In this document: one piece after another, positions 1 to 34,507 of the stretch
How positions within the stretch are numbered: position 1 is the stretch's first letter
Layout: every line of letters begins with the position of its first letter
Assembly (NCBI GenBank): GCA_020831885.1
Contig: JAFIFU010000038.1
Span: 1 to 34,507 of the forward strand
DNA length: 34,507 nucleotides
Source of the DNA: Ectothiorhodospiraceae bacterium
Lineage (GTDB): Bacteria; Pseudomonadota; Gammaproteobacteria; Nitrococcales; Aquisalimonadaceae
Reading direction: 5' to 3'
Position numbers and translations under genes: made by a program
The notes under the pieces: model-generated
Database searches by the model: none
What the model was told of the DNA's origin: nothing
Seen by the model: the letters and a program-made list of their open reading frames with translations, nothing else

Positions 1-203
1 ACCGGTGGCGGGCCGGACCGCAGGTCGGTAGCCGCCCGAAGGGCGGATCACCGACGGGGCAGGACCCGGGGTGGGTTTGTCGGAGATCCTTGCTGCGCAA
101 GGCTTCCGACCTACACGGCTACACAGCGTCCGGCCGACGCGTAGTTCGACCGGTGGCGGGCCGGACCGCAGGTCGGTAGCCGCCCGAAGGGCGGATCACC
201 GAC
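1..203. repeat. REP/BIME-like palindromic repeat cluster
   Basis: A 55-bp sequence at 1-55 recurs exactly at 149-203. Each copy ends in a palindromic unit (24-55 and 172-203) with outer arms GTCGGT/ACCGAC and inner arms CCGCCC/GGGCGG around a GAA loop. A third unit at 79-110 has the same design with different arms (GTCGGA/TCCGAC outside, CCTTGC/GCAAGG inside). The asymmetric bulges (AG and ATC) are in opposite order in the middle unit, so the three units alternate in orientation as in bacterial interspersed mosaic elements. The cluster lies 3' of the minus-strand permease gene, the usual place for REP elements. No gene is visible in 1-260. Confidence 0.75.
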
Positions 204-260
204 ATCAAAACCCAAGCCGGGCCTCTTAACCCAGGCGTTTTCCGGGCCACGGGACGGGGC

Positions 261-1166
261 CTATTTGTTCTGGTTGATCACCAGGGCCACGCCGGTCACG
301 GCGACGCCGATACCGATGAGTGCCAGCGGCCCCAGTCGCTCGCCGAACAGGATCCAGGCCTCCACCGCCGTGACCGGCGGCACCAGGTAGAACAGGCTGG
401 CGACGCGGGAGGCCTCACCCCGGCGGATCAGCGCCATGAGCAGCAGGATGGCGGCGATGGACAGGCCGAAGATCAACCACAGCAGCGTCAGGCTGAAAGT
501 CAGCGTCCACTCGATCTGCCGCGTCTCGAACAGCAGGGCGGCCAGGCCCAGCACCGAGGCCGCACCGATAAACTGGATAAAGGTGCCCGTGGTGAGCGGC
601 ATCTCGGTGCAGTTCCGCTTCTGGTAGAGGGTGCCCACGGAGATGCCGAACAGCGCGGCCACGGCGAAGGCCAGCGAGGCCACACCGAAACCGCTGAACA
701 ACTGCACCGGATCCGCGGTATCCAGCTTCTCACCCAGCACCAGCACGACGCCCAGCAGGCCGAGACCGATACCCACCCACTGCCGTCCGGTCAGCCGTTC
801 GCCCAGCCAGGGGCGGGCGAGCACGGCGGTGACCAGCGGCTGCAGGCCCACGATCAGCGCCGCCACGCCGGCGGGCATGCCCAGGTGGATGGCAGAGAAC
901 ACGCCGCCCAGATACGCGCCGTGCACCAGCATGCCCGCCACGGCGATATGCCCCCACAAAGCCGGGCGGGAGGGCCAGCGTTCCCGTAGCAGAAGTATGA
1001 TGAGGTACAGCACGGCCAGGGTGCAGACGAAGCGCACGAACAGGAAGGTGAAGGGCTCGGCGTAGGGCAGACCGAACTTGGCCCCGATGAAGCCGGTGCT
1101 CCACAACAGTACGAACAGCACCGGCATGGCCTGGATCCACAGGCCTTGCAATCGCGTCCCGGTCAT
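261..1166 (-). CDS. DMT superfamily (EamA) permease
   Basis: This 301-residue protein is almost entirely hydrophobic. About ten membrane segments arranged as two EamA repeats are apparent, the second starting near residue 160. The N-terminal WSTGFIGAKFGLPYAEPFTF pattern is typical of drug/metabolite transporters. Family members export amino acids, metabolites or drugs across the inner membrane; the substrate cannot be read from the sequence. The ATG lies 6 bp after the phaC stop, so the gene is very probably co-transcribed with phaC. The only SD-like element (GGAG) lies rather far upstream, inside the end of phaC, so translational coupling is plausible. A start at Met13 is possible but would trim the first helix. 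Confidence 0.9.
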   Translation of the reverse strand: MTGTRLQGLWIQAMPVLFVLLWSTGFIGAKFGLPYAEPFTFLFVRFVCTLAVLYLIILLLRERWPSRPALWGHIAVAGMLVHGAYLGGVFSAIHLGMPAGVAALIVGLQPLVTAVLARPWLGERLTGRQWVGIGLGLLGVVLVLGEKLDTADPVQLFSGFGVASLAFAVAALFGISVGTLYQKRNCTEMPLTTGTFIQFIGAASVLGLAALLFETRQIEWTLTFSLTLLWLIFGLSIAAILLLMALIRRGEASRVASLFYLVPPVTAVEAWILFGERLGPLALIGIGVAVTGVALVINQNK

Positions 1167-1172
1167 CGGCGG

Positions 1173-2984
1173 CTACGGCTCCAGCACGTAACTGCCCGGG
1201 GCATCCGCAATGGGCGGATACGTCCTGTTGCCCATGCCGGGCGGATCCACCAGGCCGCTGGACCGCTCCACCAGCCAGCGCTGCCAGGTGGGCCACCAGG
1301 AGCCTTCCTGCTCCGGCGTACTCTGCTCCCAGCTATCCGGATCGATAAAGGGTTCGCGGGCCCGTTGGGTACGCACCTTGAAACGACGCCGCGGGTGCCC
1401 CGGCTCGCTGACGATACCGGCGTTGTGGCCACCATTGGTCAGCAGGAAGGTCACCTCGTCGGCATCGGTGAGCAGGTGGATCTTATAGGCGGACTTCCAT
1501 GGGGCCACGTGATCTGCTGTGGTGCCCACGGCGAAGATGGGCGCGCGGATGTCCTGCACCGCCACGGGACGGTTGTCCACCTGGTAACGGCCGCTGGCCA
1601 GGTCGTTGTTGAGAAACAGCTTCCGCAGGTACTCGGAGTGCATGCGGAACGGCATACGGGTCAGGTCCGCGTTCCAGGCCATGAGCTCGTTCATGGGCCG
1701 CCGTCGGCCCAGCAGGTAGTCATGCACGATGCGGGACCAGATGAGATCATTGGAGCGCAGGATCTGGAAGGCTCCGGCCATCTGGTAACCGTCCAGATAA
1801 CCCTGATCCCACATCATGTTCTCCAGGTAGGCCACCTGGCTCTCGCCGATGAACAGCGTCAGCTCGCCGGCCTCGGTGAAGTCCACCTGGGTGGCGAAGG
1901 TAGTGACCGAGGCCAGGCGCTGGTCATCGTCCCGGGCCATGGCCGCCGCGACGATGGACAGCAGCGTGCCCCCCAGGCAGTACCCCACGCCATGCACCTT
2001 GTCCCGACCGGTGATGGCGCAGACCGCATCCAGGGCGGCCATGGGCCCCAGCCGGCGGTATTCCTCCATGCCCAGATCCCGTTCCTCGGACCCCGGGTTG
2101 CGCCAGGAGATCATGAACACGGTGTGGCCCTGGTTCACCAGGTATTCCACCAGCGATTTGTCCGGCGCCAGGTCCAGGATGTAGTACTTCATGATCCAGG
2201 CCGGCATGATCAGCACCGGTTCGGCATACACCTGCTTCGTGGCCGGTTCGTACTGGATCAGCTCAATCAGGCGGTTGCGGTAGACCACCTTTCCGGGCGT
2301 CACGCCCAGGTTCTCGCCCACCCGGAACCCCTCCACGCCCACTGGCGGCCGGCCGGCCATGGCGCGCTCCCAGTCCTCCAGGAAGTTCTGCCAACCGTCA
2401 TACAGGTTCCGGCCCCCGGTGGCCAGCGTGGTGGCAGTGATCTCCGGATTCAGCCACGGGGAATTGGACGGCGAATAGCGATCAAGCATCTGCCGGGCGA
2501 TGAAATTCACCACCCGTTCCCGTTCCGGTGACAGGCCGTCCACGTCGGTGGTGGCGTTGTGCCACCACTGCTGTGTCAGCAGGAAGGACTGGTGAATCAG
2601 GTTGTACGGCCAGCGCTGCCAGGCCTCATCGCTGAATCTGCGGTCCTGGGACAGGGGCTCGATGCAGGTGGGGCACTGGGGATCCCGGGCCGCCCGCCCG
2701 GCGTACTGGGCGAAGCGCGTGGTCTTACGGAGGAATTTCTCCCCCAGCTCCATCTGCTTGCCGGGGGAGAGCATCAGGTGCGCCAGCCACTCGAAGTACA
2801 CGCTGGCCAGCCCGGCCGGCGTGATTCCGGCGGTGAAACGGGCCAGATTGGCCTTGAACGCACGGTCCAGCGCATGCGTCGCATAATAACCCGGATTCGG
2901 ACGCTCGCCTGTGGTGGGCGCGGGCGTGCTCGGCTGCCGGCCCTGGGACCGGGCTTCGGTGCGGCGGGTACGGGGCATGCGCAT
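1173..2984 (-). CDS. phaC: Polyhydroxyalkanoate synthase, PhaC-like
   Basis: A 603-residue alpha/beta-hydrolase-fold polymerase. PhaC joins (R)-3-hydroxyacyl-CoA units into PHA storage granules in the cytoplasm. The lipase-like box GYCLGG carries the nucleophile Cys336; the other triad residues are Asp491 (TTADHVAPW) and His520 (NGGHNAG). The N-terminal PhaC domain spans roughly residues 50-240. Length and triad spacing match class I enzymes (about 590 residues, no separate PhaE/PhaR partner seen). GGAGG sits only 2 nt before the first ATG but 8 nt before a second ATG at 2978, so Met3 is the likelier start (601 residues). It lies between the AbiTii gene and the permease on the same strand. 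No phaA, phaB or phasin gene is in the window, so monomer supply comes from elsewhere. Confidence 0.9.
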   Translation of the reverse strand: MRMPRTRRTEARSQGRQPSTPAPTTGERPNPGYYATHALDRAFKANLARFTAGITPAGLASVYFEWLAHLMLSPGKQMELGEKFLRKTTRFAQYAGRAARDPQCPTCIEPLSQDRRFSDEAWQRWPYNLIHQSFLLTQQWWHNATTDVDGLSPERERVVNFIARQMLDRYSPSNSPWLNPEITATTLATGGRNLYDGWQNFLEDWERAMAGRPPVGVEGFRVGENLGVTPGKVVYRNRLIELIQYEPATKQVYAEPVLIMPAWIMKYYILDLAPDKSLVEYLVNQGHTVFMISWRNPGSEERDLGMEEYRRLGPMAALDAVCAITGRDKVHGVGYCLGGTLLSIVAAAMARDDDQRLASVTTFATQVDFTEAGELTLFIGESQVAYLENMMWDQGYLDGYQMAGAFQILRSNDLIWSRIVHDYLLGRRRPMNELMAWNADLTRMPFRMHSEYLRKLFLNNDLASGRYQVDNRPVAVQDIRAPIFAVGTTADHVAPWKSAYKIHLLTDADEVTFLLTNGGHNAGIVSEPGHPRRRFKVRTQRAREPFIDPDSWEQSTPEQEGSWWPTWQRWLVERSSGLVDPPGMGNRTYPPIADAPGSYVLEP

Positions 2985-3104
2985 GTCCTCCGTGACGGAA
3001 GAATGACGGACCTGGCAGGAGCCTGAGGGGGGGGTGTCCGGCCCGGTTTAATTCACACCAGCAGTCACCCACTGGCCGCGGGCCCGGCCGGTGATCCCGG
3101 GGGA

Positions 3105-3779
3105 TCAGGCCGGCGCGCGCCCCAGCAACCGGGACAGCAGACCTCCCTGCCGGCGGCGCATTTCGGCGACGGCGGCATCGGCCGCCTCCCCCGCCTGCTG
3201 GAGAATCTCCTCCAGCCGCTCCGCCACCCCCGCAGCCGCCGCCCGGTCCCCGGAGCTGAAGGAGGAGCCCTGGCCACGCACGCCCGCTTCCAGCAGCGCC
3301 CCGCTCCAGAGACGGATACCCATGCGCACCGTCTGCAGCACGCGATCAACCCCCGACATGGGCACCATCTGACAGAGATCGGTATCCAGGCTGGTGAGCC
3401 GGCGGATCTGGTTCGCGCGCGCCGGATCCAGCGGACTCGGGCACCCCCCCTTGCGCAGGATGGCTTCGTAGTCCGCCTCCAGTTCGGTGATGCCGGTGGG
3501 CAGGCTGTAGTCGGAAACGGCCTTGCGCTGGGCATCGGTGATAGGCGCCTCCACCCAGCCCAGCCCCGGCCGCCAGGCCAGCAGGGCCGCGTCGTCACCC
3601 CTGCGGTAGGCGGGGATTTCAGCCCCTTCACCATACCCGTCCCGCTCGGCCCTGATCCAGGCGCAGACGCTGGACTCCCGCAGCACAGTGGCGGCCAGCA
3701 GGCTGCGGTTCAGCAGTGCCGACAGCTCCTGATCCGGCTCGACCACCTGCCCATGAATGGATTCAATCATCGACGCCAT
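3105..3779 (-). CDS. AbiTii-domain protein (putative abortive infection type)
   Basis: The frame opens at 3821, but the start is placed at the ATG at 3779 because GGAGGAGG lies just upstream. This gives 224 residues beginning MASMIESI. The first ~100 residues (LSALLNRSLLAATVLRES, CAWIRAERDGY, then EIPAYRR) resemble the AbiTii N-terminal domain, in which a helical segment is followed by a W..xELxGY and lP.YR pattern. That domain is found in proteins annotated as abortive infection. The C-terminal ~60 residues are charged, Ala/Glu-rich and probably helical or coiled-coil, ending in a basic LLSRLLGRAPA tail. No signal peptide or membrane helix is seen. The family's biochemical activity is not known to me. 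It is the first gene of a minus-strand run ahead of phaC, with a 120-126 bp gap. Domain assignment is by eye. Confidence 0.65.
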   Translation of the reverse strand: MASMIESIHGQVVEPDQELSALLNRSLLAATVLRESSVCAWIRAERDGYGEGAEIPAYRRGDDAALLAWRPGLGWVEAPITDAQRKAVSDYSLPTGITELEADYEAILRKGGCPSPLDPARANQIRRLTSLDTDLCQMVPMSGVDRVLQTVRMGIRLWSGALLEAGVRGQGSSFSSGDRAAAAGVAERLEEILQQAGEAADAAVAEMRRRQGGLLSRLLGRAPA

Positions 3780-3933
3780 GTCCCCTCCTCCCGGCCGGGG
3801 CGCCCAGGACACACCCGGCACGGCTCATCCGTGTCATCCGTTATGGAAGCGTTTCCCAAGCTCAACGTTAACGCCCTGACGCCACGGAAAATGCAGCAGA
3901 GTTCACAGGTTCCGATCCGATACTTTTCCTGAG

Positions 3934-3950
3934 CGGCACGCCCTTTGCTT
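3934..3950 (+). promoter_or_regulatory. Sigma-54 (-24/-12) promoter for the pilin gene
   Basis: CGGCACGCCCTTTGCTT matches the RpoN consensus (TGGCACG-N4-TTGCW) at all but one of the specified bases. GG is at 3935-3936 and GC at 3947-3948, exactly the required 10-bp gap. Transcription would start near 3960, giving a leader of about 28 nt before the GTG start at 3988. Type IV major pilin genes of many gammaproteobacteria use RpoN with the PilS/PilR two-component system, which supports the call. PilR sites upstream were not identified. Confidence 0.75.
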
Positions 3951-3987
3951 AAGGAATCCCATACAACGCACAACACGGGGTGGCCAG

Positions 3988-4443
3988 GTGAAGGAGAAGG
4001 CACGCGGATTCACATTGATCGAGCTCATGATCGTGGTGGCGATCATCGGCATCCTGGCGGCCGTGGCCATTCCCGCCTACCAGCAGTACGTGGCCAGAAC
4101 CCAGGCCGGGGTTGTCTTTGGCGAGCTGCGGAGCGTTCGCACAGGGGTGGAAACCTTGATTGCCCTTCAGCGGTACGCGCTGCTGGATCAGGCCGAGGTG
4201 CTGGGCAGCCCGAGCTCGGTGGGCTGGACAGGCTCCAACCTCGGCGACATCACCACGGTGACCAATAATGTCACGGGTGACGGCACGTGGCAGGTGGAGT
4301 TCACCTTCGGCCACAACGGCGCGCCCGTTTCCCCGCCCGTGAACGGACGCCTGTTACGGATCACCCGGGACGCCCAGGGCACCTGGTCCTGCACCAGCAA
4401 TCTGAATCCCAACCACCGGCCCCAGGCCTGCGACGGCCTGTGA
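3988..4443 (+). CDS. pilA: Type IV major pilin-like prepilin
   Basis: A 151-residue type IVa pilin. The short basic leader MKEKARG is followed by the class III prepilin cleavage site G^[17 protein letters not shown], so PilD would cut after Gly7 and N-methylate the new Phe. Glu5 of the mature protein is present, and the next ~25 residues form the hydrophobic alpha-1 stalk. Two cysteines near the C-terminus (Cys135 and Cys148) are placed to close the usual D-region loop. The start is GTG; the in-frame KEKARG leader and family length support it. It stands alone, with no other pil gene in the window, and has its own sigma-54 promoter. Role: subunit of pili for twitching, adhesion or DNA uptake; minor pilin status is less likely given the promoter and length. 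Confidence 0.92.
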
Positions 4444-4780
4444 TTGACTGATTCCATACGCTTGCGTATCGTATGTGCCGAAGCGCGGGAAAAAGCGCTT
4501 GCATCAGCGTTTTGACGCGATACGATCGATAACAGCATTACTCAGAATAATCACATTGTCCGACCGGGCATCAGATCCGGCGGACCGGAGGAGAGCCGAT
4601 GTCGCTGCGCATGCCCCTGAGCCATGCCGGATCCGTGATGGTGACCGCCCCACGTTCCCGTCAACCCCTGACCCGGACGCAGTTCACCCCGACAGGCATT
4701 TGAACACGCGAGGACCGGAGACCCGTCCGCGCTGCCTCGCGGCCGGTACGGTTTCCGCCCCGATCCGACCGGAGCATCCG
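4444..4780. other. Intergenic region between pilin and livG
   Basis: These 337 bases hold no convincing gene; the livG frame runs open upstream but lacks family sequence there. A perfect 6-bp hairpin (AAGCGC 4481-4486 / GCGCTT 4495-4500) and a smaller one (ATACG 4456-4460 / CGTAT 4465-4469) could end pilin transcription, though neither is followed by a T-run. ATCGTAT at 4468-4474 recurs inverted as ATACGAT at 4520-4526, a possible operator pair. A TTGACG at 4513-4518 could be a -35 element, but no good -10 follows at the right distance. The livG operon promoter is probably here. Confidence 0.4.
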
Positions 4781-5593
4781 ATGAGTATTCTGAACGTCGA
4801 GGGAGTGTCCCTTTCCTTTGGTGGCGTGAAAGCGCTGCGAGACGTGAGCATGCAGGTTGAGAAAGGCAGCATCACCGCCGTGATCGGCCCCAACGGCGCC
4901 GGCAAGACCTCGCTGTTCAACTCGATTTCCGGCTTTTACAAACCCCAGGAAGGCCGCGTGCTGTTCGAGGGCGAGGACATCACCCGCCTGCCGCCCCCCA
5001 GGCGCGCCGCCCTGGGGCTGGGCCGCACCTTTCAGAACATCGCCCTGTTCCGTGGCATGACCGTGCTGGACAACGTGAAGCTCGGCGCCCATGTGCGCAT
5101 GCGCACCGGCCTGCTGTCGGCGTTCTGGTATCTGGGCAAGGCCCGCCGGGAGGAAGCGGAGATCCGGGAGCAGATCGAGCGGGAGGTGTTCGATTTTCTG
5201 GAAATCGACCATATCCGCAGGCATCCGGTGGCCAACCTGCCCTACGGCCTGCAGAAACGGGTGGAACTGGCCCGGGCGCTGGCCATGCGGCCGAAGATCC
5301 TGATGCTGGACGAGCCGGTTGCCGGCATGAACCGGGAAGAGAAGGAGGACATGGCCCGCTTCATCCTGGACGTGAAGGAGCACTGGGGCATGACCGTGCT
5401 GATGGTGGAGCACGACATGGGCATGGTGATGGATATCTCCGACCAGGTTTACGTGTTGAATTTCGGGCAGTTGATCGCCAGCGGCAAACCCGCCGAGGTG
5501 CAGGCCAACCCCGAGGTGATCCAGGCCTACCTGGGCTCGGGGGACGTCTCCACCCTGCGGGAGAAACTGGGCGCCAGGAAGAGGGTTGCGTGA
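4781..5593 (+). CDS. livG: Branched-chain-type ABC transporter ATPase LivG
   Basis: A 270-residue cytoplasmic ATPase of the HAAT (hydrophobic amino acid) uptake family. Walker A GPNGAGKT spans residues 36-43, the Q-loop Gln is 85, the signature is the LivG-type variant LPYGLQKR (153-160), Walker B is ILMLDEP with Asp177-Glu178, and the switch His is 211. The inserted segment after the Q-loop (FWYLGKARREEAEIRE) is characteristic of LivG. The start at 4781 follows GGAG by 6 nt; the longer open frame to 4475 has no homologous sequence. It is the first gene of a tight livGHMKF-ligase operon. The linked CoA ligase suggests the transported solute is a carboxylic acid rather than leucine (inference). 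Confidence 0.93.
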   Translation: MSILNVEGVSLSFGGVKALRDVSMQVEKGSITAVIGPNGAGKTSLFNSISGFYKPQEGRVLFEGEDITRLPPPRRAALGLGRTFQNIALFRGMTVLDNVKLGAHVRMRTGLLSAFWYLGKARREEAEIREQIEREVFDFLEIDHIRRHPVANLPYGLQKRVELARALAMRPKILMLDEPVAGMNREEKEDMARFILDVKEHWGMTVLMVEHDMGMVMDISDQVYVLNFGQLIASGKPAEVQANPEVIQAYLGSGDVSTLREKLGARKRVA

Positions 5594-6471
5594 TGGAGTG
5601 GCTGTTCTTTTTCGAGGTATCCCTCGCCGGGCTGGGCACCGGCGGCCTGTATGCGCTCACCGCCATCGCCTTCGTGCTGATCTACAAGGCGACCCGGGTG
5701 ATCAATCTGGCCATCGGCGAGATGCTGATGGTGGGCGCTTATCTGTTCTTCGGCGCCGCCGCCGGCTGGGCCCTGCCCTGGTGGCTGGCCATCATCGCCG
5801 CACTGATCGGCGGCGGCATCCTGGGCATTGTGCTGGAACGCGGGGTGATCCGGCCGCTGCTGGGGGAGAACCCCATCTCGGTGTTCATGGTCACCATCGG
5901 CCTGGGCAGCATTCTGGTGGGTATGGTGGAACTGATCTGGACCGCCAATCCACGCAGTCTGCCGAATTTCTTCCCCACCGACCCGATCTTCATCGGTGAC
6001 GCCTTCCTGGCACCGAAGACCTTCTGGAGCTTCGTGGTGGCGGCCGTGGTCATCGCCCTGTTCCTGCTGCTGTTCCGCTTCTGGCGGGGCGGCGTGGCGC
6101 TACGGGCAACCGCGTCGGATCAGGGCGCCGCCTACGCCATGGGCATCAACGTGCCGGCGGTGTACAGCCTGGCCTGGTGTCTGGCCGGGGTGATCGCCGC
6201 CGGCGCCGGCATTCTGCTGGGCTCCATCGGCGGCATTTCATCCGAGATGGGCTTTTTCGGCCTCACCGTGCTGGTGGTGGTGATCGTGGGCGGGCTGGAC
6301 AGTGTGCTGGGCGCGCTGCTGGCCGGCATCCTGATCGGCTGGATGGAAGCCATGGCCGGCGTCTACCTGGGCGGCGAGTACGAACACCTGGTGACCTTCA
6401 TTCTGTTGATGGTGGTGCTGCTCCTCCGGCCCTACGGCCTGTTCGGCACCCGCGAGATCGAGCGACTGTAA
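5593..6471 (+). CDS. livH: Branched-chain-type ABC transporter permease LivH
   Basis: A 292-residue inner-membrane permease with about eight hydrophobic segments, the usual LivH size. The opening (ASLAGLGTGGLYALTAIAFV-like: SLAGLGTGGLYALTAIAFVL) and the conserved ATRVINLAIGEMLMVGAY stretch are typical of the family, as is the late VVVIVGGLDSVLGALLAGIL loop. The ATG at 5593 overlaps the livG stop by one base (TGATG). An alternative GTG at 5590 would add one Met and give a 4-base overlap; either way translation is coupled to livG. It should pair with LivM to form the translocation channel driven by LivG and LivF. Confidence 0.92.
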   Translation: MEWLFFFEVSLAGLGTGGLYALTAIAFVLIYKATRVINLAIGEMLMVGAYLFFGAAAGWALPWWLAIIAALIGGGILGIVLERGVIRPLLGENPISVFMVTIGLGSILVGMVELIWTANPRSLPNFFPTDPIFIGDAFLAPKTFWSFVVAAVVIALFLLLFRFWRGGVALRATASDQGAAYAMGINVPAVYSLAWCLAGVIAAGAGILLGSIGGISSEMGFFGLTVLVVVIVGGLDSVLGALLAGILIGWMEAMAGVYLGGEYEHLVTFILLMVVLLLRPYGLFGTREIERL

Positions 6472-6473
6472 CC

Positions 6474-7517
6474 ATGCGCATTGGATCCCCCAAGGAAACC
6501 TACATTGCCGACGAGGCGCTGTTCCGTACCCGCACGCAGTGGATGTGGTTCGGCATACTCCTGGCCATGCTGGCGATCTATCCCTTCGTCGCCAACATGT
6601 ACTGGATCTTTCTGCTCTGCCTGATCTCCATCAACATCATCAGCACCACCGGGCTGAACATCCTCACCGGGTACACCGGTCAGGTGAGCCTGGGCCAGGC
6701 GGCCTTCATGGGGGTTGGCGCCTACACCGTGGCCTGGCTGGATAACAACACCGGCTCGCCCTTCTTCATCAACCTGCTGGCGGGCGCCGGCATGGCCACG
6801 GCCATCGGACTGATCGCCGGGCTGCCCAGCCTGCGGGTGAAGGGCCTGTATCTCGCGATCGCCACCATCGGTGCGTCCTTCATTCTGCAGTTCATCTTCA
6901 TCAACTGGGAAAGCGTCACCCGTGGTACGCGCGGCATCAATATTGATCCGCCCCGGGTGCTTGGCACCGAGCTGGACAACCCGGACACCTTCTACTGGCT
7001 GGTGGTGCCGATCATGGTGGTGATGGTGATCCTGGCGGCGAATCTGTTCCGCACCCGTATCGGGCGGGCCTTCATCGCCATCCGCGACCGGGACATCTCC
7101 GCGTCGGTGCTGGGCATCAACCTGCCCTTCTACAAGCTTATGAGCTTCGGTATCGCGTCGTTCTACGCCGGCATGGCCGGTGGGCTGTACGCCTATTTCT
7201 TCGGCGCCATCAATCCGGAGAGCTTCCCGCTGCTCATGTCCATCTTTTTCCTCGCCGCCATCATCGTGGGCGGAATGGGCACCATCCTCGGCAGCATTCT
7301 GGGGGCCATCTTCATGACCCTCACGCCCGAGGTGCTGCGCTACGGGGTGGACTTCGCCTCCCCGTTCATCGACAACCCCTCGCAGATCCTGTCGCCGTTG
7401 CGCACGGCGGTGTTTGGCGCGGTGATTGTCGGTTTTCTGTTGTTCGAGCCCCACGGGCTTGCGGAAATCTGGCGTCGTATACGCCGCTTCTTCCACTTGT
7501 GGCCGTTCCGTACGTGA
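6474..7517 (+). CDS. livM: Branched-chain-type ABC transporter permease LivM
   Basis: A 347-residue permease starting 2 bp after the livH stop. About ten hydrophobic segments are apparent. Diagnostic LivM motifs are GLNILTGYTGQVSLGQAAF (about residues 59-77), LPSLRVKGLYLAIATIG, and the cytoplasmic RTRIGRAFIAIRDRDISASV coupling region that contacts the ATPases. The C-terminal LLFEPHGLAEIWRRI segment, ending in a basic tail, is also typical. The open frame extends upstream into livH but that part is out-of-frame shadow sequence. Partner of LivH in the inner membrane. Confidence 0.92.
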   Translation: MRIGSPKETYIADEALFRTRTQWMWFGILLAMLAIYPFVANMYWIFLLCLISINIISTTGLNILTGYTGQVSLGQAAFMGVGAYTVAWLDNNTGSPFFINLLAGAGMATAIGLIAGLPSLRVKGLYLAIATIGASFILQFIFINWESVTRGTRGINIDPPRVLGTELDNPDTFYWLVVPIMVVMVILAANLFRTRIGRAFIAIRDRDISASVLGINLPFYKLMSFGIASFYAGMAGGLYAYFFGAINPESFPLLMSIFFLAAIIVGGMGTILGSILGAIFMTLTPEVLRYGVDFASPFIDNPSQILSPLRTAVFGAVIVGFLLFEPHGLAEIWRRIRRFFHLWPFRT

Positions 7518-7537
7518 TCGGCAGGAGGGTTAGCGTG

Positions 7538-8713
7538 ATGATCTTCAAGAAGCTTGCTCGTCAATTCGTCGCCCCGGTGGCCGCCGCCACGCTGGCGCTG
7601 GGGGCTTCGTTCTCCGCTTCGGCCGATGACAAGGAAATCGTGCTGGGCGGCTCCATCCCCATGACCGGGCCGTTCGCCTTTGCCGGAATCCAGTTCGACC
7701 GGGGCCTGAAGGATTACGTGGAGTGGATCAACGCCCAGGGCGGTATCGAGGGCCATCGGCTGCGCTACGTGGGCGAGGACACCGGTTACCAGCAGGATCA
7801 GTCCGTGGCCGTGTTCCGCCGCATCACCAGCCGCGAGAACGTGAATTTCTACTTCGGTGATTCCACCGCGTTCCAGCAGGCCATCAACCGGGAGCTGGAC
7901 CGGCGGGACATCCTTATGACCGGCGCCTCCTTCGCCTCGGAGCTGAACAACCCGGATCAGTACCCGCTGCAGTTCCTGCTGGGCCCGGACTACAGCGAGC
8001 AGGTGGGGATTCTGCTGCGACACATCGCTGACGAGAGCCCCGGCGCCCGGGTGGCCCTCATCCATTCCGACACCGAGTTCGGCCGCGACCCCATCGCCTT
8101 CGGCCGCAACATGGCGGAGCAACTGGGCCTGACCGTGGCCGCCACCATCGTGACGCCGCCGGGCGCCGCCGACATCTCCGCCGCCGCCCTGGAACTGCGC
8201 CGGGCCCGGCCGGACTACGCCATCTTCCACGGCTACGTGCTGTCCCCGATTCCGGACTTCATCCAGCGCGCCCGTCAGATGGGGATGGATACCCGGTTCA
8301 TGGGCACCTACTACACCATGGACCAGGGCATCATCAACGAAATGGGCGAGGCCGCCGACGGTTTCATGGGCGTGATGCCCTACCGCTACTACTACGACGA
8401 GGAAGGCCCGGCGCCGATCATGGACGCCATCCGCGAGCTGCACGACGAGTATCAGTCCACCACCTACATCCAGGGCTGGATGACCGGCGTGCTGATCACC
8501 AAGATCGCGGGCGAGACCATCCGTGCGGGCAAGGAGCTCACCGGCCGCAACATGCGGGAGACGCTGGACTCCCTGCGTGACATCGACACCGGGGGCATCA
8601 TGGGAGTGCCGGCCAACTTCCTGGGCAACTCCATCCCCATCGGCCGCATCTACCGGGCCGATGTCTCCAAGGGCCAGATGGTGCCTGTCTCCGACTGGAT
8701 CATTCTGGACTGA
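7538..8713 (+). CDS. livK: Periplasmic substrate-binding protein, LivK type
   Basis: A 391-residue type I periplasmic binding protein (Peripla_BP_6). A signal peptide is evident: basic MIFKKLARQ, hydrophobic VAPVAAATLALGA, then SASA with cleavage expected before DDKEIVLGG near residue 29. The mature start (IVLGGSIPMTGPFAFAG, GLKDYVEWINAQGGIEGH) is characteristic of the LivK/urea/aromatic-acid binding family. AGGAGG at 7523-7528 favours this start; an adjacent GTG at 7535 is the alternative. It captures the solute in the periplasm and delivers it to LivHM. The ligand cannot be deduced; CoA-ligase-linked members of this family often bind aromatic or aliphatic carboxylates. Confidence 0.92.
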   Translation: MIFKKLARQFVAPVAAATLALGASFSASADDKEIVLGGSIPMTGPFAFAGIQFDRGLKDYVEWINAQGGIEGHRLRYVGEDTGYQQDQSVAVFRRITSRENVNFYFGDSTAFQQAINRELDRRDILMTGASFASELNNPDQYPLQFLLGPDYSEQVGILLRHIADESPGARVALIHSDTEFGRDPIAFGRNMAEQLGLTVAATIVTPPGAADISAAALELRRARPDYAIFHGYVLSPIPDFIQRARQMGMDTRFMGTYYTMDQGIINEMGEAADGFMGVMPYRYYYDEEGPAPIMDAIRELHDEYQSTTYIQGWMTGVLITKIAGETIRAGKELTGRNMRETLDSLRDIDTGGIMGVPANFLGNSIPIGRIYRADVSKGQMVPVSDWIILD

Positions 8714-8722
8714 GGTCTCATT

Positions 8723-9535
<813 letters not shown>

Positions 9536-9572
9536 ACCAGTGGAACCGAACAGAGCCCCCGACGGAGGGACC

Positions 9573-11393
9573 ATGACGCGTACCGAGCTTCCGAACCTGA
9601 CCCTGCCCCAGATGCTGCGCGAGAACGCGCGCACCCGCGGCGATGCCGTGGCCCTGCGGCAGAAGGACTTCGGGATCTGGCATCCGATCAGTTGGAGCGA
9701 ATACTACCGGCGTGCCAGGCATTTCGGCCTGGGCCTCCGGTCGCTGGGGCTTCAGCCCGGCGGCCATGTGGGGGTGATCTCCGAGAACCGCACCGAGTGG
9801 GTCATCGCCCAGATGGGCACCGGCATCGTGCGGGGCGTCACCGTGGGCGTCTATCCCACCAGCCCGGCACCGGAGGTGGCCTACGTGCTGGGCCACGCGG
9901 ACGTGGAATACGTGCTCTGCGAAGACCAGGAGCAGACCGACAAGGTGCTGGAGGCCCGCGGTGAACTGCCCAGGATCCGCAAGATCATTGTCGCGGAGAT
10001 GAAGGGCCTGCGCCAGTACGATGAACCGGATCTGCTCTCTTTCGAGCAGGTGGAGGAACTGGGGGCGCAACTGGACGAGGAGCAACCCGGACTGGCGGAT
10101 CAACTGCTGGACGAACAGCAGCTCACCGACCTGGCATTGATGATCTACACCTCGGGCTCCACCGGCAAACCCAAGGGCGCCATGATCAGCTACCGGAACA
10201 TCCGCGAGGCGGCGCCCGGGATCATCGGCCGGCTGGAGCTCACCGAAAACGACAGCGTGCTCTCCTACCTGCCGCTGTGCCATGTGGCCGAGCAGGCCAC
10301 CACCAATTTCGCCCCCATCTATCTGGGCATGCTGGTGAACTTCGGCGAATCGCTGCGCACGGTGCAGGAAGACCTGCGGGAAGTGGCCCCCACGGTGTTT
10401 CTGGGGGTGCCGCGCATCTGGGAGAAAATGCACTCCGCCATCCATATCAAGATGCTGGAAAGCGGCCGCATCCGCCGCTGGCTGTACGAAACCGCCCTGC
10501 GCCAGTGCGAGCCCTTCTGCTTCAAGCACCGCTCGGCGCTGGGGCCACGGGAAAGACTCACCTACGGCATCTGGTACCTGCTGGTGTTCCGGGCGCTGCA
10601 GAATTTCATCGGCCTGCGCAACTGCCGGGTCTCCATCACCGGCGCGGCCCCCATCGCCCCGGACATCATCCGCTTTTTCCGCATCATCGGCGTGCCGCTG
10701 CTGGAGGTCTACGGCCAGACGGAGACCACCGGCATGGTCACCGGCCACCGGCCCGAACACATGTTGCCGGGCACCGTGGGCGAACCCACCGTGGGCACCG
10801 AGATCCGTGTGGCCGAGGACGGCGAACTGCTGATCAGCGGCGGCATGGTTTTCGAAGGCTATTACAAGAACGAGGAGGCGACCAGGAACACCATCGTGGA
10901 CGGCTGGCTGCATACCGGCGACGTGGTGGAACTGCGGGACGGCCAGGTGAAGATGGTGGACCGCAAGAAGGACATCATGATCACCGCCGGCGGCAAGAAC
11001 CTGTCGCCTTCGGAGATCGAGAACACCGTCAAGGCCAGCCCCTACATCAAGGAATGCATCGTGGTGGGGGAACGGCGCAAGTACGTGGCGGCGCTGATCC
11101 AGATCGACTTCGACACGGTGGCCAAGTGGGCCGAGGAGAACGGCATCGCCTACACCACGTTCCGCAGCCTGGCGGAGAACGCCCAGGTCCGGAAACTGGT
11201 GGAGGCAGAGGTGGAGAAGGCCAACCAGACCATGCCCCGGGTGGCGCAGATCAAGCGGCTGGCCTTGCTCACCAAGGAGCTGGATCACGACGACGACGAG
11301 GTCACCGCCACCATGAAGATCCGGCGCTCCAACATCTACAAGAAGTACAGCGACCTGATCGAATCCTTGTACGGGGAGGCCGGGGCCGCCTGA
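9573..11393 (+). CDS. Long-chain-type acyl-CoA ligase (AMP-forming)
   Basis: A 606-residue ANL-superfamily adenylating enzyme that makes acyl-CoA from a carboxylate, ATP and CoA. Motifs: P-loop MIYTSGSTGKPKGAM (190-204), YGQTETTG (380-387), GWLHTGD (444-450) and DRKKDIMITAGGKN with the A10-type Lys near 475. Length and the KNLSPSEIENTVKASPYI region place it with the FAA1/COG1022 long-chain group rather than the shorter FadD group. The start at 9573 follows GGAGGGA; the frame opens at 9540 but that start has no ribosome site. It follows livF by 37 bp and is the last gene of the transport operon, so it probably traps the imported acid as a CoA ester at the membrane (inference). Chain length and substrate are unknown. 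Confidence 0.9.
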   Translation: MTRTELPNLTLPQMLRENARTRGDAVALRQKDFGIWHPISWSEYYRRARHFGLGLRSLGLQPGGHVGVISENRTEWVIAQMGTGIVRGVTVGVYPTSPAPEVAYVLGHADVEYVLCEDQEQTDKVLEARGELPRIRKIIVAEMKGLRQYDEPDLLSFEQVEELGAQLDEEQPGLADQLLDEQQLTDLALMIYTSGSTGKPKGAMISYRNIREAAPGIIGRLELTENDSVLSYLPLCHVAEQATTNFAPIYLGMLVNFGESLRTVQEDLREVAPTVFLGVPRIWEKMHSAIHIKMLESGRIRRWLYETALRQCEPFCFKHRSALGPRERLTYGIWYLLVFRALQNFIGLRNCRVSITGAAPIAPDIIRFFRIIGVPLLEVYGQTETTGMVTGHRPEHMLPGTVGEPTVGTEIRVAEDGELLISGGMVFEGYYKNEEATRNTIVDGWLHTGDVVELRDGQVKMVDRKKDIMITAGGKNLSPSEIENTVKASPYIKECIVVGERRKYVAALIQIDFDTVAKWAEENGIAYTTFRSLAENAQVRKLVEAEVEKANQTMPRVAQIKRLALLTKELDHDDDEVTATMKIRRSNIYKKYSDLIESLYGEAGAA

Positions 11394-11403
11394 GCGCGGC
11401 CCC
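11382..11403. terminator. Inverted repeat between convergent genes
   Basis: GGGGCCGC (11382-11389) and GCGGCCCC (11396-11403) form a perfect 8-bp GC stem with a 6-nt loop. It overlaps the ligase stop codon and lies just before the convergent acyl-CoA dehydrogenase stop at 11411. Position fits a bidirectional terminator, but there is no T-run on either side, so this is a candidate only. Confidence 0.45.
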
Positions 11404-11410
11404 GTGCGGG

Positions 11411-12538
11411 TCAGGCGGCGGCGTGGGCCTGCCAGATCCGCCGCAACTGCCAGGCCTCGTCCCCGAACAGCAGGCCCATGGAGGTCAGGCGCTTGAAATA
11501 GTGCCCCACGTCCAGCTCATCGGTCATACCGATGCCGCCATGCAACTGTATGGCCTGCTGTCCCACGTAGCGGCCGGACACACAGAGCTGCGCCTTGAGC
11601 GCGGCGGCCGCCTCGGCGTTGTCCCCGTCCGGCAACCAGCGGGCCGCCGTGAGGTTCAGCAGGTTCTCCGCCTGGGTGGTGGCAATGTACATGTCCGCCA
11701 TGCGGTGCTGCAGAACCTGGAAACTGGCGATGGGCACGCCGAACTGGCGCCGGGTGCGGGTGTAGTCCACGGTGCGCTGCAACAGGCTCTCCATGACCCC
11801 GACCCCTTCCGCCGCCAGCATGAGACCGGCCTGGTCCAGAACCCGCCGCAGCAACGGCCCGCCGCGGCCGTCGAAAGTCAGCGGCCGGGCCCGGGCGGCC
11901 TGGAACCGCACCTGCCCCGCCCGGTGGCCGTCGATGGTGGGAAAACCGGTCACCTCCACACCCTCCGCCCGTGCCGGGAGCAGGAACAGTTCGATACCGT
12001 CCGCATCCCCCGCCTGGCCGGCCACCCGGGCCGATACCACCAAGTGACTGGCCTGGGGGGCATTCAGCACGGTGATTTTCTCGCCATCCAGGCACCAGCC
12101 GCCGCCATCCCCCCTGGCAGACAGCTCCACCCAGGCCGGGTTGCCGCGGGACGCCGTTTCCTCCCAGGCCAGCACCGGCAGCACATCACCCGCCACCAGC
12201 GCCGACAGCATGGCATCGCGGGCCTCGCCGTCATCGGCCCCGGCCAGGGCCTGCCCCGCCAGGCCGACCACGGCCAGGTAGGGCTCCACCACCAGCCCGC
12301 GGCCGAAGCGTCGCATCAGACCCAGCGTATCGACGATGCCGCCCCCCAGGCCGCCCACCTGTTCGGCAAACGGGATGCCCAGCCAGCCCATGTCGGCGAA
12401 CTGCGCCCAATGGTCCGCGGAGTAGCCCGTCTGACCGGAAACCAGCGCCTGCCGCGCGTGGAAGTCGTAGCGGTCACGGATGAACTTGTCCACGCTGTCA
12501 TCCAGCATGGCGCGCAGATCGTCGGTGAGCAGTGCCAT
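11411..12538 (-). CDS. Acyl-CoA dehydrogenase, small/second subunit type
   Basis: A 375-residue acyl-CoA dehydrogenase-fold flavoprotein. Recognisable parts are the N-terminal helical domain (WAQFADMGWLGIPFAEQVGG), a reduced middle beta domain, and the C-terminal FAD-binding helices with YTRTRRQFGVPIASFQVLQH and LHGGIGMTDEL. The middle domain lacks a typical AMTEPxAGSD FAD loop (it reads AWEETASRGNP), which is characteristic of the partner subunit in heteromeric dehydrogenases. ATG is preceded by GGAGAGG. It begins 23 bp after the larger dehydrogenase, so the two probably assemble as an alpha2beta2 enzyme carrying out the first beta-oxidation step. In actinobacteria such paired enzymes act on bulky CoA esters such as steroid side chains; the substrate here is unknown. 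Confidence 0.88.
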   Translation of the reverse strand: MALLTDDLRAMLDDSVDKFIRDRYDFHARQALVSGQTGYSADHWAQFADMGWLGIPFAEQVGGLGGGIVDTLGLMRRFGRGLVVEPYLAVVGLAGQALAGADDGEARDAMLSALVAGDVLPVLAWEETASRGNPAWVELSARGDGGGWCLDGEKITVLNAPQASHLVVSARVAGQAGDADGIELFLLPARAEGVEVTGFPTIDGHRAGQVRFQAARARPLTFDGRGGPLLRRVLDQAGLMLAAEGVGVMESLLQRTVDYTRTRRQFGVPIASFQVLQHRMADMYIATTQAENLLNLTAARWLPDGDNAEAAAALKAQLCVSGRYVGQQAIQLHGGIGMTDELDVGHYFKRLTSMGLLFGDEAWQLRRIWQAHAAA

Positions 12539-12561
12539 GGTTACTAACCTCTCCGTTCCGG

Positions 12562-13788
12562 CTACCGGCTGAGCAGCAGCTTGGCGATGATGTTGCGCTG
12601 GATTTCGTTGCTGCCGCCGAAAATGCTGGCCGCCCGGTTGTTCAGGTATTTGGGCATGATGGTCAGCGCCTCCTCCGGCCCGATGGGCTCCACCCCGCTG
12701 CCCACGGTCAGCGCCTGGAGCTGCAGGGTCAGCGACGGCGTGCCCGCCACATCCACCGCCAGTTCGGTTATACGCTGCAGCGTCTCCATGGACGTGATCT
12801 TGATCATGGAGCTCATCGGTCCGGACTCCGGCGAACCCTTCTCCAGCGCGGCAAACTGCACCTCGGTGGCCTCCAGGGCGGCGGTTTCCATGAGCAGGCG
12901 CGCATAGCGCTGCTGGAATACCGGATCATCCACCACACGTCCACCGAAGCCGTCTCCGGAGGAGGTCGCCAGGCGCCGGATCGCATCCAGCTCGTTGCGG
13001 AAGTGGGTGGCGAACGAGGAGCTGCCGCCGCGCTCGTATTCCAGCAGGTACTTGGCCACCGTCCAGCCCTTGTTCTCCTCGCCGAGACAACTGTCCAGCG
13101 GAACCCGCACGTTCTCGAAGAACACGTCGCACTGCTCCGGGAAACCGTCCAGCCCGATGATGGGCCGGATGGTGAGCCCCGGCAGGTCCAGCCGGTCCAG
13201 CAGGAAGAAACTGATCCCCTGCTGCGGCTTGCCCTCGGTGCTTGTGCGCACCAGCAGGAACATGCGATTGGCATGATGGGCGTAGGTGGTCCAGGTCTTG
13301 CTGCCGTTGATGACGTAGTGATCGCCCTCGCGCACGGCGCGACAGCTCAGGGAGGCCAGGTCCGAACCGGCATTCGGCTCGGAGTAGCCCTGGGCCCAGA
13401 AGTCATCGCCGGAGGCAATGCCCGGCAGGAAACGCTGTTTCTGCTCCGGGGTGCCGAACTTCATGATCGCCGGGCCGACCATGGCCAGCCCCTGGGGCAG
13501 CAGCCGGGGCACACCGGCACGGCGGCATTCGTCCTCGAAGATCTGCTGCTGCTCGACGCTCCACCCCGGGCCGCCGTACTCCCGGGGCCAGGGCGCCGCC
13601 GCCCAACCCCGCCGGTGCAGGATGCGGTGCCAGCGCATGGTGGGCTCGAACGACGGGAAGAAGCTGGTCATCTTGCGGCCGGCTTCGCGGATCTCCGCAT
13701 CGGCGGCCTGGGCGATGAAATCACGCACTTCCTGGCGGAAAGCGCTGATATCATCCGGCGCGGGGGCGTCAGCAATGGTATCGTGCAC
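12562..13788 (-). CDS. Acyl-CoA dehydrogenase, large subunit type
   Basis: A 408-residue acyl-CoA dehydrogenase. The FAD-contact loop YSEPNAGSDLASL, NGSKTWTTYAHHANRM, and the C-terminal ASIFGGSNEIQRNIIAK motif are clear. In short/medium-chain enzymes the last motif reads IYEGTNEIQR with a catalytic Glu; here that position is Gly, as in the heteromeric FadE group where the base sits elsewhere. The frame opens at 13854, but the first 22 residues look unlike the family and have no ribosome site; GTG at 13788 (VHDTIADAP) has GGAG 8 nt upstream and gives normal length. That GGAG lies inside an inverted repeat (see 13794-13839). Forms a pair with the following gene; converges on the CoA ligase operon and probably uses its product. 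Confidence 0.88.
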   Translation of the reverse strand: MHDTIADAPAPDDISAFRQEVRDFIAQAADAEIREAGRKMTSFFPSFEPTMRWHRILHRRGWAAAPWPREYGGPGWSVEQQQIFEDECRRAGVPRLLPQGLAMVGPAIMKFGTPEQKQRFLPGIASGDDFWAQGYSEPNAGSDLASLSCRAVREGDHYVINGSKTWTTYAHHANRMFLLVRTSTEGKPQQGISFFLLDRLDLPGLTIRPIIGLDGFPEQCDVFFENVRVPLDSCLGEENKGWTVAKYLLEYERGGSSSFATHFRNELDAIRRLATSSGDGFGGRVVDDPVFQQRYARLLMETAALEATEVQFAALEKGSPESGPMSSMIKITSMETLQRITELAVDVAGTPSLTLQLQALTVGSGVEPIGPEEALTIMPKYLNNRAASIFGGSNEIQRNIIAKLLLSR

Positions 13789-13793
13789 AGCTC

Positions 13794-13839
13794 GGCTCCA
13801 GTGTCCTGAAAGACGCGTGACACCGACGCTACTGGAGCC
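13794..13839 (-). promoter_or_regulatory. Inverted repeat covering the dehydrogenase ribosome-binding site
   Basis: GGCTCCAGT (13794-13802) and ACTGGAGCC (13831-13839) are a perfect 9-bp inverted repeat; a second, inner pair GTGTC (13801-13805) / GACAC (13819-13823) lies within. In the minus-strand transcript the 3' arm contains the GGAG that serves the GTG start at 13788, so a folded leader would hide the ribosome site. It could equally be a terminator for the upstream CBS gene or a protein operator. Confidence 0.45.
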
Positions 13840-13872
13840 GGGCGCTCCCGGCATCGTCGAAACTGACGAATT

Positions 13873-14301
13873 TCAACTCCCGGAGGTGGCCTCTCGCAGG
13901 GCGGCGAGCACGTCTTCCCGCGCCACCACCCCCACCAGACGCCCGTCCTCCACCACCGGCAGGCTCTTGATGCGCATATCCACCAGACGCTGGAGCACCC
14001 GGGTGCACGGGGTGTCCGGGCTCACCGCCACCGGACTGTGGGTCATCACCTCCGATACCGGGGAACGCATGATTTCGTCGTAACGGGGCACGATGGTCTC
14101 CGGACGCAGCGTGAACGCCTTCAGCACGTCCATCTTTGTCACCACGCCCCGGAGCTCGTGAGCCTCATTGACCACCGGCAGGCCGTTGAACCCGTACTGC
14201 TCGAACAGCGCCTGGGCGTCGGCCAAGGTGGCCTCCGCACGCACCGTGACCGGCGAGCGCGTCATGATATCGGCGACACGGTACTTCACGAATTCGTACA
14301 T
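13873..14301 (-). CDS. Tandem CBS-domain protein
   Basis: A 142-residue protein made of two CBS motifs and little else: residues about 8-62 (VADIMTRSPVTVRAEATLAD through VVTKMDVLKAF) and about 83-138 (VSEVMTHSPVAVSPDTPCTR through VVAREDVLAAL). CBS pairs bind adenosyl nucleotides (AMP, ATP, SAM) and usually act as energy sensors; stand-alone proteins of this size regulate partners in trans. Start at 14301 follows GGGGAGGG; the frame opens at 14328. It lies upstream of the two dehydrogenase genes on the same strand, so it may be co-transcribed with them, although an inverted repeat lies between. Its partner is unknown. Confidence 0.88.
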   Translation of the reverse strand: MYEFVKYRVADIMTRSPVTVRAEATLADAQALFEQYGFNGLPVVNEAHELRGVVTKMDVLKAFTLRPETIVPRYDEIMRSPVSEVMTHSPVAVSPDTPCTRVLQRLVDMRIKSLPVVEDGRLVGVVAREDVLAALREATSGS

Positions 14302-14412
14302 GCGGCCCTCCCCTGGCTGGTCCGGCACTGAAAGCGGGTGTTCAGCTCCGAGTGTACACAGCCGGTGAAGGACTTGGCGAGCCGGCGGAGCGGGAGCCGC
14401 CGACGGACGCGG

Positions 14413-14502
14413 GCCCTTCGCGCACGCTGAGCGGCGTTGGCGTTCCTGACAAGGCGACGGCCATTGCCTGCGAACGCCGCCTTGTCAGCCCGCTCGAAGG
14501 GC
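14413..14502. other. Interlocked inverted repeats in intergenic region
   Basis: Four inverted pairs lie within 90 bp: GCCCTTCG 14413-14420 with CGAAGGGC 14495-14502; GAGCGG 14429-14434 with CCGCTC 14490-14495; GGCGTTC 14439-14445 with GAACGCC 14472-14478; CTGACAAGGCG 14446-14456 with CGCCTTGTCAG 14478-14488. The first two nest as outer stems. The last two occur in the order A-B-A'-B', so they are either alternative hairpins or a pseudoknot. The region lies 3' of the hydroxyacyl-CoA dehydrogenase gene and 5' of the CBS gene, both minus strand. A terminator, a structured leader or a palindromic element are all possible. Confidence 0.5.
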
Positions 14503-14527
14503 TCCGCAGAGCACCATGGGAATTTCC

Positions 14528-15310
14528 TTAACGGGGCGCCATCCGGATGGCGCCATCCAGCCGCACGCTCTCACCGTTGAAGTAGCCGTTGGTGATCATG
14601 GCTTCGGCCAGTTCGGCATACTCTTCGGGCTTGCCCAGCCGCTTTGGAAACGGCACGGAGGCGGCCAGGGCCTGCTTCACGTGCTCCGGCGCGCTGTTCA
14701 TCAGCGGAGTGCTGAAAATGCCGGGCAGAATGGTGTTCACACGGATGCCGTCGTTCATCAGATCCCGCGCCATGGGCAGGGTCATGCCCACCAGTCCGGC
14801 CTTTGAGGCGGAATAGGATGTCTGTCCGATCTGCCCGTCCTCCGCAGCCACCGAGGCGGTGTGAATGATGACGCCGCGCTCACCGTCTTCCAGCGGCTCC
14901 AGCGACAGCATGCCCATGGCGGACTTGGCGGCACAGCGGAAGGAACCCACCAGATTGATCTGGATGATGCGGTCGAACCTGTCCACCGGGAAATGCTTCG
15001 GCTCTCCGGTTTCCTTATCCCGGCTGGCGGTCTTGACGGCCAGCCCCGTGCCGGCGCAGTTGACCAGAATGCGCTCCTGACCAATGGCCGCCCGGGCCTT
15101 GGCGAATCCGGCATCCACGTCCGCCTCGGAGGTCACATCCACCTTGCAGAACACGCCCCCCAACTCCTTGGCCAGGGCCTCGCCCTGCTCCTCGTTGAGG
15201 TCGAACAGGGCCACCTTGACGCCGGAGGCCGCCAGGCGGCGGGCAGTGGCGGCGCCAAGCCCGGAGGCGCCACCGGTGATCACGGCACTGACATTGGCAT
15301 CCAGTTTCAT
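14528..15310 (-). CDS. HSD10-like 3-hydroxyacyl-CoA dehydrogenase (SDR)
   Basis: A 260-residue short-chain dehydrogenase. The cofactor loop is TGGASGLG (12-19), with Asp37 at the end of beta-2 favouring NAD. NCAG lies at 84-87 and the catalytic set is Ser153, Tyr166 and Lys170 (YSASK). The stretch SVAAEDGQIGQTSYSASKAG, the VPFPKRLGKPEEYA segment and the ending RLDGAIRM closely follow mitochondrial HSD17B10 / type II 3-hydroxyacyl-CoA dehydrogenase, so oxidation of 3-hydroxyacyl-CoA or 3-hydroxy-2-methylacyl-CoA is likely, rather than FabG-type synthesis. The start at 15310 (MKLDANVSAV) is chosen from family length; the frame is open to 15610. With the ligase and dehydrogenases it supplies the third beta-oxidation step; no enoyl-CoA hydratase or thiolase is in the window. 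Confidence 0.88.
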   Translation of the reverse strand: MKLDANVSAVITGGASGLGAATARRLAASGVKVALFDLNEEQGEALAKELGGVFCKVDVTSEADVDAGFAKARAAIGQERILVNCAGTGLAVKTASRDKETGEPKHFPVDRFDRIIQINLVGSFRCAAKSAMGMLSLEPLEDGERGVIIHTASVAAEDGQIGQTSYSASKAGLVGMTLPMARDLMNDGIRVNTILPGIFSTPLMNSAPEHVKQALAASVPFPKRLGKPEEYAELAEAMITNGYFNGESVRLDGAIRMAPR

Positions 15311-15450
15311 CGCTTCATCCTTCTGGCAGGGTTTAGAACGCGGAATCCGCTGCATTCTGCCTTGTGACCGGCCGAGATCGCATCGTCGGAAGCGACGAAG
15401 CGGCGCGGCCACGCCGTAACGGCAGTGACCAGCGCCCCAGGCGCCGCCCC

Positions 15451-17406
15451 CTACACGCAGCAACTGGCCGCGTTCTTGCCGGGTGGCAGATCGATGGCGG
15501 GATTGCGGTGGAAGAAGCCGGAGGGCATGAACCGGAAGCCTGAGCTCACACAGGGCTGCACGGGATAGTCTTCCGGGCGCACGGAATGATGCAAACCGAA
15601 CACATGCCACAGCACCAGGTCCGTGTCCACGATGGAGCGATCAGCCTGGGTCCAGGCCGGTAGCCCCTGACCACCGGGGGAGTGGTTGACGAACTCCCCT
15701 GCCGGGTAGCGTTGCTCCGGATCAAACGGGGTGACCCAGAGGTGGTTCTGGATGAACCCGCCACGTTGTCCCGAGGGGGAATCAGGATGGGTGAACGGCG
15801 TCACGGCGTGAGTCGCCTCCAGCTTGAACGCCGTTGGCTTCCCCACCGCGTTCTTTTGGCCGCGGTTGACCACCTTCCAGTAGCGCATGGTCTCCGGGTT
15901 GATCCGCCGGCGGGCACCCTGTTCGGTTTCCAGCAGCGAACCCACCTCGTAGAAGGCGTTGCCATGCGGATTGTCCGGCCCGGGCGGATCCACCGCCACG
16001 TTGTACTCCATCACGGCGTTCTCAGGCCCGTCCACCTCCATGTCCAGGCGGGCGCAGAACAGATGCTGATGGATCTGGCCCGCCACGCCGGGGGCCACCT
16101 CGTTGGCATATTTCGAGGGTTTCCCCGGTTCGCAGGCCACGGTGTTGATAATGCCGGTGGCCTTCATCTCGAACTCGATCATGCCGGTCTGATACAGGTA
16201 CCAGTACGAGGCGTATTCGTAGTTGCCCACGGTGGAGATGGACGAGATCACCAGGCGGCGCAGCCGGCGCACCTCGGTGTGATCGGTACGGAAATCCCAG
16301 TGTTTCCAGGCGATGCCGTTGTCTTCCTCATGGATGCAGATGGCGTTCCCGATGCGGATGGGTTCGCCGTCAATGGCGTTGACGTAGGCATCCAGATAAC
16401 GGATCGCCCCCAGGCAGTCGCAGCCCAGGGTGAGGGAGTTGGCCAGTTTGCCCAGGCCGTACTCGCCGATGTCGAACACGTTCTTCCTGTGGTGGCCCGG
16501 TGCCGGCGTGCCATAGGGCACCACCATCTCCGCCAGTGACGCCCGGTACAGAATGGGGCGGCGCACCCCGTTCTGGGTATAACCAAGGGTATGCAGGGTG
16601 AGCCCCTCACGGGCATTGAAGCCGATGCGCACATCCCAGCCCTGCCAGCGGAGCAGATGGCCTTCCAGGGTGAAGCTGGGACCGTCCTGCTGGATCACAT
16701 CCAGTGGCTTGATGCCTTGCCGCGTCTCCCCCACCAGGTCCGCCTCGTAATTGGACTCAGCCCGGGGTACCGGTATGGGCTCCCGATCCGCGTAGTGGTC
16801 ATCCACGCGGATCACTTCCAGCGTGTCCACATCCACCACGGCGTTCACGCCTTCGATGGGATGGGCGTAGAAGTTGTCCCGTTCATGATTCCGCACCCAG
16901 GCGAAGGTATGGGACAGCCTTCTGCCCTCCTCGCCGGGGACACCGAAGTTGCCGGCGGACCAGGGGTCCACGCAGACCAGCGCCATGTCGGTGACCCCGC
17001 GCCGCTCACAGGCCGCGATGAATTCCGGATTGGCCTTCACCGCGTCCTCGATGGCCATGAACTCCTCCAGCATGATCATGGGCCGGGCATCCGGCAGTTC
17101 CTCCTGCCGCAGGATGCGCTCCTCGGTGAGCGACAGCAGACCGAGAATGACGCCGATACCTCCGGGCCGTGACACCACGAACCGCACCTGGCGATCCACC
17201 GGCTGCCCGGGCTCCCAGTTGCGTACTGTCTCCTTGTCCGGCTCCTCCAGCACCAGCCGTTCGAAGCGCAGGTCCTCCGGGCCCAGCGCCTTCCGCAGCA
17301 GCGCGGCGGCCGCGCGCATTTCCCCGGGGCCGAGGGGGTCCAGCGGGTGAAAGCCTTCGAGTGCATTGACGCCCCTGACTGTCGCGCCGCCCGTCTTCAC
17401 GTCCAT
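15451..17406 (-). CDS. Copper amine oxidase (primary-amine oxidase)
   Basis: A 651-residue topaquinone enzyme that oxidises primary amines to aldehydes with release of ammonia and hydrogen peroxide. In this numbering the topaquinone precursor is Tyr396 in VGNYEYASYW, the catalytic base is Asp312 in the FDIGEYGLG motif, and copper ligands are His446 and His448 (HQHLF) and probably His607 (LHHSVRPEDYP). All key residues are present. There is no signal peptide, as in Arthrobacter cytosolic enzymes, whose length it matches. Start at 17406 follows AGGAGG by 9 nt; the frame opens at 17451. The C-terminus ends unusually in ASCCV. It is divergent from the RND efflux operon and upstream of the SDR gene, 140 bp away. 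Substrate (phenethylamine, histamine, other) cannot be told. Confidence 0.93.
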   Translation of the reverse strand: MDVKTGGATVRGVNALEGFHPLDPLGPGEMRAAAALLRKALGPEDLRFERLVLEEPDKETVRNWEPGQPVDRQVRFVVSRPGGIGVILGLLSLTEERILRQEELPDARPMIMLEEFMAIEDAVKANPEFIAACERRGVTDMALVCVDPWSAGNFGVPGEEGRRLSHTFAWVRNHERDNFYAHPIEGVNAVVDVDTLEVIRVDDHYADREPIPVPRAESNYEADLVGETRQGIKPLDVIQQDGPSFTLEGHLLRWQGWDVRIGFNAREGLTLHTLGYTQNGVRRPILYRASLAEMVVPYGTPAPGHHRKNVFDIGEYGLGKLANSLTLGCDCLGAIRYLDAYVNAIDGEPIRIGNAICIHEEDNGIAWKHWDFRTDHTEVRRLRRLVISSISTVGNYEYASYWYLYQTGMIEFEMKATGIINTVACEPGKPSKYANEVAPGVAGQIHQHLFCARLDMEVDGPENAVMEYNVAVDPPGPDNPHGNAFYEVGSLLETEQGARRRINPETMRYWKVVNRGQKNAVGKPTAFKLEATHAVTPFTHPDSPSGQRGGFIQNHLWVTPFDPEQRYPAGEFVNHSPGGQGLPAWTQADRSIVDTDLVLWHVFGLHHSVRPEDYPVQPCVSSGFRFMPSGFFHRNPAIDLPPGKNAASCCV

Positions 17407-17624
17407 AGAATCTGTCCTCCTGCCTGCCGTTGATGTCATGCGCTCCGTCACATTTCGGCGCGCCGTTCAATAGCTCCGACCGTCTTGGCGCCAGTCCCCG
17501 CCCGGGCTGAGACGTTGTGACTGACCGAGATCAGGATCAGCATTAATTGAGCCTAGGCTAGACTTCGTGATTCTGCCGCCCGCGGTGGCGGAGCAGCTGG
17601 CGCCGGCGTATTGATGGAGGGCGC
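17407..17624. promoter_or_regulatory. Divergent promoter region with 10-bp palindrome
   Basis: This 218-bp gap separates the divergent amine oxidase and RND efflux genes and must hold promoters for both. AGCCTAGGCT at 17550-17559 is a perfect 10-bp palindrome, a possible operator for either unit. GGAGGG at 17614-17619 is the ribosome site of the adaptor gene. No convincing -35/-10 pair was found, and no regulator gene adjoins it. Confidence 0.4.
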
Positions 17625-18737
17625 ATGTCGGACGGGCAGGGACTACGGTCCAGATTGCTGAATTCCACCACCCTGGTGTTCGTCGCCATCATCCTGTTGC
17701 TGATCGTGTGGATAAGCAGCGGGATGATCGGGCGCGACAACGCCGTGCCCCCTGAACGGGACCCGCCCGCACCACCCTCAGTGGCCGCAAGCTGGAGCGA
17801 GGCGGAGCCGGTGACCCGGGAGATCACCCTGTACGGCGATGTGCGCCCGAATCAGGTGGTCGTCCTGCGGGCGCGTACGGACGGCATCGTGGAAGAGATG
17901 ACCGCGGTGGGCGCGCAACTGGAGCGCGGCGAGGTGGCGGGACGCCTGTCCACGGATGACCGTGAGGCGCGCCTGACCCGGGCACAGGCGCGCCTGACTT
18001 CCGCCCAGCGGGATTACGACAGCGCCCTGGAACTGGTGGAACGGGAATTCGTCTCCCGCTCCGAAGTCCAGGCCCGGCGGGCGGAGCTGGAGGCGGCCCG
18101 CGCCGAGTTGCGGGCCATCGAGCAGGAAATCGCCAACACCACCCTGCGCGCGCCCATCGACGGCGTGGTCAACCGTATTGTCTCGGACCTGGGCGCCTAC
18201 GTGGGCCTGGGCGGCGAGGTGCTGGAAATCGTGGACAACGATCCGCTGCTCGCCGTCGTCCACGTGCAGCAGGGGGCAGTATCCCGGCTGCGGCCGGGCA
18301 TGGACGCCCGCATCCGGTTCATTGGCGGGGAGGAACGCCAGGGAAATATACGCTTCATCGCCCCCATCGCCGACGCCACCACGCGCACCTTCCGCGTGGA
18401 GATCGAGATCCCCAACCGGGAACAGGCACTGCCCTCCGGGCTCAGCGCCGAGGTGATCATCCCCACCGACACCGTGGATGCGCACCGTGTCTCAGCGGCC
18501 CTGATCCGGCTGGACGACCAGGGGCGCACCGTTTTGCAGACGGTGGACGCGGACGATCGCATCGCCTTCACACCGGTGCAGGTGATCAAGGCACGGGCCG
18601 ACGGTCTCTGGGTCACGGGCCTGGGGGACCGGGCACGGCTGGTCACCATCAGTCGCGGACTGCTCAGCCCGGGCCAGGCCGTGGAGGTGCGGGAGACGCC
18701 GGAGGCGTATCTGCAACCGGCGCAGGGGGGGCGCTAG
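17625..18737 (+). CDS. RND efflux periplasmic adaptor (membrane fusion protein)
   Basis: A 370-residue HlyD/AcrA-type adaptor. One N-terminal membrane helix (STTLVFVAIILLLIVWIS, about residues 14-31) anchors it; no lipobox is seen. The first half of the biotinyl-lipoyl domain (GDVRPNQVVVLRARTDGIVE) comes next, then an alpha-helical hairpin (about 115-168, rich in Arg/Glu/Ala). The second lipoyl half (TTLRAPIDGVVNRIVSDLGA) and a beta-barrel domain complete the fold. It bridges the inner-membrane pump encoded next to an outer-membrane channel, which is not encoded here. Its stop TAG is directly followed by the pump's GTG start. The substrate is unknown. Confidence 0.92.
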   Translation: MSDGQGLRSRLLNSTTLVFVAIILLLIVWISSGMIGRDNAVPPERDPPAPPSVAASWSEAEPVTREITLYGDVRPNQVVVLRARTDGIVEEMTAVGAQLERGEVAGRLSTDDREARLTRAQARLTSAQRDYDSALELVEREFVSRSEVQARRAELEAARAELRAIEQEIANTTLRAPIDGVVNRIVSDLGAYVGLGGEVLEIVDNDPLLAVVHVQQGAVSRLRPGMDARIRFIGGEERQGNIRFIAPIADATTRTFRVEIEIPNREQALPSGLSAEVIIPTDTVDAHRVSAALIRLDDQGRTVLQTVDADDRIAFTPVQVIKARADGLWVTGLGDRARLVTISRGLLSPGQAVEVRETPEAYLQPAQGGR

Positions 18738-21700
18738 GTGTCCCGCCTCCTGGCCGCACTGTTCAGCCGCATGCGCACGGTGATGCTGCTGTTGGTACTG
18801 ATCCTGCTGGCCGGCGCGTACTCCTATGTGACCGTCCCCAAGGAAGCAGCACCGGACATCGAGATCCCGTTTTTCGTGGTGAACCTGAGTTACCCGGGGA
18901 TTTCCGCCGAGGACAGCGCCCGCCTGCTGGTTGAACCCATGGAGCGCCAGTTGCAGACCATGCAAGGCTTGCGGCGGATGACGGCGCGGGCCGGCGAGGG
19001 CTTCGCCTTCATCATTCTGGAGTTCGACCCGGGCTTCGATCACCAGGCGGCGCTGCAGAGCGTGCGCGACGAGACCGACAATGCCACGCCGGACCTCCCT
19101 GCCGGCGCCAACCCGGCAGTGGTCCAGGAGATCGATCTTTCCCTGTTCCCCATTCTCACCGTCGCCCTGTCCGGGGAGTTGCCCGAGCGGGAGTTGATCC
19201 GCATTTCCCGGGAGCTGGAGGACCGCCTGGAAACCATCACCGGTGTGCTGGAGGTGGATATCTCCGGCGACCGGGAGGACCTGCTGGAAATCGTGATCAA
19301 CCCGCTGGCCATGCAGTCCTACGGTATTTCGCCCCAGGAGGTGAGCCAGGCCGTTCGTAACAATAACCAACTGGTCACCGCCGGGGCGCTGGACACCGGC
19401 AGCGGCCGCATCGGCGTGAGCATCCCGGGCACGATCCAGTCCCCCGCGGATGTGCTGGTCATGCCGGTGCAGGTGACGGAAACCGCCGTGGTGCGGGTAC
19501 AGGACGTGGCTGAGGTGCGCCAGACCTTCCAGGACGCAATGAGCCACGCCCGCATCGACGGCCAGCCGACCCTGGGCCTGGACATCCGCAAAACCGGCGG
19601 CGCCAACATCATCGACACCGTGGCAGCGGTGAAGGCGGCGGTGGCGGAACTGCAGCCGGACTGGCCGGAAGGCATCCGCGTGGACTACCTACAGGATCAG
19701 GCGAAGGACATCGAAAACCTGCTGGGCGACCTGGAGAACAACGTCGTCACCGCCATCGTGCTGGTGATGCTCACCGTGATCCTGGTATTGGGGCTGCGGG
19801 CGTCCCTGCTGGTGGCCATTGCCATTCCCGGCTCCTTCCTCACCGGCATCCTGACCATCAACGCGCTGGGGTTCACGCTGAACATCGTGGTGCTGTTCGC
19901 GCTGATCCTGGTGATCGGCATGCTGGTGGACGGGGCCATCGTGGTGGTTGAACTGGCGGAGCGCTACCTGGCCCAAGGCCGCGCACGGCGGGATGCCTTT
20001 CTTGCCGCCACCCAGCGCATGGCCTGGCCGCTGATCGCGTCCACGTCCACCACACTGGCGGTGTTCATCCCGCTGCTGTTCTGGCCGGGCATCGCGGGGC
20101 AGTTCATGCGCTACCTGCCGGCCACGGTGATCGTGACCCTGACCGCATCCCTGTTCATGGCGCTGGTCTTCGTACCCGTGATCGGCTCGCTGATCCCCGG
20201 TCGCCACAATCCGCCCACACCGGCCACCGGGACCGCACCCACGCCCGGACCGTACGTGCGCGGCCTGCGGTATCTCATCGCCCGTCCCGGTCTTGCCATC
20301 GGCATCAGCCTGCTGGTGTTACTGGGTTCAGTGGCCGCCTACGGCGTTCTGGGCAAAGGGATGGCATTCTTCCCGGCGGTGGAACCGGAGCGTGCGCAGA
20401 TCCAGATCCAGGCGGACGGCAACCTCTCGGTGCAGGAATCCGATCGCCTGGTGCGCCTGGTGGAGGGCCACGTCATCGGCCAGGCGGGGGTGGAGCGGGT
20501 GTATGCCCGCACTATCGGCTCCATGGAGGCAAGGCTGAGCGCAAATCTCGCACCGGACATCATCGGCACCATCCAGATCGATTTTGCGGACTGGCGCCAA
20601 CGTGAACCCGCCGCCGTGATTCTGGACCGGATACGCGAGACCACCGACGCCATTCCCGGGCTGGGCATCCAGATCGAAGCCCAGCAGGCCGGCCCCGGTG
20701 AGGCACGCCCGGTGCAGATCCAGCTTGCCTCAGCGGACCGCCAACGGCTGCCGGAGGCGTCCCGGCGGCTACAAGCGCTGATGCAGCAGCAAAACACCTT
20801 CGTGGACATCGCCAGCGATGTGCCGGTGCCCCAGCCGGAACTGCGGCTGCAGGTGGACCGGGAACAGGCGGCACGCTACGGGGTGGACATCAATACCCTG
20901 GGCAACACGGTGCAGTTGGTCACCACCGGCCTTTTGCTGGGCACCTATCTGCCCGAGTTCGCCACCGAGGAAGTGGAGATCCGTCTGCGCTACCCGGTGG
21001 AGGAACGCAATTTCGCGCAGCTTGCCGAACTGCGCGTGGCCACCCAGGCTGGTCTGATCCCGGTCACCAATTTCGTGGACTTCCGGGCCACCCCGGCGCC
21101 CTCGGTGATCAACCGGGTGGACGCCCGCAATGTGCAGACGGTATCGGCGGGCATCGTTCCCGGCACCACGGTCATGACGGAACTGGCGGAGCTGGACCGG
21201 GCCATCGAGGCCTCCGGCTTGCGGGACCAGGTGGAGGTGCGGTTTGTCGGTGAACTGGAAGACCAGCAGGAGGCCATAACCTTCCTGGTCCTGGCGTTCA
21301 TCGTCGCCGTGTTCCTGATGTTCCTGGTGCTGCTCACCCAGTTGAACAGCTTCTTCCAGGGGTTGCTGGTCCTCTCGGCCATCGTCTTTTCCATTGCCGG
21401 GGTGCTGCTGGGACTGCTGATCCGACAGGAGCCGTTTTCCGTGGTCATGAGCGGCATTGGCATCATGGCCCTGGCGGGCATTGTGGTGAACAACAACATC
21501 GTGCTGATCGATGCCTACAACGAACACCGCAACAGCGGCATGCCCCCCGCGGACGCCGCGCTGCAGGCGGGAACGGAACGCCTGCGGCCGGTGCTGCTTA
21601 CCGCCATCACCACCGTGGTGGGCCTGATGCCCATGGTGATGGGGCTGACCCTGGACTTCTTCGGCCGCGATCTGTACGTCGGGGCACCGTCCGGCCAGTT

Positions 21701-21860
21701 CTGGATTCAGCTCGCCACGGCCATCGTGGGCGGGTTGGGCGTTGCCACCTTCATCACCATCCTGCTCACCCCGGCCATGCTGGCCTGGGACGGTAACCGG
21801 CGCCTGCGACGCGCAGCCAGCCGGCGAACCCCGGACGACACGGACGCGCCCCTGGCCTGA
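18738..21860 (+). CDS. RND family efflux pump (inner-membrane permease)
   Basis: A 1040-residue proton-driven RND transporter of the AcrB/HAE type with the usual size and duplicated layout: TM1 at residues 13-31, a large periplasmic domain, TM2-6 near 335-490, TM7 near 512-530, a second periplasmic domain, and TM8-12 near 850-1020. In TM4 the proton-relay motif reads GMLVDGAIVVVE: Asp398 matches AcrB Asp407, but the following residue is Gly instead of Asp408. The AcrB Lys940 position in TM10 is Asn (VVNNNIVLID). This pattern recurs in a known subgroup of RND pumps, so it need not mean loss of function. GTG start abuts the adaptor stop, so translation is coupled. Drug, solvent, bile-salt or lipid substrates are all possible. 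Confidence 0.93.
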   Translation: MSRLLAALFSRMRTVMLLLVLILLAGAYSYVTVPKEAAPDIEIPFFVVNLSYPGISAEDSARLLVEPMERQLQTMQGLRRMTARAGEGFAFIILEFDPGFDHQAALQSVRDETDNATPDLPAGANPAVVQEIDLSLFPILTVALSGELPERELIRISRELEDRLETITGVLEVDISGDREDLLEIVINPLAMQSYGISPQEVSQAVRNNNQLVTAGALDTGSGRIGVSIPGTIQSPADVLVMPVQVTETAVVRVQDVAEVRQTFQDAMSHARIDGQPTLGLDIRKTGGANIIDTVAAVKAAVAELQPDWPEGIRVDYLQDQAKDIENLLGDLENNVVTAIVLVMLTVILVLGLRASLLVAIAIPGSFLTGILTINALGFTLNIVVLFALILVIGMLVDGAIVVVELAERYLAQGRARRDAFLAATQRMAWPLIASTSTTLAVFIPLLFWPGIAGQFMRYLPATVIVTLTASLFMALVFVPVIGSLIPGRHNPPTPATGTAPTPGPYVRGLRYLIARPGLAIGISLLVLLGSVAAYGVLGKGMAFFPAVEPERAQIQIQADGNLSVQESDRLVRLVEGHVIGQAGVERVYARTIGSMEARLSANLAPDIIGTIQIDFADWRQREPAAVILDRIRETTDAIPGLGIQIEAQQAGPGEARPVQIQLASADRQRLPEASRRLQALMQQQNTFVDIASDVPVPQPELRLQVDREQAARYGVDINTLGNTVQLVTTGLLLGTYLPEFATEEVEIRLRYPVEERNFAQLAELRVATQAGLIPVTNFVDFRATPAPSVINRVDARNVQTVSAGIVPGTTVMTELAELDRAIEASGLRDQVEVRFVGELEDQQEAITFLVLAFIVAVFLMFLVLLTQLNSFFQGLLVLSAIVFSIAGVLLGLLIRQEPFSVVMSGIGIMALAGIVVNNNIVLIDAYNEHRNSGMPPADAALQAGTERLRPVLLTAITTVVGLMPMVMGLTLDFFGRDLYVGAPSGQFWIQLATAIVGGLGVATFITILLTPAMLAWDGNRRLRRAASRRTPDDTDAPLA

Positions 21861-22017
21861 GGCAGCGATTGCTTCACCCAACGTCCGCCGATCATCACGG
21901 AGGGCCCCGAGGTGATGACCAGCGCTTCCTTAATGGACCCAGGTCTCATTCACCGACCGGGGACGGGGTATCGGCTGGCGTACCGGCACCTTACGACGGC
22001 GGGCTCCTAGCACCGGG

Positions 22018-22332
22018 CTACCTGATCTGCATATCGTTCTTGACAGACTTCACGCCAGACACCTGCCTCGCCACCACGACGGCGCGATCAGCGGCATCCC
22101 GTGAGCTGACATAACCGCTCAGTTGCACTTCGCCACGGAAGGTCTCCACGCTGATCTCCATGACCTTGAGATCGGGGTCGTTGAAGATCGCGGTCTTCAC
22201 CTTCGCGGTGATAACGCTGTCATCAATGTACTCACCAGGGGCCTGACGGGTATCGGTTGCCGCGCAGGCGGCCAGCCCGGTGAACGCGAATGCCAGAAAA
22301 AGAACGGATAAGAGCCGGATGTAGCGATTCAT
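22018..22332 (-). CDS. BON-domain lipoprotein
   Basis: A 104-residue protein with a lipoprotein signal (MNRYIRLLSVLFLAFAFTGL then AAC) and lipidation expected at Cys23. The BON domain covers about residues 38-103: IDDSVITAKVKTAIFNDPDL, followed by the VETFRGEVQLSGYVSSRDAA strand-turn-strand, and ends in VKSVKNDMQIR. OsmY- and DolP-like BON proteins sit in the periplasm, bind phospholipid and support envelope integrity under stress. The start at 22332 is chosen because of the lipoprotein signal and GGAG upstream; the frame opens at 22443. It is downstream of the CheB-CheR gene with its own 120-bp upstream gap. The 157 bp between it and the RND gene (21861-22017) show nothing notable. Confidence 0.9.
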   Translation of the reverse strand: MNRYIRLLSVLFLAFAFTGLAACAATDTRQAPGEYIDDSVITAKVKTAIFNDPDLKVMEISVETFRGEVQLSGYVSSRDAADRAVVVARQVSGVKSVKNDMQIR

Positions 22333-22452
22333 GACGGTGCGCTCCAGAGCTGATGAAGGGAAAATCAACGACGCGGCGCGCGTTGCCCCTGCCACATCCA
22401 CTCTGCACGCCCAACAGACCGGGGTCTGTGCGATCACGTACACAGGACACCG

Positions 22453-25011
22453 TTACGATCGTCGTGACTCCTTGCGCAGGGCCTGCTCCAGCGCTTTTGT
22501 CTCGGTGATATCGAAGAAGGTGATAACCACGCCGTCGATCACGTTGTCCAAACGGCGATACGGAATGATGCGAACGGAGAACCAGCGACCATCGGCCGCC
22601 TCTATCTGCTTTTCCGACGCCTCCAGTGTCCGCAGGGTATCCACTGCGTCCTCATGCAGCCCCGGATAGTCGAGAATGGTGGTCAGATCGCTCAAAGGCC
22701 GACCTAGATCACTTTCCCGCAGACTGAAGATACTGGACGCCCGTTCGGTATAGCGCCGCACGTTCAGACTCTGATCCAGGAACAGGATGGCGATCTCGAT
22801 GCTATTGAGGACGTTCTGCATGTCACTCTGGGCCTGGGCAAGGTCATCCAGCTTGGCCTGCATTTCACTGTTGATGGTTTGCAGCTCCTCGTTCATGGAC
22901 TGCATTTCTTCCTTGGACGTGGTGAGTTCCTCGTTGGTGGACTGCAATTCCTCGTTGGTGGATTGCAGTTCCTCGTTGGAGGACTGCAGCGCGTCCCGGG
23001 ATAGCCGGGCCTCCTCGCGCAGGGTGATGATCTCGTCCCGACACTGTTGAAGCTCCGCGGCGTGGGCGGCCTCCATCGCACTCCGGCTTCCTTTGCGCCC
23101 CTGCACTGCGGGCCGCGGGGGGACTTCCCGGAAGACCACCATGGTCATGCCGTGCAGGACATTCGGCTGGGAAAAGCACTGCACCGTGATATCCAGGATC
23201 AGGCTGTTTTCCGTTTCGGTCAGGGCAAGGTCGTGCAGGTGCACCGGCTCGGATTGCTGACCGGCCTGTTTCAGCGCCCGGGCGAGCGGTGCCCGAAGGC
23301 CGGGGCGTGCCATGGCGTGGATATTCCAGTTGGCCTTGCCCGCGGCGGGCTCCAGATATTTCCCGGTGCGACCGCTGATATACACGATGTCGCCATCACT
23401 GTTGAGCAGGACCGCCGCCGGCGCATAGACCTGAAGCAGGACATGGTCGGCGGCACTCTGCAGATTCTCGCCCTTGTCGGCGGGTAAATTCGGCGTGGAC
23501 ACGGAATGCTCCTTCGTCGTCCGGGTCAATGGGGGGAACGCATTGAGCAGGAATTCCCTGCTCTGATCGGACGGTGCCCCCCGCCTGGAATAAATCCGCA
23601 GCGCCGGCTGCACCGGATCAAAAAGATGGGTCTGACGCCCCAGGGTTTCTGAGGTACCCAGCACCAGAAGCCCGTCGGGCCGCAGACAATAGTGAAACAT
23701 GGGGATCAGCTTGCGCTGCAGGGCAGCATCGAAGTAGATGAGCAGATTTCGACAGACAAGCAAGTCCAGCCGGGTAAAGGGGGGATCGAGCACCACGTCA
23801 TGTTGCGCGAACAGCACCAGGTCGCGGATGTCGGCGTTCACCTGGAAGTAGGTGTCGTGTCGGCGGAAGTACCGTTCCAGACGGGCCGCCGGGACGGCCT
23901 CGGCGATGGATAAGGGGTACTGGCCACGGCGCGCGGCGGCAATGGCATCGGGACTGAGGTCCGAGGCGAAGATCTGCAGGGCGAAACCGGTGGGGGCGGG
24001 CAGGCGCTCCGCCGCCTCCCGCAGGGCCATTGCCAGCGAATAGGGCTCTTCGCCGGTGGAGCACCCCACCACCCAGGCCCGCAGCGGCCGGGAGGGGCCG
24101 CATCGTTCCAGCAGGGCCGGGAGCGACGTCTCCACAAGACAGTCCCAGACCTCCGGATCACGAAAGAAGCGCGTGACCCCGATGAGTAATTCCTTGAACA
24201 GAAGGTCGATCTCCTGGGGGTTCCGCCCGAGGAAATCCGCATAGGCGGTTAACGAATCGACCCCATGAATCGCCTGGCGTCGCTCGATACGGCGGTGCAG
24301 GGTGCTGGTCTTGTACAAGGAGAAGTCGTGACCCGTGTGCCGTTGCAGCAGCCTGATGATACGCGCCAGCGGTTGCTGCGGGGCCACGGGGCTCGCGTCC
24401 TCGTCTCCGGGTTGCGCTGAATCCGGCAACTGGTGCACATAGGACAGAATGCGCGTTGCCAGTACCTCCGCCGGCGCGATGATGTCCACGCACCCGGCAG
24501 CAATTGCGCTCCGGGGCATGGCGTCGAACTGCGCGGTGTCCGGCTGCTGGGCCAGTGTGAGCCCCCCCACCGCCTTGATGGCTTGCATGCCCGGGGTGCC
24601 ATCCGAGCCCATGCCGGAGAGCACGACACCGATGGCGTGCTCGCCAAGCTCGCGGGCCAGGGAGGAAAAGAGCACGTTGACGGGCAGCCGCATCCCCCTT
24701 GGCTCCGTGGGCTGGGCCAGGTGCAGGGTGCCGTCCGAAAGGCTGAGTTCGGCGTTCGGCGGTATCACGTAGATGTGGTCGGCCGCCACGCCCATGCCCT
24801 GCGCCGCCTCCCGGACGGGCATGGCGGTCACCCGTTGCAGCAACTGGGGGAGCAGGGCCTTCTGGGTGGGATCAAGATGCTGGACAACGATATAGGCCAG
24901 GCCGCCGTCGGGCGGCGCATGGGCGAAAAAGGCCTCGAGCGCGGTGAGCCCACCGGCCGACGCGCCCAGACCGACAATGCGGGGCAGATCCATGTTCGCG
25001 CGCGGGGTCAA
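22453..25011 (-). CDS. CheB-CheR-PAS fusion signalling protein
   Basis: An 852-residue multidomain cytoplasmic protein. A CheB methylesterase domain (about 10-190) has its triad intact: Ser18 (GASAGG), His45 (VVQHLDP) and Asp137 (SGMGSDG), and it lacks the usual receiver domain. A CheR methyltransferase follows (about 213-480) with GCSTGEEPYSLAM for SAM and LLVCRNLLIYF. A PAS-like segment lies near 520-630. Next comes a long coiled coil (about 650-735) of repeated QSTNEEL heptads, and then a terminal PAS domain (about 735-845). There is no histidine kinase or GGDEF domain at the end. The first codon is TTG, overlapping the upstream PAS gene by 4 bases (TTGA); an ATG at 24993 (MDLPRIVGLG) is the alternative. 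Such fusions occur in environmental bacteria outside chemotaxis operons; the target of methylation is unknown. Confidence 0.88.
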   Translation of the reverse strand: MTPRANMDLPRIVGLGASAGGLTALEAFFAHAPPDGGLAYIVVQHLDPTQKALLPQLLQRVTAMPVREAAQGMGVAADHIYVIPPNAELSLSDGTLHLAQPTEPRGMRLPVNVLFSSLARELGEHAIGVVLSGMGSDGTPGMQAIKAVGGLTLAQQPDTAQFDAMPRSAIAAGCVDIIAPAEVLATRILSYVHQLPDSAQPGDEDASPVAPQQPLARIIRLLQRHTGHDFSLYKTSTLHRRIERRQAIHGVDSLTAYADFLGRNPQEIDLLFKELLIGVTRFFRDPEVWDCLVETSLPALLERCGPSRPLRAWVVGCSTGEEPYSLAMALREAAERLPAPTGFALQIFASDLSPDAIAAARRGQYPLSIAEAVPAARLERYFRRHDTYFQVNADIRDLVLFAQHDVVLDPPFTRLDLLVCRNLLIYFDAALQRKLIPMFHYCLRPDGLLVLGTSETLGRQTHLFDPVQPALRIYSRRGAPSDQSREFLLNAFPPLTRTTKEHSVSTPNLPADKGENLQSAADHVLLQVYAPAAVLLNSDGDIVYISGRTGKYLEPAAGKANWNIHAMARPGLRAPLARALKQAGQQSEPVHLHDLALTETENSLILDITVQCFSQPNVLHGMTMVVFREVPPRPAVQGRKGSRSAMEAAHAAELQQCRDEIITLREEARLSRDALQSSNEELQSTNEELQSTNEELTTSKEEMQSMNEELQTINSEMQAKLDDLAQAQSDMQNVLNSIEIAILFLDQSLNVRRYTERASSIFSLRESDLGRPLSDLTTILDYPGLHEDAVDTLRTLEASEKQIEAADGRWFSVRIIPYRRLDNVIDGVVITFFDITETKALEQALRKESRRS

Positions 25012-25604
25012 GACTCACGGCATCCCGGCCCGTTGGACACAACGATGAACACAAGGTCACCACCGGGGGCGACCGATACGGTCAGATCGGCCGGGGTGCC
25101 ATCCGGGTTAAACCGCACGCGGCAGGCGGCTCCCGAACCTTCGCCACCCAGCGCCGCGAACAAATCCTGCATCCCCGGCCGGCTCTCCGGCGTGAGAACG
25201 TCACCGAACGCCCGGCCGGTGAGATCCTCAAGGCTGCTCCCGCCAAGCTGACGGAGGCCAGTGTGATTCACGTCAATGACCACCCCAGCCCGATCAAGCA
25301 CGAAATAACCCACAGGAGCAAACTCATACAGAACCCGATAGCGGCTCAGGGCTTCCGACGCCTCCCGCTCGGCAACTTCCAACTGCCCTTGCTGCAAACC
25401 GAGTTCAACCTGATGCACCTGCAGTTCATGCAGGAGCTTGAGGGCATCACCGGCTGTGTCCGGAGAGCTGGCGAGCCGGTAGAGCATCCCCAGTGCGTCA
25501 GCGCTGACCGTCCAGCCGGCCGCCGGCGGCGCCGTACCGGATTCGAGCTTGCCTTCGGCTACGAGACGCAGCCGTGCTTCATCCAGCAGATCACCCGACA
25601 CCAT
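25008..25604 (-). CDS. PAS-domain sensor protein without output domain
   Basis: A 198-residue soluble protein. A helical N-terminal part (LHELQVHQVELGLQQGQLEV, residues about 58-90) resembles the signalling helix that often precedes PAS in CheB-CheR-linked kinases. It leads into a PAS fold (about 88-195) with FAPVGYFVLDRAGVVIDVNH and LTGRAFGDVLTPESR. No kinase, GGDEF or DNA-binding domain follows. Start at 25604 follows GGGAGG; an adjacent GTG at 25601 is possible. Its stop overlaps the start of the CheB-CheR-PAS gene, so the two proteins probably work together, with this one as a detachable sensor. Ligand unknown. Confidence 0.82.
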   Translation of the reverse strand: MVSGDLLDEARLRLVAEGKLESGTAPPAAGWTVSADALGMLYRLASSPDTAGDALKLLHELQVHQVELGLQQGQLEVAEREASEALSRYRVLYEFAPVGYFVLDRAGVVIDVNHTGLRQLGGSSLEDLTGRAFGDVLTPESRPGMQDLFAALGGEGSGAACRVRFNPDGTPADLTVSVAPGGDLVFIVVSNGPGCRES

Positions 25605-25668
25605 CCGACCTCCCACGGCTTCGCTGATGCAGTAGACAAAGACGCTTGTCCCCGGCCGAAGCCTGTAT

Positions 25669-27018
25669 TCATCGTACGCTCTTTACCTGATTGTCGGAAC
25701 GCCGCACGACCAATTCGCGCTTCATCTCCGCATGGAAGAAGCGGTAGCCATCGCGGCCATCGGACTTCGTCTGATACATGGCCATGTCGGCCTGTTGGAT
25801 GATGGTCTCTGGATCCCCACCGTGATCGGGATGGATGCTGATACCGACGCTGGCGGAGACCTGCAGTGTGTGCCCCCCCACACGGACCGGCATGGTGACG
25901 GCCCCAAGGAGCTTTTTCGCGATCTGTGCCGCATCATCCGGGCTATCGATCTCCCCGAGCAGAATCACGAACTCATCACCACCGAACCGACAGACGGTAT
26001 CGGTCTCGCGGACGCAGCACGAGAGCCGGTCAGCGATGGCCCGCAGGACCTGGTCACCCATGGCATGACCCAGCGAATCGTTGATCCGCTTGAAGTAATC
26101 CAGATCGATAAACAGCAGAGCAACTTGCTTGCCATGGCGGCGGGCGCCCCCCAAGGCCAGGCTCAGACGTTCCCTCAGCAGGACCCGGTTGGGCAAGCCG
26201 GTCAGGCAGTCGTGATGGGCCAGATAAGCCATCTTCCGGGTCACCGACCGGGACAAACCGACTTCGCGGAAGATGATGACTGCGCCGGCAACCCTGCCGT
26301 TGCGATCATGGATCGGTGCCGCCGAGTCCTCGATACCGATGCTGTCACCATCCCGTTGAAACAGAACGCAATTGGCCACCAGCCCGATTGTCCTGTCCTC
26401 ATTCATGGCGGTGACAGCGGGATTCATCACCGACTCGCCGGTGACACCATCCACGATACGGAAGACGGTGGCCAGAGGCTGCCCCACCGCCTCGTCGCTC
26501 AGCCAACCGGTCAGGGTCTCCGCCACCGGGTTGAGATACGTCACATGGCCTAGTGTGTCGGTCACCAGCACCGCGTCCCCGATTGACTCCAGGGTGACAC
26601 GGGCACGCTCCGCTTTCTCGAACAGCGCCTCTTCGGCCGCCTGCAGAGCTGATTCCGCGGCCTTCCGCCGGGCGATGAAACGGAGAATGGCGGGTAGCCA
26701 GCCATCCTGCTCGAGCCGGGTCTCGTCCAGCGGCAGCATCAGTGCCTCAGGCGCGGCCAGCCTTGCCTGGTCGAGGGCGTCGTCGGCATTGTCCAGGAGC
26801 GTTGGGTGGAACAGCACGACATCCGCTGCACAGACCGCAAGTGCCCCGATGGCGCGGGATACCGTTTCAACCTTCTCAACGCGACAGGGCCCGCTGGCAT
26901 GGCTGGCGATCGAGGCCATAACCGTGGCCGCCGTTGCGGGATCTGGGCCGATGAGGAGGATCGACACCGGGTGGGCCGCAGCCGGCATGGCCGCCGGTGA
27001 TCCTGTCCACCCGTTCAT
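25669..27018 (-). CDS. Diguanylate cyclase with pseudo-receiver and PAS domains
   Basis: A 449-residue soluble enzyme expected to make cyclic di-GMP from two GTP. The N-terminal ~115 residues look like a degenerate receiver: PVSILLIGPDPATA starts it, but where the phosphorylated Asp should follow beta-3 the sequence is VVLFHP. A helix (RRKAAESALQAAEEALFEKA) leads into a PAS domain (about 137-256). The GGDEF domain begins at LAHHDCLTGLPNR, and GGDEF lies at 346-350 with an intact product-inhibition site RETD at 337-340. No EAL domain is present. Start at 27018 (MNGWTGSPAA) has GGAGA upstream; the frame opens at 27105. It precedes the PAS and CheB-CheR genes on the same strand with a 64-bp gap, suggesting one signalling operon. 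Confidence 0.9.
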   Translation of the reverse strand: MNGWTGSPAAMPAAAHPVSILLIGPDPATAATVMASIASHASGPCRVEKVETVSRAIGALAVCAADVVLFHPTLLDNADDALDQARLAAPEALMLPLDETRLEQDGWLPAILRFIARRKAAESALQAAEEALFEKAERARVTLESIGDAVLVTDTLGHVTYLNPVAETLTGWLSDEAVGQPLATVFRIVDGVTGESVMNPAVTAMNEDRTIGLVANCVLFQRDGDSIGIEDSAAPIHDRNGRVAGAVIIFREVGLSRSVTRKMAYLAHHDCLTGLPNRVLLRERLSLALGGARRHGKQVALLFIDLDYFKRINDSLGHAMGDQVLRAIADRLSCCVRETDTVCRFGGDEFVILLGEIDSPDDAAQIAKKLLGAVTMPVRVGGHTLQVSASVGISIHPDHGGDPETIIQQADMAMYQTKSDGRDGYRFFHAEMKRELVVRRSDNQVKSVR

Positions 27019-27062
27019 CCGGCGGTTTCTCCCATGATGCGACTCTCCGTTCGCAGCCCGAA

Positions 27063-27335
27063 TCACCGTGGGCCAGAGAAAGCGTCGTGAAATGCCGGCG
27101 AGCACATTGACACCATGCTGGACAAGCGTGGCAAGCGTGGCCAGCCCCTAGCGTGCCTCGTGCGCGCACCATCCGCCGCCGGTGATACACTGCCGCCTTC
27201 ATCTTCCCAGGTTTGCAGGCGCGTCTGCGTGTCGCCCTGTTGACGATAGGTTGACGTCACCGGGAGCGTGCCGTTGCGCCGGATGGCCTTCGTGTCCCGG
27301 CGTGGCCGGGACTTCTTGCTGTTTCGCAGCTTCAT
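27063..27335 (-). CDS. Possible small basic protein, unrecognised
   Basis: An open frame of 90 residues starts at an ATG with AGGA 8 nt upstream. The first ~48 residues are rich in Lys/Arg (MKLRNSKKSRPRRDTKAIRR) and then polar, with codon use like neighbouring genes. The remainder looks less coding. It lies 44 bp ahead of the diguanylate cyclase on the same strand. I recognise no family. It may be a real small gene, a shortened one with a frameshift near residue 50, or chance. Described for completeness only. Confidence 0.27.
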   Translation of the reverse strand: MKLRNSKKSRPRRDTKAIRRNGTLPVTSTYRQQGDTQTRLQTWEDEGGSVSPAADGARTRHARGWPRLPRLSSMVSMCSPAFHDAFSGPR

Positions 27336-27631
27336 GGTGATATCCTGAGTATCCGAATCCACAGGATGTGCCTGGACGGGAGCTGCGTCTGTGCGCTACA
27401 CGTGTATTCGGGCGGCGCTATGTGCGGCACCACACGGAAAGTTCCCGGTGGCCAGTTGACACGACCGCTTCTGGCTAAAGACCGGTCCTGACCAATCAGG
27501 AAGCCCTGTGGGTTGCTGCAGGAAGGCTGCCATGATCCTATGCTCACAGCGTACTCGGAGTATTTCAGAGCAATCCCCCGGACCACAGGATCAGCCCGAC
27601 TGACCGCTTTTCACAGAGGGAAGACTGGCTT
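27336..27631. promoter_or_regulatory. Upstream region of the Crp/Fnr-like regulator
   Basis: This 296-bp gap separates the minus-strand signalling genes from the plus-strand regulator. TTGACA at 27456-27461 is a perfect -35 hexamer, but the best -10-like sequence nearby (TAAAGA) is too close, so the promoter call is weak. GAGGGAAG just before 27632 is the ribosome site. No terminator or operator stands out. Confidence 0.35.
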
Positions 27632-28351
27632 ATGCAAGTGTTACAGGGGCCGAGACTCAATCAATTGCTCGCCGTGCTCCCGGCGGAGGAGTTCGCGCGC
27701 CTAAGCCCGAGCCTGGAACCGGTGTCCCTCGCCTTGGGCGAGACCTTGTGCGAACCGAACATGGAGATGAATCACGTCTATTTCCCGGTGGACTGCATCG
27801 TATCCCTGCTCTGTCTGATGGAAGATGGTGGTTCGGCGGAGATCTCGGTCGTCGGCAACGAAGGGATCGTCGGGGTCTCGTTATTCATGGGTGGCGAGAC
27901 CACGCCGAGTCAGGCGGTGGTGCAGGCATCCGGGCATGCCTACCGACTCCCCGGGCATGCGCTGAAAGCCGAGTTCTACCGTGGTGGCCCGATGCAACGT
28001 CTGCTGCTGCGCTACACGCAGGCACTGCTCACACAGATGGCGCAGACCGCCGTTTGCAACCGGCATCACACCCTGGATCAGCAGCTTTGCCGCTGGTTGT
28101 TATTGAGCAACGACCGGCTCCAATCCAGCGAACTGGTGATGACGCAGGAACTCATCGCCAACATGCTCGGGGTGCGCCGGGAGGGGGTGACGGAAGCCGC
28201 CGGCAGGCTGCAGAAGGCGGGGCTGATCAGCTATCACCGCGGGCATATTTTCATTCTCGACCGCGCGGCACTGGAGAAACGAAGCTGCGAGTGCTACGAG
28301 GTGGTACGACGCGAGTACGCCCGCCTGCTGCCAGCGGATTCTCCGCTGTAG
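27632..28351 (+). CDS. Crp/Fnr-family transcriptional regulator
   Basis: A 239-residue regulator. The N-terminal cyclic-nucleotide-binding-like beta barrel spans about residues 20-120 (PVSLALGETLCEPNMEMNHV, FPVDCIVSLL, EISVVGNEGIVGVSLFMGG). The Crp phosphate-binding cassette (GExA..AxR) is not evident and the four-Cys iron-sulfur pattern of Fnr is absent, so the signal is unknown. A dimer helix lies near 120-160 and a winged HTH follows (about 165-215: TQELIANMLGVRREGVTEAA, RLQKAGLISYHRGHIFILD). ATG follows GAGGGAAG. This subgroup is common beside envelope-stress genes in environmental bacteria. It converges on the minus-strand tiny-peptide/OmpA set and may regulate it (inference). Confidence 0.9.
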   Translation: MQVLQGPRLNQLLAVLPAEEFARLSPSLEPVSLALGETLCEPNMEMNHVYFPVDCIVSLLCLMEDGGSAEISVVGNEGIVGVSLFMGGETTPSQAVVQASGHAYRLPGHALKAEFYRGGPMQRLLLRYTQALLTQMAQTAVCNRHHTLDQQLCRWLLLSNDRLQSSELVMTQELIANMLGVRREGVTEAAGRLQKAGLISYHRGHIFILDRAALEKRSCECYEVVRREYARLLPADSPL

Positions 28352-28415
28352 ATCAGTCCGCTTCGTCCCTACTTCGTGTCGGATTCCCCAGTTTAGCTTA
28401 AGGAAGCGCGATGTC

Positions 28416-28490
28416 TTACCGTAGACCGATCACGTCCAAGATAAAAAGCGCAACAAAGACCGCTCCCACCAGATAATCTGCATCACTCAT
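28416..28490 (-). CDS. 24-residue hydrophobic membrane peptide (copy 1)
   Basis: A complete reading frame of 24 codons plus TAA. The peptide is one predicted membrane helix: a short acidic start (MSDADY), a hydrophobic core with VGAV and LFIL, and the ending IGLR. It aligns without gaps to the peptide at 30013-30087, with 14 of 24 residues identical. The leader is shared too: AAAAGGTTCAACTAATG here against AAAAGGTCCGACTAATG there, with AAGG as ribosome site. Two copies conserved in both protein and leader argue strongly for translation. I recall similar short 'VG...GLR' peptides annotated as hypothetical in proteobacterial genomes. It lies 241 bp downstream of ompA on the same strand and converges on the Crp-like gene. 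Function unknown. Confidence 0.72.
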   Translation of the reverse strand: MSDADYLVGAVFVALFILDVIGLR

Positions 28491-28616
28491 TAGTTGAACC
28501 TTTTGTATTCCGAATCAGATCTGCCGCAAATCACTCGGGAAGCGCTGACGATGCGTTGAAGGACGGCGCGCGAGCTTGCACGGTCGGACTCGGCTACAAT
28601 TTCTGAAGGCGACAAA

Positions 28617-28640
28617 GCTGCCCCCACCACAGGGGGCAGC
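28617..28640. terminator. Strong hairpin downstream of ompA
   Basis: GCTGCCCCC (28617-28625) and GGGGGCAGC (28632-28640) form a perfect 9-bp stem with a 6-nt loop. On the minus strand it is followed by TTTGTC, consistent with a terminator for the DUF4398-ompA unit; on the plus strand it could stop readthrough from the regulator. Confidence 0.6.
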
Positions 28641-28692
28641 TCGTGTTTCAACAACACTTCCCGTCATATTCGATATGCCCCCTTGGTGGGGC

Positions 28693-28718
28693 AGGGCTGA
28701 CGCGGCGCGATCAGCCCT
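28693..28718. terminator. Second hairpin after ompA stop
   Basis: AGGGCTGA (28693-28700) and TCAGCCCT (28711-28718) form a perfect 8-bp stem with a 10-nt loop, 13 bp past the ompA stop. No T-run follows. It may act with the hairpin at 28617-28640 or stabilise the 3' end of the mRNA. Confidence 0.4.
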
Positions 28719-28730
28719 CCGGGCTATACG

Positions 28731-29558
28731 TCATGAACCGACGTTCGACGCTTGTGGCGTATGCTCGATAACGATTTCCACGCGCCGGTTCTGCTGCCGG
28801 CCGGCGGCGGTGGCATTGGTCGCAACCGGACGATCTTCGCCCATGCCCGACGTGGACAGCCGATCCCGCGGCACGCCGCGCCGGATTAACTCAGAGCGCA
28901 CCGCATCCGCTCTGCGCTGGGACAACCGCTGGTTGGACTCCGCACTGCCAACGCTATCGGTATGACCTTCGATCAGAACCCGGCGATCCGGGTGCTGGAC
29001 GAGAAAATCCACCAGACGGTTCAGGTTGTCCTCGTCGCCACGTTGCAGTTCAGCGCTCCCGGTGGCGAAGTGCAGGTCGCGGAGTGTGAGCACGATGCCA
29101 CGTTCGGTGGTCTCTGCCTGGAGCGTGTCAATTTGGCGCTGCAGATCCTCAACTGCCTGCCGGGCCCGGTCCGCCTCTTCAGTGCGGGCGGCCAGTCGTT
29201 CATCACCACGTGCCTCCTCCATGCTCTGCCGCTGGTCTTCGGCATAACGGGTGATCGCCTTCGCGCGGGCAATCTCGATCTTCCTTTCCGCGATGTAGAT
29301 ACGGTGCTCCGCGAGCCGTGCATCGGATGCAGGCAACGGCTGTTCCGCGATTCGCACGGCTTCTTCAGCGGCACGCAACTCAACCCGGGCCCGCTCGGCG
29401 AGATTCGGGTCATTCTGCAGTGCAGTGAGGTTGTTGCGCGCAGCCTCAGCACCGGCTGGCCTTTCCGGCGTCGATGCGCAGCCGGCCAACAGGACGACGG
29501 ACAAGGCCACTGCGGTCAGGGCGCCGCCCTTTACCGTTTTGGGGGCTCGGATTTTCAT
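28731..29558 (-). CDS. OmpA-like lipoprotein with DUF4398 N-terminal region
   Basis: A 275-residue outer-membrane-anchored protein. The signal ends in a lipobox (VLLAGC) with lipidation at Cys27; Ala follows, so outer-membrane sorting is expected. A helical region (about 30-150, DUF4398-like, rich in Ala/Glu/Arg) leads to the OmpA C-terminal peptidoglycan-binding domain (about 155-267): LHFATGSAEL, IEGHTDSVGSAESNQRLSQR and RAGRQQNRRVEI-like ending (TAAGRQQNRRVEIVI). It should tether the outer membrane to the cell wall through its OmpA domain. The ATG overlaps the stop of the preceding DUF4398 gene by 4 bases (ATGA); GGGAG lies 7 nt upstream. Followed by two hairpins. Confidence 0.92.
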   Translation of the reverse strand: MKIRAPKTVKGGALTAVALSVVLLAGCASTPERPAGAEAARNNLTALQNDPNLAERARVELRAAEEAVRIAEQPLPASDARLAEHRIYIAERKIEIARAKAITRYAEDQRQSMEEARGDERLAARTEEADRARQAVEDLQRQIDTLQAETTERGIVLTLRDLHFATGSAELQRGDEDNLNRLVDFLVQHPDRRVLIEGHTDSVGSAESNQRLSQRRADAVRSELIRRGVPRDRLSTSGMGEDRPVATNATAAGRQQNRRVEIVIEHTPQASNVGS

Positions 29559-29956
29559 TGCTGCTCTCCCATGCGACGCATTTCCTCGGTCAACGCCTCT
29601 GCGCCCCGACCCATCTGCCGATTGATTTCAACCGCCTTGGCGGCTTCCGTTCTGGCGGATGCCAGGTCTGCGGCAACCTCGGCCTCGCGGGCCAGACGCT
29701 CGGCCTCAACCATATCCTCCTGGTCGACGGCATGTTCCGCCTGCTCCAGCTTGCGTTTGGCGTCATCGAGCTCGCTACCGGCGTGTTGGCGACTACCCGC
29801 CTGCTCGGCACGCGCAACGGCCTCCCGCGCCTCTGTCAGTGACACCGTCGGGGCGACCGGCGCCGAGGCGCAGGCACCCAGCAGCAACACGGTCAACGCC
29901 AGGGTCGGTATTACCAGCACGATCCATTTCAGGCGTGCCCGGTTTCGGTTTTGCAT
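29555..29956 (-). CDS. DUF4398 lipoprotein
   Basis: A 133-residue protein with a basic N-terminus, a hydrophobic segment (IVLVIPTLALTVLLLGA) and a lipobox Cys at 29 followed by Ala-Ser. The rest (about 40-130) is helical: SLTEAREAVARAEQAG, then ELDDAKRKLEQAEHAV, and EAERLAREAEVAADLASART. This is the DUF4398 pattern also seen in the N-terminal part of the next gene, so the pair probably interacts through these helices. Start at 29956 follows AAGGAG by 7 nt; the frame opens at 30112 but without family sequence. It overlaps ompA by 4 bases and lies 56 bp after the tiny peptide gene. Role unknown; envelope structural function is likely. Confidence 0.85.
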   Translation of the reverse strand: MQNRNRARLKWIVLVIPTLALTVLLLGACASAPVAPTVSLTEAREAVARAEQAGSRQHAGSELDDAKRKLEQAEHAVDQEDMVEAERLAREAEVAADLASARTEAAKAVEINRQMGRGAEALTEEMRRMGEQQ

Positions 29957-30012
29957 GATGATGCTCCTTGCGCCGACTGGGATTCCCAGTGGAACGTCGT
30001 GGTACGGGCGCC

Positions 30013-30087
30013 TTATCGCAGGCCGATCATGCCCAGGATGAAAAGGACGATGACGACGGCGCCGACGATGTAAATGATGTTGTTCAT
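30013..30087 (-). CDS. 24-residue hydrophobic membrane peptide (copy 2)
   Basis: A 24-codon frame ending in TAA. The peptide begins MNNIIYIVGAVV, continues with LFIL and ends IGLR; nearly all of it is hydrophobic, giving one short membrane helix with a positively charged C-terminal residue. It shares 14 of 24 residues with the copy at 28416-28490, and its leader AAAAGGTCCGACTAATG is nearly the same. It lies 56 bp upstream of the DUF4398 gene on the same strand and is probably the first gene of that operon. Function unknown; single-helix peptides of this size often modulate larger membrane proteins, but that is only a possibility. Confidence 0.78.
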   Translation of the reverse strand: MNNIIYIVGAVVIVLFILGMIGLR

Positions 30088-30196
30088 TAGTCGGACCTTT
30101 TGAGCAAGCCAACGAAAACCGATGACTCTGAGAACACGCTACGCGCCTCTCAGGCTTTGATCTGTACGCTCCCCCACATACGCTTCTCTGACAGGT

Positions 30197-30208
30197 GTTT
30201 ACGTAAAC
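30197..30208. promoter_or_regulatory. 12-bp perfect palindrome, possible operator
   Basis: GTTTACGTAAAC is a perfect 12-bp palindrome, 110 bp upstream of the tiny-peptide/DUF4398/ompA operon start and 88 bp past the azlD stop. It does not match Crp (TGTGA-N6-TCACA) or Fnr (TTGAT-N4-ATCAA) sites. The 208 bp between 30088 and 30295 hold no gene. Confidence 0.4.
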
Positions 30209-30295
30209 CCCGCGCCACGCAGGGGTGGGGGAGAAGCGGTCGGGCCGGCGCGCACGGACCGTAGAGGATACGGGCGCGGCCGATGGTCCTCCGGC

Positions 30296-30619
30296 TCAGC
30301 GGAGCAGCAAACCCAGTGCGTAGGCCAGCACGCCGGCAAGGATGGGCAGCACGAAACCTCCGCGCCAGCGGTACAGAACCAGCGCCGTGAGCAGGCCCAG
30401 TACTTCCGGAAGCCAGTCCAGCCAACCGCTGCGACCGGCACCATCACCCACCACCGACACCGCAAGGAGCGCCGCGATCAGCATGGGCCCCAGGGTCTGC
30501 AGGACGCGGAACGGCCGGCCGGTGGTATCCAGCCTCCTCCCCCAGAGCATCGGTAAGGCCCGCATCCCGTAGGTACCCAGCGCGATGCCGCCGATCAGTG
30601 CGATCGTGTTGAGGTCCAT
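30296..30619 (-). CDS. azlD: AzlD-family transporter small subunit
   Basis: A 107-residue membrane protein with about four hydrophobic segments. The opening TIALIGGIALGTYGMRALPM and the later LPEVLGLLTALVLYRWRGGF, LPILAGVLAYALGLLLR are typical of AzlD. With AzlC it forms the LIV-E type exporter of branched-chain amino acids (BrnFE in Corynebacterium). ATG at 30619 lies inside the end of azlC, a 25-base overlap, so translation is coupled. Substrate range beyond branched-chain amino acids or methionine is unknown. Confidence 0.9.
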   Translation of the reverse strand: MDLNTIALIGGIALGTYGMRALPMLWGRRLDTTGRPFRVLQTLGPMLIAALLAVSVVGDGAGRSGWLDWLPEVLGLLTALVLYRWRGGFVLPILAGVLAYALGLLLR

Positions 30620-31299
30620 GGCATTCCCCGATAGCAGACCAATGCACCGGCCACACTGGCGATCAGAATGGCGGCGGCGGCGTAGCCGGCCAGGCTCAGG
30701 CCAGCGGCCAGGACCAGTGTGGTGACGATGCCCAGGCGCCGGCCCGCCTGGAAGTACGGCAACACCAGCAGCAGAAACAACGCCGGCAAGGCAAATGGCA
30801 GGGCGTTCGCCAGCAAGGGCAACGTGCGGATGATCCAGTCCCCTGCCAAGGCGCCGATCACGGTGGCGCCCACCCAGGCACCGTAGGCCGCGGATTCCAC
30901 GCCGGCCATCCACCAGGGGCGTTGCGCCGGGGGCTGGGCGTCCAGCCGTGACAAGGCCACCGCAAAGACTTCGTCCGTCAGCCCGTGGGAGAGGACGGCG
31001 AGACCGGTGGCCGGGGCAGGGATCCGGGCTGCGATACTGGGGCCGTACAACAGGTGGCGGGCGTTCAGAAGCAGACAGAGCATCAGCGCCAGCAACCACG
31101 GCGCACCGGCGGCCAGCAGGGCAATCAGCATGAACTGGGCGGCGCCGGAGAAGATCAGTACCGATGCCAGCGTGGCCTCGAGGAGCCCCAGGCCATGCTG
31201 GCTCGCCAACAGGCCGAACGTCACCCCGACCGGTAGATAGCCCAGGGCGATGGGCGCCCCGTCGCCCAACCCCCGGCGGTAGGCAAGCCGCCGCTTCAT
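30595..31299 (-). CDS. azlC: AzlC-family transporter large subunit
   Basis: A 234-residue inner-membrane protein. The conserved AzlC pattern is plain: GAPIALGYLPVGVTFGLLAS near residues 14-33, then LIFSGAAQFMLIALL, LNARHLLYGPSIA, and SHGLTDEVFAVAL. About seven membrane segments are visible. It is the large subunit of the branched-chain amino acid exporter with AzlD. Start at 31299 (MKRRLAYRRG) is preceded by GGGAG; the frame opens at 31335. It could relieve amino acid overload, but the livGHMKF block nearby appears to serve another substrate. Confidence 0.92.
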   Translation of the reverse strand: MKRRLAYRRGLGDGAPIALGYLPVGVTFGLLASQHGLGLLEATLASVLIFSGAAQFMLIALLAAGAPWLLALMLCLLLNARHLLYGPSIAARIPAPATGLAVLSHGLTDEVFAVALSRLDAQPPAQRPWWMAGVESAAYGAWVGATVIGALAGDWIIRTLPLLANALPFALPALFLLLVLPYFQAGRRLGIVTTLVLAAGLSLAGYAAAAILIASVAGALVCYRGMPWTSTRSH

Positions 31300-31680
31300 G
31301 GCGCCACTCCCACCCGGAATGCGCCTGCCTACCATGCTAATCCTTCAGAACACACCACCATGCCACCGCCCTATTGCAGGACCCGACAGCCGGCCTCTCG
31401 ATCCCGCCGATCACGCGCCGGCGCAAGCAGCGGACCGGGTAAATTCCGAGCGCCAGTGTAGCCGACCGGTCAATACGTACAAGACATCCACGTGGGAGCG
31501 GCTTCTGATCCCGGCAAGTCAATATGTTCTGACGCTTGCTCACGGGAGGGCGCCATCAGTCCGTAGAGCGCTCCCAAGCAACCCTGCACCCGATGGAATT
31601 ACACCGCAAGCGCCGGAGTGTGGCCACGAGCGGATCGTCCGATAGTGCCCGTGTGTTCAGCGCATCACCAGAGGACGCGG
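31300..31680. promoter_or_regulatory. Divergent intergenic region, azlC and eamA
   Basis: These 381 bases separate azlC (minus) from the EamA-Ada pair (plus) and must carry promoters for both. I see no convincing gene, no clear -35/-10 pair and no Ada-box-like AAAGCGCA. A loose inverted repeat (GGGAGGGCGC near 31545, GCGCTCCC near 31569) is the only visible structure. Confidence 0.4.
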
Positions 31681-32658
31681 ATGACAGCTATCAACACCAC
31701 CATGGGACTGCGGGAGTGGTCCCTGCTGATCGCATTGTCCGTGCTCTGGGGCGGTTCGTTCTTCTTCGTGGAGGTTGCGGTCGGCTCCTTCGGGCCGCTG
31801 ACGATCGTGGCGTTCCGAGTGGGGTTGGCTGCGGCGGCGCTCCACGTCATCGTGCTTGCCATGGGCTTGCGCATGCCGGTGGAGCGGTCACTCTGGTTCG
31901 CCTTCCTTGGCATGGGGTTACTCAACAACATCATCCCCTTCAGCCTGACCGTCTGGGGACAAGCACATATAGCAAGCAGCCTCGCCTCGATCCTCAACGC
32001 GACCACCCCGATTTTCACGGTGATCGTGGCGCACTTCCTGACCAGTGACGAGAAATTCACCACGGGACGCGTTGCCGGGGTTGCCCTGGGCTTCGCGGGC
32101 GTCACGCTCATGATCGGGGTCGATGCGATCTGGCGTATCGGGACCGACACCGTGGCGCAGCTTGCTGTGCTCGGCGCCGCGATGTCATTCGCTTTCGCCG
32201 GCATCTACGGCCGGCGTTTCCGGACCTTGGGTTGCTCCCCTCTGGTCACGGCGACCGGCCAGGTAACAGCGTCGGCGCTGGTGCTGGCCCCGCTTGCCCT
32301 GGTGGTGGAACGCCCCTGGGCCCAGCCAGCGCCGGCCGCGGATGTCTGGGGGGCTATTGTCGGACTTGCGCTGTTGTCCACCGCGCTTGCCTATATCCTG
32401 TACTTCCGGATTCTGGCAACCGCGGGGGCGACCAATCTGCTGCTTGTCACGTTCCTGATTCCGATCACCGCAACGGCGCTCGGCATCACCGTGCTCGGAG
32501 AGCAGTTGGCGCTGAAACACGTTATCGGGGCCGGCCTGATCGGACTCGGGCTGGCCGCGATCGATGGACGGATCCCATGGTTTGCCCGCGGCATCTGGAT
32601 TCGCAGCCGGATGTCCACACCTTTTCGGCCCGGGCGACCTTCGGATCGTGGACACTAG
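31681..32658 (+). CDS. DMT superfamily (EamA) permease
   Basis: A 325-residue permease with about ten membrane segments in two EamA repeats (about 12-140 and 155-290). Typical motifs are LSVLWGGSFFFVEVAV near the start, RVGLAAAALHVIVLAMGLRM, and LLSTALAYILYFRILATAGA followed by LLVTFLIPITATALGITVLGE. The C-terminal 35 residues are basic and cytoplasmic. Start at 31681 follows GAGG; the frame opens at 31618. It is unrelated in detail to the permease at 261-1166 beyond family. ada follows after 12 bp, suggesting co-transcription. Substrate unknown. Confidence 0.9.
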   Translation: MTAINTTMGLREWSLLIALSVLWGGSFFFVEVAVGSFGPLTIVAFRVGLAAAALHVIVLAMGLRMPVERSLWFAFLGMGLLNNIIPFSLTVWGQAHIASSLASILNATTPIFTVIVAHFLTSDEKFTTGRVAGVALGFAGVTLMIGVDAIWRIGTDTVAQLAVLGAAMSFAFAGIYGRRFRTLGCSPLVTATGQVTASALVLAPLALVVERPWAQPAPAADVWGAIVGLALLSTALAYILYFRILATAGATNLLLVTFLIPITATALGITVLGEQLALKHVIGAGLIGLGLAAIDGRIPWFARGIWIRSRMSTPFRPGRPSDRGH

Positions 32659-32670
32659 GGAAACACTGAT

Positions 32671-33765
32671 ATGACTCGGAAACGCCCACTGGATGACCAG
32701 GAAAGCCGCTGGAACGCCCTGGTCCACCGGGATCGGTCCGCCGAGGGCCATTTCTTCTATGCGGTGAAGACCACGGGTGTGTTCTGCCGACCGGGGTGTG
32801 CCTCCCGGCTGCCCCGGCGCGAGAACGTGGAGTTCTTCGACTCCTGCGAGGAAGCGCTTGGCGCCGGCTATCGCCCCTGCCGGCGATGCAGGCCGGGAAC
32901 CGTCTCACCGCGCGACCGCTTGGTTGAACGGGTTATCCAGGCCTGCCGCCGGCTGGAGCAGGCGGACGGCCCGTTGCCCCTGACCAGGCTGGCCGCTGAA
33001 GCAGGCCTGAGCCCCTCCCACTTCCATCGGCGGTTCCGGGAGATCGTGGGCATCACGCCAAGGCAGTATGCGGCCTCTCACCGGGTACGGCGGTTCCGAG
33101 CCGGCCTCAGGTCGGAAGCCACTGTCACGGACGCGATCTACAGCGCGGGCTTCAGCTCCAGCAGCCGCGCTTACGACAGTGTCCGGGATCGTCTCGCCAT
33201 GACCCCGTCCACGTACCGGGATGGGGGTAACGGGCTGAGGATCCGGTATGCCATCGGCCGGTGCTCGCTGGGTTGGCTCATCATGGCGACGACCGATCAG
33301 GGAGTCTGTGCCATCGAGTTCGGCGAGGCTCCGGAATCCTTGCCGGAGCGGATCCGCGAACACTTCCCCAAGGCACACCTGGAGGACGGCGGGCAGGAAA
33401 CCTCCGCGCTTCTGCAGCAGGTGATTGCTCACATCGAGACGCCGCGGGGGGAAATCGACCTACCCCTGGACATCCGGGGCACGGCTTTTCAGGAGCGGGT
33501 CTGGAACGCACTGCGGGAGATCCCCGCCGGCGGCACCGCGAGCTACGCAGACATCGCACAACGCATCGGCGCACCGGACGCTGTCCGCGCCGTGGGGCGG
33601 GCCTGCGCCAGCAACCGGCTTGCCGTGCTCATTCCCTGTCACCGCGTGTTGCGCCGCGACGGAGCGCTTGGCGGCTATCGATGGGGCATCGAGCGGAAAC
33701 GGGCGTTGCTTCTCCGGGAACGGGCGGACTCCGGAACCACGCCGGAAGATGCCGATGAGGCCTGA
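32671..33765 (+). CDS. ada: Ada: methylphosphotriester/O6-alkylguanine repair and regulator
   Basis: A 364-residue full-length Ada. The N-terminal zinc domain has Cys39, Cys43, Cys70 and Cys73, matching E. coli Cys38/42/69/72, of which the first accepts the methyl group from phosphotriesters. An AraC-type HTH follows (about 84-185, LTRLAAEAGLSPSHFHRRFR). The C-terminal O6-alkylguanine methyltransferase domain has PCHRV with acceptor Cys323, an EXWxALR-like FQERVWNALREIPAGGTASY and the helix-turn-helix VGRACASN. All functions of the adaptive response to alkylation therefore look intact. It follows the EamA gene by 12 bp; no alkB or alkA is adjacent. The gap 33766-33878 holds nothing notable. 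Confidence 0.95.
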   Translation: MTRKRPLDDQESRWNALVHRDRSAEGHFFYAVKTTGVFCRPGCASRLPRRENVEFFDSCEEALGAGYRPCRRCRPGTVSPRDRLVERVIQACRRLEQADGPLPLTRLAAEAGLSPSHFHRRFREIVGITPRQYAASHRVRRFRAGLRSEATVTDAIYSAGFSSSSRAYDSVRDRLAMTPSTYRDGGNGLRIRYAIGRCSLGWLIMATTDQGVCAIEFGEAPESLPERIREHFPKAHLEDGGQETSALLQQVIAHIETPRGEIDLPLDIRGTAFQERVWNALREIPAGGTASYADIAQRIGAPDAVRAVGRACASNRLAVLIPCHRVLRRDGALGGYRWGIERKRALLLRERADSGTTPEDADEA

Positions 33766-33878
33766 TAGTATGCGTGGCACCGGAGAGTTGAAAGCGGTAC
33801 TGCGCGCGGACCGGGAGATCCATGACGGATCATGAATGTGTTTGCATGGTACCGATATCACCCGACCCTGGCGTCCTC

Positions 33879-33963
33879 GGGAAGCGCTGATCTGTTCCCA
33901 TGATGCTCGGCGTGCTCGAAGGGCCCGCCCATCGGGCATCATGCGAATAGCACAGTGCTTCCT
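33879..33963. mobile_element. 85-bp MITE-like inverted-repeat element
   Basis: The 19-bp ends GGGAAGCGCTGATCTGTTC (33879-33897) and, inverted, AGGAAGCACTGTGCTATTC (33945-33963) match at 14 of 19 positions. An inner pair ATGATGC / GCATCAT extends the symmetry. There is no coding capacity and no clear target duplication. The 15-base sequence CTCGGGAAGCGCTGA at its left edge recurs at 34-kb-window position 28534-28548. The right end coincides with the stop codon of the desulfurase gene. A non-autonomous miniature transposable element is the simplest reading; a long hairpin terminator is the alternative. Confidence 0.5.
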
Positions 33964-34336
33964 TAAACTGCGACCAGACAGCGCCAGGCGCGAACCAGCG
34001 CGTCGCCGGCGGACCTGACGTCGTTCTCTGTGGTCTCCCAGCCCACGGACAATCGCACGGCACCCCGCGCACGTTCCGTGTCCAGCCCCATGGCGCCGAG
34101 CACGCCACTCGGCGCCGCATCCCCGGCGTGACAGGCCGAACCCACAGAGGCCATCACGGTGTCGCTGGCGGCGGCCAGCATGGCCTGGCCGCTGACCCGG
34201 GGAAACGCGACGTTCAGGGTATTGGGTAACCGGGCTTCCGGATGTCCGTTGAGGGATAAATCGGGAATGGCGGCACGTAACAGCCCGTGCAAGGCGTCAC
34301 GGCGCTCTCGCAGATGGTCTTCGCCCCGTGCCAGTC
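33963..34336 (-). CDS. Cysteine desulfurase, 3' part only
   Basis: The C-terminal ~123 residues of a class V aminotransferase-fold cysteine desulfurase (NifS/IscS/SCLY-like). RLARGEDHLRERRDALH starts the readable part; LNGHPEARLPNTLNVAF is the conserved C-domain segment, and SVGSACHAGDAAPSGVLGAM contains the catalytic Cys loop. RGAVRLSVGWETTENDV closes the fold. The enzyme removes sulfur from cysteine using PLP for Fe-S cluster or thio-cofactor synthesis. Upstream (higher coordinates) the frame dissolves into homopolymer-rich sequence, so the 5' two thirds, with the PLP lysine, are missing from the window. The truncation looks like poor sequence at a contig end, not a pseudogene. Confidence 0.85.
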
Positions 34337-34507
34337 GGGGGGGGGGCCGCCCGGGCCGGCCCCCACCGCCCCCACGACCCGGGCACCGACGCCGCGCCCG
34401 GCGTCGGTTCCGGGCCCGCCAACGCAACGCCCCCCCCCCCCCCCCCCGCCCCGTGGGGGGGGGGGGGGGGGCGCTGAGCGGGCGCTCCTGTCCGCCGTGG
34501 TCGGATT
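34337..34507. other. Low-quality homopolymer-rich contig end
   Basis: This stretch contains a run of 10 G (34337-34346), 18 C (34430-34447) and 17 G (34455-34471), unlike anything else in the window. Read on the minus strand, fragments still resemble the expected desulfurase sequence (for example GAVGAG-like pieces just before RLARGEDHL), but no frame survives. Sequencing or assembly error at a contig edge is the likely cause. Confidence 0.75.

Follow-up and report, generated by a model that had tools for sequence, protein, structure and literature searches.

The window, a stretch of 34,507 nucleotides from one contig of an Ectothiorhodospiraceae bacterium, contains an AbiTii-family gene followed by phaC and an EamA-family permease gene (Table 1). 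This gene order had been read from the sequence in an earlier note and was confirmed, with all three genes on the minus strand. Upstream of the AbiTii gene, at 4781-11393 of the window, a branched-chain amino-acid-type ABC transporter cluster was seen by eye, and then an acyl-CoA ligase-like gene. Simple scans of positions 2900-4100 found neither terminator-like nor promoter-like sites, and since no terminator was found between the AbiTii gene and phaC, read-through or co-transcription into phaC is possible in this genome. The start of the AbiTii frame at the ATG is supported by the Shine-Dalgarno-like GGGAGGAGGGG preceding it.

Table 1. Features of the window around the AbiTii-family gene
Feature	Position	Strand	Basis or remark
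EamA-family permease gene, incidental neighbour	261..1166	-	domain match
phaC, incidental neighbour; one of two PhaC_N genes found in the genome	1173..2984	-	domain match
Gap between AbiTii gene and phaC, 120 bp	2985..3104	-	terminator-like site not found
AbiTii-family gene	3105..3779	-	224 aa, complete frame with stop; ATG at 3779
Putative MinD-like C-terminal tail GLLSRLLGR, residues 213-221	3117..3143	-	pattern and conservation
Poorly conserved linker, residues 187-211	3147..3221	-	column entropy
AbiTii domain, residues 3-184	3228..3773	-	Pfam PF18864 match
Core motif W41-R59 (W...E..GY......P.YR), with invariant glutamate E45	3603..3659	-	alignment
Shine-Dalgarno-like GGGAGGAGGGG	3782..3792	-	read from sequence; precedes ATG at 3779
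Type IV pilin-like gene, divergent neighbour upstream of AbiTii gene	3988..4443	+	domain match

The AbiTii assignment had been proposed for the N-terminal half of the protein. A profile search with PF18864 matched the protein at E 9.2e-18 and 65.6 bits, where the curated cut-off is 27.6 bits, so that the family name stands while its extent is revised, the domain spanning residues 3-184 and thus most of the protein. The PADLOC model for AbiTii matched it as well (E 4.5e-20). No other AbiTii match at E <= 0.001 was found in the genome and no defence island was seen around the gene, which is solitary, as had been suggested. Five residues, W41, E45, G48, P56 and R59, are invariant in 31 of 31 short members of the kind found in the window (alignment A4), in 6 of 6 long AbiTii proteins (alignment A5) and in 41 of 41 sequences of alignment A6, although 39 of the latter 41 were selected by the pattern of this very motif. 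PF18864 matches all 31 short members of A4 at E <= 0.01 and all 12 full-length carriers of the window's order, and the short subfamily has in addition an invariant P..GW..AP signature. Judged by its sequence, the window protein is an AbiTii-family protein. The available portion of PMC3710099 describes a highly conserved glutamate in the AbiTii domain, which is probably E45 here, and fusions of the domain with c2405- or Ymh-type HEPN domains. Such a fusion was considered for the window protein and rejected, as just 38 residues, linker and tail, follow residue 186.

Structure prediction bore out the assignment. An AlphaFold2 model based on 41 sequences (pLDDT 94.5, pTM 0.87) predicts an alpha+beta globular domain of helices and short strands, as in AbiTii, with a last helix at residues 189-220 that takes in most of the tail; an earlier model from two sequences had reached a pLDDT of 39.9. 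Foldseek gave no significant match among solved structures in the PDB (best E 0.7) or among viral structures (best E 0.068), the best VIA-align 2 Z score of 5.7 lay within the range of chance arrangements, and sequence searches of solved structures gave best E values of 1 and 0.66. On these results, a new fold cannot be claimed.

The short form was followed through several genome samples. A protein search of 54 genomes of the window's order found matches in 13, in 12 of them over the full length or almost all of it and in the thirteenth (G003) over residues 148-220 only. PF18864 also gave 13 genomes above its cut-off, namely the same 12 at 66-82 bits and G034, with a long form, at 161 bits. 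Among 369 genomes sampled across the class, two matched the window protein, both from the window's order, and three matched the AbiTii family. A profile of the 12 short forms recovered 14 sequences from 398 genomes of the phylum: the window gene, three short full-length forms, all in genus g291 of family f188, and ten longer or partial ones. Within f188, matches were found in 106 of 163 genomes and in three of 16 genera (97 genomes in g291, four in g483 and five in g490), with one match in 103 genomes and two in three; in one f188 genome, two short copies adjoin (G861, C6:128134-129734). Some 28 genomes of g291 would be without the gene. A sample of 390 genomes from the order of f188 gave 21 matches, 13 of them the f188 short forms and eight weak or in longer frames, one of these a partial match in a 146-aa frame. 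Within the samples searched, the short subfamily was found in two gammaproteobacterial lineages. Full-length matches are absent from 42 of the 54 order genomes, and any match from 57 of the 163 f188 genomes, some of the genomes being incomplete; there are also one remnant (G003) and one internal TAG. The gene is dispensable. Carrier genomes are larger, with a median of 4.15 vs 2.45 Mb (p = 9e-6, uncorrected for relatedness), which fits many accessory genes.

The 12 order genes lie among ordinary genes, which for the most part differ between genomes; named by eye, these include ligA with zipA, and a PII-like gene with nadE and sucCD. A common locus was found in G004 and G005, common neighbours in G001 and G003, and two nearby genes in common (57% and 64% identity) in G030 and G037. 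The G003 remnant lies near nitroreductase and bacterioferritin genes, both of which occur, arranged otherwise, no more than 5 kb from the intact gene of the sister genome G001. No conserved functional partner or neighbour common to all 12 loci was found. The f188 loci, by comparison, recur. Those examined number 33, at about 1.5 kb per side, and comprise the 30 best-scoring family matches and three from the phylum scan, 29 of them in g291 and four in g483. In 25 of the 29 g291 loci, and in none of the four from g483, the 1.5 kb next to the AbiTii gene hold a homologue of DUF1338, TauE or ZIP; DUF1338 is upstream and co-directional in 15 of the g291 loci, and in nine a divergent TauE gene upstream is combined with a convergent OmpA/MotB-like gene downstream. 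AstA, DUF1338 and AbiTii keep a constant order in three 20-kb f188 loci. A DUF3581-type protein was seen about 4-5 kb from AbiTii in two f188 loci (L157:4991-5722 and L158:14020-14727) and one of the 12 order loci (L061:4072-4842), 44% identical; these occurrences are too few for a partner to be named. In the regions upstream of 45 genes, patterns for LexA, sigma-E, sigma-32, sigma-54 and sigma-70 did not clearly exceed what shuffled sequences gave.

The ratio dN/dS was 0.02-0.12 in 14 pairs of short AbiTii genes, picked for closeness and not independent of one another as sequences were reused, and these values indicate purifying selection. The AbiTii tree contains a group of G000, G007 and G012 (support 96) and one of G001, G004 and G005 (support 100), and the RecA tree also has G000/G007/G012 (78) and a G001/G005 group (96), as far as sampled. 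The two trees conflict where AbiTii joins G000 to G012 (support 98) and RecA joins G007 with G012 and G013 (support 57), and most deeper nodes of the RecA tree are unsupported. As a test of vertical inheritance, the AbiTii and RecA distance matrices agreed weakly (Spearman 0.22, p = 0.079). AbiTii evolves faster, with 58% identity between G000 and G012 against 92% for RecA. Phage records gave no match, and the relatives found in 15 plasmid records are distant, at 28-31% identity. The short subfamily seems to have been inherited vertically in the main, and the gene is with good probability a resident of the chromosome rather than a passing defence gene.

The short proteins end in a conserved tail. 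Its consensus, G-[FLV]-[FLM]-x-[RK]-[LMVF]-[FL]-G, follows an unconserved linker, and MinD of the window's own genome ends alike, in KKGLFGRLFGS. The pattern lies within the last 16 residues of 43 of 45 short members, that is, 10 of 12 in the order and 33 of 33 examined in f188 (from 106 matching genomes); the two order members missing it are without the first glycine. It is present in 15 of 15 MinD proteins of carrier genomes and in 0 of 10 long AbiTii proteins. The pattern was written after the tails had been viewed and is descriptive, while the controls are independent: it occurs in 0 of 188 neighbour proteins and in 1 of 212 further frames, thus in 1 of 400, the further frames being simple longest frames, not all of them genes, from which three short AbiTii had been set aside beforehand. 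Mean column entropy is 1.20 at residues 212-221, 2.18 in the linker at 187-211 and 1.16 in the best part of the domain, so conservation in the tail comes close to that of the best domain part, unlike that in the linker. By alignment, the short form falls into three parts: an AbiTii domain whose core is invariant, a linker of low conservation and a conserved tail of MinD pattern. The earlier note had thought of membrane stress, and this remark gains support of another kind than it proposed, from the conserved MinD-like C-terminus, which makes it probable that short AbiTii proteins are tethered to the membrane by their tails. Neither the MinD-like tail nor a resident subfamily is mentioned in those parts of the AbiTii literature that were accessible.

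The reading preferred here is that the product of the window gene is a membrane-tethered short AbiTii protein whose subfamily resides in the chromosome; as a whole it is given a probability of about 45%. The tail would fold as an amphipathic helix and anchor the protein on the cytoplasmic side of the inner membrane; this hold would probably be weak, with self-association helping as in MinD. At the membrane, the AbiTii domain might bind a partner or a signal. Against this reading count the existence of four proviral short AbiTii, a hydrophobic moment that does not separate the tails from controls, the weak agreement with RecA together with the faster change, and the dispensability of the gene. 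As to what such a protein does, the likeliest role, held with some reserve, is that short AbiTii is still triggered by phage or stress and acts at the membrane to arrest growth or to interrupt infection. According to the available text of PMC3985639, when proteins of lactococcal two-component Abi systems, AbiTii included, were tested in E. coli, AbiEii alone inhibited growth, a result that weighs against plain toxicity of AbiTii.

Nearly as likely, and likewise below even odds, is a domesticated housekeeping role in which short AbiTii serves the envelope, division or another membrane function with no tie to phage. The frequency of the gene in g291, its recurring locus there and its ordinary neighbours are what a domesticated gene would be expected to display, as are the low dN/dS values and the lack of anything close in phage or plasmid records. 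Such a role is harder to reconcile with the patchy occurrence outside g291 (12 of 54 genomes in the order, three of 16 genera in f188), with the frequency of the AbiTii family at large in viral contigs, and with the failure to find a conserved functional partner.

The tethering itself has a competitor in the possibility that the conserved tail is a docking peptide or a degradation signal and not a membrane anchor. Many C-termini are recognised by proteases or by partners, and the hydrophobic moment of the tails is not distinctive: 50 of the 188 controls reach the median of the order members, for which reason it was rejected as proof of a membrane helix. Residues and spacing nevertheless match the C-terminus of MinD in the carrier genomes, and the structure model makes the tail region helical. 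The MinD membrane-targeting sequence is, in the accessible part of PMC8155659, an amphipathic membrane-binding helix, too weak as a single copy and effective on dimerisation. A docking or degradation tail is on this evidence unlikely, and a tether is the preferred reading of the tail. No membrane-binding, localisation or phage test of a short tailed AbiTii protein was found in the literature.

Somewhat less likely still is an ordinary solitary abortive-infection gene that was acquired by the window's genome and came to lie beside phaC by chance insertion. It would agree with membership of the AbiTii family (PF18864, PADLOC), with the many AbiTii in viral contigs and with neighbours that are mostly unlike between order genomes. 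A setting of this kind exists within the order, since the long AbiTii of G034 is flanked by a DUF2726 nuclease on one side and AIPR on the other (L073:8663-12146), with a phage integrase (L073:244-1254) about 8 kb off in the same 13-kb stretch, which is likely a mobile defence cluster. The window gene, however, groups with the short forms of its own lineage and scores apart from the G034 long form, and the purifying selection and the locus that recurs in f188 also speak against this reading. The absence of a visible defence island, which had been remarked for the window gene, extends to all 12 order loci, where none was seen, although scattered defence genes remain compatible with the PADLOC scan. 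That scan covered all but four long genes of the 134 neighbours, thus 130, and gave 35 families at 1e-5, with 25 of them among the matches listed; of ten neighbour proteins scanned singly, three had matches (the cNMP-binding protein and the cyclase of G004, and one mad2 in G012). In G004, at 5-9 kb from AbiTii (L056:763-5026), a cNMP-binding protein adjoins a class III cyclase-like one, a pair that resembles Pycsar in its PADLOC domains, and in G005 an IS110-like transposase was seen by eye about 5 kb from it (L057:3501-4622).

A link to PHA granules had been considered because of phaC, and the common strand, the 120-bp gap and the lack of a detected terminator between the two genes are in its favour. 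Among the loci compared, this adjacency is local to the window. For the order's other 11 full-length carriers, the 16-20 kb taken around AbiTii contain no PhaC match, with one flank missing because the contig of G052 stops 64 bases past the AbiTii match. In f188, phaC lies beside AbiTii in 0 of 33 short loci (about 1.5 kb per side) and 0 of 3 longer ones. Conversely, AbiTii was not found in the 11-18 kb around the PhaC homologues of seven relatives (55-58% identity); an eighth homologue (G006, 43% identity) stops at the contig edge, and the G006 genome is without any AbiTii match. Regardless of AbiTii, PhaC_N is present in 50 of the order's 54 genomes, in 12 of 12 full-length AbiTii carriers and 38 of 42 others (Fisher p = 0.56), so that homologues are not consistent partners of phaC and the proposed granule role falls. 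The protein was accordingly rejected as a PHA-granule-associated one, no conserved linkage with phaC having been found; phaC is almost certainly irrelevant to the AbiTii gene, and a PHA-granule or other phaC-linked function is highly improbable. The best reading is that the window protein is not a PHA protein and is instead a resident membrane-tethered AbiTii protein.

When viral contigs were scanned with a degenerate DNA pattern of the core motif, 45 were retrieved (L197-L241), with 46 AbiTii frames, all at E 3.4e-12 or better to the profile built in this analysis: 40 complete ones of 269-317 aa, two cut off and four short ones (222-229 aa, proviral). Long AbiTii is thus frequent in viral contigs. 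The strict tail occurs in 0 of these 46 frames, while the four short ones end, by eye, in similar basic, aromatic tails; the degenerate pattern would miss many short forms, and the absence of short forms from viral contigs is not demonstrated by it. Searching viral contigs for similarity to the short or the long forms, on the basis of a few exact peptide patterns, gave nothing. In two proviral contigs, the short AbiTii runs into a protein of 67-81 aa with, by eye, one apparent membrane span (L215:8890-9812 and L241:1395-2278); both proteins carry a GDKNK/GNKNK motif by eye, and in L215 XhlA and GH25 endolysin genes lie near. Several long AbiTii (L117-L123, L063, L065, L067) end by eye in hydrophobic, glycine-rich stretches that could touch membranes. 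One long AbiTii lies near gyrB (named by eye) in G437 (L161:6330-10208), and long forms are therefore not always in mobile settings.

A wider proposal is offered tentatively. In two gammaproteobacterial lineages, one AbiTii branch may have settled in the chromosome, near-core in one genus, with a MinD-type tail that fixes the protein to the inner membrane. Action at the membrane may then be general for the AbiTii domain: the short forms would be held there by the tail, those of some proviruses through a small partner protein with a single span (contigs L215 and L241), and long forms perhaps through their hydrophobic C-termini. The mechanism of AbiT, an abortive-infection system of lactococci, was called unknown in a 2023 review (PMC10286901, in the part available). 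If the proposal is true, this mechanism, unexplained so far, gains a place of action. A short AbiTii maintained by selection, common in one genus and provided with a membrane-type tail offers a simple, testable entry to it, through its location in the cell and through whether its action is directed at phage or at the cell that makes it. An AbiTii annotation in these bacteria, moreover, need not signify a mobile defence gene.

Compared with the AbiTii family (PF18864), the window protein has the W..E..GY..P.YR core, the conserved glutamate and, in the model, the alpha+beta fold. The order short forms differ in scoring 66-82 bits (best of 31 short, E 4.6e-27) vs 117-161 for seven long ones, and in having about 220 residues, the invariant P..GW..AP and the MinD-like tail. 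Long AbiTii proteins have the N-terminal domain in common with them, but reach about 270-330 aa with a further C-terminal region, carry the tail in 0 of 10 cases and lie in many instances in viral contigs. Lactococcus lactis AbiT (AbiTi and AbiTii) resembles the window protein in that its AbiTii is without a HEPN domain, as given in the accessible text of PMC3710099. It is a two-gene system in the corresponding part of PMC3985639, whereas the window AbiTii adjoins phaC and a pilin gene; no AbiTi partner was recognised among these adjacent genes, as judged by their own domain matches. MinD differs by its ATPase domain, which short AbiTii is without, and homology of the tails is not claimed; the likeness is one of the tail, in the C-terminal G-[FL]-[FL]-x-R-[LMI]-F pattern that the MinD proteins of 15 carrier genomes display.
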